The notes below the pieces were generated by a model. It did not search any database. It was not told the origin of the DNA and saw nothing but the letters and a program-made list of their open reading frames with translations. Shown here one piece after another: positions 1 through 37,616 of a stretch of 37,616 bases of DNA; the first letter of the stretch is position 1, and every line of letters starts with the position of its first letter. The stretch comes from Candidatus Venteria ishoeyi (lineage in GTDB: Bacteria > Pseudomonadota > Gammaproteobacteria > Beggiatoales > Beggiatoaceae). The stretch covers positions 1 to 37,616 of the forward strand of contig NZ_JAUCGJ010000045.1 in assembly GCF_030378065.1 (NCBI RefSeq). Reading direction: 5' to 3'. The position numbers and the translations under genes are program-made.

Positions 1-81
1 TTCATTAAATTGTTTAATACTTAAGCCAAACATAGCTCTCATGAGGCGTTCGTTTTTCTGTATTCTGTCAAGATTCAACAT
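1..81 (-). CDS. Transposase N-terminus (partial, cut by window edge)
   Basis: Reading the minus strand from an ATG at 81 gives 27 uninterrupted codons to the window edge, beginning MLNLDRIQKNERLMRAMFGL. This resembles the N-terminal helical segment of IS5-like DDE transposases, in which a short Leu/Arg-rich start is followed by a 'TGL..eEF'-type motif. Only the first 27 residues are visible, so the family assignment rests on recognition of this short stretch. The gene would be transcribed out of the window to the left. No terminal inverted repeat could be identified in the sequence to its right. It could also be a decayed remnant. Confidence 0.45.
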   Translation of the reverse strand, partial: MLNLDRIQKNERLMRAMFGLSIKQFNE

Positions 82-649
82 TTTTTTGGCTCTGTGGATG
101 ACTCAAATTACAAGTTTGTATGTTTTTATCTTATTTGGCAACATCTCTTCTGAATTTTATAATTTGACTTGGCTGATGAAATAGAATGATAGTGTCGTTT
201 TATTTTTTTAATTTATTGGCTGTCTGCTAATTTTTAGTCTGCTAATTTTTATCTCTGAATTTTATAATTTGACTTGGCTGAGGAAATAGAATGATAGTGT
301 TGTTTTATTTTTTTAATTTATTGGCTGTCTGCTAATTTGTTGGCTGTCTGCTAATTTGGTCTGCTAATTTGTCTGCCAAATGGCCTGCCATAGGTAAGTT
401 ATGGCTGATTTTTGGTTTTTTTCATATGATCGGGCTGTTTTTCCTGGTTTATCTCTGAATTTTATAATTTGACTTGGCTGAGGAAATAGAACAATAGTGT
501 CGTTTTATATTTTTAATTTATTGGCTGTCTGCTAATTTTTCTAATTTGGTCTGCTAATTTGCTTGTAATCAGAATTTTTCTAATTTTGCTTTCCGAAGCA
601 GGAAAAACTCGATAGAATGCCCATAGCGTTGAGACGTGTTAGCGGCTCA
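82..649. other. Non-coding AT-rich stretch with repeats
   Basis: This stretch of about 570 nt has no supported gene on either strand. Besides the 87-bp repeats it contains a short hairpin at about 588-602 (TGCTT/AAGCA) and the motif ATAGCGTTGAGAC near 622. That motif resembles the 3' half (L'-R') of the attC-like site at 2137-2236, which reads CATAGCGTTATCC. It could be the remnant of another cassette junction, but no matching 5' half is visible. Confidence 0.4.
149..540. repeat. Three near-identical 87-bp direct repeats
   Basis: Units lie at 149-235, 254-340 and 454-540. Each begins TCTGAATTTTATAATTTGAC and ends TTGGCTGTCTGCTAATTT. Units 1 and 2 differ at about three positions, and unit 3 at a few more. 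The spacers differ in length (18 and 113 nt) and contain extra copies of the tail motif TCTGCTAATTT, for example near 238, 346 and 360, and again near 550 after unit 3. No open reading frame is supported. Spacer lengths and unit size exclude a CRISPR. Confidence 0.85.
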
Positions 650-717
650 GTCCAACAGTATTTTATCCGCAATGCCTACTTGGGCAGGCACTGCGGATAA
701 AATGCTTAATGTTAGGT
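650..717 (+). other. attC-like recombination site 1
   Basis: A 68-nt imperfect palindrome starts with GTCCAAC (650-656, fits R'' consensus RYYYAAC) and ends with GTTAGGT (711-717, fits R' consensus GTTRRRY). Between them is a strong hairpin at 660-703: a 12-bp arm ATTTTATCCGCA/TGCGGATAAAAT, a single A/C mismatch, then 5 bp TGCCT/AGGCA and an 8-nt loop. Size and layout fit integron attC sites. Unpaired spacers next to the R boxes are unequal (3 and 7 nt), which is not typical. The alternative is a simple hairpin terminator, but it lacks a U-tract. Confidence 0.5.
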
Positions 718-774
718 ATTTAATCACATCCAGTACCTAGCTGTTTTCTTAATTTGGATGTTGAGGAAATTACA

Positions 775-1089
775 ATGAGTAAATCAATACTTTTTTTCAT
801 TATTATCACATTAATTCCAGTTACAGGATTTACTAATGATGAAATTTTGGATTGTTACCGTAAATCAACTGATGGCAGAAGGAACGGAACTATTATAGGG
901 GCAGGGGTGGGAACAGCAGCAGGTGGTGGGTTATGTGCGGCAGGGATACTTGCAGCTGGTTTGACATTTGGCGTCACTGCTGTTGTTGGTTGTGGTGCAG
1001 GAGCAATTATTGGAACCGGAACAGGAGCATATATTGGTTCAGAAATAGGTGACTCTACTGATTATAAATGCCCAGATGATGATAAGTAG
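775..1089 (+). CDS. Exported glycine-zipper small protein
   Basis: The protein is 104 residues. The start at 775 is chosen because GAGGAAA lies about six bases upstream. An in-frame ATG at 754 has no such site. Residues 1-20 look like a signal peptide (MSKSILFFIIITLIPVTGF). Residues about 37-92 form a Gly/Ala-rich segment with repeated GxxxG spacing, of the glycine-zipper type found in membrane-inserting small proteins, with Cys residues before, within and after it. The tail is acidic. No named family is recognised. It is the first gene of a tight three-gene unit; the ribonuclease gene begins two bases after its stop. It may help export or membrane passage of the ribonuclease, or may be unrelated. 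That role is inference from position only. Confidence 0.7.
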   Translation: MSKSILFFIIITLIPVTGFTNDEILDCYRKSTDGRRNGTIIGAGVGTAAGGGLCAAGILAAGLTFGVTAVVGCGAGAIIGTGTGAYIGSEIGDSTDYKCPDDDK

Positions 1090-1091
1090 CC

Positions 1092-1598
1092 ATGAAAATT
1101 ATCAATAAAATTCTATTGACAATAGTTTTTTTTTCCTTCTTTATACCAAAAAATAGCATTTCGGGTGTACCAATAAGGGTTCGTCCCTATGTTGCACATA
1201 AACATACACATAGTAGCTACCACAGAAGCCATCATGTTTCTAAACATGGGCATATCTATAGAGGTAGAAATGGACATATTTATCGGACAAATACTAAACA
1301 GGTAAATAGTAAAATTGAATCTATTCAAAAAAAAGATTTACCACCTGAAGCAATAGAAGTTATTAACAACATCCAAAAGAATAAGCCTCATCCATATTTA
1401 AAAGATGGCAGTATATTTGGTAACTATGAGGGTAAGTTACCAGCTCAAGAAAAAGGATATTACAAGGAATACACTGTCAAAACACCGAGGGTTGATAATA
1501 ATAGAGGGGAAAGAAGGATCGTTAAAGGTAATAAAGGAGAATTGTATTATACTGACAATCATTATCAAACATTCAAAGAAGTGAGGTATTCTAAATGA
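1092..1598 (+). CDS. Secreted barnase/RNase Sa-family guanyl ribonuclease (toxin)
   Basis: The protein is 168 residues. Residues 1-24 form a signal peptide. Residues about 33-66 are a His/Arg/Tyr-rich linker with a doubled GHIYR motif. Residues about 82-165 match the microbial N1/T1 ribonuclease fold (barnase, RNase Sa): LPPEA, LPAQ, GYYKEYTV, GERRIV and YYTDNHYQTF. The expected catalytic triad is present as Glu126, Arg141 or Arg142, and His157. These enzymes cleave single-stranded RNA after G. The stop overlaps the start of the barstar gene by four bases (ATGA), so toxin and inhibitor are translationally coupled. The export signal suggests a weapon against neighbouring cells or a secreted scavenging nuclease, with the inhibitor protecting the producer's cytoplasm. 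The whole unit sits between attC-like sites. Confidence 0.9.
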   Translation: MKIINKILLTIVFFSFFIPKNSISGVPIRVRPYVAHKHTHSSYHRSHHVSKHGHIYRGRNGHIYRTNTKQVNSKIESIQKKDLPPEAIEVINNIQKNKPHPYLKDGSIFGNYEGKLPAQEKGYYKEYTVKTPRVDNNRGERRIVKGNKGELYYTDNHYQTFKEVRYSK

Positions 1599-1957
1599 AT
1601 CCTGTTAAACCATTAAACAATCTTGCAGTGCATGTTTCTGATAATCTGTCTCCCATACTATCTAAACCATTTTTAATTGATGGTAACATTATAGAGGGTA
1701 AAGAGTCATTTTTTAATGAGTTTTCTAAAAAACTACAGTTTCCAGATTTTTTTGGAAAAAACTGGGATGGATTTTATGACTGTATAACAGACCTTTCATG
1801 GCTTAATACTCAGGAGAGTTATTTAATTATTTATGAAAACCCTTTTAATTTTCAATTAAAAAATACTGATGACTGGAAAATAGCTAATGAAATATTACTT
1901 GATGCTGTAAATTATTGGAAGCAACAAGGTAAGCCAATGGTAATTGTTTTTTTATAA
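1595..1957 (+). CDS. Barstar-family ribonuclease inhibitor (immunity protein)
   Basis: The protein is 120 residues with no signal peptide, so it is cytoplasmic. The fold signature is clear: an N-terminal strand (FLIDGNII), a helix with FFNEFSKKLQFP, the conserved FFGKNWDGFYDCITDL segment that corresponds to the barnase-binding region of barstar, and a C-terminal strand (MVIVFL). Barstar binds the barnase active site and blocks it. The gene starts inside the stop codon of the ribonuclease gene, giving a fixed order of toxin then antitoxin. The genetic pairing makes a cognate pair very likely. No transcription terminator is obvious immediately after it. Confidence 0.93.
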   Translation: MNPVKPLNNLAVHVSDNLSPILSKPFLIDGNIIEGKESFFNEFSKKLQFPDFFGKNWDGFYDCITDLSWLNTQESYLIIYENPFNFQLKNTDDWKIANEILLDAVNYWKQQGKPMVIVFL

Positions 1958-2004
1958 AAATAGTCTGAATTTAAAACCTGAAATCCTAACTTGGGAAAAA
2001 TTTG

Positions 2005-2046
2005 AATAAAATTTGAAGACATCCAAATAAAATTTGAAGACATCCA
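2005..2046. repeat. Perfect 21-bp tandem duplication
   Basis: The 21-nt unit beginning AATAAAATTTGAAGACATCC occurs twice, head to tail, at 2005-2025 and 2026-2046, in the non-coding tail after the barstar gene. It has no coding role. It may be a slippage product. Confidence 0.9.
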
Positions 2047-2136
2047 CGTTTTAGAAGAAAGGGAATATAAAATTTGTGAAAAAGGGGGCGTGAAAAGGGG
2101 GATGCTTCAATTTCATTATAACTAATTGAAATTATT

Positions 2137-2236
2137 ACCTAACAAGTTACTCCAGTGGATAACTTGCCGCTGTGTGGCTTCCGTTTTTTTCAAGCTTAGC
2201 AGTGGCGGCAATCCGCCACTGAGCATAGCGTTATCC
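2137..2236 (+). other. attC-like recombination site 2
   Basis: A 100-nt imperfect palindrome starts with ACCTAAC (2137-2143, R'' consensus) and ends with GTTATCC (2230-2236, R'-like, one position off GTTRRRY). Inside are paired arms CAGTGG/CCACTG next to nine- and eight-nt spacers, then TTGCCGC/GCGGCAA, giving the stepped stem typical of attC. ACCTAAC is the exact reverse complement of GTTAGGT at the end of site 1. That is expected when the segment 712-2230 was inserted as a circular cassette, because the cassette's 5' end originally completed its own attC. A second fold (CAGTGGCGG/CCGCCACTG at 2200-2221) is also possible. Confidence 0.55.
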
Positions 2237-2340
2237 GTAAAACTATAAGCAAAGTTTCATGGATAATATAGGTATAATAAGACAGTTGTATATAGATGGA
2301 TTGTTACCACTCACTTCCAGTGAATTACGTGAGGCAAAAC

Positions 2341-2943
2341 ATGTCATTTAGTGAATTTAAAAATATCTCGGAAGTACAAACGGCCTATAAGATCAAATAT
2401 CAGGAAGCACATTTTATTTCAGATCAAGAAGTCTCGCCATCTCCGGGACTCATCCAGGATTTTGAGTTTAACCAGGAAAATATTGATCTATTTGTCTCTG
2501 AAGCTTCACGTAGCAAACTTATTATTTCCCCTCTATTGCGGGAGCTTTACAAAAATCATTATCATCAATATGCTTTTTGGATTCAAAAACGCATTGCTTT
2601 TGATGATATGCTATGTGGCACGCCAGATTATATTTTTTCAAAAAAATCTGCACTGGGTAAAACCGTCCTGGAAAGCCCTGTTGTTATTGTAGTGGAAGCT
2701 AAAAAGAATGATTTTGAACAAGGCTGGGGGCAGTGTTTAGCTGAATTACTTGCCTCACAAAAAATCAATCAGGATAATCAATGTCCTGTCTATGGCATTG
2801 TAACGGATGGCAACTTATGGCAGTTTGGGCGCTTAATAGTGGATATATTCACAAAAAATACAGAAAACTATACCATTGACAATATTCCAAAGCTTTATGG
2901 TGCATTAGAATTTCTTGTCAACCTGGCTGAACCAGAATCATAA
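2341..2943 (+). CDS. PD-(D/E)XK nuclease-like protein of unknown role
   Basis: The protein is 200 residues. The start at 2341 is chosen over an in-frame ATG at 2296 because GAGG lies a few bases before it. The central part reads GTPDYIF (Asp96) and, 23 residues on, VVIVVEAKKNDFEQGWGQ (Glu119, Lys121), followed by QCLAEL. This is the Asp...Glu-x-Lys pattern and hydrophobic strand of the PD-(D/E)XK nuclease superfamily. The YGIVTDGNLWQF stretch further on is typical of the uncharacterised restriction-endonuclease-like branch seen in many bacterial hypothetical proteins. No methylase or specificity subunit is nearby. Eleven bases separate it from the permease gene, so the two may be co-transcribed. 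Its AT-rich composition resembles the upstream accessory DNA. Function not known. Confidence 0.7.
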   Translation: MSFSEFKNISEVQTAYKIKYQEAHFISDQEVSPSPGLIQDFEFNQENIDLFVSEASRSKLIISPLLRELYKNHYHQYAFWIQKRIAFDDMLCGTPDYIFSKKSALGKTVLESPVVIVVEAKKNDFEQGWGQCLAELLASQKINQDNQCPVYGIVTDGNLWQFGRLIVDIFTKNTENYTIDNIPKLYGALEFLVNLAEPES

Positions 2944-2954
2944 AATAGCCAACC

Positions 2955-4220
2955 ATGAAAGCTTTCACTTTTATCCCACCCACGTTATTCCCCCTGGCCT
3001 GGCGTAACATCTGGCGGCAGCCCCGGCGCAGCCTGCTGACCTTATCCGCCATTGCCTTTGCCGCATTTTTGCTGATTTTTATGATTGCCTTGCAAATCGG
3101 CAGTTATGATATGAGTATTCATAACAGTCTGCGTTTGCTGACCGGACATTTTCAGGTGCAAAGCCCTGGGTATCTGGATAAACCACAAATTCGTAACAGC
3201 TTGCAGCAGCCACAGCTTATGGCAAACCACTTACGCCAGATACCGGCAGTAAAAGCCGTTGCGATACGTGCGAGTGCTTTTGCCTTGGTGTCTTCGGCTG
3301 ATCGCAGTTATGGCGCGCAGATTTTGGGCGTACAAAGCAGCCAGGAGCAAAAATTATCTTCCATTCCTGAACAAATCAGCCAGGGCCGTTATCTGCAAGA
3401 CCAGGATGTTGATAAGGCGGTGATTGGTGAAGCACTGGCAACAAACCTGAAACTCAGTATTGGCGATGAAATTACTTTGCTGGGTAGTGGTCGGGATGGT
3501 TCAATTGCTGCAACGGTGCTGATTATTGTGGGTATATTCCAAAGTGGCTCCACGGAGATTGATCGCGGCCTGATACAAATTCCACTACCCCATTTTCAGG
3601 AAGTTTTCACGCTGCCCAAACAGGCGCATTATCTGGTTGGTGAAGTAAAAGCCCTGCAACAATTGGAAACGCTGCTTCCCCAACTCAGGCAGCAACTGCA
3701 ACAGCTCAACTTAAACTCGGCAAACTGGCAAATTTATGACTGGGATACCTTAACGCCGGGCTTAAAACAGCTAATTCAAAGCGATCAGATTACCAGCGCA
3801 TTTTTATATGTTTGTCTGGTGCTGGTAGTGACCTTCAGTATCTTAAATACGTTTTTAATGGCGGTGCTGGAGCGCACCCGTGAGTTTGGCATGTTGCTGG
3901 CGCTGGGCATGAAAGCGCACCATATCAGCCTCATGGTCTGGCTGGAATCTTTGCTGCTGACGCTGCTGGGGCTGTTGCTGGGCTTATTGTTTGGCGGCTT
4001 GCTGGTGCTGTATTATTATTATTATGGTTTCAGCTATCCCGGCATGGAAGAAATTGGCGCACAATTTGGTATAACCGGCAAAATATATCCGCGCCTGGAT
4101 GTTTTAACATTTGCCATCGGCCCTTTATTGGTGTTGTTTTTCACTTGTCTTGCCGGTTTATATCCGGCGCTGCGTATTTATAAGCTAAAACCCTTACAAG
4201 CTATGAACATCGTATTTTAG
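2955..4220 (+). CDS. FtsX/MacB-family ABC transporter permease
   Basis: The protein is 421 residues. An N-terminal cytoplasmic stretch ending in WRNIWRQPRRSLLT leads into TM1 (about 27-50), a periplasmic MacB-PCD-like domain (about 55-270), then three TM helices (about 280-305, 328-355 and 385-410) with the ERTREFGMLLALGM coupling-helix motif between the first two. This is the four-TM layout of LolCE/MacB-type permeases, which act on lipoproteins, peptides or the envelope and do not carry out classical transport. An ATPase partner is required, but none is encoded beside it, and the upstream neighbour is the nuclease-like gene. The missing partner may be elsewhere or may have been displaced by the accessory insertion upstream. 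Its substrate cannot be predicted. Confidence 0.85.
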   Translation: MKAFTFIPPTLFPLAWRNIWRQPRRSLLTLSAIAFAAFLLIFMIALQIGSYDMSIHNSLRLLTGHFQVQSPGYLDKPQIRNSLQQPQLMANHLRQIPAVKAVAIRASAFALVSSADRSYGAQILGVQSSQEQKLSSIPEQISQGRYLQDQDVDKAVIGEALATNLKLSIGDEITLLGSGRDGSIAATVLIIVGIFQSGSTEIDRGLIQIPLPHFQEVFTLPKQAHYLVGEVKALQQLETLLPQLRQQLQQLNLNSANWQIYDWDTLTPGLKQLIQSDQITSAFLYVCLVLVVTFSILNTFLMAVLERTREFGMLLALGMKAHHISLMVWLESLLLTLLGLLLGLLFGGLLVLYYYYYGFSYPGMEEIGAQFGITGKIYPRLDVLTFAIGPLLVLFFTCLAGLYPALRIYKLKPLQAMNIVF

Positions 4221-4226
4221 TTGAGC

Positions 4227-4248
4227 CGGATAAGTTTGTACTTATCCG
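4227..4248. terminator. Hairpin between convergent genes
   Basis: GGATAAGT-TTGT-ACTTATCC, extended by one C-G pair, lies seven bases past the permease stop and 13 bases before the nrdG stop. The stem is strong but there is no long U-tract on either strand. It may act as a bidirectional terminator. Confidence 0.5.
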
Positions 4249-4261
4249 CCTTAAGCAAATC

Positions 4262-4846
4262 TTATATTGTTCTCAGTTGCGTTATTTTAGAAACAACCCC
4301 ATAGCGTTTTAAGTCGGCTTTTAAGTGTGTTAAATCCTGTGCATTTAATAGCTTGGGGTCAAATGTGGTTCTGAGTTCATAAGCAACCCCACTGTCTAGT
4401 AAAAGCTTCAGGCTTTGCTCAGCTTTAAGACCACTGTCAGGTACTTCGGTTACTTTTTCATAATCGGCAAATGCGGCCTTGATATCAAATCCCACCCAGT
4501 CGAGATAAGGTAAAACCCGCTGCAAACGCTGGGGTGATGTTCCCGCTGTATGCAGCGCAGTTTTAAATCCCAGTTGCCGGATTGCTTTGATAGCATCGAG
4601 TAATTCTGCCTGAATCAAAGGCTCACCACCGCTGAAAACCACCCCGTCCAGAAATCCCTGCCGCGCTTGCAGAAAGTCAATCACTTCCTGCCAGCTTATT
4701 GTTGGCGGCGTGGAAACTGGCAGCAGGTGCTGATTGTGGCAATAAGCGCAATCCCAGCAACAACCCTGACAGAAAAGAACGGCAGCAAGCTGACCGGGAA
4801 AATCTATCAGGGTAAAAGGAGTTAGGCCGCCGATTTTGAGGGGCAT
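4262..4846 (-). CDS. nrdG: Anaerobic ribonucleotide reductase activase, NrdG-type radical SAM
   Basis: The protein is 194 residues. The [4Fe-4S]/SAM-binding cysteines are at Cys29, Cys33 and Cys36 in GCCWDCAYCHN, and the SAM-binding GGEP motif follows in VVFSGGEPLIQ. The start LKIGGLTPFTLIDFPG is typical of the NrdG branch that activates Thermotoga/Pseudomonas-like NrdD. The enzyme makes the glycyl radical on NrdD by reductive cleavage of SAM. Its start lies inside the end of the small glycyl-radical ORF (25-nt overlap), so it is translationally coupled as the last gene of the dioxygenase-nrdD-nrdG operon. Expression is expected to be anaerobic (see the FNR-type box at 8023). Confidence 0.93.
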   Translation of the reverse strand: MPLKIGGLTPFTLIDFPGQLAAVLFCQGCCWDCAYCHNQHLLPVSTPPTISWQEVIDFLQARQGFLDGVVFSGGEPLIQAELLDAIKAIRQLGFKTALHTAGTSPQRLQRVLPYLDWVGFDIKAAFADYEKVTEVPDSGLKAEQSLKLLLDSGVAYELRTTFDPKLLNAQDLTHLKADLKRYGVVSKITQLRTI

Positions 4847-4989
4847 TTTTCTTCTCTAAAATGTACCCGCTGGGCGTGTTCACTCTTCTTGCCGGGGTTA
4901 AATGATGCCACCGGGCGGTGATAACCCATAACCCGCGTCCAGATTTCACATTTCTGACGTTCTTCGGGCTTTAATTTAATGACCTGCAT
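4822..4989 (-). CDS. nrdD: Separate glycyl-radical C-terminal domain of class III RNR
   Basis: This ORF encodes 55 residues starting MQVIKLKPEERQKCEIWT. It then contains RVMGYHRPVASFN, the glycyl-radical loop normally found at the C-terminus of NrdD, with Gly22 as the predicted radical site. The KKSEHAQR tail also fits the family. In this sequence the main NrdD ORF ends with TAA at 4991 and this ORF begins one base later in the +1 frame (TAATATG). AAGGA seven bases before the ATG supports independent initiation. The two halves would have to assemble non-covalently for activity. Alternatives are a programmed +1 frameshift at the stop, or a sequencing or real frameshift. Upstream of the ATG this frame shows no NrdD-like sequence, which favours a true split or a shift right at the stop. 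Confidence 0.8.
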   Translation of the reverse strand: MQVIKLKPEERQKCEIWTRVMGYHRPVASFNPGKKSEHAQRVHFREEKCPSKSAA

Positions 4990-4990
4990 A

Positions 4991-7012
4991 TTAGTTTCCT
5001 TGTTTTTGGGCCAACAGTTCTTGATCACAAACCGGGCAATATTCATGCTCTCCAGCCAGATAGCCGTGTTTGGGACAGATTGAAAAAGTTGGGGTAATGG
5101 TTAAATAGGGCAGACGAAATTGTTCTAAAGAGCGTCTGACCAAAGTTTTACAGCTTTCTGTGCTGGAAATTCGTTCATTCATATACAGGTGTAAGACTGT
5201 GCCACCGGTATATTTGGTCTGTAATCCGTCCTGCATACTCAGGGCAACAAAAGGATCATCGGTATAGCCGACGGGGAGTTGGGAAGAGTTGGTGTAATAA
5301 GGCCGTTCTTCCGTGCCTGCCTGGAGTATATCGGGATAACGCTGCTTATCTTCCTTGGCAAAACGATAAGTGGTGCCTTCAGCCGGAGTCGCTTCCAGGT
5401 TGTACATATTACCGGTTTCTTCCTGGGCTTCCAGCATCCGCTGGCGAATATGATCCAGCAACTCAATGGCAAATTCATGCCCCCATTGGTCGGTGATATT
5501 ATATTCATCCTGGCTGAAATTACGAATCATTTCATTAATGCCGTTCACCCCCAGGGTGGAAAAATGATTGCGCAAAGTGCCGAGATAACGCTTGGTATAA
5601 GGATATAACCCGTTATCCATATATTTTTGAATAACCTTGCGTTTAACTTCCAGGCTGTTGACCGCAATTTCTATCAACTGGTCAAAACGTTTAAATAAAG
5701 CAGGCTTATCTCCCTGATAGAGATAACCCAGTCTGGCACAATTAATCGTGACCACGCCCAGGCTGCCAGTTTGTTCCGCTGAGCCAAACAGACCGCCACC
5801 ACGTTTTAACAGTTCACCTAAATCCAGTTGCAGCCGACAGCACATACTTCGTACCATATTGGGCTTTAAGTCAGAATTTAAGAAGTTCTGAAAATAAGGC
5901 AGACCGAATTTTGCAGTCATGGCAAACAGACGGTTGGCATTATCTGAATCCCAGGGGAAATCCTCGGTGATGTTATAGGTTGGGATTGGGAAGGTGAATA
6001 TGCGCCCCTTGTGGTCGCCTTCGGTCATCACTTCTATATAGGCGCGGTTGATCAAGTCCATTTCTGTTTGCAGATCGCCATAACAAAAATCAACTTCTTT
6101 GCCACCAACCAAGGGGACTTGCTCGTGCAAATCTTCCGGGCAAACCCAGTCAAAGGTCAGGTTGGTGAACGGTACCTGATTACCCCAGCGGGAAGGCACG
6201 TTAAGGTTAAAAATAAATGACTGAATGTGCTGTTTTATGTCCTCAAATGCCAGTTTGTCACTGCGTATAAAAGGTGCCAGATAAGTGTCAAAACTGGAAA
6301 AAGCCTGTGCGCCTGCCCATTCATTTTGCAAAGTGCCAAGAAAGTTCACCATCTGCCCCAGGGCGCTGTCAAAATGCCCTGGTGGTTGTGCGTCCACACG
6401 CCCTGATACACCGTTAAAACCTTCATTTAACAGGGTGCGCAGTGACCAGCCTGCGCAATAGCCAGCGAGCATATCCAGATCATGAATATGTAAATCTCCC
6501 TGTCGATGCGCTTCACCAATTTCTTTAGAATATACATGGCTGAGCCAGTAATTTGCGGTAACCTTACCGGCAACATTGAGAATTAAGCCGCCGATAGAAT
6601 AGCCCTGATTGGCGTTAGCGTTTACCCGCCAGTCCAATTGGTTGACATATTCATTAATGGACTTCTCCACATTTACCAGAGTCTGCTGATCCTGGCGCAG
6701 TGTTTTATGTTGCTCACGATAAATAATATAAGCTCTGGCGGTCTTAAAATGATTTGAACTAATCAGGGATTGTTCAACAATATCCTGAATTTGCTCAATT
6801 TTAGGTGCGCCATTATGAAAACGATGACCTAAAACCTTTAATACCTGCGCGGATAATAACTCTGCCTCATGTCTATCAAACTCCGTTGTGGCATGACCGG
6901 CTTTTTGAATGGCCTGGGTGATCTTGTCAGGTTTGAATTCGACTCTTTCACCACTGCGTTTAATAATTTGGGTCGGCAGCGTAAAACCTGCATGGGTTAA
7001 TGTTTGTGTCAT
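4991..7012 (-). CDS. nrdD: Anaerobic (class III) ribonucleoside-triphosphate reductase, catalytic part
   Basis: The protein is 673 residues. Residues about 15-105 form an ATP-cone regulatory domain (IIKRSGERVEFKPDKITQAI). The catalytic barrel follows, with AGYCAGWSLR, NVPSRWGNQVPFTN and the MVRSMCCR/GSLGVVTINCARLGYL segments that carry the active-site cysteines. The C-terminal CPKHGYLAGEHEYCPVC segment is the zinc-binding region. The enzyme makes dNTPs without oxygen, using formate or thioredoxin-type reductant depending on subclass. What is missing from this chain is the glycyl-radical loop, which lies in the next small ORF in another frame. The ATG overlaps the stop of the dioxygenase gene (TAATG), so the genes form one coupled operon with nrdG. 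Confidence 0.95.
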   Translation of the reverse strand: MTQTLTHAGFTLPTQIIKRSGERVEFKPDKITQAIQKAGHATTEFDRHEAELLSAQVLKVLGHRFHNGAPKIEQIQDIVEQSLISSNHFKTARAYIIYREQHKTLRQDQQTLVNVEKSINEYVNQLDWRVNANANQGYSIGGLILNVAGKVTANYWLSHVYSKEIGEAHRQGDLHIHDLDMLAGYCAGWSLRTLLNEGFNGVSGRVDAQPPGHFDSALGQMVNFLGTLQNEWAGAQAFSSFDTYLAPFIRSDKLAFEDIKQHIQSFIFNLNVPSRWGNQVPFTNLTFDWVCPEDLHEQVPLVGGKEVDFCYGDLQTEMDLINRAYIEVMTEGDHKGRIFTFPIPTYNITEDFPWDSDNANRLFAMTAKFGLPYFQNFLNSDLKPNMVRSMCCRLQLDLGELLKRGGGLFGSAEQTGSLGVVTINCARLGYLYQGDKPALFKRFDQLIEIAVNSLEVKRKVIQKYMDNGLYPYTKRYLGTLRNHFSTLGVNGINEMIRNFSQDEYNITDQWGHEFAIELLDHIRQRMLEAQEETGNMYNLEATPAEGTTYRFAKEDKQRYPDILQAGTEERPYYTNSSQLPVGYTDDPFVALSMQDGLQTKYTGGTVLHLYMNERISSTESCKTLVRRSLEQFRLPYLTITPTFSICPKHGYLAGEHEYCPVCDQELLAQKQGN

Positions 7013-7920
7013 TATTTAGCCTCAAAATCACAATCAGCAAGCCTGTCAAAATAGCGCGCCCGATATAATAAACGCGGCTTATCCTTATCATCTTCAAACC
7101 CGGCGCGATCATGTAAGACATTATTACTCACCAGACCCATGCCCGGTTGCAGGGTGCCACGGAAAATATATGGGGAGTCACTATTGAGAATATCGGTTAA
7201 ATACGCCAGCGCCTCACGGGTAAACGGGTCTTCTGTCCAGATAATATTATGCTTACGCACGGTATAACGCATATGCAAATTACCGGTGGCGGGATTGATG
7301 GAAAAAACCGGGCCGGGTTCTTCTGGACGTGCAACTTCATCACCATTCATACGTGGCGGAATGGTCATCACATCATTTTTCATCAGGGCGCGAATATAAT
7401 CAGGGTTTTTATCACGCAGCAGAATATACGCAATTTCATGATCTAACAGTGCGTTTTCTCCACCGCTGGCGGCATTTTGTACACAATGTAATAGCAAGGC
7501 ATGAATCTGTTCATCTGCGGTATTGTAATAACCGTCTGTATGCCATTGAATGGGGCGATCAGTATAGGGAATATATTCTTGACGGGTACCATTTTCGACC
7601 ACCGTTAAGGAAGTCACGCCTTCATCATCGGCTAACCAGTTACTGTTAAGCTGGTGCAAACCAAATCTGCGACCGACGGCAAGGGGAATTTCCTTGTTGG
7701 GATCCGTGCCGGTTTTACCTGCATACAAGGCCATATTGGCCTTGCGGCAACGCTGTAAAATGGCTTGGTATTCCGCTTCCGTCAACTCGCGGGGATCATT
7801 AATCTCAACTAATAAATCTTCCAGCTTATCTGGGTAATTATTGAGTTTATGCGCCCGCCACTGTGTGTAGAGTGCATTATTATCTGGATCGAAAGGGCTG
7901 GAGGGAGAGGTGGCACACAT
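7012..7920 (-). CDS. TauD/TfdA-family Fe(II)/2-oxoglutarate dioxygenase
   Basis: The protein is 302 residues. The start at 7920 is chosen because AAAGG lies nine bases upstream; a longer in-frame opening to 7980 lacks a good site. The iron ligands are visible as His127 and Asp129 in IQWHTDGYYN and His270 in NNVLHDRAGF. Arg283 or Arg287 in PRLLYRARY would bind 2-oxoglutarate. The family hydroxylates taurine, carnitine precursors and many other small molecules using O2. The substrate cannot be deduced. The gene overlaps nrdD by one base, so an oxygen-requiring enzyme is co-expressed with an oxygen-sensitive reductase. It might act as an O2-scavenging or microaerobic step, but that is speculation. 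Confidence 0.88.
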   Translation of the reverse strand: MCATSPSSPFDPDNNALYTQWRAHKLNNYPDKLEDLLVEINDPRELTEAEYQAILQRCRKANMALYAGKTGTDPNKEIPLAVGRRFGLHQLNSNWLADDEGVTSLTVVENGTRQEYIPYTDRPIQWHTDGYYNTADEQIHALLLHCVQNAASGGENALLDHEIAYILLRDKNPDYIRALMKNDVMTIPPRMNGDEVARPEEPGPVFSINPATGNLHMRYTVRKHNIIWTEDPFTREALAYLTDILNSDSPYIFRGTLQPGMGLVSNNVLHDRAGFEDDKDKPRLLYRARYFDRLADCDFEAK

Positions 7921-8022
7921 AGTTGAAAACCTTTGTAAAAAAATCGAGCCATTATATATTTTTATATTAAATTCAACCAATGAAATCTTATCTAAAAATT
8001 CATACTCAAATTATTTAGTCAG

Positions 8023-8036
8023 TTGATATAGATCAT
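8023..8036. promoter_or_regulatory. FNR/Anr-type operator between divergent operons
   Basis: TTGAT-ATAG-ATCAT matches the FNR/Anr consensus TTGAT-N4-ATCAA at nine of ten defined positions. It lies in the 182-bp gap between the dioxygenase-nrdD-nrdG operon (start 7920) and yhcC (start 8103). A -10-like TAGCAT at 8059-8064 gives a start near 8071, placing the box centre at about -41.5, the classical activating position for FNR. A similar but less well-placed arrangement exists toward the minus-strand operon. All surrounding genes have anaerobic functions, which supports the call. Confidence 0.7.
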
Positions 8037-8102
8037 AGCCTTCATACAGACCATCGCGTAGCATCTGGCGCTTATTGAACAAACCAGAATTAACAGGATT
8101 TC

Positions 8103-9020
8103 ATGCAGTTATCAAACTATGTCCGCACCCTGGGGCAGGAACTTTTACAGCAATATGGGCAGCGTATACATAAATTAGCCATTAATGCTGGCTTTACCTG
8201 TCCAAACCGCGATGGCAGCAAAGGTCGTGGTGGTTGCACTTTTTGTAATAACGCCTCATTTAACCCCAACAGTCGCCGTCCACCAGACATAAGCAGCCAA
8301 CTTGCCGCAGGTCGGGCAGTACTTGCCAAGCGTACTGGGGCGCGGCGCTTTATTGCTTATTTCCAGGCCTATACCAATACCTATGCCGATGTGCAGGTAC
8401 TCTCTGAGCTTTATCAACAAGCCCTGCAAGAACCCGATGTGATTGGCCTGGCAATTGGTACTCGACCTGATTGCGTGCCGCCAGCAGTATTGGATTTATT
8501 GTGTGAGTATCAGCAGCAGGGGCATGAAGTCTGGCTGGAGCTGGGTTTGCAATCAAGTTTTGATCACACGCTAGACCGGGTGCAGCGTGGTCACGGCTTT
8601 GCCGAATATCGCCAGACGCTGCTGGCAGCCCGGCAACGTGGTTTGCCGGTTTGTACGCATTTGATCGTTGGTCTGCCGGGCGAGCAGGCAGCGCATTCTC
8701 TCACTTCCTTAAAACGGGTCGTTGAATTGGGTGTTGATGGCTTGAAATTACACCCGCTGCATATTGTTAAGCACACCATGTTAGCCAAGCAGTGGCGACA
8801 GGGAGAATATCAGCCACTGACGCTGGAAGCCTATATTGATATTGTTTGCCAATTAGTTGAACATACCCCGCCAGAGATTGTTTATCATCGTCTCACCGGC
8901 AGTGCTGGAGATGATACTTTATTGGCTCCAGCCTGGTGTGGTGGAAAATGGACCGTTTTAAACGGGATTGCACAGGCGTTGCAAGTACGTGGCAGCTATC
9001 AAGGCTCGGCACTGAATTAA
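8103..9020 (+). CDS. yhcC: TIGR01212-family radical SAM protein YhcC
   Basis: The protein is 305 residues, close to the usual family length. The N-terminal RIHKLAINAGFTCPNRDG leads into the family's unusual cluster motif, a Cys, a longer gap with GGCTFCNN, then the third Cys. Later blocks AIGTRPDCVP, VWLELGLQS, HLIVGLPGE and LKLHPLHIV are characteristic. The substrate is unproven. The gene is divergent from the class III RNR operon across an FNR-type box and upstream of ubiU on the same strand, suggesting anaerobic expression and perhaps a role linked to that metabolism. AGGA just before the ATG supports the start. Confidence 0.92.
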   Translation: MQLSNYVRTLGQELLQQYGQRIHKLAINAGFTCPNRDGSKGRGGCTFCNNASFNPNSRRPPDISSQLAAGRAVLAKRTGARRFIAYFQAYTNTYADVQVLSELYQQALQEPDVIGLAIGTRPDCVPPAVLDLLCEYQQQGHEVWLELGLQSSFDHTLDRVQRGHGFAEYRQTLLAARQRGLPVCTHLIVGLPGEQAAHSLTSLKRVVELGVDGLKLHPLHIVKHTMLAKQWRQGEYQPLTLEAYIDIVCQLVEHTPPEIVYHRLTGSAGDDTLLAPAWCGGKWTVLNGIAQALQVRGSYQGSALN

Positions 9021-9100
9021 TCGGCGTTCGACGTGGGCTTCATTTAGCGCTTATGGCGCTGAAAACTGCCTTCGTCTCAAGCTAACTTATTGATAGTACA
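9021..9100 (+). repeat. Dispersed imperfect palindrome, copy A
   Basis: The frame GCGTTCGACGTGGGCTT ... GCCTTCGTCTCAAGCTAA ... TTGATAGTACA aligns without gaps to copy B at 10181-10260. The centre differs but folds in both; here it is AGCGC/GCGCT around a short loop. The element sits in the gap between yhcC and ubiU. Confidence 0.6.
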
Positions 9101-9175
9101 TATCAGATTTAAGTAATTTAACCTGTAAATTCTTATGCTGAATTCAGGTTGAATCGTGAAGGAGAACACGCAATC

Positions 9176-10171
9176 ATGGAATTACTTTGTCCTGCTGGCA
9201 GTTTACCCGCCTTAAAAGCTGCCGTTGACGCAGGTGCCAACGCAGTTTATCTGGGGTTTCGTGATGATACCAACGCGCGGCATTTTGCGGGCCTGAATTT
9301 TAATCAGAAAAAAATGAATGAAGGCATTCTTTACGCCCAGCAACGCGGGGTTAAAGTCTTTCTGGCGCTGAATACCTTCCCCCAACCCAGCGGCTGGCTG
9401 CGTTGGCAGCAGGCAGTGGATCACGCTGCTGAACTTGGCGTGGATGCGCTGATTATCGCCGACCTTGGGGTATTGGACTACGCCACAAATAATTATCCCG
9501 ATCTGCCTCGCCATCTCTCGGTACAGGCTTCCGCCACCAATTATGAAACCATCCGTTTTTATCATCAGCAATTTGGTATTGAGCGCGTAGTACTGCCTCG
9601 CGTGTTATCGCTCCCCCAAGTGCAGCATGTGGCAACAAACAGCCCGGTAGGGATTGAAGTGTTTGGCTTTGGCAGTCTCTGTGTCATGCTTGAAGGTCGC
9701 TGTTTGCTATCTTCTTATGTCACCGGTGCATCCCCGAATACTTTTGGTGCGTGTTCTCCTGCACATGCCGTCACCTGGAAAGAAACGCCAAAAGGCATGG
9801 AAACCCGGCTGGGCGAAGTGCTGATTGACCGCCATCAGGCAGATGAAAATGCCGGTTACCCCACTTTGTGTAAAGGCCGTTTTGAAGTCAATAAACACAC
9901 GTTTTATGCCCTGGAAGAACCCACCAGTTTGAATACCCTGGCTTTATTACCAGAATTACTTGCTGCCGGAGTCAAGTCGATAAAAATCGAAGGCCGTCAA
10001 CGCAGTCCGGCTTATGTCGCCAAAGTAACCAAAATATGGCGTGAAGCAATTGATAGCTGTCTGCAAAACCCCGATACCTATCAGGTGCGGGAAAACTGGC
10101 AGCAGGGATTGGCAAAACTCTCGGAAGGCAGTCAAACCACGCTCGGTGCTTATCATCGCCCCTGGCAATAA
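9176..10171 (+). CDS. ubiU: O2-independent ubiquinone hydroxylation protein UbiU (U32 peptidase-like)
   Basis: The protein is 331 residues, the same length as E. coli UbiU (formerly YhbU). The start at 9176 (MELLCPAG) is set by family conservation, and GGAG lies upstream at a long spacing. A TTG at 9149 would add nine residues. The four cysteines that ligate the [4Fe-4S] cluster in E. coli UbiU (169, 176, 193, 232) are at exactly the same positions here: SLCVMLEGRC, GACSP and LCKG. UbiU forms a heterodimer with UbiV and hydroxylates ubiquinone precursors without O2, using prephenate as oxygen donor. ubiV follows about 290 bp downstream. Confidence 0.96.
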   Translation: MELLCPAGSLPALKAAVDAGANAVYLGFRDDTNARHFAGLNFNQKKMNEGILYAQQRGVKVFLALNTFPQPSGWLRWQQAVDHAAELGVDALIIADLGVLDYATNNYPDLPRHLSVQASATNYETIRFYHQQFGIERVVLPRVLSLPQVQHVATNSPVGIEVFGFGSLCVMLEGRCLLSSYVTGASPNTFGACSPAHAVTWKETPKGMETRLGEVLIDRHQADENAGYPTLCKGRFEVNKHTFYALEEPTSLNTLALLPELLAAGVKSIKIEGRQRSPAYVAKVTKIWREAIDSCLQNPDTYQVRENWQQGLAKLSEGSQTTLGAYHRPWQ

Positions 10172-10180
10172 GGCACTTAA

Positions 10181-10260
10181 GCCGAGTTCAACGTAAGCTT
10201 CTTTTTGCATTAATAGTACAAAAAACCGCTTCCGTTTCACGCTAAATTCTTAATAGTACG
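10181..10260 (+). repeat. Dispersed imperfect palindrome, copy B
   Basis: The arms AAGCTTCTTTTTG and CAAAAAACCGCTT pair with three mismatches. The flanks GAGTTCAACGT and CCGTTTCACGCTAA extend the symmetry. Together with copies A (9021), C (22867) and D (25052) it defines a small family of intergenic palindromes. Confidence 0.65.
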
Positions 10261-10280
10261 TGCTGAATTTCAGCATTTTT
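10261..10280 (+). terminator. Possible terminator after ubiU
   Basis: TGCTGAATTTCAGCA followed by five T residues resembles a small intrinsic terminator. The stem is short once a realistic loop is allowed, so activity is doubtful. It would separate ubiU from ubiV transcription. Confidence 0.35.
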
Positions 10281-10299
10281 GAATAAAAAACCTTAGACG

Positions 10300-10423
10300 C
10301 TATTGCTAAACCGTCATGAGCGAAGGCAGAGCAAGGCGCAGTTAGCGCGAAAAACCGGAGGGTACACGGAGTACATGAGGATTTTTCGCGCTAACTGCAA
10401 CGCTGCTATGTCGAGCGCAATAG
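10300..10423. repeat. MITE-like palindromic element upstream of ubiV
   Basis: Short outer repeats CTATTGC/GCAATAG (10300-10306, 10417-10423) bound an element of about 124 bp. Its core is a perfect 17-bp inverted repeat GCAGTTAGCGCGAAAAA at 10338-10354 and 10382-10398. The loop carries GTACACGGAGTAC. It reads through in frame with ubiV, giving a misleading 54-residue extension, but contains no transposase. It could form a strong stem in the ubiV leader. Confidence 0.7.
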
Positions 10424-10464
10424 GTTTACCAACAGCTTCTTATATCGGATTCAGGTCATTTACC

Positions 10465-11340
10465 ATGTCATCTGCGCAACTCGCCTTAGGCCCCGTACTC
10501 TATTATTGGCCGCAACAAACCCTGCTGGATTTTTATGAGCAGATAATTACCACGCCTGTCGATATTATTTATCTGGGTGAAACTGTATGCAGTAAGCGCA
10601 AAGCCCTGCGTACCGGCGAATGGCTGGAACTGGCCCGGCATTTAAAAGCCAGCGGCAAGGAAGTTGTACTCTCCACATTGGCCTTGATGGAAGCGGAGTC
10701 TGAACTGAAAACCCTGCGCCGCTTATGTGATAACGGTGATTTAACAGTTGAGGCTAATGACATGGCGGCAGTACAGTTGCTTGCCGGTCGCCCATTTGTC
10801 GCCGGTGCGAGTTTGAATATTTACAATCCTCACAGTCTGCGCAAACTGGCTGATTTGGGTATGCAGCGCTGGGTTTTGCCACTGGAGCTTGGGCGTGAGA
10901 CATTTACTGCACTTTGTGCCGATGCGCCTGCGGGTGTAAGCAGCGAGGTTTTTGCTTACGGACGCCTGCCGCTGGCCTATGCCGCGCGTTGTTTTACGGC
11001 GCGGGCGCACAATCTACCTAAAGATGATTGTCAGTTCCGTTGCCTGGACGACCCCGATGGTCTGCTGCTCAAAACCCAGGAAGCATCACCATTTTTAGTG
11101 CTCAACGGTATCCAAACCCAATCCGCGCAAAGTGTTAATTTATTACCCATGCTGGATGAGTGTCTGCAAGCGGGTGCGGATGTATTGCGCATCAGTCCAC
11201 AATCACAGCATACATCGGCGATTATTAACGCCTTCCATGCGGCCTTAAACCAACAGCCCGCCAAACTGCCAAATGCCCCTTTAGGCACTTGTGATGGTTA
11301 TTGGCGGGGAGAAGCAGGACTGGATTCTGCTTCAGCGTAG
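10465..11340 (+). CDS. ubiV: O2-independent ubiquinone hydroxylation protein UbiV
   Basis: The protein is 291 residues from the ATG at 10465 (MSSAQLALGPVLYYWPQ), matching E. coli UbiV in length. Upstream in-frame sequence comes from the palindromic element and is not part of the protein. Cluster-binding cysteines fit: Cys42 in GETVCSKR, then Cys176, Cys189 and Cys193 with the family spacing of 13 and 4 (RCFTARAHN...DDCQFRC). UbiV is the [4Fe-4S] partner of UbiU in anaerobic ubiquinone synthesis. Its stop overlaps the end of the convergent ubiT gene by nine bases. AGGT lies before the start. Confidence 0.95.
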   Translation: MSSAQLALGPVLYYWPQQTLLDFYEQIITTPVDIIYLGETVCSKRKALRTGEWLELARHLKASGKEVVLSTLALMEAESELKTLRRLCDNGDLTVEANDMAAVQLLAGRPFVAGASLNIYNPHSLRKLADLGMQRWVLPLELGRETFTALCADAPAGVSSEVFAYGRLPLAYAARCFTARAHNLPKDDCQFRCLDDPDGLLLKTQEASPFLVLNGIQTQSAQSVNLLPMLDECLQAGADVLRISPQSQHTSAIINAFHAALNQQPAKLPNAPLGTCDGYWRGEAGLDSASA

Positions 11341-11823
11341 AAACGCAGGCAATGGCAAACGGCTCAACGTAGCGTACTTGGGAGCAGCTTTTTCCAGCAA
11401 CGGCAACAGCCGAGCCAACTCGCCATCAAACTCCAGTGCATCCAGGAAATTTTTGACATATAAACCCAGCTCGGTATCCCCTTCAAGGCGCAGGCTGCGA
11501 TTAAAAAACAGGGTATCAGGGTCTTCATGACGTCCTGCCAGCAGTAAAAAAGCGTACAAGGAACCTTGAATAGAAACGTCAGCGGCTTGCTGCGTTGCCA
11601 CCAGGCGATTTTGCTCCAGGGTCAGAGAAAATTGAATACCGGTATCGCTGACCTGAATATTAAGCACCTTATCTTCCAGAAAATCCAGTTCACCTTCCTG
11701 TAATGGTTGCGCTAAAAAACGATTAATGAGCAGGGCAAAAGTTTTACCCGGTAGAAATGCTGGTACGCGCTTTAGCAGATTAGCCAAGGGACGGGGGAAG
11801 CGGGGTGTCTGAGTTGAAGACAT
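11332..11823 (-). CDS. ubiT: SCP2-domain lipid-binding protein UbiT
   Basis: The protein is 163 residues. The sequence PRPLANLLKRVPAFLPGKTFALLINRFL, the SCP2 core with FLEDKVLNIQVSDTG, and DVSIQGSLYAFLLLAGRHEDPDTLFFNRSLRLEGDTELG match UbiT (YhbT in E. coli, 174 residues). UbiT is a lipid-binding accessory factor for the anaerobic ubiquinone pathway and also carries quinone intermediates. In E. coli ubiT is divergent from ubiUV; here it is convergent and its end overlaps ubiV by nine bases, so its promoter lies separately at about 11824-11900. AAGAGG before the ATG supports the start. No clear FNR box was found upstream. Confidence 0.93.
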   Translation of the reverse strand: MSSTQTPRFPRPLANLLKRVPAFLPGKTFALLINRFLAQPLQEGELDFLEDKVLNIQVSDTGIQFSLTLEQNRLVATQQAADVSIQGSLYAFLLLAGRHEDPDTLFFNRSLRLEGDTELGLYVKNFLDALEFDGELARLLPLLEKAAPKYATLSRLPLPAFLR

Positions 11824-11944
11824 TTTAAACCTCTTAACTTAGGTTATGTAAAAATTTAAATTTTATAAATTCAATGATAATCACTAAACAACCATCCGCT
11901 AAAAGATGGGTGGGTTAGAGCATTTGGTGGCTGAAAGCCGGGAT

Positions 11945-11996
11945 ACAGGGCGGACAAGCCCTGTTATTTCTCCTGCCTAAACGCTAGTTTAGGCAG
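11945..11996. terminator. Two hairpins at the end of the pil cluster
   Basis: CTGCCTAAAC-GCTA-GTTTAGGCAG (11973-11996) is a perfect 10-bp stem holding the stop codon of the FimL/ChpA-like gene. ACAGGGC/GCCCTGT (11945-11964) follows in the minus direction and has a T-rich tail on the plus strand. They probably end the pilG-H-I-J transcript. Confidence 0.55.
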
Positions 11997-13656
11997 CTTG
12001 TAGCTGCTTAAGACAACGCTGGGTAATATCCAGTATCTGGTTGCCATCCATCGGGTTGCCTGCCAGGGTGTCCAGGTAAAAGTCCAGACTGATGAGACTG
12101 TCTGCCAGGGCTTTTTGCCTGATTTCATCAGGTACGCTATTCTTTTCTATAATGGACTTCTGGACATATTCTGCGCATAAATGTACAAGCTTCACTGCCC
12201 GTTCACGGTGAGCTACGTGCAATAAACCACTGATTTTTGTAAAGCGTGCCGGAATGTCTTTGAGTTCCTCATCCACTTCCTTTTTCTCCAGAAAGCGCAA
12301 AATAGGAGGAATCATTTCAACCAGTTCCAGTTTCGCTTCTTCAACCACTACTTTCATGACATCTTTCAACTGGGTTTCTAACAGCCCGGTTTCCTGTTGA
12401 ATCTGTTGGCGCGCATGACTACCGCGATTTGCCAGCGTATCCAGTGCTGCATCAATCATTAGCAAGGCATCTGCAATTTTAAGCATTTCCTGCATTTTAT
12501 AATCCCGCTGACCCTTGGCAATTGCCGCAATCAGTTGGGTTTGTTGCAACATGGACTTTGCCTGTCCACCCATGTCTAGCAAATGCAGGGTATAGGCAAT
12601 ATTTTTCATGATCTCAATCAGTGGCTCTAACTCGGTGACATCGGGCGTATCTGCACGCATAAAGATGTCCAGGGTTTCTTCCACGCGAGTAAAATCATCC
12701 TTGACAATATTCACCACAATTTTCATCAATTCAATATCAGGGCCGGAAAAGACTTGTAAAGTGGACTGCAATAAGGATTTGGAAGGCAGGCTGTAAGCCA
12801 GATTAAAATGTTTTTTAACTGTGCTCAGGCGTGGCCCCTGAGACTTGGCATTGGCTGCATAATACAGCATATTTTGTAACAATGCCGCAGGTGGCTGGAT
12901 ACGCAGACCGGCATTGCCATGTGCCACCAGTTGTTTGAGCAAGCCATCAATTTGTTTCAAAATATTTGCAAGCGCGGCATTAATCGGCAGACCTTTCTGG
13001 GCCATCGCTTCCAATAAGGCTTCCGCTATCCACCAGGCTTTGGCGATTGGTGCTGTGCCGCAGACTTGCTGAACATGCGTTAACGTGGTCAGCATTAATT
13101 TAATGCCAGCCAGTTTATTTTTGGTTTTTAGAACCGTCATCAGGCCTTTCTGATAATTCGCCCGGTTCTTATGCACAAATACCTTAAATTTTTGATCGGG
13201 TAATTTGGGTGCGGGTTTCCCTGGGGGTAATTCGAGGTGAATATCAGGTTTAAATAAGGCGTTGGAAGCCAGTGGCTTTTGCTTAAGCAAGGCGCGCAGC
13301 TTATTAATCAAAGGCAATAAGGCCAGAGGAATATCAGGATAACCCAATGCCAGATGCGCAAGATAATTCGGTAATTGAATCAGGCTGCGCATCAAAATAT
13401 CATAAGCTGTGCCGTGATTTTTCAGCTTACCTTGTAATAAAGCCTGGGTGACGATTTCCATTTCATGCACTAAAATCGTGGCTGTTTCGATTTCCAGCAT
13501 CGTTAAAGTGCCACGAATTTCATGCAACCAGCCTGCCGCCTCTTGTAAGGAGCCAGTATCTTCCGGGTTTTCTACAAATTGCTCAAGTGATTGCCGGGTA
13601 AGTTTCAGCGTATCATCAATTGCAGGCTTTACCCAGGTAAGGGTTGCATAGGCCAT
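11989..13656 (-). CDS. FimL / ChpA N-terminal-like scaffold protein
   Basis: The protein is about 555 residues (a TTG at 13662 is closer to the AAGGA site and would add two). The N-terminal VKPAIDDTLKLTRQSLEQFVENPED and LHEIRGTLTMLEIE match the first Hpt-like domain of ChpA, with a His kept at about position 45. The rest is helical and fits the ChpA N-terminal/FimL region. The protein ends there: there are no further Hpt domains, no histidine kinase, no CheW domain and no receiver, although ChpA is usually well over 1,500 residues. It follows pilJ by eight bases. It is either a FimL-like scaffold, which in Pseudomonas links Pil-Chp to the polar hub and to adenylate cyclase, or a ChpA shortened by a stop. 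The intact hairpin after the stop favours a natural end. Confidence 0.75.
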   Translation of the reverse strand: MAYATLTWVKPAIDDTLKLTRQSLEQFVENPEDTGSLQEAAGWLHEIRGTLTMLEIETATILVHEMEIVTQALLQGKLKNHGTAYDILMRSLIQLPNYLAHLALGYPDIPLALLPLINKLRALLKQKPLASNALFKPDIHLELPPGKPAPKLPDQKFKVFVHKNRANYQKGLMTVLKTKNKLAGIKLMLTTLTHVQQVCGTAPIAKAWWIAEALLEAMAQKGLPINAALANILKQIDGLLKQLVAHGNAGLRIQPPAALLQNMLYYAANAKSQGPRLSTVKKHFNLAYSLPSKSLLQSTLQVFSGPDIELMKIVVNIVKDDFTRVEETLDIFMRADTPDVTELEPLIEIMKNIAYTLHLLDMGGQAKSMLQQTQLIAAIAKGQRDYKMQEMLKIADALLMIDAALDTLANRGSHARQQIQQETGLLETQLKDVMKVVVEEAKLELVEMIPPILRFLEKKEVDEELKDIPARFTKISGLLHVAHRERAVKLVHLCAEYVQKSIIEKNSVPDEIRQKALADSLISLDFYLDTLAGNPMDGNQILDITQRCLKQLQAA

Positions 13657-13670
13657 TTGCAAACTGTCCT

Positions 13671-15764
13671 TTATAAATCAACAACAAAGCCATCATCTTC
13701 TTCAGGCATAAGCTCATCTGCTGCGCCACCTGATGAAGGTAAGGTAAAGCCGGAAACCGAAGTTTTCAGATCGTTTGCCAGACTAGACAGGCGCTCAATA
13801 GAAAGCGCGGTTTCATTCGTGCCTTGAGAAGTCTGCGTGGTAATTTCCTGAATAATGGTCATGGTGCCTGCGATATTGGAAGCCACTGCGGACTGGGTAC
13901 GCGAGGTTTGCGCAATATTTTCAATTTGTCCGGCTAACTGTACGGAAACACTTTCAATCTCAATCAGGGATTCACCAGCAACCTCTGCTAATTTCGCGCC
14001 ATCCACCACATTAGAGGTACTTTGCTCCATAGAGCTGACCGCTTCATTGGTATCGCCCTGAATGGTTTTAACCAAGGCATCAATTTGTTTGGTCGCGTTA
14101 CCGGAACGTTCTGCCAGACGCTGAATCTCATCTGCAACCACTGCAAAACCACGTCCGGCATCACCTGCCATTGCCGCCTGAATTGCTGCATTTAAGGCCA
14201 GAATATTGGTCTGGTCGGCAATATCGTCAATCAGGCCAACAATTTCACCAATCTCCTGGGAGCTTTCACCCAGGCGTTTAATACGTTTGGAAGTTTCCTG
14301 AATCTGCTCACGGATATTATCCATGCCGGATATGGTATCTTGTACGGATTTTGCGCCTTTACCGGCAATTTCTACTGATTTTTTCGCCACATCCGCAGAA
14401 TCAATCGCGTTGGCAGAGACTTTTTTCACCGAATTGGTCATGCCAATAATGGCCTGACCCGCTTTGGCAATCTGTTGCGCCTGACGCTCACTGGCTTCGG
14501 TTAACTGTTCACCAATTTTACGTGTACCTTGCGCGGCATCGGATACCTGTTCTGCGGTCTGGTTAATACTGACAACCAAATCTCTTAATGATTCGATAGA
14601 GAAGTTCAAAGCATCGGCAATTGCCCCGGTGAAATCCTCACTGACTGTCGCGGTCACTGTCAGATCACCATCAGCTAAATCTGAGATTTCACTAAGCAAG
14701 CGTAAAATGGCTTCCTGGTTGCGTTTATTGGTTTCTTCACTTTCTTCCAAAGTTTTGCGGGCTTCAACAGCGCGATTGCGCGCAGATTGCACCATCACCC
14801 AAGTCAGCAGCGCCATGGTGAAGAAAACCACACCCGCCATGATGTTACCCAGGGAAACCGAGAAAAAGCGTTCTTCAATGGTGCCGATATAAGCATTTTG
14901 TAAATCTTCAATACTGAACAGTAATTCATCAGTATTGACCAGAACGTCACCGGCGGCATCAATGGCGGAAAATAGGAAATCTGCACCATCACTATCAAGA
15001 AACTCATCAACAATCTGGAAACGTTCCTGGAATAACTGAATCAAATCTTCAATGCTGGTCTGTGCTTCAGGACTGCTGATTGCTGGTAGACCATTTTCTT
15101 CATTACCATTTAACAGCGTATTTAAGATGTCAACAAAGCCCGACATGTCTTCGCCTAGTTGAACCTCTGCATCAATATTGCCCTGATAAGCACTGCGGAT
15201 ATTATTGCCAATACGTTCCAATAACATCAGTTCACGGGTTGCCATAAACATTTGTGTTTGTCCGGCACCGGTATTGACCAGCGTTTCTATCATTTGCTCT
15301 GCGCTGGCAGTAATCTCCTGAGTCAGCCCGGTCATTTCTTCGAACTGACCATAAGCGGCTAATACAACGGTTTCGGCCTTAAACAATTCTTCAATGGAAG
15401 TATCAATAGAGGCCCAATTGGTTTCCAGGGCTTCCAGCGTGGGTAAGATCATTTCCGGCGTTGGCAACAGGTCTTCTTCAGGATTGCCTTCACGCAGCAT
15501 GGTTAGATTATATTGAAAATCTTCCTGTTTTTTTCTGAGTACAGCAAAGGCCTCTTTATTACCATCTGCTGCCATTTGTGCATCTTGGGTCATTTGTTGG
15601 GCAAGCAAACGCATACTGGTAATGCGTGCCTGGTACTTTTGATCCGCGCTACGGCTGTCTGCGACAATATAAAAAGTAATAGCCATGAGAATAAAAGCGA
15701 CTAATAACAGACCAATAAGGCTGAATAATACGCGATTACTATCTGGGTTAATGAACTTATTCAT
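13671..15764 (-). CDS. pilJ: Type IV pilus methyl-accepting chemoreceptor PilJ
   Basis: The protein is 697 residues (PilJ of Pseudomonas aeruginosa is about 680). TM1 is at about 11-33. A periplasmic helical sensor domain with repeated PilJ-type bundles spans about 40-295. TM2 is at about 302-324 ([18 protein letters not shown]). A HAMP-like linker follows, then the long MCP coiled coil. The hairpin tip is clear: [20 protein letters not shown] and [18 protein letters not shown]. PilJ senses surface contact through type IV pili and signals through PilI and the ChpA kinase to PilG and PilH. The gene is 103 bases after pilI and eight before the FimL/ChpA-like gene. Confidence 0.95.
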
Positions 15765-15867
15765 GGGCGGAAATCCCCTTTAAGATGCACTTGCGCATTC
15801 AATTGTTGATTTATCGTTTTTTTATGCTTCATGGTTATGATGTTTTTCAGTTGTTGAAACATGGCTG

Positions 15868-16425
15868 TCATGCTGCGGCATCCAGAAATTGTCGGCTTTT
15901 ACTTAGCATCAGCATATCAAAAACACCCCACTCTTCTCGTTCTTGTCTGAAGCCCTCCCGGATAAAACCTGCGATCCAGTCTTCTTTTGCCTGCATGTCC
16001 GCAGGATCAATACGCTCATCTTCTGAAAAATGTTTGATGCCCAATACTTCATCGACTAATACCCCGGAAAAAATATTCGCATGATTCATAATTAACAAGC
16101 GTGTACTATTTTTTAACACGGTATTAGGTCCCCCTAAACAGGCTTTCAAATCAATCACTGGCAGCAATTGTCCGCGAATATTGGCAATACCATGTATCCA
16201 GGGTCTGGCTCCTGGTACACGGGAAATTGCTTTTGGGCAATGTAAAATTTCGTTAATATCCTTTAAATTAACCAGTAATTTATATTGATTTAAACGAAAT
16301 GCAATACCCCGCCATGTTTCTTGCACAACTTCAGGTTGGGGCAAAGAGGAAACCTGCTGTTTAGCCAATTTCTGTAATTCACCAAGCCATTGAAAAGGGT
16401 TTTCGTGGGCAAGAGGTATGCTCAT
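15868..16425 (-). CDS. pilI: CheW-like coupling protein PilI
   Basis: The protein is 185 residues with a single CheW domain at about 35-180. Motifs include VPGARPWIHGIANIRGQLLP, which is the CheW receptor-binding region, and GVLVDEVLGIKHF. PilI couples PilJ receptors to the ChpA kinase in the type IV pilus chemosensory system. It starts five bases after the pilH stop, so the two are in one transcript. The length and order (pilG, pilH, pilI, pilJ) match the Pseudomonas cluster. Confidence 0.94.
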   Translation of the reverse strand: MSIPLAHENPFQWLGELQKLAKQQVSSLPQPEVVQETWRGIAFRLNQYKLLVNLKDINEILHCPKAISRVPGARPWIHGIANIRGQLLPVIDLKACLGGPNTVLKNSTRLLIMNHANIFSGVLVDEVLGIKHFSEDERIDPADMQAKEDWIAGFIREGFRQEREEWGVFDMLMLSKSRQFLDAAA

Positions 16426-16430
16426 GTCGA

Positions 16431-16796
16431 TTACCCAATCAGCTTGTTAATCGCTGCCAACAACTCTTCCTGTTTTACAGGTTTAACCAGGAAGTCACTT
16501 GCACCTTGCATCAAGCCCCAGGCCTTATCACTCTCCATATTTTTGCTGGAGACGATAATAACCGGAATTCCCTTTGTTGCCGGGTTTTTTTTAGTGATCT
16601 TACGGGTTGCCTGAAAACCATTAAGCCCAGGCATAACAACATCCATTAAAACCAAATCAGGCTTAAGTGTTTCGGCTTTTTCGACACCTTCTGCACCACT
16701 GGAAGCCTCAGAGGTTTTATATCCGTTTGTTTCCAGGATATTTTTTACCAGATAGGCATCTGTAGGGGAGTCATCTACAATTAGTATATGTGCCAT
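16431..16796 (-). CDS. pilH: Response regulator PilH
   Basis: The protein is 121 residues from the ATG at 16796 (MAHILIVDDSPT), the usual PilH length; GAGG is correctly placed upstream, and the longer in-frame opening to 16814 is not supported. It is a single receiver domain with the acidic pair Asp8/Asp9, phosphoacceptor Asp52 (LVLMDVVMPG), Ser83/Ser84 and Lys105. PilH modulates pilus retraction and acts as a phosphate sink opposite PilG. It lies 46 bases after pilG. Confidence 0.94.
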   Translation of the reverse strand: MAHILIVDDSPTDAYLVKNILETNGYKTSEASSGAEGVEKAETLKPDLVLMDVVMPGLNGFQATRKITKKNPATKGIPVIIVSSKNMESDKAWGLMQGASDFLVKPVKQEELLAAINKLIG

Positions 16797-16842
16797 ACCT
16801 ACCTCATTCTTCATTATACTGCAAAAGCAAAACTGTCAATTT

Positions 16843-17256
16843 TCAGCCTTTTTTCTTGATATCAACCACATAGGCCTTAATGGTATTGAGCAGTTCTTCT
16901 CTGGTAAAGGGTTTCGTCATATAATGTTCTGCACCCACGATCCTACCCCGTGCGCGCTCAAACAAACCATCTTTACTGGATAACATCACAACCGGTATTT
17001 TTTTAAATACGTGATTATTTTTGATTAAGGTACAGGTTTGATAACCATCCAGACGCGGCATCATGATATCAACAAAAATAATATCAGGATGATGCTCTGC
17101 TACCTTAGACAGGGATTCAAAACCATCGGTTGCAGTGATTACCTCACAACCTGCTTTTTTCAAAAGCGTTTCAGCAGTACGGCGAATCGTCTTGCTATCG
17201 TCAATAACGATAACTTTGATTCCCTCGAAACTTATTCCTGCACTATCAGTTGCCAC
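16843..17256 (-). CDS. pilG: Response regulator PilG
   Basis: The protein is 137 residues. It is a single receiver domain with Asp19/Asp20, phosphoacceptor Asp63 (IIFVDIMMPRLDG), Ser93/Ser94 and Lys115. A short N-terminal extension precedes the fold, as in other PilG proteins. Phosphorylated PilG promotes pilus extension and, in Pseudomonas, activates adenylate cyclase CyaB through FimL/FimV. It is the first gene of the cluster, with about 450 bases of non-coding sequence upstream shared with the divergent cyclic-nucleotide/GGDEF gene. Confidence 0.94.
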   Translation of the reverse strand: MATDSAGISFEGIKVIVIDDSKTIRRTAETLLKKAGCEVITATDGFESLSKVAEHHPDIIFVDIMMPRLDGYQTCTLIKNNHVFKKIPVVMLSSKDGLFERARGRIVGAEHYMTKPFTREELLNTIKAYVVDIKKKG

Positions 17257-17703
17257 AATTTATCTACCATTGTAAAAATCTTAATATATTACGATACAAC
17301 CGATGAGACCGGGTGATAAAATGACGATATCGTCTGTATATTCACCACTTGTCTCGGGCCTGCTACCAGATTGCCATACATAATACGCGAATCCGTTATG
17401 AATTCAACGGCATTTTTAGCAATTATTGCAGCAAAGCCTAAACTTTCAATACAGTTAATAAACACATCCGTTAAAAAATACGAACCTTCGCATAGAGGAG
17501 TTAAAGTACAATATTAAACTATCGAGGTAAAGTATTTATTTTTATTATTAAACTTCTTATTTTAGATAAGAACAAAACTGAAATGGCATGGACGTCTGAG
17601 TATTCTGCTTTTCCAGGCCTTTATTTTCTATGTTAAGCTTTGCAGGCTTGTATGCTAAGCTTGAATAAATGTTTTTCAAGCCAGGAAACCAGGAATTGTA
17701 CCT
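17257..17703. other. Intergenic region between divergent pilG and GGDEF genes
   Basis: This 447-nt gap should hold the promoters of both units. AT-rich hexamers resembling -10 boxes are present on the pilG side near 17283-17295 (TAATAT on the minus strand). No confident -35 partner, operator or small RNA could be assigned. A cAMP-CRP-like palindrome was looked for and not found convincingly. Confidence 0.4.
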
Positions 17704-18681
17704 ATGGCAAATGCTTGTAAAAAACCAGAATTTTCAATATTTGAACAACAACAGTTATTGCAGGGTAGTGAGTTACGCCAGGTAAAAATGGGGGAAGTCC
17801 TGTTTACACAGGGGGAAACGGGAGACTGCATGTATTGGCTGGAGTCTGGAGAAATTGAGATTCTGTTCAAAGAAGGACAATCTGGAAAAAGACTGCAAAG
17901 TGACGCTTATTTTGGTGAACTGGCTTTATTAACCGGTGGCAGCACCCGCAGCGCCACTGCTGTTGCCACACGTAACAGCCAACTGCGGGTTATTCAGCAG
18001 CAACGTCTGCAAGAGATTCAGCAATCACATCCTCAAATGCTGTGTCAGTTATTGCAACGTACCTGCGCTTATCTGATTGAACATGAAAATAGTCTGCTGG
18101 CAGATTTAAGTGAGCAAAATCGTTCCTTAACTCAGGCTTTAGATTATTTACGGCGTACCCGTGACGAGCTGGATGCCAGTGAAATCCGTGCCAATACCGA
18201 TGAATTAACTCAGCTTTATAACCGCCGCTGTTTTGAGCAACGCATGCATTATCTGTTTTCAGCTGAATATAATAAGGGTAAGAACCCACAGTTGGCAGTA
18301 TTAATTTTTGATCTGGACAGATTTAAGGCCATTAATGACACTCATGGTCACACTGCGGGCGATACCGTGCTGAAATGCCTGGCGCGTTTACTCAGAAGTT
18401 GTTGTCGTAATAATGATTTCCCCTGCCGTTTAGGAGGGGATGAATTTATTGTATTACTGCCTGATACGCAAAAAAAAGAAGCATTTGGCATGGCTGAATT
18501 GTTATATGATGCCATGCGCACCCTGAAAATTCGCATACCCACCACAACCATACAAGTGACTGTCAGTATCGGACTAACCTTATATCGCGCAGGTGATACG
18601 ACAAAAATGCTAATGGAACGTACCGATCAGGCGTTGCATCGCGCCAAACAACAAGGTCGGGATCAAATTGTTGAAGTTTAA
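17704..18681 (+). CDS. Cyclic-nucleotide-binding diguanylate cyclase
   Basis: The protein is 325 residues and soluble. Residues about 8-125 form a cNMP-binding domain with an intact phosphate-binding cassette (YFGELALLTGG then RSATAVA). A short coiled linker (about 138-160) leads to a GGDEF domain at about 163-325. The active-site motif is RLGGDEF, and RNND just before it fits the RxxD product-inhibition site. NRRCFEQRM, FDLDRFKAIND and GHTAGD are the usual metal and nucleotide motifs. It should make c-di-GMP under control of a cyclic nucleotide, probably cAMP. Because Pil-Chp systems in Pseudomonas raise cAMP, its position divergent from pilG suggests a link between surface sensing and c-di-GMP. 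The link is inference. Confidence 0.9.
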   Translation: MANACKKPEFSIFEQQQLLQGSELRQVKMGEVLFTQGETGDCMYWLESGEIEILFKEGQSGKRLQSDAYFGELALLTGGSTRSATAVATRNSQLRVIQQQRLQEIQQSHPQMLCQLLQRTCAYLIEHENSLLADLSEQNRSLTQALDYLRRTRDELDASEIRANTDELTQLYNRRCFEQRMHYLFSAEYNKGKNPQLAVLIFDLDRFKAINDTHGHTAGDTVLKCLARLLRSCCRNNDFPCRLGGDEFIVLLPDTQKKEAFGMAELLYDAMRTLKIRIPTTTIQVTVSIGLTLYRAGDTTKMLMERTDQALHRAKQQGRDQIVEV

Positions 18682-18845
18682 CCCGGATATTTCATAAATA
18701 GACTCATGCCCTCGCTTGCCCTTTGTTCCATAACTGAATTTATTTTATTTCGACCGTACTCCCCGGTACGGCGCTCAATAAAAAAATCCCCTTATGAAAT
18801 AAATTACTGCGCGATCATCATGGTGATTCATAAAATATCCGGGTT
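18680..18845. repeat. MITE-like element with 20-bp inverted ends
   Basis: Terminal arms AACCCGGATATTTCATAAAT (18680-18699) and its complement at 18826-18845 differ at two positions. The interior contains the hairpin CCGTAC/GTACGG around 18756, similar in style to the element near 10300. There is no ORF. It begins within the stop of the GGDEF gene and may also end transcription. Confidence 0.65.
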
Positions 18846-18900
18846 AATATTTTCAGCCTGACAGCAAAAAATATTAAACAACTTTACATCAGACATATTA

Positions 18901-19317
18901 TTATTTTTTCAGTTCCGGCATTACCACAGGTTGTTTTTGTTTAATCCAGTTGCTAATGCCACGCTCTACATTATAAATCTGCTGATAACCCACGCGCTTA
19001 TCTAAAAAATTCGCTATGGTGCGGGTGCGGTTGCCCGTGCGGCAAATCAGGATAAAAGGCTGATCTTTTTTAGCAATTTTATCCAGTTCAGTTAACCATT
19101 TTGGGGTGTCGTAACTGCCTTTTTTATCAAAAAAGGTTAATAAATGACTGTCTGGCACAATGCCGGTTTGTCGCCATTCTTCGCTTCTGCGTATGTCAAT
19201 TATCGGGATATTTTTTTTCAGCAATTGTTTTAAGGCTGTATTATCAATGTGTTTAACTTCCGCATACGCAGAAAAACTCAGGAAAAATGCCATAAAAAGT
19301 ACCGTTAAACGTATCAT
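18901..19317 (-). CDS. Periplasmic rhodanese-like protein
   Basis: The protein is 138 residues. A clean signal peptide (MIRLTVLFMAFFLSFSAYA) with a cleavage site near residue 19-20 precedes a single rhodanese domain. The active-site loop is LICRTGNRTR, with the catalytic Cys followed by the expected arginines, and IIDIRRSEEW is the conserved N-terminal strand. Rhodaneses transfer sulfane sulfur or bind persulfide. An exported version could handle sulfur or cyanide in the periplasm. It is divergent from argA with a 78-bp gap. Specific substrate unknown. Confidence 0.9.
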   Translation of the reverse strand: MIRLTVLFMAFFLSFSAYAEVKHIDNTALKQLLKKNIPIIDIRRSEEWRQTGIVPDSHLLTFFDKKGSYDTPKWLTELDKIAKKDQPFILICRTGNRTRTIANFLDKRVGYQQIYNVERGISNWIKQKQPVVMPELKK

Positions 19318-19362
19318 CAGTGTTATTCCTTCTTAGGTTTATTTTGTAGTAAATCAGTGTAT

Positions 19363-19368
19363 TATACT
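19363..19368 (+). promoter_or_regulatory. Possible -10 element of argA promoter
   Basis: TATACT lies 28 bases before the argA start and fits a sigma-70 -10 hexamer. A matching -35 at 17 bases is weak, and no ARG-box was recognised with confidence. Confidence 0.3.
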
Positions 19369-19395
19369 ATCATTTAATTCTAAAGTAGTGTAGCG

Positions 19396-20700
19396 ATGAA
19401 AGCTTTCTCTTCTCATACGCAGTTTGTCTCCTGGTTTCGGCACGCATCGCCTTATATTCACGCCCACCATGGCAAAACTTTTGTTTTATCGTTTGAAGGC
19501 ATTGCTGTCAGCAGCACCCGTTTTCGCCACCTGATTCACGATATTGCTCTACTTAGCAGTCTGGGTATTCGTCTGGTGCTGGTGCACGGCACCCGGCAGC
19601 GCATTAAGCAAAACCTGGAAGAGCGCGGCGTAACTCAGCAATATGCCAATGGTATGCGCATCACTGATGACACTTCGCTGGAACAGGTGAAAGCGGCCTG
19701 TGGTCAGATTACTGCCGACATTCTGGCATTATTATCCATGGGCATGACTGATTCACCGGAAATCTATGCCAATATCCGCATTGTTTCCGGGAATTTTATT
19801 ACCGCCCGCCCTTTAGGGATTCGTAGCGGCGTGGATTTTATGCACACGGGAGAAGTGCGCCGGGTGGAAGCTAACGCGATACAACAACAATTAGATAACG
19901 GTTGTATTGTTCTGATTTCCCCTCTGGGTTATTCGCCGACCGGAGAAATTTTTAACCTTTCTGTGGAAGATGTTTCCACTTCGGTTGCAATTACCCTGAA
20001 AGCGGACAAATGGGTCTCCTTAAATGAATTGGAACAGGCAATCAGTGATAATGATCATCTGACCTTGCAGGAAACCCGTGAATTATTAAAAAATGCAAGC
20101 GATGCGGATACTTTCCGTATTTTACGTGGCGCAGCTCATGCGTGTGAACAGGGCGTGAACCGGGTACACCTGGTACAGCGTAATATTGATGGCGGTTTGC
20201 TGATGGAGTTGTTCAGCCGCGACGGGGTGGGCACCATGATTAGCGCCGACCCTTATGAGCATTTGCGACAAGCAACCATTGATGATGTCGGCAGCATCTT
20301 AAATTTGATTGCGCCTTTGGAAGAAGAAGGCGTATTAGTGAAACGTTCACGGGAAAAGCTGGAAATGGAAATTGGGCGTTTTGTGGTGCAGGAACGTGAC
20401 GGCACCATTATCGCCTGCGCCGCGCTGTATCCTTATCCCGAGGAACACATGGCGGAATTGGCTTGCGTGGCGGTACATCCAGATTATAAAGGAAAACAGC
20501 GCGGCGATGCCCTATTGGGTTTTATGGAAAAACAAGCCAGGAAAAACCATATCCATCGTTTGTTTATTCTCACCACCCGCACCGCGCAATGGTTCCAGCA
20601 ACGTGGTTTTACCCAGGCCAAGCTGGATAAGCTACCCATTACACGTTTGAATTTATACAATTATCAACGCTTGTCCAAGATTTTTATTAAGGATTTATAA
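19396..20700 (+). CDS. argA: N-acetylglutamate synthase (amino-acid acetyltransferase)
   Basis: The protein is 434 residues. Residues about 10-280 form the amino-acid-kinase-like domain (FVLSFEGIAV, RLVLVHGTRQRI, GMRITD, NIRIVSGNFITARPLG, HTGEVRRVE), which binds the arginine feedback inhibitor. Residues about 287-434 form the GNAT domain with acetyl-CoA binding in LACVAVHPDYKGKQRGDALL. This two-domain form is the gammaproteobacterial ArgA. It makes N-acetylglutamate, the first step of arginine synthesis. It stands alone, convergent with recG. Confidence 0.96.
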   Translation: MKAFSSHTQFVSWFRHASPYIHAHHGKTFVLSFEGIAVSSTRFRHLIHDIALLSSLGIRLVLVHGTRQRIKQNLEERGVTQQYANGMRITDDTSLEQVKAACGQITADILALLSMGMTDSPEIYANIRIVSGNFITARPLGIRSGVDFMHTGEVRRVEANAIQQQLDNGCIVLISPLGYSPTGEIFNLSVEDVSTSVAITLKADKWVSLNELEQAISDNDHLTLQETRELLKNASDADTFRILRGAAHACEQGVNRVHLVQRNIDGGLLMELFSRDGVGTMISADPYEHLRQATIDDVGSILNLIAPLEEEGVLVKRSREKLEMEIGRFVVQERDGTIIACAALYPYPEEHMAELACVAVHPDYKGKQRGDALLGFMEKQARKNHIHRLFILTTRTAQWFQQRGFTQAKLDKLPITRLNLYNYQRLSKIFIKDL

Positions 20701-20760
20701 TTAAGTTCAGTTTTGGTTTTTATTCATTTAGATACAATAAGCGGTGTCTGAAAAGTTATT

Positions 20761-22824
20761 TTAATAAACCTCGCCATAAGTCATGCCCTGATTCACCCAA
20801 CGCTGTACCAATGCCTGCGCCCGTTGCGGATGTTGTTGTAATAACAAGTCAGCACTGTCCTGGATTTTTTCCAGTAAGTGTTGATCACGTTGCAAATCTG
20901 CAATTTTCAGTGCCACCAAACCGGTCTGGCGGGTACCCAACACTTCGCCAGGGCCACGCAGTTCCAGATCACGCTGGGCGATGACAAAACCATCCTGAGT
21001 TTCACGCAAAGTACCCAGGCGCGACTGCCCGGTGCGGGACAATGGCGGGTGATACAACAGCAGACAATAACTTTCCACGCTGCCACGCCCAACCCGACCC
21101 CGCAACTGATGCAATTGCGCCAGTCCCAGACGCTCGGCATTTTCAATAATCATTAAACTGGCATTCTGCACATCCACTCCGACTTCAATCACCGTGGTGG
21201 CAACCAGCAGGTCAAGTTCTCCAGCCTTAAACGCCTGCATCACCGTCTCTTTGTCTTTGGCTTTCATGCGTCCATGCGCCAAACCAATGCGCAGTTGCGG
21301 CAACAGCATACGCAGTTGCTCGGCAGTGGCTTCTGCGGCCTGACTATCCAGCGTTTCCGATTCTTCCACCAGGGTGCAGACCCAATAAGCCTGCCGCCCC
21401 TGCTCACAAGCCTGAGCCACGCGCTCAATCACCGCTTCACGGCGTGTTTCCGGCATGGCAACGGTGGTAATCGGGCTGCGTCCTGGTGGCAATTCATCAA
21501 TAATTGAAGTGTCCAGATCGGCATAAGCCGTCATTGCCAGAGTACGTGGAATCGGCGTGGCAGTCATGATCAGTTGATGGGGATGGAGATTGCCGACACT
21601 GCCCTTATCGCGTAGCGCCAGACGTTGATGTACCCCGAAGCGGTGCTGCTCATCAATAATCATCAAGCCCAGCTTGGAAAATTCCACGCTGTCCTGAAAT
21701 AAGGCATGAGTGCCAATGGTCAGCGCAGTTTCGCCGGACGCTATATCTGCCAACGCTGCTTCGCGTTGCTTTTTCGTCAGGCTGCCAGCGAGCCAGGCAG
21801 GTTCTATTTGCAGCGGTTCCAACCATTGCTGAAAAGTGCGCAGATGTTGCTCTGCCAGTAGCTCAGTTGGGGCCATCACCGCCACCTGATAACCTGATTC
21901 CAACGCTTGTAAAGCCGCCAGAGCCGCAATCACGGTTTTACCGGAACCGACATCGCCCTGCACCAGACGCTGCATGGGACGTACCTGCACCAGATCACGC
22001 TGAATTTCTTCGTTCACCCGGCGTTGTGCCTGAGTCAAGCGAAACGGCAGTTGATTGAGTAATTTTTGACACATCAAGCCAGCATTATTAAATGTGGGCG
22101 CACGCCGTTGCACGGTATGTCCACGCAATAAACGCAGGCTGAGATGTTGTGCCAACAATTCTTCAAATGCCAAACGCTGGCGTGCTGGATGGTTGGGATT
22201 GAGCAGTTGTTCTATATCACTGTTAGCGGGAGGCGTGTGTAACAGTTGCAAAGCAACTTCCAGTTTTGGATAATCCGCATTGTGCAGCAAGGCTGCCGGT
22301 AATAAGTCATCAACCGGGTATTCCAGTGCCTGTTTGATCAGTTTGCGCAACAGGTTTTGATGCAAACCCTCTGTAGCGGGATAAATCGGTGTCAGGTTTT
22401 CTGCCAGCGGCGGGGAGTCATGGCGATGCACATGTTGATATTCCGGGTGTATCAGTTCCAGACAATTAAATCCCTGGCGCACTTCGCCAAAACAGCGTAT
22501 ACGCTCACCCGGCGCTAATTGCTGTTGTTGTGCGGAAGAAAAGTGAAACAGGCGCAACATCAAGCTGCCGGTGCCATCATTGAGCATGGAAACCAGCGAG
22601 CGGCGGCGACCATTTTTAATTTCGGTCGCTTCAATTTCTGCTTCAATCACCGCATCCTCACCTTCCTGCAATTGTCCTATAGGTTTGATTTTGGTGCGAT
22701 CCTGATAACGTAGCGGCAAATGAAATAATAAGTCCTGAATTTGCACAATACCAAGTTTTTCCAGTTTTTGCGCAATTCTGGGGCCAATGCCGGTCAGGTG
22801 AGTCAGTGCTTGTTCCTTGTCCAT
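20761..22824 (-). CDS. recG: ATP-dependent DNA helicase RecG
   Basis: The protein is about 687 residues (E. coli RecG is 693). The ATG at 22824 is favoured by alignment of LTGIGPRIAQKL with the family start; a TTG at 22860 would add 12 residues, and neither has a good ribosome site. The N-terminal wedge/OB domain is followed by helicase motifs QGDVGSGKT (Walker A), MAPTELLAEQH, DEQHRFGVHQR (motif II), MTATPIPRTLAM and, C-terminal, ATTVIEVGVDVQNA and QLRGRVGRG. RecG remodels stalled replication forks and Holliday junctions. It is the only gene in its unit; an intergenic palindrome lies upstream. Confidence 0.97.
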   Translation of the reverse strand: MDKEQALTHLTGIGPRIAQKLEKLGIVQIQDLLFHLPLRYQDRTKIKPIGQLQEGEDAVIEAEIEATEIKNGRRRSLVSMLNDGTGSLMLRLFHFSSAQQQQLAPGERIRCFGEVRQGFNCLELIHPEYQHVHRHDSPPLAENLTPIYPATEGLHQNLLRKLIKQALEYPVDDLLPAALLHNADYPKLEVALQLLHTPPANSDIEQLLNPNHPARQRLAFEELLAQHLSLRLLRGHTVQRRAPTFNNAGLMCQKLLNQLPFRLTQAQRRVNEEIQRDLVQVRPMQRLVQGDVGSGKTVIAALAALQALESGYQVAVMAPTELLAEQHLRTFQQWLEPLQIEPAWLAGSLTKKQREAALADIASGETALTIGTHALFQDSVEFSKLGLMIIDEQHRFGVHQRLALRDKGSVGNLHPHQLIMTATPIPRTLAMTAYADLDTSIIDELPPGRSPITTVAMPETRREAVIERVAQACEQGRQAYWVCTLVEESETLDSQAAEATAEQLRMLLPQLRIGLAHGRMKAKDKETVMQAFKAGELDLLVATTVIEVGVDVQNASLMIIENAERLGLAQLHQLRGRVGRGSVESYCLLLYHPPLSRTGQSRLGTLRETQDGFVIAQRDLELRGPGEVLGTRQTGLVALKIADLQRDQHLLEKIQDSADLLLQQHPQRAQALVQRWVNQGMTYGEVY

Positions 22825-22866
22825 ATCTGGGAAAATAAGAGGATTTTCAAGTTTTGTCAATCAGCT

Positions 22867-22947
22867 TGAGTTCGATGTAAGCTTTATTCATCCACTATGT
22901 GGTTGAAAGCCGCTTCCATCTCATGGTAAGTTTTTGATATTAGATAC
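22867..22947 (+). repeat. Dispersed imperfect palindrome, copy C
   Basis: GAGTTCGATGTAAGCTT ... CCGCTTCCATCTCATGGTAA ... TTGATATTAGATAC aligns to copies A and B. Its centre folds as CCAC-TAT-GTGG within larger arms AAGC/GCTT. It lies between recG and the transglutaminase gene. Confidence 0.6.
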
Positions 22948-22995
22948 ACTGGATTTAGGTGGTTTAGGCATAAAATATTTATTATAAAATCCGGC

Positions 22996-25050
22996 TCAAA
23001 CAGACTTTTTGTGATATTTTTGCAGCCAGACTTTGACCTGCTGCTCAAACTGTATTTGTTCGTTCTCACCCAAACCCTCAGGATCAAAACGATAGCGTTG
23101 ATGTAGTGCTAATAAATGCCATAATTCTTGCTGTGCGGCTGATGAAAACTGTGGGCTTAACTGAATAATCCACTGTGGCAGCGAAGTTCCCTGAGGACGT
23201 TGATAGCCTTGCTGCTTTAAGTGGGCAGTAATTTGATAAAAAGCAGAGTTTCGGGCTGATTGCGGCTTGAGCAGGCGGGTTTCAGGCTTTTTCTGTTGTA
23301 TTTTCCGGGCTTTTTTCTGCTTACGCAAACGCCAGGCGATAAACGCTATAAATGGTAGCAATAACCAGAGTAAGTTATTGTTTTGCGTTTCTTCATCACT
23401 GCTTAACCATTGCCATTGCGCAAAACGGTAACTGAGCCAGGAAAAGAAATCATACGAGGGTTGCCACCAGTGAGCCTGTTCTGTCTCCTGTGCATTCCAG
23501 TCTGCCGGGGTGTTATCGACTTCTATCCAGGCACCATCAACATGAGCTAAGGCCCAGGCATGGGCATGACGGCTGCGCACCAGATAGGCATCCTCCAGAA
23601 AACTATATTCTTCCACGCCATAACCCACGGCGTAGCGACTGGATATGCCTGCCGCACGCAGCAGTAACACCGTGGCAGTGGCATAATATTCACAATGCCC
23701 ACTACGGGTACGGGTCAGAAAAACCGACAGGGGTGATAAATTAAAATCACGTTGGGTTTGTTTCAAGGAATAAGTGAATCCTTGACTAAAAAAATCAGCA
23801 ATAGTTTGTACTTTTTCCTGTGCTGTTAATGTGGTTTTATTTAAACCCAAGTCTTCAGCCAGGGCTTTAATCACGGCCTGCTCACGTTGCGGAATATCCA
23901 GTGAAGATGGCTTTGGAGCACTTTGCCGGGACATCTGTTCCTGATATTGCGCAGTGTAAGTCAGCATATCCGGTGCCTGACTGACTTTAATCGTGTTATC
24001 AAATAAATTACGTCGTACATCGATCCCCGCCAGGGTGTTAAGCTGACTACTGCCTTCTGGCAAGGGTAATACCGCTTCACCATTACTTAAATTCAACGCC
24101 ACGGTGATGCGACGTGGTTTATCTGCTGAAGCGGCTTGCTCTGTGGCTGCTGGTATTTCCAACGGCCATTGCCATTGTCCGTGCCCCTGCACATCCTCTA
24201 TCGGTACAAATTTAATCCTGCGGGCATACCAGCTTTGTTTAAAATAATTATCATACGTGCTTTGCCGCAGCAGCATGGGATAATCCGCTTTAACCCGGAA
24301 CAGGATGCGGCTGGATTGTTTCAGCTCACCAATTTCACCAATGGCGGTGTGTTGTCGATACGGATCACGATCCCGCCACAGACGATATTCAAACCATTCC
24401 AGCACCCAATTTTCTAGTGCTTGTTGGGAATGTTGTAAGCCGATTTGCCCACTATACCCCAGCCCAATTGCCAGTATAAAAATAGCCAGCCATTGAAGGC
24501 GCGAATACATGGCGGGTTTGCTGGGCCATAACAGCCACAGGGACAGTATAATCAGACCGGGGAAAAAACCGGGGTGGCGCGTGGTACTGGCAGCAACCAG
24601 ACACAGCACCATATAAGGCAGGCGAATATCAACGCGGGCTTGGGCTTCCGGCAGTGCAGCATAAAATGGCAGCCGTGCTTTTTTTTTGCGCAGAGAAATA
24701 AATAAGGTGCTCAGTTGCAAGCTGCCTACGCTGCTGTATTGCTGCGCCAGTACTAATAAAAATATCAGCAGCGGCATCCAGATAACCACGGTAAATAAAC
24801 CGTTGATGGATTCTTTGCTGAATAGATACAGCGCAAAAATAATGAGCAGCAGCGTACTGAGATCGGCAAGATGGTTAAAATCTTTTTCGGAAAATTCCCA
24901 ACGACCCTGAAACCAGCGTGGCAACTCCACCAGTAGCGCCATCACCAGCGCAAATTCCAGGGCCTCGATTTGCCATCCCCAAAAACATAAGGTTCCACCC
25001 AATAAATAGGGTGGGACGGGGATATTGGGTAAAACCGGGGATTGTTTCAC
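22996..25050 (-). CDS. tgpA: TgpA-type membrane transglutaminase-like protein
   Basis: The protein is 684 residues. N-terminal TM helices (about 16-42, 62-78, 84-104, 145-180 and 185-200) correspond to the DUF3488 region. A long periplasmic part follows, with the transglutaminase core carrying Cys453 (RSGHCEYYA), His497 (RHAHAW) and Asp512 (EVDNTPADW). A final TM is at about 553-569. A cytoplasmic DUF4129-like tail ends the protein. This is the TgpA layout (Pseudomonas TgpA 668 residues), an essential periplasmic transglutaminase-fold protein of unknown substrate. TgpA genes usually follow MoxR-ATPase and DUF58 genes; neither is adjacent here. Confidence 0.92.
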   Translation of the reverse strand: MKQSPVLPNIPVPPYLLGGTLCFWGWQIEALEFALVMALLVELPRWFQGRWEFSEKDFNHLADLSTLLLIIFALYLFSKESINGLFTVVIWMPLLIFLLVLAQQYSSVGSLQLSTLFISLRKKKARLPFYAALPEAQARVDIRLPYMVLCLVAASTTRHPGFFPGLIILSLWLLWPSKPAMYSRLQWLAIFILAIGLGYSGQIGLQHSQQALENWVLEWFEYRLWRDRDPYRQHTAIGEIGELKQSSRILFRVKADYPMLLRQSTYDNYFKQSWYARRIKFVPIEDVQGHGQWQWPLEIPAATEQAASADKPRRITVALNLSNGEAVLPLPEGSSQLNTLAGIDVRRNLFDNTIKVSQAPDMLTYTAQYQEQMSRQSAPKPSSLDIPQREQAVIKALAEDLGLNKTTLTAQEKVQTIADFFSQGFTYSLKQTQRDFNLSPLSVFLTRTRSGHCEYYATATVLLLRAAGISSRYAVGYGVEEYSFLEDAYLVRSRHAHAWALAHVDGAWIEVDNTPADWNAQETEQAHWWQPSYDFFSWLSYRFAQWQWLSSDEETQNNNLLWLLLPFIAFIAWRLRKQKKARKIQQKKPETRLLKPQSARNSAFYQITAHLKQQGYQRPQGTSLPQWIIQLSPQFSSAAQQELWHLLALHQRYRFDPEGLGENEQIQFEQQVKVWLQKYHKKSV

Positions 25051-25051
25051 T

Positions 25052-25149
25052 ATGGCTAACCGAACTCAAGGTAAATCAAAACCAATATGAAGCAAAAGCG
25101 GTTTTTTCGTATTTCAAATCTTCAAAACACGCGAAAAAGAAGCTTTTGC
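25052..25149 (-). repeat. Dispersed imperfect palindrome, copy D (inverted)
   Basis: Read on the minus strand, GCAAAAGCTTCTTTTTCG and CGAAAAAACCGCTTTTGC (25092-25149) form a long stem that matches the arms of copy B. A GAGTTCGG flank is at 25063-25070. It lies between the lpd-like gene and tgpA. Confidence 0.6.
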
Positions 25150-25159
25150 GTAATACCAA

Positions 25160-26563
25160 TTATACAACTGGCGTTAATTCCACAGGATAATCCGGTTTGT
25201 GTTCCACTTTGCTCATCAAGTCATACAAAGCGGCTTGCAAAGCTTCTTCAATTACTGGATGGTAAAACGGCATTGCCAGCAGATCAAACACCGTTAGTTC
25301 CTGCTCAATCGCCCAGGCCAGCAGATGAGCCAGATTTTCACCATGCACGCAACATAATGAAGCCCCGAGTATCTTGCCATTCACCTGATTGCCATAAACC
25401 CGGATAATGCCTTTGTTTTTGCCCATGATCAGTGCGCGTCCCACCGGCCCCATGCGCATTTCACCAATGGCAACGCGCTCTTCATCCAACTCTGCCAGCG
25501 GGGTGCCGACACTGGCGATATTGGGATCACAAAAAGTAATGCTTAACGGGGTTTTACGCCGAAATGCCGTCACATTTTCATGCATGGCATTATAAGCGGC
25601 AATACGCGCTTCATGCCCGGCTTCATGCAGGATTGGGCGGTGTCCGGTGACATCTCCGGCAATAAAAATGGGTAAGTCAGCAATCTGTCCCGTATGCAGA
25701 TTATAGTCTGGAATACCTTGCACATTACGCTGAATATTCAGATTTTCCAAACCCAAAGTATCAATATTTGGAACCCGTCCCAGACTCGCCAGCACCTTAT
25801 CCACCAGCATCGAATTTTCTCCGGCAGTCACTCGCAGTTGTTCGCCTTCCTGAGTCACGCTGGCGGCTTGGCCTAACCACAGTGGAAATTCTTTGCCTAT
25901 CACTTCGGCGATGACTTTGGATGCAACCGGATCATTGACTCCGCCAATGCTTTCTGCCAAATCGACACCGACCACATTAACCCCCATGCGATGCAGGGAT
26001 TGCCCGATTTCCAGGCCAATCACCCCCAGCCCCAACACGGCCATCTTATCGGGGAAATCCGTCTGTTCAAAAAACTCATCCGTGGTCAGCACCTGCTCAC
26101 GAAAATCCTGCCAGGCCTCTGGCACGATAGGCCGGGAACCAGTGGCAATGATCACTTTATCGGCACGAATGCGTAAATCACCGACTGCCAACAAGGTGGG
26201 TTCTAAAAATTGTGCATAAGCTTCAATCAGATGTTCGTCATCCAGATTATCAGTACTGTTACCGACTACCCGATCCACAAAGGTATCACGCATGTCACGC
26301 ACATGCTCCATGCCCTCCACCTGATCCAGGTGCAGCTTTTCTGAACCGTTAATCGCATGGCGATCAAACAGATGGCGCAAATGGAAATGTTCAGAAATTT
26401 GAATCACGGCTTTAGAGGGCATACAGCCCACACGCGCGCAGGTCGTGCCCAGCTCACCGCCATTGATTAAAACAAAGTTATCCGTATATCGGCGCACATA
26501 ACCCATTGCGGTTAAACCCGCAGTACCTGCTCCAATAATGGCAACATCGACTTTTTTTTCCAT
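25160..26563 (-). CDS. Dihydrolipoyl dehydrogenase-like flavoprotein disulfide reductase
   Basis: The protein is 467 residues from the ATG at 26563 (AGGAA six bases upstream). FAD-binding GAGTAGL is at 10-16. The redox-active disulfide is Cys42/Cys47 in TTCARVGCMPSK. The NAD-binding GLGVIGLEIG lies near 180. The second FAD motif is IFIAGDVTG, and the C-terminal HP...EE active-site pair is FYHPVIEEAL. The family includes E3 of 2-oxoacid dehydrogenases, mycothione/glutathione reductase and mercuric reductase. CARVGC in place of the usual CLNVGC loop and the lone gene position suggest a paralogue and not the main E3. Substrate not assigned. Confidence 0.88.
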   Translation of the reverse strand: MEKKVDVAIIGAGTAGLTAMGYVRRYTDNFVLINGGELGTTCARVGCMPSKAVIQISEHFHLRHLFDRHAINGSEKLHLDQVEGMEHVRDMRDTFVDRVVGNSTDNLDDEHLIEAYAQFLEPTLLAVGDLRIRADKVIIATGSRPIVPEAWQDFREQVLTTDEFFEQTDFPDKMAVLGLGVIGLEIGQSLHRMGVNVVGVDLAESIGGVNDPVASKVIAEVIGKEFPLWLGQAASVTQEGEQLRVTAGENSMLVDKVLASLGRVPNIDTLGLENLNIQRNVQGIPDYNLHTGQIADLPIFIAGDVTGHRPILHEAGHEARIAAYNAMHENVTAFRRKTPLSITFCDPNIASVGTPLAELDEERVAIGEMRMGPVGRALIMGKNKGIIRVYGNQVNGKILGASLCCVHGENLAHLLAWAIEQELTVFDLLAMPFYHPVIEEALQAALYDLMSKVEHKPDYPVELTPVV

Positions 26564-26631
26564 AACATTTCCTGTTTTTTGCGTTGAAGTACAAAAATGA
26601 TAACAACGACTCATAAAACGGATGAAATTAC

Positions 26632-26716
26632 CACAATCCCTCCCCTTTTGACAAATCCCCTCCTTTTGACAAATTCCCCCAAGCCCCCTTTTTCTAAGGG
26701 AGGGTAGGGGGGATTA
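26632..26716. repeat. C/G-rich intergenic hairpin repeat
   Basis: Two copies of CCTTTTGACAAATYCCC (26644 and 26662) are followed by a stem of C-runs (26676-26690) against G-runs (26698-26712), interrupted by AAG and TA. Similar runs of CCCCC...CTTT...AAGGG...GGGGG occur as dispersed nested palindromes in several bacterial genomes. It lies in the 305-bp gap between the lpd-like gene and tex. A minus-strand ORF across this gap is low-complexity and not supported. Confidence 0.6.
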
Positions 26717-26868
26717 AAAGAGCTATTACCTGGAAAACATAAACGCCCCGGCGACCTACCCGATGCAAGGAACATGGGTCTTTGTTGTCTGATATTAAAA
26801 AAACCCGTGATTGCAGTGAGAATTGTTATAAAATGCGCCCTTTGTTTTATCACAGGTTTTGTTAATCC

Positions 26869-29214
26869 ATGAGTATGCAGATTGTTCAGAAAATTGCACA
26901 AGAGTTAAACGTTCAGGCGCATCAGGTGCAAGCAGCTATTACCTTACTTGATGAAGGCGCGACCGTGCCTTTTATTGCCCGCTACCGTAAAGAAGTGACT
27001 GCGGGTCTGGATGATACCCAGTTACGTACCCTGGAAGAGCGTTTACGTTATTTGCGTGAATTAGAAGAGCGCAGACAAACTATTCTGAAAAGTATTGAAG
27101 AGCAGGATAAATTAACCCCGGCATTACAAAAAGACATACTCGAAGCCGATACCAAAACCCGGCTGGAAGATTTGTATCTGCCGTATAAACCCAAACGCCG
27201 CACCAAAGCGCAAATTGCGCGGGAAGCAGGCCTGGCACCGCTGGCAGAAACCTTGTTTAATACCCCGGAAACCGATCCCGAAACCGCTGCGGCTGACTAC
27301 ATTGATGCCGACAAAGGCGTGGCTGACAGCAAAGCGGCACTAGAAGGTGCAAAACAAATCTTAATGGAGCAGTTCGCCGAAGATGCTGCATTGTTGGGAG
27401 AAATCAGAGATTATTTATGGTCAGAAGCCGTAATGGTGTCTAATGTCGCCAGCGGCAAGGAAACGGAAGGCCAGAAATTTGCTGATTATTTTGATTACCA
27501 CGAAGCCCTGCATAAAATCCCTTCACACCGTGCTTTAGCTCTATTTCGGGGACGTAATGAGACTGTATTGCAACTGAATTTACAGGAGTCGGCTGAAGCC
27601 CCCGAAGATCCCCGCGCACCAGGTATTTGTGAAGGTAAAATTGGCAAACATTTTGGCCTTCGTAACCAGGGACGCGCCGCCGATAAGTGGTTACAGGATG
27701 TGGTGCGCTGGACCTGGCGGGTAAAAATCCGCAGTCACCTGGAAGTGGAATTACTCATGCGTCTGCGCGAAGCGGCAGAAGCTGAAGCAATTCAGGTCTT
27801 TTCCAGCAACCTTAAAGATTTATTACTGGCCGCGCCCGCAGGTGCAAAAGCAACCCTGGGTCTGGATCCAGGCTTGCGCACCGGGGTTAAAGTCGCCATC
27901 ACCGATGCCACGGGCAAACTGGTAGAACACGGGGCCATTTTCCCCCATGCGCCGCGTAATCAATGGCAGGAATCCATCGCTGTATTAGCGGTTTTGGCGA
28001 AAAAACACCATGTTTCACTGGTGAGTATTGGCAATGGTACGGCTTCCAGAGAAACCGATAAACTGGTCGCAGAACTGATTAAGCAGCACCCGGAACTGAA
28101 ATTACAAAAACTCATGGTTTCAGAAGCCGGTGCATCAGTCTATTCTGCCTCAGAACTGGCTGCCAAAGAATTTCCGGATCTGGATGTCACTATCCGGGGC
28201 GCGGTCTCCATTGCCCGCCGCTTGCAAGATCCGCTGGCAGAACTGGTTAAAATCGATCCTAAAGCCATCGGCGTGGGACAATATCAACATGATGTCAGCC
28301 AGATGCAGTTGGCCCGTAGCCTGGATGCGGTGGTGGAAGATTGTGTGAATGCCGTTGGCGTGGATGTCAACATGGCTTCTGCGGCGCTGCTGGCGCGGGT
28401 TTCCGGCTTAAACCAAACCCATGCCAATAATATTATCCATTATCGCGACAGCAATGGCGCATTTAAGAACCGCAAGGCACTGTTAAAAGTGCCGCGTCTG
28501 GGGGCTAAAACCTTTGAACAGGCCGCCGGTTTTTTACGTATTATGGGGGGTGATAATCCACTGGATGCCTCTGCCGTGCATCCTGAAGCTTATCCGGTGA
28601 TAGAGCAGATTGTGGCGAAAAATCAACGCCCGATGCATACGTTGATTGGTGATAGCAGCTTTTTACGCAAACTCAAAGCCAGCGATTACACCAGCGAGGC
28701 TTTTGGGGTACCCACAGTCACAGACATTATTCAGGAACTGGACAAACCCGGACGTGATCCCCGCCCTGAGTTTAAAACCGCTGAGTTCATGGAAGGCGTG
28801 GAAACGATTTCAGATCTTAAGGAAAATATGGTATTGGAAGGTGTCGTCACCAATGTCACCAACTTTGGCGCTTTTGTCGATGTTGGCGTGCATCAAGACG
28901 GCTTGGTACATATTTCCGCCCTTGCGGATACTTTTGTCAAAGATCCCAGAGATGTGGTCAAAGCAGGCGATGTGGTTAAGGTTAAGGTATTGGAAGTGGA
29001 TGTCGCCCGTAAACGCATTGCCATGACCATGCGTTTGCAAGATGACAGCCGGGATTATACCGCACCATCACAACGGGAACGTGGCGGTGCTGCCAGTAAG
29101 AACAATAAGTCTCGCCAGAAAACGGCTAATGGCTCAAATTCACAACAGAAATATGCAAATACGGGTAGTTTTGGTAACAGCCTGGCAGATGCCTTTGCGC
29201 GGGCAAAGAAATAA
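26869..29214 (+). CDS. tex: Tex family RNA-binding transcription accessory protein
   Basis: The protein is 781 residues, the usual Tex length. In order it shows the N-terminal helical domain ([32 protein letters not shown]), a YqgF/RNase H-like domain starting [14 protein letters not shown], a helix-hairpin-helix pair ([37 protein letters not shown]), and a C-terminal S1 domain ([20 protein letters not shown] ... LVHIS). The tail is basic and low complexity. Tex binds nucleic acid and affects transcription and stress survival. Two ATGs at 26869 and 26875 are equally possible. Convergent or divergent partners are absent; a small unknown gene follows after 27 bases. Confidence 0.96.
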
Positions 29215-29241
29215 ACGATAATGTGAAAGCAGGAGTTTTGC

Positions 29242-30099
29242 ATGAGTTATCTTGATCAATTAAAGAAAAAAGCGGATGAAGTCAAAGCAAAAGCAGCAGC
29301 AGAAGGAAAAGACAAAGCCCAGCTTGATGCAAAAATGACCCAAGAGGTCATTCCAAAAATGCAAGTGATGTATCAATATTTCCATGAAATGGTGCAACAG
29401 CTTAATTACATTAAACCTGATACCAAAATCAGTTATGAAGTCCAAGGCTTGGGCAACTATGATGAACTCATGCAAGATGAGTTCATTCTGGGCAACTATG
29501 ATAAAACCAGACATCATTTTTTTCTGCGCATTTTATGTCATAAACAACGCAAGGTACGTTTTCAGATACAGTCAGAAGAAGCCGCTACAGCGCAACAGGA
29601 ATATCTGTGGAAACATAATGTCCAGTTCAAATGGGCGCAGATTAATGATAAAAAAGAGCGTTTTCTCAAAGCCATTTTTGAGCTGCAAGGGCGTATTGTC
29701 ATTGAGCTGGAATTTGATGCGCAATATGACGATGCCACTATTCACCTTAAAGCCAAAAATATCCATCAACTAGGACGTAAAGATTACATTTTTCAGGCCC
29801 GTGATTTAAGCTCGGAATTTCTTGATAAACTGGCAATGTATATCACCTATGTAGCGGATGATAATGTTTTAGCCCCGTTTGAGACAGATACCATCTGGGG
29901 GCATTTGGATAAAAACCCGGAACAAAGAATACGCCAGAAAATTATCAAAGAAATGGCACAGAAAAATACCCCTGCTATGGCTCAGACTCAAAAATCAAAC
30001 ACCACTTCTCCACCTGTGCAAGAAAAATCTGTTAAAACCAGCACAAAAAAAACTGAAAAAAAAGGGCTGTTCAGGCATTTATTTGGACAAAATAAATGA
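29242..30099 (+). CDS. Conserved protein of unknown function, coupled to aguB
   Basis: The protein is 285 residues and not recognised. It has no signal peptide or TM. The N-terminal 30 residues form a charged Lys/Ala-rich helix. A mixed domain about 50-225 contains aromatic- and charge-rich strands (FFLRILCHKQRKVRFQIQ, RFLKAIFELQGRIVIELEFD). A disordered Ser/Thr/Lys-rich tail ends in KKGLFRHLFGQNK. Residues about 71-88 contain the repeated motif GNYD, arising from a 13-bp direct repeat flanking a 10-bp inverted repeat in the DNA. It follows tex by 27 bases and its stop overlaps the aguB start by four bases, indicating one transcript. AGGAG supports the start. Confidence 0.75.
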   Translation: MSYLDQLKKKADEVKAKAAAEGKDKAQLDAKMTQEVIPKMQVMYQYFHEMVQQLNYIKPDTKISYEVQGLGNYDELMQDEFILGNYDKTRHHFFLRILCHKQRKVRFQIQSEEAATAQQEYLWKHNVQFKWAQINDKKERFLKAIFELQGRIVIELEFDAQYDDATIHLKAKNIHQLGRKDYIFQARDLSSEFLDKLAMYITYVADDNVLAPFETDTIWGHLDKNPEQRIRQKIIKEMAQKNTPAMAQTQKSNTTSPPVQEKSVKTSTKKTEKKGLFRHLFGQNK

Positions 30100-30974
30100 A
30101 AGTGGCACTGATTCAACAAAGTTGCCAACATCACCAGGCTGATAACGAAGCAGCGATTCAACAAGCCAAGGCGGTTGGCGCGGAATTGGTGGTATTATCA
30201 GAGCTGCATCGCCACCCGTATTTTTGCCAAACAGAAAATGCTGAATATTTTGAACTGGCACAAGCCATTCCCGGTTTATATACGCAATGGTTATCCTCTC
30301 TGGCAAAAAAATTACAACTTGTTATTGTCGGCTCATTGTTTGAACGTCGTGCCGCCGGTATTTATCACAACACCGCCGTTGTCTTGGATAGTGATGGCAG
30401 CTTAGCCGGACGCTATCGAAAAATGCATATCCCCGATGACCCCGGCTTTTATGAAAAGTTTTATTTCACGCCCGGTGATGCCTTAGGTAAGTATATGGGT
30501 TTTAACCCGATCCAAACCTCATTGGGCAAGCTGGGCATACTGATTTGCTGGGATCAATGGTTTCCAGAAGCGGCGCGCCTCATGGCCCTGGCAGGTGCTG
30601 AAATCTTGATTTATCCCACGGCTATCGGCTGGAACCCTGGCGATGATCGTGCCGAGCAACAGCGCCAACTGGATGCCTGGGTTACTATTCAGCGCAGCCA
30701 TGCCATTGCCAATGCGCTGCCCGTGATCAGTTGTAACCGTTATGGCTTTGAGCCGGATTCCAGTCATGCAACACAGGGCATTCAATTTTGGGGAAACAGT
30801 TTTATCACCGGCTCCCAGGGCGAAATCTTCACCCAGGCAGACAATGAACAGGCAGAGATTTTGTGTAGTGAAATTGATTTGCAAGCCACAGAATCCACCC
30901 GCAGAATCTGGCCTTATTTACGGGATCGCAGAATTGATGCCTATACGGGCTTAAAAGCCCGCTATTTGAGTTAA
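30096..30974 (+). CDS. aguB: N-carbamoylputrescine amidohydrolase
   Basis: The protein is 292 residues of the nitrilase superfamily. The Glu-Lys-Cys triad is Glu36 (VVLSELHRHPYFC), Lys109 (GRYRKMHIPDDPGFYEKFYF) and Cys151 (GILICWDQWFPEAARLMAL). These blocks and ERRAAGIYHNTAVV match AguB closely. The enzyme converts N-carbamoylputrescine to putrescine with release of CO2 and ammonia in the agmatine route of polyamine synthesis. Agmatine deiminase (aguA), often adjacent, is not encoded here. The start overlaps the upstream unknown gene by four bases (ATGA). Confidence 0.94.
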   Translation: MKVALIQQSCQHHQADNEAAIQQAKAVGAELVVLSELHRHPYFCQTENAEYFELAQAIPGLYTQWLSSLAKKLQLVIVGSLFERRAAGIYHNTAVVLDSDGSLAGRYRKMHIPDDPGFYEKFYFTPGDALGKYMGFNPIQTSLGKLGILICWDQWFPEAARLMALAGAEILIYPTAIGWNPGDDRAEQQRQLDAWVTIQRSHAIANALPVISCNRYGFEPDSSHATQGIQFWGNSFITGSQGEIFTQADNEQAEILCSEIDLQATESTRRIWPYLRDRRIDAYTGLKARYLS

Positions 30975-31005
30975 AACCTGCTCGGCTTTTACTTCCTCGG
31001 TTTAT

Positions 31006-31872
31006 TCAAACCATCAACACACTCATCATCTGCTGGCGGTATTTTTCCACCAATTCGCCTTGATTGCCTAATAAACTGAAAATTGCCAGTATCCCCTGTC
31101 TGGCGATATTGTTCTCAAAATCACGCTCAACTTTCAAAATCTCCAGTAATTGCACCAAGGCATTTTCATAAGCATCCTGATGCAAAAATAAAGCGGCCAG
31201 TTGATAACGCAGTTGCAAGTCATCCGGGTTGGTTTTAATGGATTGTTGCAATGTATCCATGTCTGGTGCATTTTGCGCGGTCAGGATAAAACTCAGATGG
31301 GTCAATAATAAACGGATTTCTTCAACTTTCTGCGCCGCTTCCGGCAGGTTTTTTAACAGATTTTGCGCCTGCTGATAACGTCCCTGCGCCATCAGCAGCT
31401 TGCCCAAAGTGGCGGCTAATTGCAGGTTATCCGGGTCATCCAGCGCCAGTTGCGCCAGTTGCGCCAGCGCAGTTTCAACCTGCCCTTGCTGATACAGGCT
31501 TAAAGCATTCATCATCGCCTGATCCGTCTCTTTTGCCACATACTGGTTGAGCAGATTGCACAAATCATTTTCCGGCTGTGGGCCGTGCAGGGTTGCCACC
31601 ACTTGTCTGCGGCGAAATAATTTCAGGGTGGGAATGCTGTTGATGGCGTATTCTTTTGCCAGTGTTTTTTCCGCATCGGTGTTGATGTTCACCAGCAGAA
31701 ATTTTCCACCATATTCCTGGCTGAGTTTAAACAGCAAGGGAAATAATTTATGACAAGGGCCAGCCCATTCCGCCCAAAAATAGACCAGTACCGGGCCTTT
31801 TTCTGAGTTTTCCAATACCAGGGTGGGAAAATTTTCAGTGCTGCCTTCGTAAATAGGGGCTTGTTTATCCAA
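31006..31872 (-). CDS. cnoX: CnoX (YbbN)-like thioredoxin/TPR co-chaperone
   Basis: The protein is 288 residues. Residues about 8-112 form a thioredoxin fold, and about 118-288 form TPR-like helical repeats, the same order as E. coli CnoX/YbbN. The active site reads WAEWAGPCHK, so the first Cys of the CxxC pair is Ala37 and only Cys40 remains. E. coli CnoX also lacks a redox CxxC and works as a holdase that hands substrates to GroEL and DnaK. Thus this protein is probably a chaperone, or a single-Cys mixed-disulfide former, and not a reductase. The start lies 14 bases upstream of the antitoxin-like gene's end region; both share the minus strand. Confidence 0.9.
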   Translation of the reverse strand: MDKQAPIYEGSTENFPTLVLENSEKGPVLVYFWAEWAGPCHKLFPLLFKLSQEYGGKFLLVNINTDAEKTLAKEYAINSIPTLKLFRRRQVVATLHGPQPENDLCNLLNQYVAKETDQAMMNALSLYQQGQVETALAQLAQLALDDPDNLQLAATLGKLLMAQGRYQQAQNLLKNLPEAAQKVEEIRLLLTHLSFILTAQNAPDMDTLQQSIKTNPDDLQLRYQLAALFLHQDAYENALVQLLEILKVERDFENNIARQGILAIFSLLGNQGELVEKYRQQMMSVLMV

Positions 31873-31889
31873 TGTGAACCTCGTTCAAG

Positions 31890-32276
31890 CTAAATCCAGT
31901 TTTCAGTGCAATCCAGGTGGCTTCTGACTTGTTGTATGCCGTCCATGCCTTGTTCTAACATGACACTCAGCGGTGTTTTGTCCTGAAAACGGCGATTTGG
32001 CGTGGTCAGCCAGATTTTACCCATGGCTTTATTGTGCGGATAGGTGATTAGCAGGGATTCATGGATGCGTAAAAAACTAACTGCACGGTGCAGCGTGTCG
32101 TGGTCTTCCGGTAATGGCGTACCACCCTGATAACGTTTTAAGGCGCGGGGTTTGGTTTTTTCAGGCAAGCCCAGCAAATTAATTTGTGAAACCGGTTCAA
32201 TTTTCCAGTAGTTTAATAAATTAATGATACTCAACGCCAGTTCGGTGCGCTCCTGCTCGGTGAGGTCGTGCGTCAT
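31890..32276 (-). CDS. Xre/MbcA/ParS-type antitoxin-like protein
   Basis: The protein is 128 residues. The N-terminal half contains a helix-turn-helix-like region (SQINLLGLPEKTKPRALKRY). The C-terminal half reads NRRFQDKTPLSVMLEQGMDG, then VRSHLD, which fits the Xre/MbcA/ParS (DUF2384) toxin-binding domain, in which 'P...F.GKTPLELM..G..GL..V..YLD' is typical. Such antitoxins normally neutralise RES-domain NAD-degrading toxins. No RES gene is adjacent; the downstream gene is cnoX. It may be a solitary regulator. AAGGAG is well placed. Upstream, ATTGATG occurs twice 13 bases apart near 32315-32335, a possible operator. Confidence 0.75.
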   Translation of the reverse strand: MTHDLTEQERTELALSIINLLNYWKIEPVSQINLLGLPEKTKPRALKRYQGGTPLPEDHDTLHRAVSFLRIHESLLITYPHNKAMGKIWLTTPNRRFQDKTPLSVMLEQGMDGIQQVRSHLDCTENWI

Positions 32277-32505
32277 ACGGAAGACTCCTTAAAATAAAAA
32301 ATTTCAGCTACTGACATCAATGTTGATCATCAATAATGAATCCTTGATAATATTAACTTTAATGAGACAATTGAGATGACAGCGATAATTATCAAGCTTG
32401 ATGTTTAAGTTTATCGGCACCAATATCCAATAAACCAACAAGCTGCGCACAACATTTGTCACATCTTTCCACTCTTCATTTACTGCAACTGCCAAAGTCA
32501 CTTTT
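32277..32505. other. Divergent promoter region, antitoxin-like gene and yciB
   Basis: This gap holds a TTGAT-C-ATCAA inverted repeat at about 32319-32329 and two ATTGATG/CATCAAT copies. These may be an autoregulatory operator for the antitoxin-like gene. FNR binding is unlikely because the half-site spacing is one, not four. A minus-strand ORF here is not supported. Confidence 0.35.
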
Positions 32506-33174
32506 ATGAAATTTTTTCTCGATTTTTTCCCAATTTTATTATTTTTTATCACCTTTAAGTTCTATCCTGGCTGGGTACCGGCAGAAGAGAGCTTATGTCT
32601 CGCTAATGCCTGCATTCCCGGTGGCGCAGAAGGCGCGATTTACGCCTCTACCGTAGTGGCAATTCTTGCTTCTATCATGCAGGTGGCGATATTATGGATA
32701 CGTCACCACCGCGTTGAAAAAATGCCATTAATCACCCTGGCGCTGATTGTGGTACTGGGCGGCGCGACTTTATTTTTTCAAAATGAATTATTCATTAAAT
32801 GGAAACCCACACTGGTCAACTGGGCCTTTGCGCTGGTGTTTTTCGGCAGTCATTATATCGGCGGCAAACCTTTAGCCAAACGCATGATGGAATCCACCAT
32901 CACAATGGATCATGAGCAAACCTGGCTGACGCTGAATAAGATTTGGATTGGCTTTTTTATTTTTATGGGTGTTTTGAACTTATTTGTTGCTTATTCGTTC
33001 AGCACCGATACCTGGGTGAATTTCAAACTGTTTGGCATGATGGGATTAACCCTGGTGTTTGTGATCGCCCAGGCGGTGTATCTCAGTAAACACATGATCA
33101 TTGAAGAAGAAAACGACAATAAAACGCCTGATTCATTGGATAAAACCGATGGAGAAAGCGAAAAAGCCGGATAA
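32506..33174 (+). CDS. yciB: Inner-membrane septation protein A, YciB
   Basis: The protein is 222 residues. MKFFLDFFPILLFFITFKFY is the family start. Five or six TM helices follow (about 3-20, 44-64, 74-91, 102-118, 142-162 and 170-192). NELFIKWKPTLVNW and TLNKIWIGFFIFMGVLNLFVAY are hallmark blocks. YciB affects cell envelope and division in gammaproteobacteria. The acidic C-terminal tail (EEENDNKTPDSLDK) is longer than in E. coli (179 residues) and species-specific. The HD-domain gene follows after eight bases. Confidence 0.95.
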   Translation: MKFFLDFFPILLFFITFKFYPGWVPAEESLCLANACIPGGAEGAIYASTVVAILASIMQVAILWIRHHRVEKMPLITLALIVVLGGATLFFQNELFIKWKPTLVNWAFALVFFGSHYIGGKPLAKRMMESTITMDHEQTWLTLNKIWIGFFIFMGVLNLFVAYSFSTDTWVNFKLFGMMGLTLVFVIAQAVYLSKHMIIEEENDNKTPDSLDKTDGESEKAG

Positions 33175-33182
33175 AGGCCCTT

Positions 33183-33779
33183 ATGAATCATTCAGCAAGC
33201 AACAGTGTTTTTCCAAGCTGTTTTATGGCAGCGGATATTAACCTGATCATGACCGCTTTGCGTTTTTCCGCCGAGCGGCATAAGGATCAACGGCGTAAAG
33301 ATGTGGAAGCCTCACCTTATATTAACCATCCGATCCAGGTAGCAGAAATTTTATGGCGCATTGGTGAAGTCCATGACATTACCACGCTGATTGCCGCGCT
33401 GTTACACGATACGCTGGAAGATACTGAAACCACAGCCGATGAATTAGAAGCCCATTTTGGTCTGGAAATTCGCACGGTGGTGGAAGAAGTGTCTGATGAC
33501 AAATCCTTATGCGCCGCAGAACGCAAACGCTTGCAAATCGAACACGCTGCATCGATTTCCTTGCAGGCGAAATGGGTGAAACTGGCAGATAAAATCTGTA
33601 ATGTATACGACATTACTCACAATGCGCCGCCGCGCAACTGGTCACAGGAAAGAAAGCATGCGTATCTGGATTGGAGTGATTGTGTCGTTGCAGGTTTACG
33701 CGGCAGTAACGCCAAACTGGAAGCCTATTATGCTCAGATTGTAAATACCGGGCGAGAGCGCTTGAAACTCTCCTCCTAA
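33183..33779 (+). CDS. Small HD-domain alarmone hydrolase-like protein
   Basis: The protein is 198 residues (AAGG five bases before the ATG at 33183; an internal ATG at 33225 would give 184 residues, closer to the usual family start). HD motifs are intact: ALRFSAERHKDQRRKD, YINHPIQVAEIL (His), AALLHDTLEDTE (His-Asp) and KWVKLADKICNVYD (Asp). This matches the hydrolase half of RelA/SpoT and small MESH1-like enzymes. The likely reaction is removal of pyrophosphate from (p)ppGpp, or a related NADPH phosphatase activity. It lies eight bases after yciB. Confidence 0.87.
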   Translation: MNHSASNSVFPSCFMAADINLIMTALRFSAERHKDQRRKDVEASPYINHPIQVAEILWRIGEVHDITTLIAALLHDTLEDTETTADELEAHFGLEIRTVVEEVSDDKSLCAAERKRLQIEHAASISLQAKWVKLADKICNVYDITHNAPPRNWSQERKHAYLDWSDCVVAGLRGSNAKLEAYYAQIVNTGRERLKLSS

Positions 33780-33829
33780 GAGATAGATATACCAACTCAA
33801 CGTAACTATTCAGATGAAAATGGATAATT

Positions 33830-33869
33830 CATAGGGAATAGAATGGGTTTAGTCCTGCCATTCCCTATG
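33830..33869. terminator. Inverted repeat at the convergent gene ends
   Basis: CATAGGGAAT (33830-33839) and ATTCCCTATG (33860-33869) are perfect 10-bp arms with a 20-nt loop. The right arm is the last codons of the GGDEF-EAL gene. It may terminate both converging units; no strong U-tract. Confidence 0.4.
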
Positions 33870-36185
33870 TTTGAAATCATGGTGAAATTGAATAAAGTCT
33901 TTGTTAGACATGGGTTTACCATATAAGTAACCCTGTAAAATATCACAATTTTCATTTTTTAGGAATTGCTGCTGCTGCAATGTTTCAACACCCTCTGCAA
34001 CAACTTTCAGATCCAGTGCATGAGCGAGGGCAATCGTTGCAGAACTAATGGCGGCATCATTCGCATCGGTTTCAATATCACGAATAAATTCACGATCAAT
34101 TTTAAGCGTTTGAATAGGCAAACGCTTTAGATAGGCAAGAGAAGAATAACCCGTACCAAAATCATCAATTGCTAAATCTATTCCCAAGGCACGAATTGCA
34201 TTCAATATTTTAATTGCGTACTGGGGATTATTCATGGCAACAGATTCAGTCACTTCAATTTCAATATTAAAACCTTGAAGTTGATATTTTTCAAATAATT
34301 CTTGAATAAAAATGACTAAATCAGCAGAATGTAGTTGGTGAGCAGAAATATTAAGTGACATTTTAACACCACTGATACCCTGCTTTTCCCACAGTGATTT
34401 TTGTTTAAATGCTTGTTGAATAACCCATTTTCCAATGGGTAAAATCAATCCCGATTCTTCAGCGATGGAAATAAAATCGACAGGTGAAATCAGGCCCTGT
34501 TCTGGATGATTCCACCGGATAAGGGCTTCTGCACCACATATTTCTTGAGTCGTAGTACTAATTTGTGGCTGGTAATAAAGTTCAAATTGATTTGTTTCAA
34601 TCGCCAGATGTAACTCAGCTTCTAATTTAATACGCCTTTCATTATCAACAGTCATTAATGATGAGAAAAACTGGAAGTTATTACGCCCTTCAGTTTTAGC
34701 ATGATACATAGCCATGTCAGCAGATTTCATCAGTTTCTCACTATTATTTCCATCACCTGGGTAATAACTGATGCCTATGCTACAACTGGAGAATATATGA
34801 TGCCCATCAATTTCATAAGGAAGTGATAGTTTTTTTAATATTTTATTGGCCAGATAACTGGCATTAAAATTAGATTTAATATCTGTTAAAACGACAATAA
34901 ACTCATCACCGCCTAAACGTCCTGTAATATCACTTTTACGTACACAGCGACTGATTCTTTTAGCTGTTTCTTTAAGAAATGAGTCACCTAAGTTATGCCC
35001 CAGCGTATCATTAATATCCTTAAATTTATCCATATCGATAAACATAACAGCCATTTTTTTATGGTTACGTTTAGCGCAGAGTAATGCTTGTTCTAACTGG
35101 ATTTCAAGACTATAACGATTTGCCAAACCCGTTAATGTATCAATATGAGCCAGTTCATTAATTTCTTTCTCATATTTTTTACGTTGAGTGATATCTCGTG
35201 AAAGAACAATAAAGCGACTACCTGTAAAATTATTCTGCGTTACATTAAATGGTTTTTTTTTAGCCACAGAAAGTTCAAACCAAAAGCTTTGTTGTTCAAT
35301 TGGTAGTACAATCTCATGACCATAGGAATCGCCTTTAATATCAGCCTCTTGTAAAGCCTTTATGACTATTTTTGCGGCTTCTTTTGGCAGGGCTTCAGTG
35401 ACTGTTTTATTAAGCAGGTTTTTACGTGCATCAATTAATAATTCTTCTTTATTTGTCATAATTTGTATATACTTACCATTGATATCCAGCTCAAAAAGCA
35501 AGTCAGGAATTGCCTGTAGCGTCGTTGACATATCATTGGCTAATTCTTTAATTGGTTTTATAATAAAAGAGCTGATGTAATGTGTTGCAATAATTCCAAT
35601 CAATAATAAAATGATAATTAATATTGTGAGATAAAAAATTCCCATCTTGAGTGATTTATCACGATTTTTAGTTGATAAGCCTACTTGAATCACACCAATT
35701 ATTTCATTTTTATAGCCGCCACGATAAGCCAGACTGACTTCACGTATAGGCTCATCATTAATAATAAAATGACGTGTATAAATTTGTGGTTTTTGTATCA
35801 GTTGTTCAATAATTTTTTTAGTTGATGGATTAATGGGTTTATCGTTGCGTTCAGGGTTGCTATGCGCCAAAATAATACCCTGAGTATTACTAACTAATAA
35901 ATATTTTATGCTGGGCTGTTCTTTTATTATTTCCTCAACTAAAAGCCGAGCATGATACTTACCTGAAAAACTAACCTTACTAATTGATTTTGCCAATACT
36001 TCTGTAATAATATGAGATAGTTTATCCTCCTCTTTATTCATGACATTAGTCATGAATATGCCGCCTGTCAATAATACTGTCAGCATTAATAACAAGATCA
36101 GAATACCAAAGCTTATATTAATAAAACGATCAGTTTCTACCGGGTTAGATAATTTTAATAAATTTCTAAGCAGATTATTCTTCAT
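33849..36185 (-). CDS. Membrane GGDEF-EAL c-di-GMP signalling protein
   Basis: The protein is 778 residues. TM1 is at about 24-48, a periplasmic sensor region at about 50-180, TM2 at about 184-206, a PAS-like domain at about 215-345, GGDEF at about 350-510 and EAL at about 520-778. GGDEF carries RLGGDEFIVVL, and RKSD just before it fits the inhibitory RxxD site. EAL carries GAEALIRW, EVTESVAMN, DDFGTGYSS, TLKIDREFI and AEGVE, so both domains look active. The start codon overlaps the stop of the upstream periplasmic binding protein gene by four bases. The two are therefore co-translated, and the binding protein probably delivers ligand information to the periplasmic domain. Confidence 0.93.
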   Translation of the reverse strand: MKNNLLRNLLKLSNPVETDRFINISFGILILLLMLTVLLTGGIFMTNVMNKEEDKLSHIITEVLAKSISKVSFSGKYHARLLVEEIIKEQPSIKYLLVSNTQGIILAHSNPERNDKPINPSTKKIIEQLIQKPQIYTRHFIINDEPIREVSLAYRGGYKNEIIGVIQVGLSTKNRDKSLKMGIFYLTILIIILLLIGIIATHYISSFIIKPIKELANDMSTTLQAIPDLLFELDINGKYIQIMTNKEELLIDARKNLLNKTVTEALPKEAAKIVIKALQEADIKGDSYGHEIVLPIEQQSFWFELSVAKKKPFNVTQNNFTGSRFIVLSRDITQRKKYEKEINELAHIDTLTGLANRYSLEIQLEQALLCAKRNHKKMAVMFIDMDKFKDINDTLGHNLGDSFLKETAKRISRCVRKSDITGRLGGDEFIVVLTDIKSNFNASYLANKILKKLSLPYEIDGHHIFSSCSIGISYYPGDGNNSEKLMKSADMAMYHAKTEGRNNFQFFSSLMTVDNERRIKLEAELHLAIETNQFELYYQPQISTTTQEICGAEALIRWNHPEQGLISPVDFISIAEESGLILPIGKWVIQQAFKQKSLWEKQGISGVKMSLNISAHQLHSADLVIFIQELFEKYQLQGFNIEIEVTESVAMNNPQYAIKILNAIRALGIDLAIDDFGTGYSSLAYLKRLPIQTLKIDREFIRDIETDANDAAISSATIALAHALDLKVVAEGVETLQQQQFLKNENCDILQGYLYGKPMSNKDFIQFHHDFKHREWQD

Positions 36186-37255
36186 GGTGTTAGTTTGAAT
36201 TTATTATTCCAATAGGGTTGATGTGATAACCATGGTTTTTTAAATGTCTGAGGAATATTTCCAGACCAGCCAGGGTAGTTTATTAATGTCTTTTGAGTAA
36301 TGGGATAAACGGGAATCAGGGTTAAGGAGGGAACCGTTTGTCCCAAAAGAATATCATAAGCAATAAGCAGTGCTTGCGCTCCCATAGCCCCACAAAATTG
36401 TGCTGTATCAATATGGGTTAAGCGACCAGCCTGAATATTTTTCACTGAAGCGGGATCACCATCCACTGTGGCGACAACGATTTCATTTCTCCCCGCTGCT
36501 ACGAGTTCATTCACCACATTAAGCCCGCCCCCGTCATTGACTGTAAAAATAACATCAATACTCCCTTGCTCCGGGAAATCTGCAATAATGGCCTTACCCG
36601 CCTTAGTACCACTGACAGGCTCTACTGCCTGATAGGTATTCAAAATCTGGTAGGATTGTTTATAGTCTCTTAAGGCATCCAGAAAACCATTAAGTCGCTC
36701 AACAGTTGACGAAACCAATGGATATTCGACAAGAATTAATTTTATCTTTTGCTTTGAAGGATATAAGGATGCAACATACTCGCCATTAAGATAACCGGCC
36801 TGATGGTTGTTTGATGTCACATAAGCAGTTAATTTTCCACCACTGATATATTGATCATAAGCAACGACGGGGATATTGTGTTTATTGGCTAATTTTAATG
36901 GTTCAGCCAGTGCGGCATTGTCTGTTGGTTGCACAATAATCATATCAGGTTTAAGTGATATTATTTTTGTCATTTGAACGATTTGCCGTTCAACGCCTTT
37001 TATATCATCTCCCGCAACCCGGGTAATTAATTTAATGTGTGGCAGCTCATTAGCCTCAGCCCTTTGATTAAGTGCATCCACTTTTTTTTCCAGGCCTTTT
37101 GCCATAGCCACCTGTCCAGGTATATTGACTGACCAGTACAATACGGCAATAGTAACTTCATCTTTAGCGGCAACAGTCTGGCTGCTAAAAAACAACAGGG
37201 CAGTACCCAGTATTAACAATATCGGGTAAGGATTTGACCTTAAATAACTAGACAT
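36182..37255 (-). CDS. Periplasmic sugar/TorT-type substrate-binding protein
   Basis: The protein is 357 residues from the ATG at 37255 (GAGGG eight bases upstream; a TTG at 37270 would add five). The signal peptide covers about 1-30 (ILLILGTALLFFSSQTVAA). The mature part is a type I periplasmic binding fold of the ribose/TorT group: VTIAVLYWSVNIPGQVAMAK, DMIIVQPTDNAAL, IPVVAYDQYISGG, YVTSNNHQAG, TVNDGGGLNVVNELVAAG and TVDGDPASV. ABC permease and ATPase genes are not adjacent; the partner is the GGDEF-EAL sensor, coupled by an ATGA overlap. TorT similarly feeds a sensor kinase. The ligand is not predictable. Confidence 0.9.
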   Translation of the reverse strand: MSSYLRSNPYPILLILGTALLFFSSQTVAAKDEVTIAVLYWSVNIPGQVAMAKGLEKKVDALNQRAEANELPHIKLITRVAGDDIKGVERQIVQMTKIISLKPDMIIVQPTDNAALAEPLKLANKHNIPVVAYDQYISGGKLTAYVTSNNHQAGYLNGEYVASLYPSKQKIKLILVEYPLVSSTVERLNGFLDALRDYKQSYQILNTYQAVEPVSGTKAGKAIIADFPEQGSIDVIFTVNDGGGLNVVNELVAAGRNEIVVATVDGDPASVKNIQAGRLTHIDTAQFCGAMGAQALLIAYDILLGQTVPSLTLIPVYPITQKTLINYPGWSGNIPQTFKKPWLSHQPYWNNKFKLTP

Positions 37256-37270
37256 GGCTTTAGCCCTCAA

Positions 37271-37616
37271 TAAAAAAACAAGTAAAAATAATTACTAATA
37301 CCTGAATCCGTGACCCTACTTGCAAACCGTCAAAATATCTAAGCGATACCACCTAAATTCAAAAAAATTATTACTTTCTCTGTTTAATGGCTAAAAAAAT
37401 CAATTTTTAATACCAAGAAGCGCGAAAAACTACAGATTATCGAGTCATTCTCCAATTTTAAGGCATAAAAATACCTCCGATGTATTCATGGCTCACTTTT
37501 AAATTGTCTTTTTCATTAAAAATTAGTCTTATTATTCATACACTAACCGTTTATAAACCTTGTTAAACGCACTAAAAGCTGAACAATTTTTACCAAAACG
37601 CAGCCATAATTGCCGA
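37271..37616. other. Upstream non-coding region
   Basis: These 346 bases lie upstream of the binding-protein operon and should hold its promoter. They are AT-rich. No gene, clear sigma-70 pair or operator could be supported on either strand. Confidence 0.4.

What the first reader, a model, noticed from the sequence alone, without database searches (positions are those of the whole stretch)
33849..37255. Periplasmic binding protein coupled to a GGDEF-EAL sensor instead of an ABC transporter
The binding protein has a signal peptide and a ribose/TorT-type fold. Its stop overlaps the start of a two-TM protein with a periplasmic domain and both c-di-GMP making and breaking domains intact. This predicts a two-component ligand-to-c-di-GMP switch analogous to LuxP-LuxQ or TorT-TorS.
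Basis: partly seen in the sequence, partly recalled or inferred. Interest (0 to 1): 0.6.

Follow-up and report, generated by a model that had tools for sequence, protein, structure and literature searches.

The report
Sugar-type binding protein switching c-di-GMP receptor
A periplasmic sugar-type binding protein is made together with a membrane enzyme that can make and destroy the signal c-di-GMP; relatives in many bacterial phyla keep the same partnership but often with a different signalling output, which points to an unidentified, widely sensed small molecule.

Summary
Window 36182-37255 (-) is a secreted ribose-type binding protein (SBP). Its stop overlaps, as ATGA, the start of a 778-aa protein (33849-36185, -): TM, single Cache domain, TM, PAS-like region, GGDEF, EAL, both catalytic motifs intact. 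The genome has one Peripla_BP_4 match and no PF02653 (RbsC-type) permease match. Their output is a histidine kinase in 44 and GGDEF-EAL in 14, all 14 in Pseudomonadota. Among 89 immediate same-strand neighbours outside the pair, ABC families match at most one protein each. SBP and sensor occur in the same genomes (3 of 369; 2 of 42) and their trees agree. Best reading: a transporter-free co-receptor; ligand-loaded SBP docks on the Cache domain and shifts the balance between c-di-GMP synthesis and breakdown. New here are the RbsB-type SBP family, swappable outputs, wide spread and an invariant pocket. Binding, ligand and sign of control are untested.

The parts
36182..37255 (-). Periplasmic binding protein, Peripla_BP_4 / ribose-binding-protein fold, 357 aa
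37166..37255 (-). Signal peptide (residues 1-30, ...TVAA|KDEV)
   Evidence: read by eye from the sequence; no predictor was run
36182..36185 (-). ATGA overlap: stop of the binding protein, start of the sensor
33849..36185 (-). Membrane sensor, TM-Cache-TM-PAS-like-GGDEF-EAL, 778 aa
35649..36047 (-). Single Cache domain (residues 47-179), proposed docking site of the binding protein
   Evidence: Pfam sCache_3_2 E 5.8e-11; AlphaFold2 mean pLDDT 90.9 for residues 1-225; nearest solved folds include the WalK and CitA sensor domains
35178..35516 (-). PAS-like region (residues 224-336)
   Evidence: PAS_4 below cut-off, E 0.021
34677..35150 (-). GGDEF domain, motif RLGGDEF and RxxD site intact
33912..34616 (-). 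EAL domain, AEALIRW, IDDFGTGYSSL and AEGVE intact

Best explanation
The two genes make a transporter-free receptor. The secreted SBP closes on a small, probably sugar- or polyol-like ligand, docks on the periplasmic Cache domain of the co-translated sensor, and the change passes down TM2 and the PAS-like region to shift the balance between GGDEF (c-di-GMP synthesis) and EAL (breakdown). Shown: the parts, the gene overlap, the intact motifs, no PF02653 permease match in the genome, co-occurrence and tree agreement of SBP and sensor, and swapping of the output domain among relatives. Inferred: docking on Cache, ligand class, two-way output. The sign (loaded SBP favours synthesis, free sensor favours breakdown) is taken only by analogy with NspS-MbaA.
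For: Pair conserved: in 66 of 80 relatives the sensor is the next gene, all 66 on the same strand. 65 lie within 60 nt by script; 33 overlap, counted with the earliest possible start codon, so some overlaps are overstated. The 66th (L077, gap 772 by script) has its SBP split into two ORFs, the second overlapping the sensor by 4 nt. Of the 14 others, 5 stop at a contig end (L065, L072, L080, L091, L098), 2 (L027, L048) have the sensor elsewhere in the genome, 7 are a separate variant. Outputs of the 66: 44 HK, 14 GGDEF-EAL, 6 cut off, 2 undetermined; at least 6 output changes on the SBP tree, 3 forced by starred branches. Co-occurrence: same 3 of 369 class genomes and same 2 of 42 order genomes at high score. 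Trees: Spearman 0.63 over 64 pairs, best of 1000 shuffles 0.31; 0.56 over 1258 cross-phylum comparisons. No transporter. Pocket: of 13 ribose-contact positions of E. coli RBP (list recalled), six (D89, S103, R141, N190, D215, Q235) hold the same residue in 77 of 77 SBPs. Conserved Cache residues cluster in the turn K70-R80.
Against: No interface was predicted or measured. Cache domains often bind small ligands themselves (recalled). Covariation between the proteins exceeded shuffles, but its top pairs include residues in membrane helices and the shuffles do not keep ancestry. Adjacency and tree agreement are also expected if a two-gene unit is simply inherited together. Six searched genomes with a relative of this SBP (Bdellovibrio-like, Neptuniibacter) have no such sensor. 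G001 keeps both proteins unlinked, with a kinase output. The Cache match is weak in relatives: of 8 sensors scanned, 3 pass the sCache_3_2 cut-off, 4 fall below it and 1 (L030) is not listed. Seven of the 13 recalled pocket positions differ from RBP. Permease families other than PF02653 were not sought in the genome.
Confidence: 0.84

Rival explanations
1. The Cache domain senses its own ligand and the SBP is only co-expressed, for instance as a scavenger or buffer.
For: The nearest solved folds include CitA and other sensors that bind small molecules directly. SBP columns are more conserved than sensor columns (62% against 39%).
Against: Gene coupling and co-occurrence across phyla with different outputs and without ABC neighbours.
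Confidence: 0.1
2. The SBP serves a transporter encoded elsewhere, and its place beside the sensor reflects regulation of uptake.
For: 42 of 54 genomes with this SBP family have some BPD_transp_2 permease. In five related loci a sodium:solute symporter gene lies directly upstream of the SBP.
Against: The window genome, and 12 of 54 genomes in all, have no BPD_transp_2 match; ABC families match at most one of 89 immediate neighbours each.
Confidence: 0.04
3. The SBP is an AI-2 receptor of LuxP/LsrB type feeding a c-di-GMP enzyme.
For: Same Pfam family as LuxP and LsrB (PMC12268683, passages) and a ribose-like pocket.
Against: luxS in only 2 of 54 genomes carrying the SBP family, not in the window's own, so AI-2 could in general only be another species' signal; the best fold matches are ribose-binding proteins.
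Confidence: 0.05

Closest known systems
NspS-MbaA (Vibrio cholerae, Sinorhizobium meliloti)
   Same: SBP gene overlapping a downstream gene for a two-TM GGDEF-EAL enzyme; SBP state sets synthesis against breakdown of c-di-GMP (PMC8967002 and PMC9993111, passages)
   Different: NspS is PotD-like and binds polyamines; here the SBP is RbsB-like (Peripla_BP_4), the sensor has a single Cache domain, and many relatives carry a histidine kinase output instead
ScrB-ScrC (Vibrio parahaemolyticus)
   Same: Periplasmic binding protein switching a dual-function c-di-GMP enzyme (PMC10269520, one passage)
   Different: There a third gene, scrA, makes the signal; I did not search for a scrA relative, and the contig ends 361 nt upstream of the SBP start; ScrB was not compared with this SBP
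LuxP-LuxQ
   Same: SBP of the Peripla_BP_4 family (PMC12268683, passages) acting on a membrane sensor (recalled)
   Different: LuxQ is a histidine kinase (recalled); no LuxQ periplasmic family appears; luxS missing in 52 of 54 genomes
TorT-TorS
   Same: SBP plus membrane sensor (recalled)
   Different: TorT models far below cut-off; sensor domain here is Cache
RbsB with the ribose ABC transporter
   Same: Fold and six polar pocket residues
   Different: No RbsC-type permease match in the genome; RbsB model 84.4 bits against a cut-off of 337

Membership tests
SBP-coupled c-di-GMP receptors (NspS-MbaA kind) | SBP gene coupled to a gene for a membrane GGDEF-EAL protein | tested here: met
SBP-coupled c-di-GMP receptors (NspS-MbaA kind) | Intact GGDEF and EAL motifs | tested here: met
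   window row
SBP-coupled c-di-GMP receptors (NspS-MbaA kind) | Physical SBP-sensor contact that changes enzyme output | not testable with these tools
   no complex prediction or assay available; covariation uninformative
NspS-MbaA proper | PotD-like polyamine-binding SBP | tested here: not met
   only Peripla_BP_4 reported at E up to 1; best folds are ribose-binding proteins
LuxP-LuxQ | LuxQ-type histidine kinase partner | tested here: not met
   partner is GGDEF-EAL
TorT | NCBIfam TorT models above cut-off | tested here: not met
   23.2 bits against 310, 20 against 200
RbsB transport SBP | NCBIfam RbsB equivalog above cut-off | tested here: not met
   84.4 bits against 337
RbsB transport SBP | Cognate RbsC-type permease in the genome | tested here: not met
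   0 PF02653 matches in the window genome, 98.8% complete

The most novel reading that the evidence does not exclude
This SBP family is a dedicated, transporter-free receptor for one and the same still unidentified sugar-like molecule across at least 14 phyla, wired through one Cache input module to either a histidine kinase or, in Pseudomonadota, a two-way c-di-GMP enzyme.
Probability: 0.45. Interest if true: 0.72.

Novelty: new variant of a known kind. Interest (0 to 1): 0.52.

Why it matters
Two papers cite two systems in which an SBP drives c-di-GMP enzymes (PMC11113362 and PMC9602780, passages). Here a single SBP and input module recurs in loci titled with 14 phyla, with interchangeable outputs and invariant pocket positions, so finding its ligand once could explain receptors in many uncultured bacteria. 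The natural HK and GGDEF-EAL versions also make a clean test of how one sensor module drives different enzymes.

Tried and rejected
Viral contigs: 9 stretches matched a pattern, none a relative. Plasmids: no match at E 1e-60. AI-2 as general self-made signal: luxS in 2 of 54. Covariation over 64 pairs (effective 45): top score 0.375, best of 60 shuffles 0.313, but top pairs include residues in membrane helices; dropped as evidence. SBP-sensor fusion: none seen among the 80 loci; the fusions L096, L097, L099 join the SBP to a second SBP (SBP_bac_3: L096 and L099 by Pfam; L097 by likeness to L096). Promoter and terminator scan: no clear excess of sites over shuffles. In the listed SBP fold matches (50 entries) no TorT or LuxP entry appears; that absence says nothing.

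Three ABC tests. One search used unselected ORFs as queries and found ABC-like ORFs in 3 of 84 loci (L033, L041, L058), all on the other strand. One search used a profile grown from a single permease ORF (11 hits, all in control loci) plus a motif search: 1 of 82 family loci (L058) against 10 of 20 controls within 4 kb; it is insensitive (control L119 was called negative though one search had flagged a same-strand ORF there), many loci are short, and the 10 positives come from 3 genomes. Searches, made while checking this report, used Pfam on immediate neighbours and are the better test; their family tables show only the first 25 of 88 and of 51 families.

The tree is the quick kind. HK labels rest on likeness to one kinase, five on Pfam, and L066 on likeness to L059.

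Literature: full-text searches listed no paper that I recognised as describing this pair; only CC-licensed papers are held. Seen: passages of PMC8967002, PMC9993111, PMC10269520, PMC8846402, PMC11113362, PMC9602780, PMC12268683; other papers only as search listings.

Full report
What is there. On the minus strand at the end of the contig lie two genes in tandem. The first (36182-37255) encodes a secreted 357-aa protein of Pfam Peripla_BP_4 (E 5.6e-37). The second (33849-36185) encodes 778 aa with sCache_3_2, a sub-threshold PAS_4 match, GGDEF and EAL. They overlap by ATGA, which suggests translational coupling (inference). The next gene downstream is convergent (33183-33779, +). The contig ends at 37616, so what lies further upstream is unknown.

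Structure. AlphaFold2 with 77 SBP rows gives mean pLDDT 94.9; the nearest solved folds are ribose-binding proteins (2ioy, Z 33.1, rmsd 2.0 over 272 residues). Sequence relatives in the PDB are mostly named as ribose or other sugar-binding proteins. With 66 sensor rows, residues 1-225 give mean pLDDT 90.9: a long first helix 15-72, a single Cache domain and a continuous helix 173-224. The nearest folds include the WalK and CitA sensor domains (5is1 Z 15.2, rmsd 2.2 over 131; 1p0z Z 13.7, rmsd 3.1 over 128; TlpQ 6fu4 Z 14.9; top row an integrative WalK model, Z 17.8). In relatives the Pfam Cache match is weaker: of 8 sensors, 3 pass the cut-off, 4 fall below, 1 is not listed.

Transport is unlikely. 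The genome has 1 Peripla_BP_4 match and 0 PF02653 matches. Of 54 genomes carrying the SBP family that I gave to (4 handles and 50 of the 78 non-duplicate loci), 12 lack PF02653. Neighbours: from 82 non-duplicate family loci I took the immediate same-strand gene before the SBP (51 found) and after the sensor, or after the SBP where no sensor follows (38 found), 89 proteins. Pfam families that match two or more of them do not include ABC_tran or BPD_transp_2, so each matches at most one; the commonest is Response_reg, 15 of 89, as expected beside kinases. As control I took the top 21 rows less one (the second domain of a protein already taken), that is 20 Peripla_BP_4 proteins outside the family from 9 genomes. 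Among 51 of their same-strand neighbours (up to two on each side) ABC_tran matches 6 and BPD_transp_2 4. A cruder test gave 1 of 82 against 10 of 20 within 4 kb, the 10 coming from 3 genomes.

The partnership is conserved. In 66 of 80 the next gene, on the same strand, matches the window sensor's N-terminal 335 residues, in whole or in part. Of the 14 without it, 5 run into a contig end. Seven are a variant with SBP_bac_3-like partners or fusions; L086 is below the Pfam cut-off, L092 and L100 gave no SBP_bac_3 match and were grouped by likeness. Six of these variant genomes were searched and none has the sensor. The 80 loci carry titles of 14 phyla, 7 loci having no phylum name; most are metagenome bins, whose names can be wrong.

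Co-occurrence. In 369 genomes drawn from the class, the SBP (E 1e-30) and the sensor (E 1e-15) each occur in the same 3, one being the window's own. In one search at most 7 candidates per genome were scored, and the profile contains rows of these three genomes. In the order, 4 of 42 genomes have an SBP match at E 1e-10, but only G000 and G001 are close (E below 1e-130, the others near 1e-11); the sensor occurs in exactly those 2 of 42. G001 matches the record titled Candidatus Albibeggiatoa and is of the window's family.

Outputs are swapped. Among the 66 sensors 44 end in a histidine kinase, 14 in GGDEF-EAL, 6 are cut off and 2 undetermined; all 14 GGDEF-EAL loci are titled Pseudomonadota. 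On the SBP tree (77 rows, 58 labelled) the label needs at least 6 changes, 3 forced by starred branches; shuffled labels need 12.7 on average and none of 500 is as low, so the label is clustered though it has changed. The window's nearest SBP by tree path, L024, stands beside a kinase; the next, L021, beside a GGDEF-EAL. SBP and sensor trees agree (Spearman 0.63, 64 pairs; 0.56 across phyla, rows without phylum left out). Not every relative need be bifunctional: of 16 rows (L023 repeats L017) 15 have GGDEF and L021 AGDEF; L074 and L076 lack RxxD; no EAL or AEGVE motif was found in L042, and the TE pattern was not found in L029, L042 and L078.

Ligand. Of 13 ribose-contact positions of E. coli RBP (list recalled), six polar ones are kept in 77 of 77 SBPs (D89, S103, R141, N190, D215, Q235). 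The other seven differ: N13 is I, F16 Q, N64 Q and R90 Q in 77 of 77, F15 is G in 70, F164 is V in 75, F214 is I or V in 74 (F in 2) (N13, F15 and F16 were placed through the S. agalactiae RbsB alignment). This suggests one conserved, sugar-like ligand that is probably not ribose itself (inference). luxS is found in 2 of 54 genomes, so AI-2 made by the same cell is not the general signal.

Mechanism. In NspS-MbaA, norspermidine-loaded NspS favours synthesis, while apo or spermidine-bound NspS leaves MbaA as a phosphodiesterase (PMC8967002, passages). By analogy the SBP here would dock on the Cache domain, perhaps at the conserved turn K70-R80 between the first two helices, and act through TM2 and the PAS-like region. 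Docking, ligand and sign are not shown.

What is known. SBP activation of receptors is described as widespread, with at least 13 SBP families involved (PMC11113362, PMC9602780, passages), and PBP-clan domains as prevalent in c-di-GMP proteins (PMC8846402, passages). So the kind of system is known. An RbsB-type SBP family with a modular Cache input, HK or c-di-GMP output and wide spread was not found described in the searches made. The first-stage reading is supported.

Noticed in passing
L126:2416-5876, L127:5001-9175, L128:4896-8415, L125:2479-5912: A second group of Peripla_BP_4 SBPs lies next to GGDEF-EAL (L126, L127, L128) or histidine kinase (L125) genes; their first 310 or so residues match neither the window sensor nor any Pfam family at E 0.001. 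The SBP to c-di-GMP link may have arisen more than once.
   Followed up: partly
L096:6926-8683, L097:6917-8683, L099:5388-7133, L086:7917-8774, L092:7951-8790, L093:7954-8745: In Bdellovibrio-like genomes and Neptuniibacter the same SBP family is fused to, or followed by, an SBP_bac_3-like protein with a CPY(L/F/Y)C motif, without the membrane sensor.
   Followed up: partly
L062, L068, L074, L076, L081: A sodium:solute symporter gene sits directly upstream of the SBP in five related loci (cluster; Pfam SSF in 5 of 89 neighbours, E 2.7e-50); a possible hint to the ligand.
   Followed up: partly
L063, L075, L079, L085: A shared ORF of about 394 aa directly upstream of the SBP in four Campylobacterota loci; OprD porin matches 2 of the 89 neighbours, perhaps these.
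   Followed up: no
window 33183-33779 (+): HD_4 domain protein (E 9.5e-17), perhaps a (p)ppGpp hydrolase (recalled), convergent with the pair.
   Followed up: no
window 31890-32276 (-): Protein with an Xre/MbcA/ParS C-terminal toxin-binding domain (E 1.2e-8); no toxin partner looked for.
   Followed up: no
window 17704-18681 (+): A second GGDEF protein, 325 aa; the genome has 39 GGDEF matches.
   Followed up: no
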